Shown: in pieces, positions 1 through 34,147 of the stretch
Numbering within the stretch: the first letter of the stretch is position 1
Layout of the letters: the number at the start of each line of letters is the position of its first letter
Source of the DNA: Tannerellaceae bacterium
GTDB lineage: Bacteria > Bacteroidota > Bacteroidia > Bacteroidales > Tannerellaceae
Direction: 5' to 3'
NCBI GenBank assembly: GCA_031280435.1
Contig: JAITGS010000142.1
Coordinates: 1-34,147, forward strand
DNA length: 34,147 nt
Notes under the pieces: generated by a model
What the model saw: only the letters and a program-made list of their open reading frames with translations
Told to the model about the DNA's origin: nothing
Database searches by the model: none
Made by a program: the position numbers and the translations under genes

Positions 1-2910
1 ATCCGCTTTGAGGCATCGGCCATAGTACGGCAGGCCTGGGCCGGCCTGCCCGACGGCCTCTCCTATCCTGTCATAGAAATGAGCCGTCCGGATGACAGGG
101 AGGCTCGTCCGTTCATGAGCTTCGTTCTCAATGCAGCCGCGACGCCCATACTTATCCAGCAGTTTGCAGAGCGGAGGATTAAGCCCGTGCTGGCCGGCAT
201 TCCGGGCATCTATCGTGTGGACATCACGGGGGCAACGCCTATGGAGTGGAGGCTGGAATACGATAGCCGTCAGCTTGCCCTGCTCGGCATCAGCGTCGAG
301 GATATACGCAGTGCCATAGCCCGCAAATACCGGAAAGAAGCCTTGGGCATAGTGCAGGACGATTCCGGGCAATGGATACGGCTGGCTCTGGTGCCCGAAG
401 CTTTGGCCGAGGGCTTCGATCCTTCCGGCATCTCCGTGATGACCTCCGGCGGCCCCGTGGGGCTCGAACGCCTGCTGAAGGTGTCGCACATCGAAGCTTC
501 GCCTGCCGGCTATTCTCGCATCAACGGACTGAACTCCGTGTACCTCTTTATCAATGCAGAGGAAACGGCCAACCAGCTTGAGCTTGCCGAGCGCATCAAT
601 ACGGCCATGAAGGCCATCAGGGATATGCTTCCGGCCGGATATGAGATGCACACCAGCTACGACGCAAGCCGCTTCATACGCGACGAGCTCAATAAAATAT
701 ATGTGAGGACGGCTATGACCGTTGCCGTCCTGCTGCTGTTCGTTCTGCTCATGACGCGGAGCCGGCGATACCTTGCGCTTATTGTTGTGAGCCTGGCGGT
801 CAATGTGTGTATAGCCTTTATCTTTTATTATCTGTTCCGCCTCGAGATGCAGCTCTATTCCTTAGCGGGGATAACGATCTCGCTGAGTTTGATTATAGAC
901 AACGTCATAGTGATGTCCGATCACGTGAGGACAAAGCACAACCGCAACGCCTTCCTGCCCATCCTTGCCGCAACGCTTACTACCATAGCCGCCCTCTGCA
1001 TAGTCTTTTTCCTCGACAGCGCTCTGCTGCTCAATCTCCGGGACTTCACCATGGTTGTGATTATCAACCTCGGCGTTTCGCTTTTCATAGCCCTGTTCTT
1101 CATCCCGGCCCTCCAGCCCTCGCTGATGCCTGCCGCGGACAGCAAGCCTACGGCCCTGAGGCGGAAGCTAAGCCGCCTGACGGTAGCTTTCGGGCGGTTT
1201 TATCTGATGCTGATACGTTTCACAAGCCGTTGGAAGGCTATACTCTGCGTGGGGCTCGTGCTCGCCTTCGGCCTCCCGGTTTTTCTGCTTCCCGAAAAGA
1301 TAGAGATGCAAAGCGGCCGGAAATACGGCAGGCTAGACTCCATACTCATCAACAATTATAACAAGGCGGTATCCCACCCTACCTTCAAAGAGAAGATAAA
1401 ACCCATTGCCGAGATTGCCCTCGGAGGCACTCTCCGGCCCTTCGCCAAGAGCGCATATCAGGGCATCTACGTAGACCGAAAGCAGGAAACCATACTGACA
1501 ACCACCGCATCAATGCCGAACGGCACCACACTTGCGCAAATGAACGCCCTCATCCGCCGCATGGAATCCTACATAAGCTCGCAGGGCAAAAAGATAAAGC
1601 AATTCCAAACCCGGATATTCAACGCGCGCGAGGCACGCATAGACATTTTCTTCAGCGACGAAAGCGAGCGCGAAGGATTCCCCTACCTCCTCAAGCAAAA
1701 CATCATCGGCAAAGCCGGTGAGCTCGGCGGAGGAAGCTGGGCCGTCTACGGACTGGCCGACCAGGGATTCAACAACAGCGTCAGGGATTTTGCCGGCAGC
1801 TATCGAATAGAGATGCTCGGCTACAATTACGACGAGCTTTACGCCCATGCCGAAGTGCTGCGCGACAGCCTTAGGGCCTACCCCCGCATCAGGGAGGTGC
1901 TAATCAACCACGAGTTCAGCTGGTACAAAAACGACTACGAGGAGCTGTTCTTTCGCCTGAACAAACGCAGCCTCGCCGAGGCCGATCTGCTGCCCGTACG
2001 CCTCTTCTCGGACATACGCTCGCTGTACGGGAGCAACATTCCCGCCGGCTCCGTCATCGTAGACAGCCGGCTTGAGAACCTCCGCCTCAGCTCCCGGCAA
2101 TCGCAGTCCAACAACGAGTGGCTGCTCCTCAATGCGCCCCTGTCGGCAGCCTTAAACGTAGGACATCTTGCCGAGATAAGTAAAGAGATTGCAGCGCAAA
2201 GCATAGCCAAACGCAACCAGCAATACCTGCTCTGCATACAGTACGACTACGTAGGCTCCGCCGGCCAGGGTCGCAGAGTTTTGGAGCGCACGCTCAAATC
2301 GCTCAACAGCCGCCTGCCCCTTGGCTACACAGCCTCCCGCCTGGAGGCAGAGTACTATTTCGGGAAAAACGAAAGCCACCTCTACGCCCTCCTGCCCATT
2401 ATTATCCTCATCCTTTACTTTATTTCCGGAATACTCTTCAATTCATTGCGCCTTCCTTTGGCAATAATCTTTGTCATTCCCATTTCATACATAGGCGTAT
2501 TCGTGGCCTTCCGGCAGTTCGGTCTACAATTCGACCAGGGCGGCTTCGCCTCCTTCGTGCTACTTTGCGGCATCACCATCAACGCCGGCATCTATATCAT
2601 CAACGAATACGCCTGTATCCGTCGCCGCAAGCCCCTGATGCCTCCCGCCCGCGCCTACCTCAAAGCCTGGAACGCCAAGGTAGGCCCCATTTTCCTCACC
2701 ATAATCTCCTCCGTGCTCGGCTTCCTGCCTTTTTTGATAGGCGCAGAGCGCGAGAACTTCTGGTTTACGCTTGCCGCCGGCTCCATAAGCGGCCTGATAG
2801 CATCATTTGCCGGAATATTCTTATGCCTGCCTATGTTTTGCGGACTTCACAAACGCAGCTCCCCACTTCCCGGAATCAAGTACACAATCAATAATAATAA
2901 AGGCATTTAG
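1..2910 (+). CDS. RND-family efflux permease, 5' end outside window
   Basis: The frame is open from base 1, so the gene is cut by the window edge. About 969 residues are present and roughly the first 100 (first membrane segment and start of the porter domain) are missing compared with the usual ~1030. It should be an inner-membrane proton-driven exporter working with an adaptor and a TolC-like channel. Visible are the porter-domain stretch, a first membrane block starting at TAMTVAVLLLFVLLM, a TM4 motif SLIIDNVIVM, a second porter region, and a last block with LLCGITINAGIYIINEY. The TM4 Asp pair of AcrB is reduced to Asp-Asn, and Asn sits where AcrB has its TM10 Lys. Substrate is unknown. It lies upstream of a second, complete adaptor/RND pair, from which a repeat array separates it. 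The first internal ATG, at 79, is not the true start. Confidence 0.9.
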   Translation: MRFEASAIVRQAWAGLPDGLSYPVIEMSRPDDREARPFMSFVLNAAATPILIQQFAERRIKPVLAGIPGIYRVDITGATPMEWRLEYDSRQLALLGISVEDIRSAIARKYRKEALGIVQDDSGQWIRLALVPEALAEGFDPSGISVMTSGGPVGLERLLKVSHIEASPAGYSRINGLNSVYLFINAEETANQLELAERINTAMKAIRDMLPAGYEMHTSYDASRFIRDELNKIYVRTAMTVAVLLLFVLLMTRSRRYLALIVVSLAVNVCIAFIFYYLFRLEMQLYSLAGITISLSLIIDNVIVMSDHVRTKHNRNAFLPILAATLTTIAALCIVFFLDSALLLNLRDFTMVVIINLGVSLFIALFFIPALQPSLMPAADSKPTALRRKLSRLTVAFGRFYLMLIRFTSRWKAILCVGLVLAFGLPVFLLPEKIEMQSGRKYGRLDSILINNYNKAVSHPTFKEKIKPIAEIALGGTLRPFAKSAYQGIYVDRKQETILTTTASMPNGTTLAQMNALIRRMESYISSQGKKIKQFQTRIFNAREARIDIFFSDESEREGFPYLLKQNIIGKAGELGGGSWAVYGLADQGFNNSVRDFAGSYRIEMLGYNYDELYAHAEVLRDSLRAYPRIREVLINHEFSWYKNDYEELFFRLNKRSLAEADLLPVRLFSDIRSLYGSNIPAGSVIVDSRLENLRLSSRQSQSNNEWLLLNAPLSAALNVGHLAEISKEIAAQSIAKRNQQYLLCIQYDYVGSAGQGRRVLERTLKSLNSRLPLGYTASRLEAEYYFGKNESHLYALLPIIILILYFISGILFNSLRLPLAIIFVIPISYIGVFVAFRQFGLQFDQGGFASFVLLCGITINAGIYIINEYACIRRRKPLMPPARAYLKAWNAKVGPIFLTIISSVLGFLPFLIGAERENFWFTLAAGSISGLIASFAGIFLCLPMFCGLHKRSSPLPGIKYTINNNKGI

Positions 2911-3018
2911 CCGGGCAGGCGATGCCTATCACAAATGTGATCCGCCTGCCGAAAAGCTGCCGGAGGCGATCACAGATGGAATTTAGCCCAAAAAGTTCTC
3001 CGCAAGCCGATTCCAAAT
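2911..3018. other. Intergenic segment with degenerate 41-bp units
   Basis: This stretch leads into the perfect array that follows. The word CGAT recurs exactly 41 bp apart (in GGCGATCACA and again in GCCGATTCCA), and CTCCGCAAGC resembles the CTCCGCAGGC of the array at 7939. I read it as older, decayed units of the same array. No gene is seen. Confidence 0.45.
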
Positions 3019-3305
3019 GTAATTTCCTTCCCAAAAAAAATTTCAAGGAAATTTCATTTGTAATTTCCTTCCCAAAAAAAATTTCAAGGAAATTTCATTT
3101 GTAATTTCCTTCCCAAAAAAAATTTTAAGGAAATTCAGTTTGTAATTTCCTTCCCAAAAAAAATTTTAAGGAAATTTCATTTGTAATTTCCTTCCCAAAA
3201 AAAAATTTAAGGAAATTACATCTGTGAAATCCTTCCCAAAAAAAATTTTAAGGAAATTACATCTGTGAAATCCTTCCCAAAAAAATTTTTAAGGAAATTA
3301 CATTC
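3019..3305. repeat. Tandem array 1: seven 41-bp units
   Basis: Seven contiguous units of exactly 41 bp start at 3019, 3060, 3101, 3142, 3183, 3224 and 3265. Units 1 and 2 are identical; later ones drift, and units 6-7 begin GTGAAATCC instead of GTAATTTCC. Each of the first five units holds an inverted repeat, AATTTCCTT and AAGGAAATT, around a spacer of about 15 nt with an A-tract followed by T's. There are no spacers, so it is not CRISPR. It lies between the truncated RND gene and the adaptor gene, both on the plus strand. Function unknown. Confidence 0.95.
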
Positions 3306-3452
3306 GTGATCGGGCTCCTGCGCTTGCGGAGAAGGCGTTGTGAAGGCGTTTTCCCGCTCGCGACTGTTTGCGTCCTCAATATTTCTGTCTATCTTGCGGG
3401 CGGATATAAGTAATATATAATTGCAATTTGATAGCCTTAAAATCATATCACC
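3306..3452. other. Leader region of the adaptor gene
   Basis: The first ~45 bp are a GC-richer decayed repeat edge. Then come TTTG at 3367 and, 19 bp later, TATCTTGC, a poor match to the Bacteroidetes TTTG/TAnnTTTG promoter. The last ~50 bp before the ATG are AT-rich. A promoter here is plausible but not certain. Confidence 0.3.
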
Positions 3453-4526
3453 ATGAAACATATTCCTGTATTATTATTCCTGAGCCTTGCGCTTGCTGCC
3501 TGTACCTCCGCATCTAAATCCTCGGAGAATGATGATGAGCGGGGCGTTGCTGCGGCGCTGCCCGAAGAGCAGAACACGGTTACGGTAGAAACTTTGCAGC
3601 CTTCGGTTTTTTATCATGAGCTGCTTAGCAACGGCAAGCTGACGGCCAGGCGGTATGTCGACCTGCATTTTCAGTCGGCCGAGCCGGTGGAGTTCATCTG
3701 GGTGAAGAATGGCGACCGGGTTGCTGCCGGACAACGGCTGGCCGCGCTTTCTATGTTCCGGCTCCAAACCCGCACGGCGCAGGCTAAGGATGCCCTGAAC
3801 CGTGCGCATCTCGACTTGCAGGATGTGCTGATTGGTCAGGGATTCTCGCCTACGGATTCGGCTGCAATCCCCCAGGGAATAATGGAGCTGGCGCGGACAA
3901 GGAGCGGCTACGACCAGGCGCGGACTCAATACAGGCTGGCTCTGTACGAGGAGGAACATGCCACGCTGACGGCTCCTTTCGAGGGCGTGGTGGCCAATTT
4001 GTTTGCCAAGCCTTTCGGAATGGCTTCTCCGTCGGAGGTGTTTTGCTCGGTGATAGGCTTGGACGGCATGGAGGCTTCGTTCGGCGTACTTGAGAGCGAG
4101 CTGCCGCTGATTAGCAAGGGCGATGCTGCCGGCGTCTCCGCTTACTCGGACGGCGGCAAGACTGTGGTAGGGCATATCTCGGAAATCAATCCGGTGGTGG
4201 ACGACGGAGGAATGGTGCGCGTGAAGGCAAGCGTTCCGTCCGGCGACGAATGGTTTGTAGGCATGAATGTGCGGATAAGCGTAAGGCGTTCGCTGCCGGG
4301 CCGGCTTGTGGTTCCGAAAACGGCTGTGGTGCTGCGCTCCGGCAAGCATGTTGTTTTTACGCTCAATGATGGCAAGGCGTATTGGAATTATGTGCAGCTG
4401 GGGCTTGAGAATGCCGGCAGCTACACCATTACCGATGGCTTAGCCGCAGGCGACCGGATTATTACATCAGGCAATATAAATCTTGCGCACGAAGCTCCGG
4501 TCAGGGTGGTCGGCTCCTTGGAATAG
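3453..4526 (+). CDS. RND periplasmic adaptor (membrane fusion) lipoprotein
   Basis: This 357-aa protein belongs to the HlyD/AcrA adaptor family that bridges an RND pump and an outer-membrane channel. The N-terminus is a lipoprotein signal ending LALAAC, with the lipidated Cys at residue 17. It continues with a barrel-sandwich (lipoyl-like) half near residues 65-90 (VEFIWVKNGDRVAAGQ), a short helical hairpin rich in Ala/Gln/Arg near 105-165, the second half (ATLTAPFEGVVANLF) near 170, and a beta-barrel and membrane-proximal domain to the end (VVPKTAVVLRSGKHVVF). The gap to the next RND gene is only 10 bp, so the two are almost certainly co-transcribed. Start chosen because the signal peptide follows at once. 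Substrate unknown. Confidence 0.93.
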   Translation: MKHIPVLLFLSLALAACTSASKSSENDDERGVAAALPEEQNTVTVETLQPSVFYHELLSNGKLTARRYVDLHFQSAEPVEFIWVKNGDRVAAGQRLAALSMFRLQTRTAQAKDALNRAHLDLQDVLIGQGFSPTDSAAIPQGIMELARTRSGYDQARTQYRLALYEEEHATLTAPFEGVVANLFAKPFGMASPSEVFCSVIGLDGMEASFGVLESELPLISKGDAAGVSAYSDGGKTVVGHISEINPVVDDGGMVRVKASVPSGDEWFVGMNVRISVRRSLPGRLVVPKTAVVLRSGKHVVFTLNDGKAYWNYVQLGLENAGSYTITDGLAAGDRIITSGNINLAHEAPVRVVGSLE

Positions 4527-4536
4527 CACACACAGC

Positions 4537-7500
4537 ATGATACGGTTCCTGATAGAGCGGCCTATTGCCGTACTGATGGCCTTCACAGCCTTTTTCATCA
4601 TAGGAGCGCTGACTTATTTCACCCTCCCCGTCTCGCTACTGCCCGACATCGCCATTCCTGAAATAAGGGTGCAGGTGAGAGGCGACAACTCCTCGGCCCG
4701 CGAGCTTGAGAACAGCATAGTGAGGCCTCTCCGTCAGCAGCTGATGCAGCTCGCCGGGCTGAACGACCTCAGAAGCGAAACCCGCGACGGCGCAGCCCTT
4801 ATCCGCCTCGGCTTCGACTTCGGCACCAACACCGACCTTGCCTTTATAGAGGTGAACGAGAAGATTGACGCCGCCATGAACTACCTCCCGCGCGATGCCG
4901 AACGGCCAAGGGTGATAAAGGCCAGCGCAACCGACATTCCCGTGTTTTGCCTCAACCTTACGCTCAAAGACAGCCGCTTCGACAAGCCTATACCTGACGA
5001 TAAGGATATGGAGGACTTCCTCGCCCTGAGCGAATTTGCCGAAAGCGTGATAAGGCGTAGCATAGAGCAGCTGCCCGAAGTTGCCATGGCCGACATAAGC
5101 GGCACGCTTACACGTCGCGTACAAATCGTTCCCGACATGAAGAAGCTCGAAACCGCCGGCTTCACTATCGGAGACATTGAAGCTGCCATAGCCGCCAACA
5201 ATATCGAGCCCGGCAGCATGAGCCTGCGCGACGGATACTATGAGTACAATGTTCGCTTCTCGGCCGTGCTGCGCACCGTGAGCGACGTGGAGGATATCTA
5301 CCTCAGGCGCAACGGCCGCATCTTCCGCCTCAAAGAGCTGGCGGCGATTTCGATCGTGCCCGAAAAGGAGCAGGGCTTCTCGCTGTCGAACGGCAAACGC
5401 GCCGTTACCCTTGCCGTCATCAAGCAGGCCGACGAGAACATGAACAACATGAAGAAGGCACTCAGCCGCGTCGTGGAACATTTCGTCGCAACCTATCCCG
5501 AAATAGACTTCAGCATCTCGCGCAATCAAACCGTACTGCTCGATTACACTATCTCCAATCTGAAGCAAGACCTTATCTTCGGCCTTATCTTTATATGCAT
5601 CATCACCTTCCTTTTCATAGGAGATGTGAAAAGCCCTGCCGTTATTGGAATGAGCTTAGTGCTTAGCCTCGTGATTTGCTTCACTTTCTTTTATCTGCTC
5701 CATCTTTCCCTGAATATTATCTCCCTCGCCGGACTTATACTCGCCCTCGGAATGATGATAGACAGCTCCATCATAGTGACCGAAAACATTGCCCGATACC
5801 GTGCCGCAGGCTGCTCCGTCGACGAGGCCTGCGACCGGGGAACAACCGAAGTGATCGCTCCCATGCTTAGCTCTACCCTTACAACCATAGTTGTATTCTT
5901 CCCCTTAGTGTTCATGAGCGGCATAGCGGGAGCTATCTTTTACGATCAGGCCTTGGCTGTTACTATCGGCCTCTTCGTGTCATATCTTACGGGAATAATA
6001 TTCCTCCCTGTATTCTATAAGATAGTGAAGCCTCCATGCGCTCCCCCGGCCGAGAAGACAGAAGCTGAAGGCGCAGGCGGGCAAACCTCCTTTGTGCGCA
6101 ATGCCATATTCGGGATATACGATGCAGGCATAGAGTACGTGTTCAGGCGGAAGACAGTGATGCTGCTACTGTTCTTTATCTCCATCCCTATGTGCGTCAT
6201 CCTTTTCCGATACATGCCCAAGAGCCGTATGCCCCACATCGAGCAGAACGAGCTTGTGGCATACATAGACTGGAACGAGAATATACACCTGAACGAAAAC
6301 TGCCTCCGCATCGACTCCCTTTTCCGCCGGGCCGGCGAAGGAACCGAGCACACAGCCTACGTTGGCCGCCAGCAGTTCATGCTCGATCGCAGCCGCGACC
6401 TCTCGCCCTCCGAATCCGAGATCTACTTCGTCACAGCCTCAGCTTCGGATGTAGAGCCGCTGCGGCAAAAGGTAAGCGACCATATAGCCGCCGGGTATCC
6501 CAAAGCCGTAGTAAGCTTCTCGCCTCCCGAAACAATATTCGAGAAACTCTTCGTAACCGGCCAGGCCGAACTCGTTGCCGAGCTTTCTCCCCTCAACAAA
6601 GAAGAGACGCCTGCGCCCGAAGCCATCCGCAGCCTCGAAGTCCTGATGCAGCAGGCAAGCGGCATACGCCCCGAAGCCATTCCGTTCGACAACCAGCTCA
6701 ATCTGCGCATCGACCCCACCAAGCTCCTCCTTTATAATATAGATTACAACGAGCTGTACCGGCTGCTGCAAACAGCCTTTAAGGACAATCGCGCCGGCAT
6801 ACTCCGCTCTTATCAGCAGTACCTCCCCATCGTAATCTCCGGCCACGACCAAAGCGTAAGCAGCATACTTGCCTCCACGCTCATCACTCCCTCCGGCAAG
6901 CCAGGCGCAAGCGGCATACCACTCTCGGCCTTCGTGGAGGTCGTAGCCGACGAAGACCTCAAAACCATCACGGCCGGCAAAAACGGCGAGTACATACCCT
7001 TCCGCTTCTACAACACAGCTAATGTTCCTAAGATGATAGGCAGCCTGAGGCAGGGCATAAGCGACATGTCGCCCGGCAAGGCCTCCGGCGAATGGGACAT
7101 AGCCTTTTCGGGCAGCTTCTTCTCCAACCGCAAGATGCTGGCCGAGCTGCTGCTCATCTTTTCGGTATCCCTGCTGTTGATGTATTTCATACTCGCCTCC
7201 CAGTTCGAGAGCTTCCTCCAGCCGCTCATCGTACTGCTCGAAATACCGGCCGGCGTATGCGGAGCCCTGGCTGTATTATGGCTGTGCGGACATTCGCTCA
7301 ACCTGATGAGCGCCATAGGCATTGTGGTTACATGCAGCGTAGTAATCAACGACTCCATCCTCAAGCTCGACGCCATCAACACCCTTCGCAAAGAAGGCAT
7401 GGAGCTTATGGAAGCCATACACGAAGCCGGCCGGCGACGCTTGCGTCCCATAGTAATGACAGCCCTGACAAGCATCTTCGCCATGCTTCCCATATTCTTC

Positions 7501-7635
7501 ACGTTCGATATAGGCAGCCAGCTGCAAAAGCCGCTCGCCATATCAATGATATCGGCAATGATTATAGGTACGGCCGTGAGCCTCTTCATCATTCCAATCA
7601 TTTATTGGGGATTGTACCGTAAGAGGGCAGGCTAA
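4537..7635 (+). CDS. RND-family efflux permease
   Basis: The complete pump protein is 1032 aa when begun at the ATG at 4537 (MIRFLIERPIAVLMAF), 10 bp after the adaptor stop. A longer in-frame start at 4483 would overlap the adaptor and add a non-hydrophobic leader, so I reject it. The usual RND order is visible: TM1 at ~5-28, porter domain, TM2-6 from ~345 (QDLIFGLIFICIITFLF), a TM4 motif GMMIDSSIIVTENI, a second hydrophobic start at VMLLLFFISIPMCVILF, a second porter region, and final TMs including SVVINDSILKLD. Relative to AcrB the second TM4 Asp is Ser and the TM10 Lys position is Asn. It probably forms a tripartite exporter with the preceding adaptor. No TolC-type gene is in the window. 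Confidence 0.93.
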   Translation: MIRFLIERPIAVLMAFTAFFIIGALTYFTLPVSLLPDIAIPEIRVQVRGDNSSARELENSIVRPLRQQLMQLAGLNDLRSETRDGAALIRLGFDFGTNTDLAFIEVNEKIDAAMNYLPRDAERPRVIKASATDIPVFCLNLTLKDSRFDKPIPDDKDMEDFLALSEFAESVIRRSIEQLPEVAMADISGTLTRRVQIVPDMKKLETAGFTIGDIEAAIAANNIEPGSMSLRDGYYEYNVRFSAVLRTVSDVEDIYLRRNGRIFRLKELAAISIVPEKEQGFSLSNGKRAVTLAVIKQADENMNNMKKALSRVVEHFVATYPEIDFSISRNQTVLLDYTISNLKQDLIFGLIFICIITFLFIGDVKSPAVIGMSLVLSLVICFTFFYLLHLSLNIISLAGLILALGMMIDSSIIVTENIARYRAAGCSVDEACDRGTTEVIAPMLSSTLTTIVVFFPLVFMSGIAGAIFYDQALAVTIGLFVSYLTGIIFLPVFYKIVKPPCAPPAEKTEAEGAGGQTSFVRNAIFGIYDAGIEYVFRRKTVMLLLFFISIPMCVILFRYMPKSRMPHIEQNELVAYIDWNENIHLNENCLRIDSLFRRAGEGTEHTAYVGRQQFMLDRSRDLSPSESEIYFVTASASDVEPLRQKVSDHIAAGYPKAVVSFSPPETIFEKLFVTGQAELVAELSPLNKEETPAPEAIRSLEVLMQQASGIRPEAIPFDNQLNLRIDPTKLLLYNIDYNELYRLLQTAFKDNRAGILRSYQQYLPIVISGHDQSVSSILASTLITPSGKPGASGIPLSAFVEVVADEDLKTITAGKNGEYIPFRFYNTANVPKMIGSLRQGISDMSPGKASGEWDIAFSGSFFSNRKMLAELLLIFSVSLLLMYFILASQFESFLQPLIVLLEIPAGVCGALAVLWLCGHSLNLMSAIGIVVTCSVVINDSILKLDAINTLRKEGMELMEAIHEAGRRRLRPIVMTALTSIFAMLPIFFTFDIGSQLQKPLAISMISAMIIGTAVSLFIIPIIYWGLYRKRAG

Positions 7636-7676
7636 CTGGAGGCGGCCTCCTTCATGTTTTGGTCATTGGGCTGAGT

Positions 7677-7884
7677 AAATGTGTCAAAAGCAATTCATGC
7701 AAATTGGATTCGATTAAAAAAGCGGGTCATTCCCGCGAAGGCGGGAATCTCCGATCGCAAAACGGGACGAATGCATAATCCTTAGACACCAAGGGCTTAT
7801 ACAATCGTCCCAGCTCTCGATCGGAGATTCCCGCCTTCGCGGGAATGACCTATTGTTCGAGCGTGGAGGGCTTTTGACACATTT
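7677..7884. mobile_element. MITE-like element with nested inverted repeats
   Basis: Perfect 15-bp terminal inverted repeats (AAATGTGTCAAAAGC at 7677-7691 and its complement at 7870-7884) enclose a second, perfect 33-bp inverted pair at 7725-7757 and 7818-7850. Each 33-bp arm is itself a small hairpin, ATTCCCGC-GAAG-GCGGGAAT. The 208-bp element has no open frame of note and no obvious target-site duplication. It lies at the 3' ends of two convergent genes, so it could also fold as a bidirectional terminator. A non-autonomous element is my inference. Confidence 0.65.
7725..7850. repeat. 33-bp inverted repeat pair, dRS3-like core
   Basis: The arms at 7725-7757 and 7818-7850 are exact reverse complements with a 60-bp loop. 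Inside the loop GGGACGA and TCGTCCC can pair further. The core ATTCCC(N8)GGGAAT has the form of the dRS3 repeat described in Neisseria, although similar words occur in other genera too. Confidence 0.8.
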
Positions 7885-7938
7885 CCCGAAGCCATTCCCG
7901 CCTGGGCGATTCCCTCTTTTCCGGGCGCCTGCAAATCA

Positions 7939-8307
7939 CTCCGCAAACAATCCAACAAGTTAGTTTGGCTGAATGATTTCTCCGCAAGCAATCTAACAAG
8001 TTAGTTTGGCTGATTTTTTTTTCCGCAAACAATCTAACAAGTTAGTTTGGCTGAATTTTTTCTCCGCAGACGATCGAACAAGTTAGTTTGGCTGAATTTT
8101 TTCTCCGCAGGCGATCTAACAAGTTGGTTTGGCTGAATTTTTTCTCCGCAGGCGATCTAACAAGTTAGTTCGGCTGAATTTTTTCTCCGCAGACGATCGA
8201 ACAAGTTTGTTTGGCTGAATTTTTTCTCCGCAGACGATCTAACAAATTAGTTCGGCTGAATTTTTTTTCCGCAGGCGATCTAACAAGTTAGTCGGCATAT
8301 TGTCTTT
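7939..8307. repeat. Tandem array 2: nine 41-bp units
   Basis: Units start at 7939, 7980, 8021, 8062, 8103, 8144, 8185, 8226 and 8267, each 41 bp; the last is decayed after GTTAGTC. The pattern is CTCCGCAGGCGATCTAACAA followed by GTTAGTTTGGCTGA and a run of T. A small dyad CTAAC-AA-GTTAG is present in most units, followed about 11 nt later by six to eight T, superficially like a weak terminator repeated nine times. The array lies between the convergent RND2 and kinase genes. Confidence 0.95.
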
Positions 8308-8381
8308 TGGGGAAGCTCGCCGAGGAGCCTCGCAGAAGGATTCCGGCTGGAGGTTGCGTTTTTTTCCTCGCCGGATTTATT

Positions 8382-9347
8382 TTAGCGGCTTGACAGTAGT
8401 GCTATGCAGGCAATTATGCTGAGGCATGCGATGGCGAGGATGGCCCAGGCGGCGAGCATAAGCTGGTAGTTGTTGAGGCGGGCGAGGATAGGAGGAAGAT
8501 GCAGGCGCAGCTTGTTTGTTGGCGCCGGAGGTTTGTCGGCGAGCTCGGCTATGGCAGCCGATTTGATCTCGGCGGCCGACGGACGGCTGCATGCGTCTTT
8601 CGAGAGGCATCGCATGATGAGATCCTTCAAGGCCGGCGATCGATCGCCCTCAATGAGCAGGAGATCGGCGCCCTTATGAAGCTGAATCCCTCCTTTATCG
8701 CCGAATGGAGCCGAGCCGGTCAGCAGCTCGTACATGCTTGCGCCGAGGGAAAAGATGTCGGAGGCTTTGGCGGGAGCGGCGCCGCGCACAAAGCGTTCGG
8801 GGCTCATGTAGGCAGGGGTGCCGACGGATCGTTCGGGAGCCTCTGTCGCCGACGTCAGCGGATTCATCTTCCGGCATATCCCGAAGTCGGCAAGTAGATA
8901 ACTCCCGCCGGGGCCTGCAAGGATGTTGCCGGGCTTGACGTCGCAATGAACTAAGGGCGGCTCCAGGCTGTGAAGATAGTCGAGAGCCGAAGCCACGTCG
9001 CGCATCATCTTCCAGGCCTCTTGCTCGCTCAGTTTGCCAACGAGGCGGCCTGCCGATCCTCCTTCGCAATATGGCATAATCAGGCATGGAATATCCTGAT
9101 ATACCTCGAAGAAGATGGGGAGGAGGAGGTTCTCGTGACGGAGACTGAAGGTCAGGGCATACTCGGCTGCAAATGCTTTCGCACGCTTGGCCGCCTCATC
9201 GGCAGAGGATTCAACGCAGGCCTTGATGGCTATTAACAGCCCGGTAGGAAGGTCGTCGGCGAGCCATACTTCGGAAAAACCTCCCTTGCCGAGGATATGC
9301 CTGAGGCTATACCGACCGGCAAAGAGAGTATTTTCTTGCAGCTTCAT
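8382..9347 (-). CDS. Serine/threonine protein kinase, tail-anchored
   Basis: This is a Hanks-type kinase that should phosphorylate Ser/Thr residues on protein partners, most likely FHA-linked products of the same cluster. With the start at 9347 (MKLQENTLF) it is 321 aa. The frame runs upstream to 9422, but that start overlaps the preceding gene by 59 bp. All catalytic motifs are present: glycine loop GKGGFSEVW at ~20, Lys42 in IAIK, HCD with Asp136 followed by VKPGN, DFG at 154-156, activation segment VGTPAYMSPER, and the SDIFSLG helix. One hydrophobic segment at the very C-terminus (MLAAWAILAIACLSIIACIA) should anchor it in the inner membrane with the kinase in the cytoplasm. There is no extracellular sensor domain. 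It is the last gene of a four-gene minus-strand cluster, 16 bp after its neighbour. Confidence 0.93.
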   Translation of the reverse strand: MKLQENTLFAGRYSLRHILGKGGFSEVWLADDLPTGLLIAIKACVESSADEAAKRAKAFAAEYALTFSLRHENLLLPIFFEVYQDIPCLIMPYCEGGSAGRLVGKLSEQEAWKMMRDVASALDYLHSLEPPLVHCDVKPGNILAGPGGSYLLADFGICRKMNPLTSATEAPERSVGTPAYMSPERFVRGAAPAKASDIFSLGASMYELLTGSAPFGDKGGIQLHKGADLLLIEGDRSPALKDLIMRCLSKDACSRPSAAEIKSAAIAELADKPPAPTNKLRLHLPPILARLNNYQLMLAAWAILAIACLSIIACIALLSSR

Positions 9348-9363
9348 TACAGGGCAGGCCGGC

Positions 9364-11007
9364 TTACTTAGACTGCGGCAGAGGTACGACCATGCGACGT
9401 CCGTCGGCGCTCGATACGGCAAGGAGGCCTACCACTACGGGCTTGCCGGAGTTGTTGACGGCAAACACAGGCGATCCGGCTCCTATCTGCAGAAAGCCGT
9501 CGCCCTCGGTTGCTATCAGGCCGTTCACGAGGCTGCCGGCTGTTGTAAGGCCCTCGCCTGAGGCCAGGCCATCGGTCGGGCTAATGCCTATCTGCGACGG
9601 GAAGCCGTAGGAGTCGAGTCGGATGCCTTTGCCCGGAAGGCTGCGGGAGCTGAACTGCAAGCCTCCGTTCGGCTTCAGCTGCAGGTATGCCACGTCTTTG
9701 TCGGGCAACGCGGGAGCGAAGCTTTGCTTAGTCGACTTGTCGACGATGTCGGCAGAACGGTCGGCCACGAAGATGTTGCCGGTGAAGGTAAAGGAATGGC
9801 CCGAAGGCGAGGTTGCGGTAAAGTATGCAATCACCCTCCCGCCTTTCTCCGTCAAAGCATTCAGAGCCGAGAGCTCTTTATACTCCCTGAACTTCCAGCG
9901 TTCAACGAGAGAGCGGGCCGTAACGAAGCGCCCGTCGTCGAGAAGGAAACCGACGCCGGCCCAGCTTGTTTTGTTGGTGTTGAATATGCCGAACTCATTC
10001 TTGGGGCCGAACATCTCTATCTTGTCGAGACGTATATAATATATGTAAGGAAAGCAGGGGGCGTATACCGACGTCGGTTTCTCCTGCTCCTCCGTCTTCT
10101 CCTGTTCCTTATGGCTTGCGACGGTTGCAGCTCTCGGCGGCTGGTTCCTTACGAGGCTCGGTGTGCGCATCGGGCGGCCCTGCTTAGGTTGCAGATTGCG
10201 GTGCACGGCGGCGATGTCGCTTGTGAGGCGGTTTTCGGATTCGGTGATGTGCAAGCGTATGTCGCGGGTATTGTTCCGTAGCACTCCGGCAAGATTCTCG
10301 TCGGAGCGATTGATGAGGCGGGCCAGCTCGTATTGACGGCGCTTGACTTCGTCGAGGCCGCTGCGCACTTCGCTGAGTTCGCTGCTTACCGATTCTATGC
10401 TTTGCCTTACGCCGGCCACCTCGCTGCGAGTTTCATCCATAAAGCGCTCCGACTTGTTCCAGTCGGCTATGGCCCATATTGCAAGCGCCGCTACGAGAAC
10501 TATCAGCGAGCCGGCAATGATAGCGGCAGTTTGCCGGAAGGATGTAGCCAGTCGCCGTCCGAGCCTGTCTATATGCTCTGCGATGTAGAGCGTGCGGCTT
10601 TCATGAGGTTCGCGAACCGGAGGCAGCGGCGGAACAACTGCTTCGTCCGGCTGAACAACTATGAAGCCGAGCCGTGGCCCGCCGGCCGACAGTTGTATCT
10701 CATCGCCATGCTGAAGATACCATTGGTTGCTGACCTCATGCCCGTTCACCAGCGTTTGTTTTATACGCGAGAGGCGAACGAGCTTCCAGCCGTCGGCTTC
10801 CCGCACTATGGCTGCATGTCGGCGGCTTACGGACAATAGCGAGTCGTCGAAGCGGATTTTGCATTGCGGGTCACGCCCTATTTCTATCTGTTCGTGGCGT
10901 ATGGTTTCCCGTTCGCCTATGCTGTGATACTGCGATTCGGTGCGATGCTCAATGATATAGGCCTGCGGTGCGGTAGTAGAGTTGCGATGTGTTGTGTGCG
11001 GATTCAT
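9364..11007 (-). CDS. FHA, membrane and coiled-coil protein with trypsin-like pseudoprotease domain
   Basis: The 547-aa protein has an N-terminal FHA phosphothreonine-binding domain (~35-120; GRDPQC, VSRRHA and NGHE carry the conserved Gly-Arg, Ser-Arg-x-x-His region and Asn-Gly). One membrane helix follows at ~161-183, then a long heptad-like stretch to ~270, a charged linker, and a C-terminal domain with the layout of a trypsin-like peptidase (GVGFLLDDGRFVTARSLV, DVAYLQLK, GAGSPVFAV). The catalytic His is replaced by Ser (TARSLV, where active relatives have TARHVV) and the catalytic Ser by Ala (GAGSP for GDSGSP); only the Asp remains. I therefore predict a non-catalytic sensor or binding domain in the periplasm, linked to a cytoplasmic FHA that could dock onto the kinase gene products. 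The gene lies 20 bp after the pseudokinase gene. Confidence 0.8.
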   Translation of the reverse strand: MNPHTTHRNSTTAPQAYIIEHRTESQYHSIGERETIRHEQIEIGRDPQCKIRFDDSLLSVSRRHAAIVREADGWKLVRLSRIKQTLVNGHEVSNQWYLQHGDEIQLSAGGPRLGFIVVQPDEAVVPPLPPVREPHESRTLYIAEHIDRLGRRLATSFRQTAAIIAGSLIVLVAALAIWAIADWNKSERFMDETRSEVAGVRQSIESVSSELSEVRSGLDEVKRRQYELARLINRSDENLAGVLRNNTRDIRLHITESENRLTSDIAAVHRNLQPKQGRPMRTPSLVRNQPPRAATVASHKEQEKTEEQEKPTSVYAPCFPYIYYIRLDKIEMFGPKNEFGIFNTNKTSWAGVGFLLDDGRFVTARSLVERWKFREYKELSALNALTEKGGRVIAYFTATSPSGHSFTFTGNIFVADRSADIVDKSTKQSFAPALPDKDVAYLQLKPNGGLQFSSRSLPGKGIRLDSYGFPSQIGISPTDGLASGEGLTTAGSLVNGLIATEGDGFLQIGAGSPVFAVNNSGKPVVVGLLAVSSADGRRMVVPLPQSK

Positions 11008-11027
11008 TGACAGTATTAGATTGAAGG

Positions 11028-12377
11028 TTACACCGGCCGGCTTTCTTCCACTTGCAGCGTGGTGGCGCCCAGCTTGATGACACTGCCGGCTTTGAGCGCT
11101 ACGCCGTGAACGGAGATGCGCTTAGAGTCTACAAAGGTTCCGTTGGTCGACGTTTTCCATACGCCGCGCTGCCCTCCGTCGGGAATGACTAATTGCCCGT
11201 CGCGTATTATCCATTTCGTATGGTTTTCATTGGTTTCTATGGTGCAATGCACGCGCGAGATAAAGGACGTATCCTGTTCGCGCAGGCCGATCATATTGCG
11301 CGAGCCGCGGCCTACGGTTATCACCCGCGATTTCTGCAGCAGGCTGTTGAGCGTATAAACTTTGCCGGGCTCGCTGCCCTCCGTCACCCGCAGAGACATT
11401 TGCGGAGCCACAGCCGGCGGAATATTGAGCGGGAACAGAGCTTCGGGAATCAGGCTCCCGGATGTATCGGCGGCGGCATCAGCTCCGGCACCGGCTCCGG
11501 AGGCATCTGTGTCGGGAGGCAGCAGGGCGATGACGCCGGCGGCAGAGTGGAACCTGGCGACATAGTCGGGGCTCAGGCATCCTTCTATAATCTTGCGCCA
11601 GAAAGGCTCGTCCGCAACTCCGTGCAGCAGCTTCCTGTTCCATTTGCCTTCTATGCAGCGGTTGCGATAGCTTCGCAGGTCGACCGGGTCGTCGGGCAAT
11701 CCGAAGGGATATTGTCGCGTGAGCAGATGATACAGCATCACTCCGAAGGCAAACATGTCGGAAGCCGGAAACACCTTAGCCCCCGTACGTTTCGCGCCTG
11801 TAAGTTCGGGAGCCAGGCAGGCCGCAGCTTCCAGCCGGCTCCGGAGGGCATAATCGGCTCCGTTACAGGCTTCGGAGATTTCAAAATCGAAGTCGGCCAG
11901 GAAAGCGCTCCCGTCGCGGCGAATCATGATGTTGGCAGGCTTCAGGTTGCGATGCGCATGCCCGTTGACATGCAGATCGTTCAGCCCGTTGAGCACCGAT
12001 TCGGCAATGAGCCGGACGTTGACCGGCGAATGTGAAGCGAGAAACTCGCTCAGGTTGCCCCGCTCGCCGTATTCCATAAGGATGAAAGGATTGCCGCCTT
12101 CTTCGCCGCTGTCTATTATTTTCGACAGATACAGGCTGGGGGGTTGCCCCGTTTTGTATTCTATATTAAAGCGGTTGATCCAGTCTTGCCGCTGAACGGG
12201 CGTCACTTCCCATAGCTTTAGAAGCTTGAACGTGGATATGATTCCGCTGGTTTGCCTGACGCGAAAAACCTTCCATACGGGGCTTTCGCCAATTAGCTGC
12301 TCAACGCAGTATCGCCCGCCGCCAATCCTTTGGCCCGGGCTGTAATCTCCCCTTTGTACGATGAAATTGTGAAACAT
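11028..12377 (-). CDS. Kinase-like protein with C-terminal FHA domain (predicted pseudokinase)
   Basis: This 449-aa protein is a protein-kinase fold (~20-285) followed by a spacer rich in Ala/Gly/Asp and a canonical FHA domain (~355-445: GRGSRN, ISRVHC, NGTFV). The N-lobe Lys survives (Lys51 in STFKLLK), as do the Asn of the catalytic loop (Asn149) and the first Asp of the magnesium site (Asp162). The catalytic HRD Asp is Asn (H142-R143-N144) and DFG reads DFD. Loss of the catalytic base predicts little or no phosphotransfer, so a scaffold or regulator role is likely, with the FHA domain binding a phosphothreonine on a partner. No membrane helix is visible. It sits between the zinc-ribbon gene (35 bp gap) and the membrane FHA gene (20 bp gap). 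Confidence 0.85.
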   Translation of the reverse strand: MFHNFIVQRGDYSPGQRIGGGRYCVEQLIGESPVWKVFRVRQTSGIISTFKLLKLWEVTPVQRQDWINRFNIEYKTGQPPSLYLSKIIDSGEEGGNPFILMEYGERGNLSEFLASHSPVNVRLIAESVLNGLNDLHVNGHAHRNLKPANIMIRRDGSAFLADFDFEISEACNGADYALRSRLEAAACLAPELTGAKRTGAKVFPASDMFAFGVMLYHLLTRQYPFGLPDDPVDLRSYRNRCIEGKWNRKLLHGVADEPFWRKIIEGCLSPDYVARFHSAAGVIALLPPDTDASGAGAGADAAADTSGSLIPEALFPLNIPPAVAPQMSLRVTEGSEPGKVYTLNSLLQKSRVITVGRGSRNMIGLREQDTSFISRVHCTIETNENHTKWIIRDGQLVIPDGGQRGVWKTSTNGTFVDSKRISVHGVALKAGSVIKLGATTLQVEESRPV

Positions 12378-12412
12378 AGACTTTACAAATATTCGTTATC
12401 TACTCTATACTT

Positions 12413-13006
12413 TTATCCGAACTCGAACCTCTGGTTGCCCATGACGATGATGTCGCCCGGCTTCAGCTCCGTTTTGGAGGCGGCCCGTATGAATGTTGTG
12501 CAATGTTCGCTTTTATCTTGAATATACCATTTGTCGTTTTCGTATTCCAGAAGGGCGTGGGCCTTCTCGCAGAGGGAATGGTTGCTGGGGTCGAGGTTGT
12601 CGCGGTTCAGCACTATTTGCTCGCCGCTGAAAGTCAGTGTTTGCGACTTGCGCATGTTGCTCGACCGAATCATCTTCATGCGGCAGGAGGGCTGTCGCCG
12701 GTTTGTGCGCGCAGGCGATGCCTGTATAGTCTCGCCCACAGGCTCGTCGGTCGGCACAGGTGCTCCGCATAGCGGGCAGCTTGCGGCGTCGGGAAGCAGT
12801 GGATATTGGCAGTCCGTGCAAATCTTTTCGAACGTATAGGGCGCGGCTGCGGGCTCCGCTTGAGCAAGGCTCAGGCTGCTGTGCTCCTCCTTAGCGCCGG
12901 AGGGCTCCGTAGGTGGAAGATACTGCAGGATGGAGTCGCATTTTTTACACTTCAACCGCCTCTCCTTGTTTTCCCAACCGCAATGACTGCATCTCATCTT
13001 ATTCAT
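12413..13006 (-). CDS. Double zinc-ribbon protein with degenerate FHA-like domain
   Basis: The 197-aa protein starts with two zinc ribbons: Cys6/Cys9/Cys20/Cys23 and Cys63/Cys66/Cys77/Cys80, each CxxC...CxxC. The C-terminal ~85 residues (from QTLTFSGEQIVLNRDN to QRFEFG) follow the spacing of an FHA fold: LNRDN for the Gly-Arg strand, EKAHALLEYENDKWYI for the SRxH region and LKPGDIIVMG for the last strands. The usual Gly is Asn and the Ser-Arg of the peptide-binding loop is Glu-Lys, so phosphothreonine recognition may be lost. It is the first gene of the minus-strand kinase/FHA cluster. It may be a cytoplasmic adaptor for the kinases; that role is inferred from position. Confidence 0.75.
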   Translation of the reverse strand: MNKMRCSHCGWENKERRLKCKKCDSILQYLPPTEPSGAKEEHSSLSLAQAEPAAAPYTFEKICTDCQYPLLPDAASCPLCGAPVPTDEPVGETIQASPARTNRRQPSCRMKMIRSSNMRKSQTLTFSGEQIVLNRDNLDPSNHSLCEKAHALLEYENDKWYIQDKSEHCTTFIRAASKTELKPGDIIVMGNQRFEFG

Positions 13007-13032
13007 ATTTATTTCAGCTTATAAATGAGTCG

Positions 13033-13040
13033 CAAATATA
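13033..13040 (-). promoter_or_regulatory. Candidate -7 element TATATTTG
   Basis: Read on the minus strand this is TATATTTG, a match to the Bacteroidetes TAnnTTTG -7 box, 26 bp before the ATG of the zinc-ribbon gene. I see no good TTG at the -33 position, so confidence is limited. Confidence 0.45.
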
Positions 13041-13295
13041 TGATATATAATCTTAATCTCCCTTAGCCCCGGCATTTTTTTTGTTGATTGGCCCGGGCAA
13101 CAATGTCGAGCATTTTCCGCCGTTCCATGCCGCCGCCTCCATCCTCGCCCGCAAAATTCCCCGCTTCATCCGGGCCGCAAGATGTCCGGCCCAAAAACTC
13201 CTGCGGCCGCGCCTTCGCCCCCTGTTCTGTACGGCGGCTTTGCCTATCCTCCTTGCACAGAGTAGAAGAGCTCCGGTATTTGTTCGGGCCGTTCA
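13041..13295. other. Intergenic segment with decayed repeat traces
   Basis: GC-rich, low-complexity sequence without a credible gene. GGGCCGCAAGATG near 13170 resembles the unit head of the following array and lies about three periods upstream of it, suggesting older units of array 3. Confidence 0.35.
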
Positions 13296-13746
13296 GGCAG
13301 CAAAACAGTGCTGAAACCTTTCCGGGCAGCCATTCGGGCAGCAAGATCGGGGCTGAAATTTTCCGGCAATCCATTTGGGTAGCGCGATCCTCTGAAAAGA
13401 AAAATTTCAAGCCTTTTGGGCAGCAAGATTCTCTAAAATAAAAAATTTCAAGGATTTTGGGCAGCGAGATTCGCTGAAAAAAAAATTTTTTCAAGGATTT
13501 TAGGTAGCAAGAATCTCTGAAAAAAAAAATTTCAAGGATTTTAGGCAGCAAGATAGTCTGAAAAAATTTTTTTTAAGCCATTCGGGTAGCGAGACGGGTT
13601 GAGGCTTTTTCCGAGAGGGCATTTAGGTAGCAAGACGGGCTGATTTTTTTCTGCGAGGGCATTCAGGTGGCAAAATGGGCTGATTTTTTTTCTGCGAGGC
13701 GATTTAGGTGGCAAGATGGACTGAAGGAAAATTTAGGGTCGCTTAG
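13296..13746. repeat. Tandem array 3: about eleven ~41-bp units of two sub-types
   Basis: Unit starts (GGCAGC, GGTAGC or GGTGGC) lie at 13296, 13337, 13378, 13419, 13460, 13503, 13544, 13585, 13626, 13666 and 13707: seven complete units of 41 bp on either side of one of 43, another of 40 at 13626, and a decayed last copy. Units from 13378 to 13544 carry CTGA plus an A-tract and TTTCAAGG. Units from 13585 to 13666 instead carry a T-tract followed by CTGCGAGG or similar. The array separates the divergent kinase/FHA cluster and sigma-54 activator, so it sits between two promoters. Confidence 0.92.
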
Positions 13747-13812
13747 CTGTGCAGTCGGGGCCGGGGTGTCACTATATCTGCCTTCCGAAGAGGTTTATTC
13801 CTTCAATTATTG

Positions 13813-13820
13813 TAATTTTG
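13813..13820 (+). promoter_or_regulatory. Candidate -7 element TAATTTTG
   Basis: TAATTTTG matches TAnnTTTG and lies 42 bp before the ATG of the sigma-54 activator. The upstream -33 region has only TTTA near 13793, a weak partner. Confidence 0.45.
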
Positions 13821-13862
13821 TCAGTATAACATGACTGAAATAACATAATCACTATATATAAT

Positions 13863-15035
13863 ATGTTGGTAAAAGCAGAAGTACAGCAAATCAAGCAGCG
13901 ATATGGCATCATAGGCAATGCTCCGGGCTTGAACAGGGCCATAGACGTGGCTCTCCAGGTGGCTCCCACCGATTTATCGGTACTGATAACCGGAGAAAGC
14001 GGCGTCGGCAAAGAGAGTTTTCCGCAGATTATTCATCAGAACAGCCCCCGCAAACACGGGCAATACATTGCGGTTAACTGCGGCGCTATCCCCGAAGGAA
14101 CTATTGATTCGGAGCTGTTTGGGCATGAAAAGGGCTCGTTCACGGGCGCACTGGCCGATCGCAAGGGATATTTCGAATCGACGGACGGAGGAACGATTTT
14201 CCTCGACGAGGTGGGCGAGCTGCCTGTCCCTACGCAGGCGCGCCTGCTGAGGGTTCTGGAAACGGGCGAGTTCATCAAGGTGGGCTCGGCGAAGGTGCTG
14301 AAAACGAACGTCAGGATTGTGGCCGCCACCAATGTCGATCTGGTGAGGGCCGTGAGCGAAGGCAAGTTCCGCGAGGACTTGTATTATCGCCTCAGCACTG
14401 TCCCTGTCAGGGTTCCGCCGCTTCGCGAGAGGGTGGACGACATCATGCTACTGTTCAGGAAATTTGCAGGCGATTGTGCGGACAAGTATCGCATGCCGTC
14501 TATTCGGATTGAAAGCGAGGAGGCACGGCAAATCCTGCTCGCGTATCGCTGGCCGGGCAACGTCAGGGAGCTGAAGAACATAACGGAGCGGATTTCCATA
14601 ATAGAGGAGAGCCGCGACATATCTCCCGAAATCCTCAGTACATATCTCCCCGAAATATATGCCGAGAAGCTGCCCGTTCTGCTGACTTCCGGCCGCGAAA
14701 GGCGCACGTTCAACAACGAGCGGGAGATACTCTACCAAGTGCTGTTCGACCTGCGGAACGATGTGAACGAACTCCGCAAGCTGGTGCAGGAGATAATGAG
14801 CGGACAGCTGCCTCCCGTGGCCGAGGAATCCTTTGCCCGTCCGCTGCATACGGCTGTGCCGGTCGAGGAAGCAGTGCCGGTTGAGGAAGCCGGCTTCTCA
14901 CTTGAAGAGGCCGAAAAGGATATGATTCGCAAGGCGCTTGAGAGGCATGCCGGCAAGCGCAGGAACGCTGCGGCCGACCTCGGAATATCGGAACGGACGC
15001 TTTACAGGAAGCTTAAGGAGTATGGGCTGGAGTAA
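13863..15035 (+). CDS. Sigma-54-dependent transcriptional activator without receiver domain
   Basis: This 390-aa enhancer-binding protein opens promoters held by RpoN holoenzyme. The AAA+ domain starts almost at the N-terminus: Walker A GESGVGKE at 44-51, a sigma-54 contact loop GSFTGA at 91-96 (Ser for the usual Ala), Walker B TIFLDEVGEL around 111-120, and RWPGNVRELKN in the sensor-2 region. A Fis-type helix-turn-helix closes the protein (RNAAADLGISERTLYRKLKE). There is no response-regulator or GAF domain, so phosphorelay control is not expected. A tandem six-residue duplication AVPVEE lies in the linker (14853-14888). The stop overlaps the lptE start by 14 bp. Confidence 0.93.
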   Translation: MLVKAEVQQIKQRYGIIGNAPGLNRAIDVALQVAPTDLSVLITGESGVGKESFPQIIHQNSPRKHGQYIAVNCGAIPEGTIDSELFGHEKGSFTGALADRKGYFESTDGGTIFLDEVGELPVPTQARLLRVLETGEFIKVGSAKVLKTNVRIVAATNVDLVRAVSEGKFREDLYYRLSTVPVRVPPLRERVDDIMLLFRKFAGDCADKYRMPSIRIESEEARQILLAYRWPGNVRELKNITERISIIEESRDISPEILSTYLPEIYAEKLPVLLTSGRERRTFNNEREILYQVLFDLRNDVNELRKLVQEIMSGQLPPVAEESFARPLHTAVPVEEAVPVEEAGFSLEEAEKDMIRKALERHAGKRRNAAADLGISERTLYRKLKEYGLE

Positions 15036-15543
15036 GTCGGCGAAATTATGTGCAACGGTCGCCTGCATAGCTGCTCTGGCCGTCGGTTGCAAGGTCTCGT
15101 ACAGCTTCAGCGGATCGTCTATTGATTATGCTGTGACCAAGACCATACGCATAAGCGACTTCCCAAACCAGGCGGCGCTGGTCTACCCTCCCCTGTCGCA
15201 AAGCTTCAGCGAAGGACTGCGCGACAAGTATATCCGGCAAACCAAACTGCAGCTTGTGCAGGCGAACGGCGACATAGAGCTTGAAGGCGAAATCGTGGGA
15301 TACGACGTGGCTCCCATGGCCATCAAGGAAGACGCCTACTCGTCGCTCACGCGGCTGACAATGACAGTGCGCGTGCGATTTGCCAACCGCGCCAACGCCG
15401 ACAAGGACTTCGAGCAGAGCTTCTCGGCCTTCCGCGAGTTCGACAGCAACCGCATGCTGCAAGACGTGCAGGAAGCCCTCAACGAGGAACTCACCAAGGA
15501 AATAGCCGACCTTATATACAATGCCACCGTTGCCGACTGGTGA
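15022..15543 (+). CDS. lptE: LptE family LPS-assembly lipoprotein
   Basis: LptE plugs the LptD barrel in the outer membrane and helps insert lipopolysaccharide. Using the ATG at 15022 the product is 173 aa with a lipoprotein signal ending ALAVGC, lipidated Cys at 23. A longer in-frame start at 14938 lies inside the Fis domain of the upstream gene and hides the signal peptide, so I reject it. The mature part has the Bacteroidetes LptE pattern: VSYSFSGSSIDY, then YPPLSQSFSEGLRDKYIRQT and repeated beta-strand motifs, ending in LTKEIADLIYNATVADW. Assignment rests on these motifs and on position after the sigma-54 activator and before secG. Confidence 0.85.
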   Translation: MGWSKSAKLCATVACIAALAVGCKVSYSFSGSSIDYAVTKTIRISDFPNQAALVYPPLSQSFSEGLRDKYIRQTKLQLVQANGDIELEGEIVGYDVAPMAIKEDAYSSLTRLTMTVRVRFANRANADKDFEQSFSAFREFDSNRMLQDVQEALNEELTKEIADLIYNATVADW

Positions 15544-15550
15544 ACACAGC

Positions 15551-16291
15551 ATGAACTACGACCTCTACGCCTGCATGGCCGACCACTCTATGCTCACGCG
15601 CGAAACCCTCCCCTGGCTGGAGCGGCTCGTGACGGAGCACCCCTACTTCTCCACCGCACGCATGCTCTACCTCAAGAACCTGGCCATGCTGAACGACGCC
15701 CGCTTCAAAACCGAGCTCGAGCGCACATCCATATATGTGCCCGACCGCAAGATGCTTTTCGTGCTCATAGAGGAAGTTCGCTTCATCGTCGTACAGCGCC
15801 CGGCTCAAGAAAAGGAAGATACCTTCGGCATCATCGACGAGTTTCTGCAATCGCACAGCAGCCGGCTGGGCGATGCCAACTCCGATCCCGCCATACTCTT
15901 CCCCACATCGGCATCGGCCGACTACATATTCTGGCTCGAGAAAGGCCGCCGCGTGCAGATAGAAGACAGCGCTCCCAAGCTCAATGCCCACGAGCGCGTC
16001 GACGGCTTCATCCGAGTGGCCGAAGAGCGCGCCCGCACCGGCCACACCGTTATCGACCCCAATCGAAATCCAACCGCCGAAGCGCCCCAACGCATGGGCG
16101 ACTACGGCCCCGACGACGACTCCTTCTTCACCGAAACACTGGCTCGAGTGTATATCAAGCAACAACGATACGGCAAAGCCCTGGAAGTACTGCGAAAGGT
16201 AAGCTTGAAATATCCGCAGAAAAACCTTTACTTTGCCGACCAAATCAGGTTTCTCGAAAAATTAATTATTAACGCGAAAAAGAAGAATTAA
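15551..16291 (+). CDS. TPR-like protein of the lptE-secG operon
   Basis: The predicted 246-aa soluble protein starts at the ATG at 15551, 7 bp after lptE; an in-frame start at 15521 would overlap lptE. No signal peptide or membrane helix is seen. The last ~50 residues (ETLARVYIKQQRYGKALEVL, then RKVSLKYPQKNLYFADQIRF) have the helix-turn-helix pattern of a tetratricopeptide repeat, so it may bind a protein partner. The N-terminal part (LPWLERLVTEHPYFSTARML) may be another helical repeat. A gene of this kind commonly lies between lptE and secG in Bacteroidales, but I know no tested function. Confidence 0.8.
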   Translation: MNYDLYACMADHSMLTRETLPWLERLVTEHPYFSTARMLYLKNLAMLNDARFKTELERTSIYVPDRKMLFVLIEEVRFIVVQRPAQEKEDTFGIIDEFLQSHSSRLGDANSDPAILFPTSASADYIFWLEKGRRVQIEDSAPKLNAHERVDGFIRVAEERARTGHTVIDPNRNPTAEAPQRMGDYGPDDDSFFTETLARVYIKQQRYGKALEVLRKVSLKYPQKNLYFADQIRFLEKLIINAKKKN

Positions 16292-16292
16292 C

Positions 16293-16664
16293 ATGTACGT
16301 ATTCATTTCAGTAATTATTCTCATAGCAGCAGTCCTGCTGACATTAATCGTTTTGGTACAGAACTCCAAAGGAGGCGGCCTCGCATCCGGTTTCTCATCC
16401 TCCAATCAAATCATGGGAGTGCGCAAAACAACAGATTTCCTCGAGAAGGCAACCTGGTCGCTGGCCGGCGTCATCATCGTGCTTTGCATAGTGATAACAG
16501 CCTTCCTCCCGCGCCAGGCGCAAGTTAGCGGCTCGGAGATACAGCAGCAGGTGAACGAGGCTCCGCTCGTAGATCCCAACGCAGCAACCACCCCCGACTT
16601 CGGCCCGGCTCAGCCGCAAACAAACTCCGTTCCCCTCCTTCCGGAAGAAGACCCCGCGAACTAA
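16293..16664 (+). CDS. secG: Preprotein translocase subunit SecG
   Basis: SecG is the small inner-membrane partner of SecYE that assists protein export. The 123-aa product has two membrane helices, ~3-21 (ISVIILIAAVLLTLIVLVQ) and ~54-73 (LAGVIIVLCIVITAFL), separated by the conserved NSKGGGLASGF loop and the GVRKTTDFLEKATW segment. A Pro/Gln/Asn-rich tail of ~45 residues follows, as is common in Bacteroidetes. The start is 1 bp after the upstream stop, implying translational coupling. A strong terminator follows. Confidence 0.95.
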   Translation: MYVFISVIILIAAVLLTLIVLVQNSKGGGLASGFSSSNQIMGVRKTTDFLEKATWSLAGVIIVLCIVITAFLPRQAQVSGSEIQQQVNEAPLVDPNAATTPDFGPAQPQTNSVPLLPEEDPAN

Positions 16665-16681
16665 TCGCGAAAGCTCAACAC

Positions 16682-16721
16682 AAAGCCGCTGACGATAATT
16701 AACAAGTCAGCGGCTTTTTTT
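16682..16721 (+). terminator. Rho-independent terminator after secG
   Basis: AGCCGCTGAC at 16684-16693 pairs perfectly with GTCAGCGGCT at 16706-16715 and is followed by a run of T, 17 bp after the secG stop. Confidence 0.92.
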
Positions 16722-16768
16722 GTACCATAAATTTAGGAGCGAGCTTGACGAGCATTTAGCAGTGAGCT

Positions 16769-16810
16769 AAAAAATGAGGGCCGGCGGAAACACTATCCGA
16801 CCGGCCCTCA
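16769..16810 (-). terminator. Rho-independent terminator after the fimbrillin gene
   Basis: TGAGGGCCGG (16775-16784) and CCGGCCCTCA (16801-16810) form a perfect 10-bp stem, extendable past a bulge by CGGA/TCCG. On the minus strand it is followed directly by six T (16774-16769). It lies ~105 bp past the fimbrillin stop. Confidence 0.8.
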
Positions 16811-16914
16811 GGCTTTAGTTAAATCCAACTTAAACATGTATAAACTTATTGAGATAAATATGAATGAAGAATTAAAGAACTTGATATAAGTTTTTTACTG
16901 ATTGCCAGATTCGT

Positions 16915-17910
16915 TTAGTCAGTCCAAGCCTGCCGGCTCATCTCTGTAATGATGCGGGGCGAGCGAGTTAGAGGCCCGGCAGCCGGTGCATCCGCTTCGA
17001 AGGTCAGCTTGAAGATATACAGGCTGCGCGGTGCGAGCTCCATATCGGGCAGGCTCCAGGTATATTGCTTTTGTTCGGAAGTGAAAAACTGTATTGTTTC
17101 GTTCGAAGGATTGATGGAATTGTTCACGGTGTGAGGTATTACAATAGCCTCAAATATGGTATCGTTCGGGGTGGAGCCTGCGGGAGGACGTCCGGCACCA
17201 AATATGTCGAAGGCTTTTTTGTCGTCGACAACCGTCAGATTGCCGCTGTTAAGATGGAGCTGCGCCTTGGTCGGCATCCCGTTGATAATAGCCTTCATGT
17301 TGTGCAGAACAACGCCTGCCTCGGGAGAGATATGTACTATAATCTTAGTCAGCAAATGGCGGAACTGCAGATTAATAGGGCTGGTGCTTGCCGTTTGAGG
17401 CAAGTCGCTCGTGCCGTACAAAATATCAATAGATGCAAGATTATGCTGCTTGCTGACATCAACCGGATACTCGTAATTTTGGATGTCGCCCTGCCTCTTG
17501 CCCGTAGGTTTATAAGGATAATAAGCGATGAAATTAACTGCTCCTGCCGTAGACGGATAGAAGATTTGATGCCCTTCGCCGGCAACAAAAGTAATCTGGC
17601 CGTCATCAAGAGTGGTAGCATAATATAACCTGTTATCGGCAGTGCTGTTCGCAATATCATTATCCGGTTCGAGCAGCATATATATGCCGATAGAGTCGCC
17701 CGCAACCCAGGAGTTATCGCTGGAATTAGTGCGCGTCGGTATCCCGGAATTATACGATGAAAAGCGCACGGCAAAGCTTTCCTGTAAGTCTTTATAAAGG
17801 TAGACCTCCTCGGTTACGCAAGCCTGTAAGCCCAATAATAATAAGGCAAAGCCTGTCGTTATTGCCTTCGAATAGTGTTTTCGGATAGAGTGATTCATGT
17901 TTAAGTTCAT
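16915..17910 (-). CDS. Fimbrillin-family (Mfa1/FimA-like) lipoprotein
   Basis: The 331-aa protein is exported by a lipoprotein signal (LLLLGLQAC, Cys31). The mature part has the hallmarks of Bacteroidales fimbrillins: an early TRTN motif after a short strand, WVAGDSIGIYML, a stretch ending INFIAYYPYKP-like (VNFIAYYPYKP), and LQFRHLLTKIIVHI. Such proteins form or cap type V fimbriae after lipid-dependent export and Arg/Lys-specific trimming. No second fimbrial subunit is adjacent, so this may be a stand-alone surface lipoprotein. The frame has ATGs at residues 1 and 5; either keeps the signal peptide. The C-terminus ends in RQAWTD without a sorting domain I can recognise. Confidence 0.85.
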   Translation of the reverse strand: MNLNMNHSIRKHYSKAITTGFALLLLGLQACVTEEVYLYKDLQESFAVRFSSYNSGIPTRTNSSDNSWVAGDSIGIYMLLEPDNDIANSTADNRLYYATTLDDGQITFVAGEGHQIFYPSTAGAVNFIAYYPYKPTGKRQGDIQNYEYPVDVSKQHNLASIDILYGTSDLPQTASTSPINLQFRHLLTKIIVHISPEAGVVLHNMKAIINGMPTKAQLHLNSGNLTVVDDKKAFDIFGAGRPPAGSTPNDTIFEAIVIPHTVNNSINPSNETIQFFTSEQKQYTWSLPDMELAPRSLYIFKLTFEADAPAAGPLTRSPRIITEMSRQAWTD

Positions 17911-18314
17911 AAGAATATATAGTCAATTATTAAAAGTATTAGTCGGACGGAAAGCCGTGCTATCCCCTGTGCCGTAGCTTGTAGGCAGCAGGAATATCAG
18001 GGATGTATGTATCTTAAATCGTCTTTGTTCGGACTCAATAAAAACAATGTTTAGATTTGATTTCATTTCGGAGTTATTTATAAAAAGAGAAAGAGTTTGT
18101 GAGTACAAATATATCAGTGTTAATAATTGTTTGAATTCATAAGGCCCGGCAAAATATTCACTCGGCAATATGTCGTAAATATTTTTTTTCACCTTCATCG
18201 TTTGCCGGCATGCAAACGATTGTACGAACAATAATAACAGCGCTTAGCCGGGCATAAGCCGGCTCTTAATACTCGCAGTAATAGTGGAAAGAAAGCCTAC
18301 TTGCGGCTAAGGTT
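17911..18314. other. AT-rich intergenic region with two dyads
   Basis: No convincing gene. On the minus strand TATATTTG at 18113-18106 could be a -7 box with a ~195-nt leader for the fimbrillin gene. A perfect 9-bp inverted repeat (ATCGTTTGC at 18197-18205, GCAAACGAT at 18212-18220) has no following T-run and could be an operator. AGCCGG (18246-18251) and CCGGCT (18259-18264) form a small stem past the 3' end of the lipoprotein gene. This is the only gap over 300 bp without a 41-bp array. Confidence 0.5.
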
Positions 18315-18950
18315 TCAGAACAGTAAAGGTTTAATTTCCTTTTCAAATATGTCCTTGCGTAAAATACGATAATGCGGCGCATAAGTTTCCTCATAAACCC
18401 GGCTGTGATGGCCCATATAAATACCTTTTGCAAGATTACGGTCTATCTCGGCCAGGTCGGATTCGTAGTCGGGAAGCGAAGGAGCTTTGGCGCGAATGAT
18501 CTGCTCTATGGCTGCCCACTCCTTCCGCCATTCTTCAAGCGAAGGTGTTTTTATATCCTGCGCACTACGGAAAAAGGCGTCCAGGAAAACATCGTAAGGC
18601 ACGAGATTATTTTTCACGACAGACAGATTCACTCGCACGAAGTTTCCCTCCCATCCTGTATGCTCGAAGGCTTCGCCCTCGGTGCAGCTGCAGCTGCCCA
18701 GCTCCCGACGCAGATAGGCTCCGGCTCCGGTTGTATCGGCAACGAGATGCCCGGGCCCAAACTTGTCCTGAAAAAAACTCTTGTACAGATCCTTGACCCT
18801 CGATTCGGGGTACTGTTGCAACTGCCTTTCGACGGCTTTGCCTACGGCTTCTGCAAATTCTCTGTCGTTTGCGCCCTCGGTCTTTTTCCCGGAGCATCCT
18901 GCAACTGCAATAACTGCGGCCAATGCTAAAATCACCTTTCTAATCTTCAT
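18315..18950 (-). CDS. Conserved lipoprotein of unknown function
   Basis: This 211-aa protein has a clean lipoprotein signal (AAVIAVAGC, Cys19). I do not recognise a named domain. The mature part is mostly helical and charged, with a conserved-looking segment LYKSFFQDKFGPGHLVADTT, then a Cys pair (SCSC), WEGNFVRVNLS, and a C-terminal part holding GIYMGHHSRVYEETYAPHYR. The His/Tyr-rich end could bind a ligand or metal, but this is only suggested by composition. It is transcribed alone: the next minus-strand gene is over 400 bp away. Confidence 0.8.
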   Translation of the reverse strand: MKIRKVILALAAVIAVAGCSGKKTEGANDREFAEAVGKAVERQLQQYPESRVKDLYKSFFQDKFGPGHLVADTTGAGAYLRRELGSCSCTEGEAFEHTGWEGNFVRVNLSVVKNNLVPYDVFLDAFFRSAQDIKTPSLEEWRKEWAAIEQIIRAKAPSLPDYESDLAEIDRNLAKGIYMGHHSRVYEETYAPHYRILRKDIFEKEIKPLLF

Positions 18951-18972
18951 GACATATTAATATTTATATGTC
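18951..18972. promoter_or_regulatory. Inverted repeat at the lipoprotein start
   Basis: GACATAT at 18951-18957 and ATATGTC at 18966-18972 are perfect 7-bp arms with 8 bp between, directly before the start codon. On the minus strand this would be a hairpin in the leader, or an operator. Confidence 0.4.
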
Positions 18973-18974
18973 GG

Positions 18975-18982
18975 CAAATATA
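18975..18982 (-). promoter_or_regulatory. Candidate -7 element TATATTTG
   Basis: On the minus strand TATATTTG matches TAnnTTTG, 24 bp upstream of the lipoprotein ATG. No well-spaced TTG is seen upstream. Confidence 0.45.
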
Positions 18983-19110
18983 TAAGATCTTCCAAAGAAA
19001 ACCGCCTCTATGAGCAACACCGGCACGGTGCGTCACTCGCAAATGCAGAAGAAATGCGGCTTGCAGACGTTTTTTGCAGATCGGCTGTCATATTATTCGG
19101 CAAGAAATTC

Positions 19111-19118
19111 TATATTTG
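19111..19118 (+). promoter_or_regulatory. Candidate -7 element TATATTTG for the arg cluster
   Basis: TATATTTG lies 86 bp before the GNAT start and is the best TAnnTTTG match in this gap. The -33 element is not clear. Confidence 0.45.
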
Positions 19119-19204
19119 CCGCCGCTTGCATAAACTGAAGAAGTTAAAAAAAGAAGCTTACCGATAAGTAGTTTGTATCACAGATTGTCAATGTTAAGGA
19201 AAAA

Positions 19205-19780
19205 GTGGATAAAGAACCAGATAAAATCGCTGACGTTGAAATAGACATCATGGTCGCCGACTCTTCACATGAAGTCTATGTGGACACAGTGCTCGAAACC
19301 ATTGAGGCTGCGGCCAAGGTGAGAGGTACAGGCATTGCCGCAAGAACGCATGATTACCTCGCCACCAAAATGAAGGAAGGCAAAGCTATAATTGCCCTCG
19401 CAGGCGATGAGTTTGCCGGATTTACATATATAGAATCCTGGGGCAACAAGCAGTACGTGGCAACATCCGGATTGATAGTAACCGAGAAGTATCGCGGCAT
19501 CGGGCTTGCCAGGCGTATCAAAGACGCCTCCTTCACTCTTGCCCGGCTGAGATGGCCGAAAGCCAAGCTGTTCAGCCTCACTTCGGGGGCGGCGGTCATG
19601 AAGATGAATACAGAGCTGGGATACGTTCCGGTAACTTTTGCAGAGCTTACCGACGACGAAGCCTTCTGGAGAGGCTGCGAAGGCTGCATTAATCACGACG
19701 TACTCGTCAGGACGCAGCGTAAATATTGTATATGTACGGCAATGCTCTACGATCCGGCTAAAAAAAATACTAAACCATAA
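19205..19780 (+). CDS. GNAT-family N-acyltransferase of the arginine cluster
   Basis: This 191-aa protein belongs to the Gcn5-related acyltransferases, which transfer an acyl group from acyl-CoA to an amine. The CoA-binding core is visible as ATSGLIVTEKYRGIGLARRI (~90-109), with YRGIGLA as the pyrophosphate loop. The C-terminal half has SLTSGAAVMKMNTELGYVPV and a Cys-containing tail (FWRGCEGCINH, YCICTAMLYDPA). It lies 12 bp before argG and is probably co-transcribed. From memory, the Bacteroides counterpart has been proposed as the missing N-acylglutamate synthase, the first step of arginine synthesis; the location fits. The start is GTG at 19205; ATG at 19250 is a possible alternative that would remove 15 residues. 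Confidence 0.88.
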   Translation: MDKEPDKIADVEIDIMVADSSHEVYVDTVLETIEAAAKVRGTGIAARTHDYLATKMKEGKAIIALAGDEFAGFTYIESWGNKQYVATSGLIVTEKYRGIGLARRIKDASFTLARLRWPKAKLFSLTSGAAVMKMNTELGYVPVTFAELTDDEAFWRGCEGCINHDVLVRTQRKYCICTAMLYDPAKKNTKP

Positions 19781-19792
19781 TTTATATATCGC

Positions 19793-20995
19793 ATGAAAAA
19801 GAAAGTAGTATTAGCTTTTAGTGGAGGGCTTGACACCTCCTTTTGTTTAATGTATCTCACAAGAGAAAAAGATTGCGAAGTCCACACGGTTCTTGCCGAC
19901 ACCGGAGGCTTCACCGAAGGCGAACGTTGCAACATCGAACAGCGCGCATACGACCTCGGCGCCAAAAGTCACAGCACGCTAAGCATTGCCGAAGAATATT
20001 ACGATAAGAGCATAAAGTATATGATATACGGAAATATTTTGCGCAACGGCACTTATCCCATCTCCGTCAGCTCCGAAAGGATCTTCCAGGCCATGGCAGT
20101 CGTTAATTATGCCAGGCTAATCAGTGCCGACGCTATTGCTCACGGAAGCACAGGCGCAGGCAACGACCAGGTTCGCTTCGACCTCACCTTCGAGGTGCTC
20201 GCTCCGGGAATGGAAATCATTACTCCAACCAGAGACATGAACCTCAGCAGAGAGTACGAAATTGATTACCTCAAAAAGCATGGATACTCGGCCAACTTCA
20301 AGAAAATGGCTTACTCCATAAACAAGGGCCTATGGGGAACCAGCATAGGAGGACGCGAAACCCTGCAATCCGACAAAACGCTCCCAAACGAAGCCTACCC
20401 TTCGCAGATGAACGGCTCCCCGAATTCGTCGCAAGACCTGTCCATCTACTTCCTGAAAGGCGAAGTAGCCGGCGTTAACGGAGTGCCTTATCACGACAAG
20501 ATTTCGGCCATACGAGTGATAGAAGAATTAGGCGCCAAATGGGCCATCGGACGGGATATGCACGTGGGCGACACCATCATCGGCATCAAAGGCCGGGTAG
20601 GATTCGAAGCCGCCGCCGCCCTCCTCATCATCAACGCCCACAAGCTGCTCGAAAAACATACCCTCACCAAGTGGCAGCTGTATTGGAAAGGACAAATCGC
20701 CGAATGGTACGGCATGTTCCTGCACGAAGCCCAATACCTCGACCCCGTCATGCGCAACATGGAAACCTTCCTCGAAAGCTCACAGCAAAACGTTACCGGC
20801 AAAGTTATCATACAGCTGAGGCCATACAACTTTAACCTCGTTGGGGTGCAAAGCGAAAACGATTTGATGAAAAGCGACTTCGGAGTATACGGAGAAGAGC
20901 AAAAAGCCTGGACGGCCGACGACGTTAAAGGATTCACCAAAATCCTCTCCAACAATCTCAAGATTTATCACCACGTACATAATCGCAAAAAATGA
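19793..20995 (+). CDS. argG: Argininosuccinate synthase
   Basis: ArgG joins citrulline and aspartate with ATP to give argininosuccinate, the penultimate step of arginine synthesis in the cytoplasm. The 400-aa length is normal. The PP-loop ATP-binding motif AFSGGLDTS is at residues 8-16; HGSTGAGNDQVRFDL (citrulline/aspartate site region), ITPTRDMNLSREYEIDYL and GLWGTSIGGRE are also present. Its stop overlaps the argC start by 4 bp (ATGA). Confidence 0.96.
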   Translation: MKKKVVLAFSGGLDTSFCLMYLTREKDCEVHTVLADTGGFTEGERCNIEQRAYDLGAKSHSTLSIAEEYYDKSIKYMIYGNILRNGTYPISVSSERIFQAMAVVNYARLISADAIAHGSTGAGNDQVRFDLTFEVLAPGMEIITPTRDMNLSREYEIDYLKKHGYSANFKKMAYSINKGLWGTSIGGRETLQSDKTLPNEAYPSQMNGSPNSSQDLSIYFLKGEVAGVNGVPYHDKISAIRVIEELGAKWAIGRDMHVGDTIIGIKGRVGFEAAAALLIINAHKLLEKHTLTKWQLYWKGQIAEWYGMFLHEAQYLDPVMRNMETFLESSQQNVTGKVIIQLRPYNFNLVGVQSENDLMKSDFGVYGEEQKAWTADDVKGFTKILSNNLKIYHHVHNRKK

Positions 20996-21963
20996 TACGC
21001 ATCGGAATCGCCGGGGGCGCAGGCTATACGGCAGGCGAACTTATACGCCTGCTGGCATTCCATCCCGAAGCACGCATCAGCTTTGTTAACAGCGAAAGCC
21101 ATGCAGGAGCAAGCGTCGATGGTCTGCACCGGCTAACCAACGAAACCGGGCTCACCTTCACCCGCCAGGAGCCGCCGCTCGAGCAGATAGATCTACTTTT
21201 TTTCTGCACTCCGCACGGAGAAACTCGCAAGTGGATTGAATCGCATCAAATCCCGCCCCACCTCAAAATCATAGACCTTTCAACCGACTATCGACACGAA
21301 GCCGAAGGAAACGACTTCGTTTACGGGCTGCCCGAACTCAACCGCAGCCGCATACAAACCGCGCAGTATATAGCCAATCCGGGATGCTTCGCAACATGCA
21401 TACAGCTAGCCATATTGCCGCTCGCACAGCAAGGGCTTCTCAACTCCGACATACACATAAGCGCCCTCACCGGCTCGACCGGAGCCGGAGCCAAGCCGGG
21501 AGCTACAACGCACTTTAGCTGGCGCACAGACAATATCTCAGTCTACAAAGCCTTCACGCACCAGCATCTCGACGAAATACGCCAAAGCCTCAACGCCCTC
21601 CAGCCCGGATTTCCCGCCGAGATTCATTTCCTTCCCTTCAGAGGAGATTTTGCACGCGGCATCTTTGCCGTGTCTTATATACAAACGGATGAAATAGGCG
21701 AAGCCGAGGCCGGGAGCTTATACCAATCCTTTTACAGCGACCATCCCTTCACCTTCGTGGCCGCCGAAGCGCCCGACCTCAAGCAAGCCGTAAACACCAA
21801 CAAATGCATACTGCATGTCAGCCGCATCGACAGCCGGCTCATGATAGTTTCCGTAATCGACAACCTCCTCAAAGGAGCCTCAGGGCAAGCCGTGCAGAAC
21901 ATGAACCTCATGTTCGGCCTCGACGAAACAGCCGGCCTCAATCTCAAACCATCATCATTCTAA
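20992..21963 (+). CDS. argC: N-acyl-gamma-glutamyl-phosphate reductase
   Basis: ArgC reduces N-acyl-glutamyl phosphate to the semialdehyde with NADPH. The 323-aa protein has the Rossmann start IGIAGGAGYTAGELIRLL, the conserved FFCTPHGE segment, and the catalytic Cys132 in ANPGCFATC. HFLPFRGDFARGIFAVSY and NLLKGASGQAVQNMN are typical of the C-terminal domain. The ATGA overlap with argG implies translational coupling, and argD follows after 16 bp. In Bacteroides-type pathways the acyl group can be succinyl, so the natural substrate may be the succinylated form. Confidence 0.96.
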   Translation: MIRIGIAGGAGYTAGELIRLLAFHPEARISFVNSESHAGASVDGLHRLTNETGLTFTRQEPPLEQIDLLFFCTPHGETRKWIESHQIPPHLKIIDLSTDYRHEAEGNDFVYGLPELNRSRIQTAQYIANPGCFATCIQLAILPLAQQGLLNSDIHISALTGSTGAGAKPGATTHFSWRTDNISVYKAFTHQHLDEIRQSLNALQPGFPAEIHFLPFRGDFARGIFAVSYIQTDEIGEAEAGSLYQSFYSDHPFTFVAAEAPDLKQAVNTNKCILHVSRIDSRLMIVSVIDNLLKGASGQAVQNMNLMFGLDETAGLNLKPSSF

Positions 21964-21979
21964 ATAATACCCGGACAAT

Positions 21980-23110
21980 ATGAACATCTTCGACGTATAC
22001 CCGCTTTTCGACATCAACATCGTTAAAGGAGAAGGATGCCGTATCACCGACGATGCCGGCAACAGCTACCTCGACCTCTACGGAGGCCATGCCGTAATCT
22101 CCATCGGACACTCGCATCCTCTCTACATAGAGGCCATCAACGAGCAGCTTGCCCGCATAGGATTCTACTCCAACTACGTTGTAAATTCACTCCAGAAGCA
22201 GCTTGCCGAACGCCTCGGCGCAGCATCCGGATACGAAGATTACAGCCTTTTCCTTATCAACACCGGAGCCGAAGCAAACGAAAACGCACTCAAGCTCGCC
22301 TCCTTCCACAACGGCAAGCGGCGAGCCGTAGCCTTCCGGCACTCCTTCCACGGACGAACCTCGGCAGCCGTGCGCGTGACCGACAACCCCGCCATCCTGG
22401 CACCCATCAACGAAGGCATGCCCGTCACCTTCCTGCCCTTCGGCGACCCCGCCCTTGCGGAAGACGAATTCAGGCGCGGCGACGTATCCTCCCTCATAGT
22501 CGAAGGCATACAAGGCGTCAGCGGAATATACGATCCGGGCGACAGCTTCCTCCGCAACCTCCGCAGCCTCTGCACACAATACGGCGTTTGCATGATACTC
22601 GACGAAGTGCAATCCGGCTACGGACGCACAGGCCGGTTCTTCGCCCACCAGCAATCCGGCATACGGCCCGACATAATCACCGTAGCCAAAGGCATGGGCA
22701 ACGGATTTCCCATAGGCGCCACCCTCATCTCGCCCATGTTCACCCCCGTGCACGGCATGCTGGGCACCACCTTCGGAGGCAATCACCTCGCATGCGCCGC
22801 CGCCATAGCCGTGCTCAACATTATCGAACAGGAAAAGCTCATCGACAATGCCCGCCGCGTCGGCACATTCCTGGCCGACGAGCTCCGCAGCCTCCCCGGC
22901 CTGCGCGAACTCCGCGGGCGCGGCCTCATGATAGGCCTCGAATTTGAGAAACCCGTGGGCGACCTTCGCCGCCGCCTTCTCTTCGAGGAAAAAATCTTCA
23001 CCGGAGCAGCCGGAACCCACACGCTGCGACTGCTCCCACCCTTATCCCTCAGCCGGGAAGAAGCCGCCGAGGCAATAGCAAAAATCCAAAAAGCAATATA
23101 CTCCCTATAA
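21980..23110 (+). CDS. argD: Acetylornithine/succinylornithine aminotransferase
   Basis: A PLP-dependent class-III aminotransferase that converts N-acyl-glutamate semialdehyde to N-acylornithine. The 376-aa protein has INTGAEANENALKLA (phosphate-binding), FHGRTSAA, the LDEVQSGYGRTGRFF motif with Asp208, and the Schiff-base Lys237 in VAKGMGNGFPIGAT. GTTFGGNHLACAAA and GRGLMIGLEF match the C-terminal half. It ends the arginine cluster and is followed by a hairpin terminator. Bacteroidales are known to use succinylated intermediates, so acetyl versus succinyl preference cannot be settled here. Confidence 0.95.
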   Translation: MNIFDVYPLFDINIVKGEGCRITDDAGNSYLDLYGGHAVISIGHSHPLYIEAINEQLARIGFYSNYVVNSLQKQLAERLGAASGYEDYSLFLINTGAEANENALKLASFHNGKRRAVAFRHSFHGRTSAAVRVTDNPAILAPINEGMPVTFLPFGDPALAEDEFRRGDVSSLIVEGIQGVSGIYDPGDSFLRNLRSLCTQYGVCMILDEVQSGYGRTGRFFAHQQSGIRPDIITVAKGMGNGFPIGATLISPMFTPVHGMLGTTFGGNHLACAAAIAVLNIIEQEKLIDNARRVGTFLADELRSLPGLRELRGRGLMIGLEFEKPVGDLRRRLLFEEKIFTGAAGTHTLRLLPPLSLSREEAAEAIAKIQKAIYSL

Positions 23111-23127
23111 TTTTTTTTTGGGTAGAT

Positions 23128-23169
23128 AACGCCCGTGAGCCTTTATGCATCACGGGCGTTGTTATTTTA
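23128..23169 (+). terminator. Hairpin terminator after argD
   Basis: AACGCCCGTGA (23128-23138) and TCACGGGCGTT (23150-23160) form a perfect 11-bp stem with an 11-nt loop, followed by GTTATTTTA, a somewhat broken T-run. Confidence 0.85.
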
Positions 23170-23282
23170 GCAAGCCCTCAAATGCCGGGTCCGAATTTAG
23201 AATCCCTGCGGGAAGTTGTTTACAGCGGCAGTTGATTCACGTTTATCGGAGCTCCGAAAAGCTCGCGCGAGAGTTGATACAT

Positions 23283-23479
23283 ACTTCCGTAAGTTTACAA
23301 AAGCTTGCGGGCGGCCAAATTTAAGCTTCCGTAAGTTTACAAAAGCTTGCGGGCGGCCAAATTCAAGCTTCCGTAAGTTTACAGAAGCTTGCGGGAAACC
23401 AAATTCAAGCTTCCGTAAGTTTACAGAAGCTTACGGGCGGCCAAATTCAAGCTTTCGTAAGCTTACAAAAAGATTGCGA
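23283..23479. repeat. Tandem array 4: 42-bp units
   Basis: Unit starts are 23283, 23325, 23367, 23409 and 23451; the last is partial and decayed. Each 42-bp unit is close to perfect. The dyad arms AAGCTTCCGTAA and TTACAGAAGCTT (23365-23376 and 23379-23390 in the third copy) match at 11 of 12 positions around a 2-bp centre. Because 42 is a multiple of three, the array is open as a 14-residue peptide repeat, which I do not take as coding. Confidence 0.93.
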
Positions 23480-23664
23480 AAAACTCGCTACCTCCGCGCA
23501 AAAACTTTCACAGCTTCATCGAATAGTCCTTCAATATGATCACATACTGATAATCCGAAAAGAGAAGTTCCTCCCAGTAAAAGTAGGATGCAAGTAGGGA
23601 TAATTGGGGATTGCCGGGAAGGCCGACAAATTAAGATGCGCTTGCAGTGTGGCAGGGCAAACGC
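23480..23664. other. Upstream region of rpmH
   Basis: No gene or repeat recognised between the array and the rpmH promoter. Confidence 0.4.
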
Positions 23665-23693
23665 TTGTAAATTTGAAAAAAGGCTTATCTTTG
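23665..23693 (+). promoter_or_regulatory. Bacteroidetes-type promoter for rpmH
   Basis: TTG at 23665-23667 and TATCTTTG at 23686-23693 are separated by 18 bp, a good match to the TTG/TAnnTTTG promoter form used by the primary sigma factor of Bacteroidetes. The ATG follows 48 bp downstream. Confidence 0.7.
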
Positions 23694-23741
23694 TTACCCG
23701 AAAAAAAATAAAATCAGTATAATCATCAAAAATTACAAATC

Positions 23742-23894
23742 ATGAAGAGAACATTTCAACCTTCCAACAGGAAAAGAAAGAACAAGCACGGATTCCGCAC
23801 AAGAATGTCGACTGCAAACGGACGCAGAGTTTTATCCTCACGCCGCGGCAAGGGTAGAAGCAAATTGACTGTTTCGGATGAATATCACGGCTAA
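23742..23894 (+). CDS. rpmH: 50S ribosomal protein L34
   Basis: This 50-aa, very basic protein is a component of the large ribosomal subunit. It starts [20 protein letters not shown] and continues [20 protein letters not shown], the standard L34 pattern, with a short acidic tail (VSDEYHG). The usual neighbours rnpA and yidC are absent; instead the stop overlaps the start of the PASTA gene by 17 bp. Confidence 0.97.
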
Positions 23895-24483
23895 ACTTAA
23901 AGATCCTTTAGTATACAACTTACTGATAGCTATCGCCGTTTTCGGCGTCCTTATTTATGCGACGCTCAAATGGCTGGATAGCTATACGCTTCACAACCAA
24001 AGTGTGACCGTTCCCGATGTCAAAAACTTCTCAGTTGCGGAAGCTGCTCGCTTCCTTGAGGATCGGGGGCTGCGCTACAATGTAATTGATTCGGTTTATT
24101 CCAGAAACGCAAAGCCGGGAGCCATTGTTGAAGTTACTCCGGCAATAGGCTCGAGAGTGAAAACGGGGCGGATTGTTTTTATCACCGTCAATGCCCTTAC
24201 CTCGCAAATGGCTTCCATTCCTGCCGTGCACGACCTCTCGTTCCGGCAGGCTTATGCTTTGCTGAAAGCCCGCGGATTCGAATCCGTTGAGGTTGTTTAT
24301 ATTCCCGGTGTCTACAAAGATCTCGCTATAAGGCTTGAACTTCGCGGCCGGACTTTGGCGGAAGGCGAGCGCATACAGCTTGGCGCTCCGCTGGATCTTG
24401 TTGTGAGCAACGGGACGGAGGAGATTCCTCCGGACGATCCTTACGCCGTTGAAGAAAGCGGTGCAGATGACGAACTTCTTTAA
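23878..24483 (+). CDS. PASTA-domain membrane protein
   Basis: The 201-aa protein has a short cytoplasmic N-terminus, one membrane helix at ~13-32 ([20 protein letters not shown]) and two extracytoplasmic PASTA domains, ~41-108 ([20 protein letters not shown] and a [14 protein letters not shown] turn) and ~112-177 ([20 protein letters not shown]). It ends in an acidic tail. PASTA modules of this kind can bind peptidoglycan fragments or act as protein-protein modules; there is no kinase or transpeptidase domain attached. It overlaps rpmH by 17 bp and is followed 3 bp later by the pseudouridine synthase, so all three are probably one transcript. The ATG at 23878 is kept because no later ATG precedes the membrane helix. 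Confidence 0.88.
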
Positions 24484-24486
24484 TCT

Positions 24487-25548
24487 ATGAATAATCGCCC
24501 CGATGATTGGGACGAGGACGACGAGGATGACGACCTCATTTCCCCCGATTTTTTCGAACATTTCAGATTCATTGCCGACAAAGGACAGTCGCAAATACGT
24601 GTCGACAAATTTCTGGCCGACAGAGTGCCGGCCGGGATTTCGCGCAATCGCATACAGCAGGCTGCCGATGCGGGTTGCATACTTGTTAACCAATCGGCCG
24701 TAAAAAGCAACTATCGCGTTAAGCCGCTCGACCTAGTGTCCGTCATGATGGACAGGCCGCGCCGGGAAACGGAAATACTGCCGGAAGATATTCCCCTCAA
24801 TATTATTTACGAAGACGACGACCTGCTGGTGATAAACAAACCGGCCGGAATGGTGGTGCATCCCGGCCACGGCAATTATACCGGCACTATGCTTAATGCC
24901 CTGGCCCGGCACCTGACAGATACGCCGGGGTACGACCCTTCGGATCCTCGCTTAGGATTGATTCACCGTATTGATAAAGACACTTCCGGCCTCTTGGTAG
25001 TAGCGAAAAAGGCGGAGGCTAAGACACATCTCAGCGCTCAGTTTTTCAACAAAACAAGCACGCGCACCTACGTCGCTCTCGTCTGGGGCATCATCTCCGA
25101 CGATGAGGGCCGCATTGAAGGCAACATAGGACGCGACCCGCGCGACCGCCTCCTCATGCGCGTATTTCCCGATGGCGAACAGGGCAAGACTGCCGCAACG
25201 CGCTACAAGGTTCTGGAGCGCCTCGGCTACGTAACGCTTGCCGAGTGTAGCCTCGAAACGGGCCGGACGCATCAAATCCGCGCTCACATGAAACATATTG
25301 GCCACATAATTTTTAATGATGAGCGATACGGCGGCAGCGAAATCCTCAGAGGCAACACCTTCACAAAGTATAAGCAATTCATCCGGAATTGCTTTGCCCT
25401 TTGCCCGCGACAGGCGCTGCATGCAAAAACACTCGGCTTCACTCACCCGGCAACCGGGCGTACCATGTTTTTTGATTCGGACTTGCCGGAGGATATGGGG
25501 CAGCTCGTGGAAAAGTGGCGGAAATATGTTCTGCATGGCGGAGAGTAA
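24487..25548 (+). CDS. RluD/RluA-family 23S rRNA pseudouridine synthase
   Basis: This 353-aa enzyme isomerises uridine to pseudouridine in RNA, most likely in 23S rRNA helix 69 as for RluD. After a very acidic start (DDWDEDDEDDD) comes an S4 RNA-binding domain (~38-85: IRVDKFLADRVPAGISRNRI, then AGCILVNQ). The catalytic domain follows: INKPAGMVVHPGHGN, the active-site Asp163 in LIHRIDKDTSGLL, and CSLETGRTHQIRAHM. Exact target position is inferred from the family. It converges with sprA; only 37 bp lie between the stops, with no evident terminator. Confidence 0.93.
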   Translation: MNNRPDDWDEDDEDDDLISPDFFEHFRFIADKGQSQIRVDKFLADRVPAGISRNRIQQAADAGCILVNQSAVKSNYRVKPLDLVSVMMDRPRRETEILPEDIPLNIIYEDDDLLVINKPAGMVVHPGHGNYTGTMLNALARHLTDTPGYDPSDPRLGLIHRIDKDTSGLLVVAKKAEAKTHLSAQFFNKTSTRTYVALVWGIISDDEGRIEGNIGRDPRDRLLMRVFPDGEQGKTAATRYKVLERLGYVTLAECSLETGRTHQIRAHMKHIGHIIFNDERYGGSEILRGNTFTKYKQFIRNCFALCPRQALHAKTLGFTHPATGRTMFFDSDLPEDMGQLVEKWRKYVLHGGE

Positions 25549-25585
25549 TTCGCACTTCCGCCGCCTTGCTTAGAGGCTAACAACA

Positions 25586-28500
25586 TCACTGCGTGAGCGA
25601 CAGTCGGATGCTCAGGCCATAGTCGGCGTTGGATGTTGGGAAGGAGGCGCTGGAGATTAGCGGAGTGTTGATTTGCAGGTTGTAGTAGGCCCGGAGGGTG
25701 ATCAGGCGGCTCATGCCGTAGTCGGCGGAGAATTGTACGCTCTTGGCAATATTGCCGCTGGTGGCCTGTGTGGAGGCGTCCTGAAGCTTTCGGATCAGGG
25801 ATTGTTGCATGGTGTAGGAGTAATCTAACCGCAGGGTCAGGTCGTTGCTGAAATCCTGGGCTGCTCTCATCTTCAGAACCTTGTTAAACTCGGTCATGGT
25901 GTATCCAAGTCCTACGGTTATTCTGTCGGAGAAGGCCTCTATGAGCTGGAATGAGGCGATGTTCAGGTTAAGCGTGCGCGTTTTATCGTATGAGAGGCGC
26001 AGGCTCATATTGTTTGTGAGTGTTCCGTCGGCGCCAATCAGCGGCGAGAAGGCTTCGTTGATGGCCACGGAGGATATGCTGTACGGCGAGGCGGGAGTTG
26101 GGTTGCCGCTCAGCGGATCTTGCACGAATCCGTGGTCGCTCCCGGCGGATACCCAGTTGAGCAGCGACGAGAAGGAACCGACGCTGTACGTGCTCTGGTA
26201 GCGATGATTGAGCGTAAAGCTCTTGAAGTGTTTTTTTATGATAGGGATACGGGTGAGGCCTGCGTATGTCATGAGCCAGCCCGGAATGATGGAGCTGATG
26301 CTCGGAAATGCAGTGAGCGCGGTTTTGTCGGCGCTCCGTCCGGAGTAGGCAGCGAGGAAGGCCGGTATGAGTACGTCGGTGGAGTTGTGATTGACGGAGC
26401 CGTTGGCGAGCGCGGGATTGTATGGCTGTCCGGCGAGCGACGAGTTGCGCAGGAATCCGGCGTTAGGATATTTGGTGGCGGCGTAGTTGCTCTCAAGCCG
26501 CTGTGCGATGATCTCGCGGTTACGCAGGAAGGTTTGGAAGGTCTTTGAGGCGTAGTTGTCGGTGGCCGATCCTGCTCCGGCGAAGGCGGTTCGCAGTGTT
26601 GATATGTTCATGGTGAAATTGCCGTCGCGCAGTTCGGGCATTCCGCTGTACATGTATTGTATGCTGGTTCGATGGGCTTCGTTACGCATGGCGGTGAGGT
26701 TGATTTTCAGTCCCGGCAGCGGTTCGAGGCTTGCGTTCATGGAGAGGTTGCGTGTGTTGTTGATGATGGCCGGAGTGATGTTGGCGGTATTCATGATGAG
26801 CCAGTCTTTGTTGGCCAGCTCGGCTATGTAGATGCGGTCGACGTTACCGAAGGCGAAGCCTATTCCCGGAGCAAGTCCGCTCGGCGATCGTCCCTGCCCG
26901 AATATTCCGCCGATTTCGGGTCTGTATCCCGGAATGTTCATACCGTCGACCGACTGATAGGAGAGGCTGAAGGTTTTCAGCATCATGCCGAAGAAGACTG
27001 CATGCTCGGCCGCTTTCTTGAACACGCTCTCCCCCTTGGGAGGCGCATAGGTGAGAGTGAGCCGGAGGGTCGCGGTATCGCGGTTTTCGATTCGGATGCG
27101 TGCGAAGTCAACAGCTTTGAATTTCACCCTGTAATTTCTCCCGGAGGCATCTTTTGCCCGCACCAATATGTCTTTGGATAGCATCCCGTGCTCTACCACA
27201 ACGCCGCTGTCCGGGCTTAGGGTGACAGTGCGTTCGAGCTTGGATTCGTTAGGTTTCTTTTGGGTGGTTGCGGTGATTGCTGCTCCCGAATATTTCTGGG
27301 TGATAGCGTTCAGGAACTTGAATTTGCTGTACAGGCCGGTAAACATGATGCCGGGCTGCACGCTGATCATCCGCTGGTTTTTGATAGTGTTGCCGATTTC
27401 TATACCGTCGTCCATGCGTGCGCCTCTGTCCCAATTGTAGGAAGAGATGTAAGATAGTTGCGTGTTTATCCAGTTGAGCGCCGGTATTTGTGTAACGGGC
27501 AAGGTGTAAGTCAGGTTGAATTCCTGGTTGTATCGCATGGGCTGCCCAAGTTCGGCAATGCTTTGCTGCACGGAGTCGCGCCAGAGCTGATAGGCGTCCG
27601 GATTAAGCTTTTTGTTGACCTGCACATGAGGCTCCTCAATGCGTGCATTAGTCCCGGAGTTGAAGATAGCCCGGAGGTTATTAGTGAAGTTCCAGGCCAG
27701 ATTGAAGGAGCGATCCCAAAGGAAGTTTTGGCTAAAGGATAAGAGATTCCGCTTCTCCGCGGCCGTTTGCCCCATGTTGTTCAGGTTGCGCATCTGTATT
27801 TCGTAGTAGTTGCGCATGAGGGAGGTCTGGAATCCTATACTTGCCGGGAGATAGTTAATGCTTAGCTGCTTGATGTATTGCGTTGAGCCGTTGCTCTTGG
27901 CCATCTTGGCGAAGGGTCGGAAGGGCGATACGTAGGGATTGTAATTGTAGGTGAAGTTGCCGCGATAGTCTTTGGTTGTTTCATATTCAACGTCGGGACG
28001 GAAGCGGTTGTTCTCGCTGAAAGCGTATCCGAGGCTAAAGTTCGCCGGATCATACGGCATAGGCGTTTTGCTTCGGATGTCGACCTTGACGTTGTTCACC
28101 GAAATACTTTTGACGATAGCTTTCTCGCGGGCAAAATTGAGGATAGAATCCTTCTCGGCCTGCGTCCGGACTTCCGCAAGGGCGTCTTCCAAGGAAATAT
28201 CCTGGTCGAGCGGATTATATTTCGGATCGATAATTTCTTTAGAGTAGGTATAGTATAGAGGGATGCTCACTTTAGCCTTTTCGGGGAAGAACCGGCCGAG
28301 CTCAAAGTTGGCGGCAACGCTGTATTGCATGTAGTCGTCGAGCCGTCGTTCGTTCACCGACTGTTCGAGGCCTCCGAATCCTGCCGTTTCTATGCGTCCT
28401 GCCAGGTTGATTGTCCCCAGGTCGGAAAGGGATATGCTCATATTGCCGTTGGCTGCCCATCCGCCTTCTTCATGGAAGTCGGTCAGGCGGAGCTCGTTTA

Positions 28501-31500
28501 TCCATACTTCGGCGCTGCGGGCATCGCGTGCATTGTTGCGAACGCCAACCATTATGACTTTCACTTCCGACAGAGTTGGGTTGCCCACCACGCTGATTTT
28601 GTTGCGCGCATGGTCGGGGTCGAAGTCTGTGTAGACAGTTTGGAACCCAACGCCGTTCATGCCCATGCGCTTGTCGCGGTTGCGCCGGGTCTTGAGGTCG
28701 GTGAGGACGGCAAGGCGGAAGTCTATCATATTCTCCAGCGGCCATACCGCTTCCTGGTCGGCCACAACATAAGTGTTATATGCATCATTGTGCGGAGTGA
28801 GGCGCAGCGGAACTTCGTATTCATAGTAATTGTTTTTGTAGTCCGACCCGAGGCGGACGAATACGGAGAGCTCGTCGTCGGACGGCTTGGTTGCAGCGTC
28901 GCCTATGAAAGATTCGGCATGGGTGAAGAGCTGCATGCGCTTGTATTGCCTCATGTCGTAGTACGAGCTTTTGTAAACGGCTCTGGCGTCTTGCGAGCCG
29001 AGGTTGGTGACTTTGAGCGAGAGCGACTGCTCGTTTTGCTGTACGAGCTGCGGCTGTCCGGGGTCTACCATTCGTGTCACTCCCGGAGGCAGTACGTAGT
29101 TGACCGGCTTGCGGTTATTGTTCTCCTCTATGTTCACCGAGGATACGTCGAGCGTAGCCGAAGGCGACGGGGCAGCCGACGGATTGGAGAGGTCTTGCGT
29201 ATAGGTTCGCCATTCGCTTCTGACAAGCTCGAAGGAGCCGAAGCGCAGTATGGTCGTATCGCTAAAGCCTGTCATATACATTCGCATGAAGCGGATGGTC
29301 TTGAAGTCGCGTATGTTGCCGACGGCCTTGGTGAACTGCTTAACGGGAACTTTAAACTGATACCATGTAACGCTTTCCGAGTTGCCGTTTTCCAGCTTCA
29401 CAGTCGCTTCGTGCGAGCCGACGATGTAATTGTAGCCCACTTGCATGTCTTCGGGGCGAAGGGAGATGCGGTATTGGAAGTATCGTTCGTTTTCGTTCAT
29501 GGTATTGTCCTGGTTGAGGTCTTCCACGTCGGGGGTGATGCGCGCGGCCATGTTGTAGGTTTGTCCTTCGGAGGCTGCGCTGTTGCCTTCGGTGCCGTTG
29601 TAGTACTTATATCGTTCGAGTATGCCCACTTCGTCGCGGTCGAGATCGGCTCCCCGGTAATGCCGGAAGTTGTCGCCTGCCGGATCGTCGTAGAACCGTT
29701 GCAGCACGTCGGGCGAGAGCTTTGCCTGAAGCTTTACGAGATAGTCGCGGTAGGCAGGATATTCAGCCTCTTCGGCGGAGGACAGTCCGTTGAATCCCAC
29801 GTCTTGCACGCGGCGGGCTCCGGAAGCGTTGTCGAAAGCGTAAACGGTGCTTTGCTGGCGGGGAATTTTACCCCATACGGTGAAGTCGACTTTGGTGGTA
29901 TCGCCGTCGATAGGCAGACCGTTCTCGAAGAACTTCTTTTCGTCCTTCAGTATATCTTCCGAGACTTCGCCGAGATTGAAATACAGATCCCCGCCCTTGG
30001 AGTCGGGCTTATATATATAAGGATTAAGCATCCAGAACTCGATGTACTCAATGTTGTTTTTCTCAAAATCGCTCTGGTCTATTCTGCGCATCATGCCGCC
30101 CCAGCGTTTTTCGGGCTCGGAAAGGGTGCCGTCGAAGCTGATGCCGTCGGCGTCGAGATTGTAGGGCCCGCGCGTGTTGGGATAGAAGGCAACGTTGAGA
30201 GTTTGCAGCATGTTGGCCTCGTTCATGGTAAGGTTACGCTTGGGGAACAGCTCCTCAACACGAACGGCTCTGATGTAGTGATTAGACAACTGCTCCTTGT
30301 CGCGCTTTATGTGCGAAGGCACCTGCGTGGAGTTAGGGCGGGTGAACAGTCCGTCGATGTAGTACCATGCCATGAGCGCCCTATTCATGCCGTACTCTAT
30401 GCTGTTGGTCATTGAGGCTTCGGGGAATCTGCGGTCGGCGCCGTCTTCGAATGGCGTGGCGGAGAGGTTCCAGGGATAAGGGTCGCGGAGGTCGAAGCCG
30501 CTTTGGGTTGTTTCAAAGTCGTCGAGGTATGTGTATTTCCCCGTATACTTATTCTCGTAGTGCCCGGCAATGAGGTGCGCAAACTCGGCATTGAGCGAGA
30601 TTTGGCTGGGAGCAGTGAGCGACAGCAGCGGAATCTTGTCGAGCACATTCGTTAGCCATTGGCTCTCGGTCTTGAAAGAGGTGTTTAATCCCCATAGGGT
30701 ATTGCGAACCGATTCGTTGTTGAAAGAGGTTTTGACCGTCACGGGCATCTCCGACAGATGCATAATTGTTCCTCCAAGGCTAAAGTCTTTGCTGAACTGA
30801 TAAGCCATATCGAGCCCCATCATTGTTTTCCGCTGCTGCCCGTACTGGCTTTGGCTTTCGAGCTCGACGTTGATGGGAGTGCCGCTGGCAAGAACTCCTT
30901 CGTTGATAACGTTAACGATGCCGGATGTATAGTCGACTATGTAATCAACATTCTCCACAAGGACTTGCCCGCCGGCTGTCACCCTTACCGAACCTCTGGC
31001 AACGTTGCCCGACCCAATCCGTATCTCCGATTTGGAGGATGAGGCCTTAAATTCTCCGCGCAGTATGAACTTGTTCTTCTCGGCAATCTGTGCGGCTATG
31101 TTTAGCGTTGAATCATACAGCTCCTGAAAAACGTATTTGTCGGCTATGGCCGGATCGCCAATCTGCTTGCGCAGATGTGAGCCGAAGGGCTCAACAACGG
31201 GAAAGAATACCTGCCCGAACTGCGGCTGTATGGTGATGTTTTCAACGAAGTCGAAAAAGCCGTCGGGATAAGGCTCATTGCGCTGGTCGAGGCGGTCGAG
31301 GTTCATCACCTTCAGCAGAATCCGGTCTTTTATGTCGCCCTCGGATATATAATTAAGGTAGGTGCCGGTTGTGTCGTTCTGATAGAGAACATCGAGGCGG
31401 AAGCGTTCTTTATCCACACCATAGGCCTCGGGAAGCCAGTACACGTTTTTCATCATCAAATCCCAAAACATCATGCCGGGCGACATCGACGTGCCTTTGA

Positions 31501-32992
31501 GCAGCTTCACGTACAGGCCGGCCGAAGCTGCATCGGCATTATCGGTTGAAAATTCGCCCACCTTGTAGGCCGTGCCGTTGTACTGGAAATCATAGGCCAC
31601 GGCCAGCACTTCATCGGGCTGCAGAACTATATTGAGCGATATGTAGCCGAGCTGACGGTTCACGGTATAATCCGTTTCGGGCAACAGCCGGGCGTTCTCA
31701 ATCTTCTCGTAATCCCTGGCACCCGACATGATGCTGCCCAGAACCTGGTTGGCGCGGCTGCTTTCTCTGGCATCGGCAAGCTCGTTGACGAGCCGATTGT
31801 AGAGGTTGTTAGCATCGTTGTGAGGAATATCGAGCGAGCCTTGCGGACGCACCTCCGCTGTGTTGCCTATGGCGCTGTGCTCTCCCAGATCCGTAAAAGC
31901 AATGATGTTACGCGCCTGCGAGAAGTTGCTGCGCTTGTTCGTTATCCATACCTCCACGCGATTGATGCTGACAGAAGAGCGTATGAAGGGCAGCTTTTCC
32001 AGCGCATAGTCGTAATTGTCGCGGAAATAATGCGAGAGGAAGAAGTGGCGATTCTCGTCGTATTTGTCTATGCTAATCTCAAAGGGCTTGGTTTGCGCTC
32101 CGCCTTTCGACTTCACGCTCTGCGACTGCGATTCCTGTTGCGCCAGCAATGCATATATCCTGAACTTCCCAAACTGGAGATCGGCCTTGGCGCCGAACAA
32201 TGCCGCGCCGCCGCGGATGAGCGAATTGTTGGTGCGCATGCTGACGTTGCCGGCTTCAATCGACTTTATAATCTCATCCTCCTCGCCCCCGTAGGCCAAA
32301 CGAAGCTGACGGGTATCGAAGTCGAACTGCGTCTCGGTATTATAGTTCATAGTATAGCGCAGCTTTGTGCCAACGCTGGCCTGCACGTTGAACTGCAAGT
32401 CCTGGTCGAACTGGAAGTAAGTGCGGCTGCGGGCTCTTTCGGGCAGCGACGGGTTCTCGGTGCTGTTGCGCTTGAGGCCAAGCTTCAGGTCGGCCGATCC
32501 TTGCGGGCGAAGCCTCACTCCGCCCTTGCCGAAGATGCGCTCGGCAAAGCTGCCGTAGTCAAACTGCATGTCGGTAATGCTAAACTCCTTGCCCGTTTCG
32601 GCCAGGAAAGCCTCCTCGTTTTTCTTGCGGAAATAAGTGCGGAGCGACTGTTGCATGTCGTACTTGCGATACTCGTCGGGAGTGAGCATCAAGGGCGTCC
32701 CTATGTCTAAGTCGCCAATGCGGGTGCGGAAAATATAATTGCCCGAATTAATGTCGTACTCCACCGTGGTTTTCACATCCTCCGGCGTTTTCAGATCGGG
32801 CGGCTGAGTTTTTACAAGGTCGAGATATTCATCGGGAGCGATCTTCTTTGTAGGATAGGCAGAGACAGTATCCGTTGCAGGCAGCGGCGGCCTTTCCTCC
32901 GTTCGCGGCGCATAGCCTGCATTGACGGTACAAACAAAAACCGTTAGCAGGGCGCATGCAAGAACGAAAGGATACAGGCTGCCTTGTTTCAT
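25586..32992 (-). CDS. sprA: SprA/Sov, type IX secretion outer-membrane translocon
   Basis: At 2468 aa this is the size of SprA (Sov in Porphyromonas), the huge barrel that carries cargo of the type IX secretion system across the outer membrane. A signal peptide ends near VNA (residue 25). Recognisable stretches are an early FRTRIGDLDIGTPLMLTPDE, an RLRPQGSADLKLGLKRN region, and repeated SprA-type blocks with DVEDLNQDNTMNENERYFQY and NEAFSPLIGADGTLTNNMSL. The C-terminal half is rich in amphipathic strands and ends DYGLSIRLSLTQ, a barrel-like terminus. The start directly abuts the ruvA stop. Other T9SS genes (gld/por) are not in the window. One uninterrupted frame over 7.4 kb argues for an active gene. 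Confidence 0.95.
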   Translation of the reverse strand: MKQGSLYPFVLACALLTVFVCTVNAGYAPRTEERPPLPATDTVSAYPTKKIAPDEYLDLVKTQPPDLKTPEDVKTTVEYDINSGNYIFRTRIGDLDIGTPLMLTPDEYRKYDMQQSLRTYFRKKNEEAFLAETGKEFSITDMQFDYGSFAERIFGKGGVRLRPQGSADLKLGLKRNSTENPSLPERARSRTYFQFDQDLQFNVQASVGTKLRYTMNYNTETQFDFDTRQLRLAYGGEEDEIIKSIEAGNVSMRTNNSLIRGGAALFGAKADLQFGKFRIYALLAQQESQSQSVKSKGGAQTKPFEISIDKYDENRHFFLSHYFRDNYDYALEKLPFIRSSVSINRVEVWITNKRSNFSQARNIIAFTDLGEHSAIGNTAEVRPQGSLDIPHNDANNLYNRLVNELADARESSRANQVLGSIMSGARDYEKIENARLLPETDYTVNRQLGYISLNIVLQPDEVLAVAYDFQYNGTAYKVGEFSTDNADAASAGLYVKLLKGTSMSPGMMFWDLMMKNVYWLPEAYGVDKERFRLDVLYQNDTTGTYLNYISEGDIKDRILLKVMNLDRLDQRNEPYPDGFFDFVENITIQPQFGQVFFPVVEPFGSHLRKQIGDPAIADKYVFQELYDSTLNIAAQIAEKNKFILRGEFKASSSKSEIRIGSGNVARGSVRVTAGGQVLVENVDYIVDYTSGIVNVINEGVLASGTPINVELESQSQYGQQRKTMMGLDMAYQFSKDFSLGGTIMHLSEMPVTVKTSFNNESVRNTLWGLNTSFKTESQWLTNVLDKIPLLSLTAPSQISLNAEFAHLIAGHYENKYTGKYTYLDDFETTQSGFDLRDPYPWNLSATPFEDGADRRFPEASMTNSIEYGMNRALMAWYYIDGLFTRPNSTQVPSHIKRDKEQLSNHYIRAVRVEELFPKRNLTMNEANMLQTLNVAFYPNTRGPYNLDADGISFDGTLSEPEKRWGGMMRRIDQSDFEKNNIEYIEFWMLNPYIYKPDSKGGDLYFNLGEVSEDILKDEKKFFENGLPIDGDTTKVDFTVWGKIPRQQSTVYAFDNASGARRVQDVGFNGLSSAEEAEYPAYRDYLVKLQAKLSPDVLQRFYDDPAGDNFRHYRGADLDRDEVGILERYKYYNGTEGNSAASEGQTYNMAARITPDVEDLNQDNTMNENERYFQYRISLRPEDMQVGYNYIVGSHEATVKLENGNSESVTWYQFKVPVKQFTKAVGNIRDFKTIRFMRMYMTGFSDTTILRFGSFELVRSEWRTYTQDLSNPSAAPSPSATLDVSSVNIEENNNRKPVNYVLPPGVTRMVDPGQPQLVQQNEQSLSLKVTNLGSQDARAVYKSSYYDMRQYKRMQLFTHAESFIGDAATKPSDDELSVFVRLGSDYKNNYYEYEVPLRLTPHNDAYNTYVVADQEAVWPLENMIDFRLAVLTDLKTRRNRDKRMGMNGVGFQTVYTDFDPDHARNKISVVGNPTLSEVKVIMVGVRNNARDARSAEVWINELRLTDFHEEGGWAANGNMSISLSDLGTINLAGRIETAGFGGLEQSVNERRLDDYMQYSVAANFELGRFFPEKAKVSIPLYYTYSKEIIDPKYNPLDQDISLEDALAEVRTQAEKDSILNFAREKAIVKSISVNNVKVDIRSKTPMPYDPANFSLGYAFSENNRFRPDVEYETTKDYRGNFTYNYNPYVSPFRPFAKMAKSNGSTQYIKQLSINYLPASIGFQTSLMRNYYEIQMRNLNNMGQTAAEKRNLLSFSQNFLWDRSFNLAWNFTNNLRAIFNSGTNARIEEPHVQVNKKLNPDAYQLWRDSVQQSIAELGQPMRYNQEFNLTYTLPVTQIPALNWINTQLSYISSYNWDRGARMDDGIEIGNTIKNQRMISVQPGIMFTGLYSKFKFLNAITQKYSGAAITATTQKKPNESKLERTVTLSPDSGVVVEHGMLSKDILVRAKDASGRNYRVKFKAVDFARIRIENRDTATLRLTLTYAPPKGESVFKKAAEHAVFFGMMLKTFSLSYQSVDGMNIPGYRPEIGGIFGQGRSPSGLAPGIGFAFGNVDRIYIAELANKDWLIMNTANITPAIINNTRNLSMNASLEPLPGLKINLTAMRNEAHRTSIQYMYSGMPELRDGNFTMNISTLRTAFAGAGSATDNYASKTFQTFLRNREIIAQRLESNYAATKYPNAGFLRNSSLAGQPYNPALANGSVNHNSTDVLIPAFLAAYSGRSADKTALTAFPSISSIIPGWLMTYAGLTRIPIIKKHFKSFTLNHRYQSTYSVGSFSSLLNWVSAGSDHGFVQDPLSGNPTPASPYSISSVAINEAFSPLIGADGTLTNNMSLRLSYDKTRTLNLNIASFQLIEAFSDRITVGLGYTMTEFNKVLKMRAAQDFSNDLTLRLDYSYTMQQSLIRKLQDASTQATSGNIAKSVQFSADYGMSRLITLRAYYNLQINTPLISSASFPTSNADYGLSIRLSLTQ

Positions 32993-33580
32993 TCAAAGTA
33001 TCTTAAGAGCAGTTTTGATAACTCCCTCGACAGGCAGTTCGGGGGTAGCTTTCAGGATTGCCGTCACGGCCTTCTGCGAGGCAGCCTTCTGGAATCCGAG
33101 CATCACCAGCGCCGCAACAGCCTCCTCGCCAACCTGCCCGTTGGCCGCCGGACTTGCTCCTGCCGCCGATGCAGCGTCTATGGGTCTGACCTTGTTTTTC
33201 AAATCAACAAGAATGCGCTGAGCCGTTTTGAGGCCTATGCCCTTCACAGCCTTCAGCGCCCGCTCGTTGGCCGACGAAATTATCTGCGCAAGCTCCGCCG
33301 GAGGATAGGACGAGAGAATCATCCGCGCCGTATTAGCGCCTACGCCCGACACCGTGGTCAGCATCAGGAAAAGCTCACGCTCGTCCGCCGAAGCAAATCC
33401 GTAAAGCAAATGAGCATCATCGCGTATGATTTCCTGAACAAAAACCTTGCCCGACTGCTTGCCGCGGTATGCGCCATAAGTATGCAGGGATATATGCAGC
33501 TCGTAGCCAACCCCGGCACATTCTATAATCATCCGTGCGGGAGCCAGCTCTACAATCTCGCCTTTTAAGTATTCGATCAT
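32993..33580 (-). CDS. ruvA: Holliday junction branch migration protein RuvA
   Basis: RuvA binds four-way DNA junctions and loads the RuvB motor during recombination and repair. The 195-aa product has the N-terminal OB fold (MIEYLKGEIVELAPARMIIE and GVGYELHISLHTY), two helix-hairpin-helix motifs (LTTVSGVGANTARMIL, then LKAVKGIGLKTAQRIL), and after an Ala-rich flexible linker the RuvB-binding domain III (EEAVAALVMLGFQKAASQKA). Its stop is directly next to the sprA ATG, a pairing common in Bacteroidetes. No strong promoter is seen upstream. Confidence 0.96.
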   Translation of the reverse strand: MIEYLKGEIVELAPARMIIECAGVGYELHISLHTYGAYRGKQSGKVFVQEIIRDDAHLLYGFASADERELFLMLTTVSGVGANTARMILSSYPPAELAQIISSANERALKAVKGIGLKTAQRILVDLKNKVRPIDAASAAGASPAANGQVGEEAVAALVMLGFQKAASQKAVTAILKATPELPVEGVIKTALKIL

Positions 33581-33726
33581 ATATGTCGTTAAAATTTGTA
33601 TCTAATAACGCGAACTATAAGCCCTTTATTGTTTGGCAAAGAGAATTGATTGCTGTCCGGAAAATAAATCCGGCGAAGAAACAAGGGCTGTCTTTTACTA
33701 TTCCGACAGGCTTTCTTTACAACCCC

Positions 33727-34035
33727 CTTTGGGGGATGGGCAAACCGATTTCGGTTGGAGCTTTCCACCTTGGGGGATCCGCCAGCCGATTTCGGTTGAA
33801 GCTTTCCACCTTGGGGGATCCGTCAGCCGATTTCGGTTGAAGCTTTCCCCATTGGGGGATCCGCCAGACGATTTCGGTTGAAGCTTTCCCCATTGGGGGA
33901 TGGGCAAACCGATTTCGGTTGGAACTTTCCCCTTTGGGGGATCCGCCAACCGATTTCGGTTGGAGCTTTCCCCTTTGGGGGATCCGTCAACCGAAATCGG
34001 TTGGAGTTTTCCACTTTGGGGGATCCGCCAACCGG
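33727..34035. repeat. Tandem array 5: seven and a half 41-bp units
   Basis: Units start at 33727, 33768, 33809, 33850, 33891, 33932, 33973 and a partial at 34014, all exactly 41 bp. The best units have a perfect 8-bp dyad, CCAACCGA and TCGGTTGG, around two bases (33948-33965 region), preceded by TTGGGGGATCCG. In the unit at 33973 the two centre bases read AA where the others read TT, giving CCGAAATCGG in place of CCGATTTCGG. It lies upstream of the ruvA promoter side. Confidence 0.95.
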
Positions 34036-34147
34036 AGGCTTTGTTTATGTCCTTAGATGCAGAATCGCATACAAATCAATACGTTGAGCCACTTTATTTG
34101 AAGTTTCACCAAAAAGCATCAAATCCTAATTTATGGCTCCTTTGAGA
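34036..34147. other. Right edge, unassigned
   Basis: The 112 bp after array 5 hold no supported gene. An ATG at 34044 opens only 33 codons before a stop. Confidence 0.4.

Follow-up and report, generated by a model that had tools for sequence, protein, structure and literature searches.

The window, by which we mean the whole 34,147-nucleotide stretch of DNA that was analysed, comes from a gut Tannerellaceae bacterium and contains a compact cluster of four open reading frames on the minus strand. In order of transcription these are the genes for P4 (13006–12413), P3 (12377–11028), P2 (11007–9364) and P1 (9347–8382), with intergenic gaps of 35, 20 and 16 bp. The coordinates agree with the preliminary description, made from the sequence of the window, which had reported four minus-strand genes with gaps of 16–35 bp and, correctly, neither a PP2C phosphatase nor a VWA gene inside the cluster. 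The start codon of P1 is the ATG at 9347; a longer frame initiated by TTG (to 9422) would overlap the upstream gene.

Promoters of Bacteroidota differ from sigma-70 promoters. A likely promoter −7 element, TATATTTG, is located at 13033–13040 on the minus strand, 34 bp before the P4 start, and is a candidate by its match to TAnnTTTG, which we take to be the −7 consensus of Bacteroidota. Only 16 TAnnTTTG-like sites occur on both strands of the whole 34-kb window. A similar element, TATCTTTG, is found at the equivalent place (−35) in the only other cluster of this short type, on contig C21 of the nearest relative, the Tannerellaceae MAG Pc512_bin80 (G009). The genomic site of the cluster is not conserved among the relatives compared: in an empty-site comparison, the flanking efflux and sigma-54 genes lay on different contigs or far apart.

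P4 (197 residues) is a double zinc-ribbon protein with a degenerate C-terminal FHA domain, for which Pfam reports a double zinc ribbon (DZR, 4.7e-8) and, over the cut-off, a weak FHA match (2.3e-6). The four Cys residues of the second ribbon are invariant in all 39 homologues, those of the first ribbon in 38 of the 39. Arg135 of the FHA domain is retained and the Ser of the SxxH pattern is replaced by Glu in the window protein; throughout the family the Asn-Gly motif is missing (39 of 39 members), as is the His in nearly all (37 of 39). Judged from these residues, phosphothreonine binding is unlikely anywhere in the family, and the loss of Asn-Gly, His and, here, Ser makes a role of P4 as adaptor more likely than one as reader. 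The Pfam matches and the motif loss bear out the zinc-ribbon protein with a worn FHA fold that had been described.

P3 (449 residues) combines a kinase domain (residues ∼20–290; Pkinase 2e-21) with an intact FHA domain (residues ∼326–445; FHA 8e-12) and is predicted to be soluble, since hydropathy analysis gave no transmembrane segment. The kinase domain has a PknB-like fold (Z 24.7). Four of its residues are altered, G32S, G35W, D144N (HRD to HRN) and G164D (DFG to DFD), all of which are intact in each of the 29 active sequences used for comparison; HRD and DFG are kept in about 75 kinase-FHA sequences in all. P3 thus departs from the active kinase-FHA proteins of its parent operon (see below) in the Gly loop, HRD and DFG, and what had been called a kinase-like FHA protein can be defined more sharply as a pseudokinase. 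Pseudokinases can retain activity, and as Lys51, Glu73, Asn149 and Asp162 are kept, nucleotide binding or weak activity of P3 is possible. The FHA domain is canonical, and is intact in both short clusters.

P2 consists of a cytoplasmic FHA domain (residues 13–120; Pfam FHA 1.9e-13), a single transmembrane helix (∼156–182) supported by hydropathy, a long helix reaching to residue 271, and a periplasmic domain of trypsin/HtrA fold (304–547). The latter gave no Pfam match and was detected by structure and profile searches. An AlphaFold model built from 53 homologues has pLDDT values mostly above 90 in the FHA domain and in much of the protease domain. The modelled FHA domain resembles those of GarA, OdhI and EmbR, and residues 304–547 match DegQ, HtrA1, DegS and the trypsin domain of IgA1 protease in the PDB (Z 14.5–17); the family profile likewise matches DegQ and trypsins. 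P2 therefore has the double-barrel fold of S1/HtrA serine proteases and lacks their His-Asp-Ser triad: His366 is replaced by Ser and Ser510 by Ala, while Asp438 is retained. Model, PDB matches and triad loss confirm the earlier proposal of a transmembrane FHA/coiled-coil protein with a dead trypsin-like domain outside. Roughly three-quarters of the P2 homologues have an intact triad (among them G004 and G052), whereas the His is lost in all Parabacteroides/Tannerellaceae copies nearest to the window, which indicates that the death of the protease is older than the short form of the cluster. The FHA domain of P2 carries the canonical GR/S..H/NG residues in the window species; in G009 the Arg is a Ser, so that phospho-docking by P2 may be dispensable.

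P1 (321 residues; Pkinase 7e-42) is an intact non-RD Ser/Thr kinase. All catalytic residues are present (K42, E62, HCD136, K138, N141, DFG154–156 and E184), and hydropathy places a C-terminal transmembrane segment at residues 293–321, in line with the tail-anchored kinase proposed before. P1 does not have the extracytoplasmic domain of ∼190 residues carried by a 546-residue paralogue encoded on another contig (C57) of the same genome.

The four genes are homologous to, and ordered as, genes of a larger Bacteroidales operon. When 84,980 genomes were scanned with an alignment of the FHA-TM protein, 138 relatives were obtained, of which 80 loci were kept, almost all from Bacteroidales and the remainder from other Bacteroidota. 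Conservation of gene order in relatives had been named beforehand as the check that could refute the proposed cluster; about 100 related Bacteroidales loci share the order ZnR-FHA, kinase-FHA, FHA-TM-protease, PP2C, membrane kinase. The kept loci were picked by similarity to the query, and the following fractions describe the FHA-TM operon family only: the ZnR-FHA and kinase-FHA genes are present in all 65 loci with at least 3.5 kb of upstream sequence, all five families in 43 of the 45 loci with 5 kb on both sides, and the window is the one locus without PP2C among the 66 that extend at least 3 kb downstream. HMM mapping revealed optional genes: an ExbB-like pair before the FHA-TM-protease gene, a gene for an unknown secreted protein (X1), often before PP2C, and genes for BACON-domain or repeat proteins, often after the transmembrane kinase. 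In a sample from across the order, 12 of 393 genomes carry the operon, as do 17 of 125 of the family; some hold several copies. A further reduced cluster, L164, keeps an active kinase-FHA, and the 10 kb examined there contain no PP2C gene.

In a type VI secretion locus of the relative G021, a member of Bacteroidota, TssK-like, TssC, TssD, VgrG and ClpV-like genes are accompanied by genes for ZnR-FHA, an FHA-FHA-trypsin protein, a PP2C and an active-looking kinase; the kinase-FHA protein encoded there is a second, separate pseudokinase, inactivated independently (HCR, no DFG, β3 Lys lost). The ZnR-FHA/kinase-FHA toolkit can therefore also work for an envelope machine.

The short cluster of the window lacks the PP2C, X1 and BACON genes of the fuller operon. 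As the order of the family is kept although PP2C is absent, we regard the cluster as a variant descended from this operon family, and the absence of PP2C, judged by comparison with the gene content of the parent operon, as a derived loss. Three PP2C genes are encoded elsewhere in the genome. The preliminary view of a four-gene signalling set is upheld as to domains and operon structure, but the set is not a stand-alone design; it is a reduced paralogue of an operon with PP2C and an active kinase-FHA.

Such a fuller operon is present in the same genome. Contig C57 encodes ZnR-FHA, an active kinase-FHA with HRD and DFG intact, an FHA-TM protein with a dead protease domain, PP2C, the 546-residue transmembrane kinase and a BACON protein. 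In G009, too, where the kinase gene of the short cluster directly follows the FHA-TM gene as in the window, a second contig (C104) contains the start of a fuller cluster and ends inside its third gene; each of the two genomes with a short cluster holds a fuller copy as well, in which the first kinase is active. These two short clusters, from MAGs that are 83% (the genome of the window) and 60% complete, are the only ones known. Their products are 55–69% identical, with conserved gene order and spacing. Identity is 64–77% in the pseudokinase N-lobe, the FHA domain and the pseudoprotease, and 15–25% in the linkers. The dN/dS ratios between the two species are 0.08–0.22, at dS values of 1.0, 1.5 and 1.7 for three genes compared with 1.4 for a housekeeping-type control (P4 was saturated), which indicates that the genes are maintained and not decaying. 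In the tree of kinase-FHA proteins, the two pseudokinases are sisters (support 100/100) on a long stem of 2.6 changes, and the pair groups (96/95) with active copies that come from full clusters of the same genus. Grouping, long stem and low dN/dS together suggest that the short form arose by duplication, changed rapidly and then settled. Short-cluster and full-cluster paralogues are now about 39–41% identical.

We propose that a conserved Bacteroidales operon for trans-envelope Ser/Thr phospho-signalling gave rise to the short cluster as a reduced paralogue rich in pseudoenzymes, and that its products work as a phospho-assembled membrane complex, a reading to which, taken as a whole, we give an about even chance. 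The identity of the cluster is well supported; the phosphorylation, docking and ligand steps and the direction of signalling are what we infer from it. The parent operon would use two kinases and the PP2C phosphatase to set the phosphorylation of its FHA-bearing partners, one of which would span the membrane and end in an HtrA-type protease domain outside. Catalysis by the protease was lost as early as the ancestor of the local clade; absent from the short form are, in addition, the PP2C gene, the extracytoplasmic domain of the second kinase and, as predicted, the catalysis of the first. A single kinase still works, and the short set probably functions by protein binding and by the assembly of partners at the membrane. 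Threonines of the tail-anchored P1 itself, of P3 or of both would be phosphorylated by P1; these marks would be docking sites for the FHA domain of P3 and, in the window species, for that of P2 as well, and P4 may bridge the resulting membrane complex as a zinc-ribbon adaptor. Outside, the pseudoprotease of P2 would bind, not cut, a ligand, and the coiled-coil transmembrane rod could transmit the ligand-bound state to the inner side. A PP2C from one of the genes located outside the cluster may reset phosphorylation. Phospho-dependent assembly is suggested by analogy with the MviN/FhaA/PknB system and by the intact P1 and FHA domains. An assembly of the other three proteins by the kinase through their FHA domains had been envisaged before: the intact P1 and the canonical FHA domains of P2 and P3 make this writer/reader logic plausible at the level of sequence, but the FHA domain of P4 is degenerate, so there are not three readers.

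Four other explanations were considered, in the order cross-regulation of the C57 cluster, a KKP-like conflict module, control of a type VI secretion system (T6SS) and decay. The short cluster may be a trans-acting competitor or decoy of the full cluster on C57, forming mixed complexes, sharing its PP2C and thereby tuning or poisoning the system. Consistent with such a role, both short-cluster genomes carry the fuller cluster (C57 in the genome of the window, G000; in G009 C104, cut by the contig end), each short-cluster component has its homologue in the full cluster, and with MamO and MamE there is a precedent for control of a protease by a pseudoprotease paralogue. We nevertheless consider it doubtful: the pattern comes from two genomes only, the divergence of the paralogues and the long stem branch may mean separate partners, and the C57 protease is itself dead, which leaves no known active protease of the family in the genome to be regulated. 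Simple decay of a functionless duplicate would account for the loss of several catalytic centres and for the domains missing in comparison with the full cluster. It is rejected on the dN/dS values and seems to us extremely improbable, as the four reading frames are intact in two species at dS of about 1.0–1.7 or more, identity is concentrated in the domains and not in the linkers, and order, spacing and the promoter-like element are conserved.

A toxin–antitoxin or anti-phage module resembling KKP, with a toxic kinase pair defused when the PP2C antitoxin was lost, is unlikely. It would fit the two kinases, one FHA-fused, and the PP2C of the full operon, its patchy distribution in the order with multiple copies per genome and variable downstream genes, and the coincidence of PP2C loss with inactivation of the first kinase in the short clade. 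However, no match was found in the viral contigs, plasmids or phages searched, the PADLOC matches (mad6, PD-T4-6) reflect generic kinase similarity, and a Pfam scan gave no cold-shock-domain kinase; on the first two grounds we rejected a defence-system reading. Further, P1 is still predicted to be active without a linked PP2C, and L164 keeps its active kinase-FHA. Regulation of a T6SS, as in the PpkA/PppA/Fha threonine phosphorylation pathway, is suggested by G021, where ZnR-FHA and an inactivated kinase-FHA are encoded beside T6SS genes. We judge it improbable for the short cluster, since no T6SS gene lies near any other of the ∼100 loci and no TssK match was obtained in the genome of the window (the model was insensitive and the assembly is 83% complete).

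Ser/Thr phospho-signalling in Bacteroidota has been little studied. In the open-access literature searched there was no description of a Bacteroidales ZnR-FHA/kinase-FHA/FHA-TM-protease operon, although absence there is not proof. We tentatively suggest that the operon could encode an undescribed Bacteroidales trans-envelope phospho-relay: Thr phosphorylation in the cytoplasm would be read by an FHA domain and so control a periplasmic HtrA-type protease via a transmembrane coiled coil (inside-out proteolysis). The window would then contain a derivative that has been maintained and works by binding alone; it would include pseudokinase and pseudoprotease and still signal with one kinase and no linked phosphatase. 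One genome holds a matched pair of clusters, one having PP2C and an active kinase-FHA and the other a pseudokinase-FHA but no PP2C, by which the role of a bacterial pseudokinase and pseudoprotease after loss of catalysis becomes testable. Cultured carriers, for example Odoribacter laneus (L105), give access to the parent system.

Among the known systems closest to the proposed complex is MviN (Rv3910)/FhaA/PknB of Mycobacterium tuberculosis, in which PknB phosphorylates the pseudokinase MviN, which is then recognised by the FHA protein FhaA (PMC12599244). The proposed complex would share with it the combination of an active kinase, a catalysis-free pseudokinase and an FHA protein at the membrane. 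In the mycobacterial system, FHA domain and pseudokinase belong to different proteins, and the latter is part of a MurJ-like flippase (PMC12599244); in the window, pseudokinase and FHA domain are joined in one soluble protein, and a transmembrane FHA-pseudoprotease and a zinc-ribbon partner are added. P3 does not belong to the DYD pseudokinase family, which is membrane-associated, has the β3 Lys changed to Arg and has lost the αC Glu, whereas P3 keeps K51 and E73 and has no transmembrane segment. P2 resembles MamO, a catalytically dead protease of trypsin type which binds metal and activates a second protease (PMC4794232), in having a trypsin/HtrA-fold domain with a degenerate triad, used in MamO and presumably in P2 for binding or regulation; MamO, however, has no FHA domain or kinase partner and is linked to magnetosome formation. 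With KKP (PMC11341870) the full Bacteroidales operon shares two kinases, one of them FHA-fused, and a PP2C. KKP is prophage-linked, carries a cold-shock-domain kinase and a PP2C in front of two kinases, and contains no zinc-ribbon FHA protein, transmembrane kinase or transmembrane protease; the window cluster has no PP2C, one dead kinase and, by Pfam scan, no cold-shock domain, and is thus not a KKP system. The TerY-P triad of VWA, PP2C and kinase-zinc ribbon proteins (PMC11090510) likewise brings zinc ribbon, kinase and, as in the full operon, PP2C into one neighbourhood, but the window has no VWA, PP2C or kinase-zinc ribbon fusion, and its zinc ribbon is fused to FHA. The T6SS PpkA/PppA/Fha pathway also combines a kinase, a PP2C (here in the full operon only) and FHA proteins at the envelope; it is without transmembrane FHA-protease and zinc-ribbon proteins, and among the loci examined only that of G021 shows T6SS linkage. 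On these comparisons, the operon is a variant of the known kinase-FHA-phosphatase modules and not a separate kind.

A further reduced cluster (L164 4450-6373, contig C24 of genome G489) encodes an active kinase-FHA protein and an FHA-TM protein shortened to 187 aa, which has no protease domain and whose gene is directly followed by that for the TM kinase. PP2C is absent within the 10 kb examined. Two clusters (L166 in G500 and L168 in G475) contain ZnR-FHA, FHA-TM-protease and PP2C; no kinase-FHA was recognised adjoining them. In other loci, ExbB/TolQ-like and coiled-coil DUF2135-like genes are located between the kinase-FHA and FHA-TM genes: L104 547-9535 (= G052:C531, L048), L061, L063, L064, L072, L084, L091, L105 and L133. 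The kinase-FHA gene of L104 is itself broken up into two ORFs.

Immediately downstream of the full cluster on C57, another contig of the window's genome, tyrosine recombinase and ParA/mobilisation-like genes were read from the sequences (L038 9218-13594), which suggests a mobile neighbourhood.

Intergenic regions of the window contain five tandem arrays (3018-3304, 7939-8292, 13288-13724, 23284-23478 and 33724-34034), each with a period of ~41-42 bp but with a unit sequence differing from array to array. The window's genome has similar 41-bp arrays on further contigs (L038 5422-5922, L045 1339-1681); they also occur in the relative G009 (L039 5705-5843, L135 2487-3094), and G012 has one with a period of 42 bp (L136). 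In G009, an array lies upstream of the same sigma-54 gene as in the window, but has a different unit. The ~41-42 bp arrays are a repeat found across the genus, constant in period and changeable in sequence.

In the relative G021, a type VI secretion locus of Bacteroidota type (L043 7717-15823 and L176 1132-17763) also encodes kinase, PP2C, FHA, FHA-FHA-trypsin and ZnR-FHA proteins. Its kinase-FHA is dead, having been inactivated independently. The kinase/PP2C/FHA gene set of G021 may represent a threonine-phosphorylation control module of a Bacteroidota type VI secretion system.
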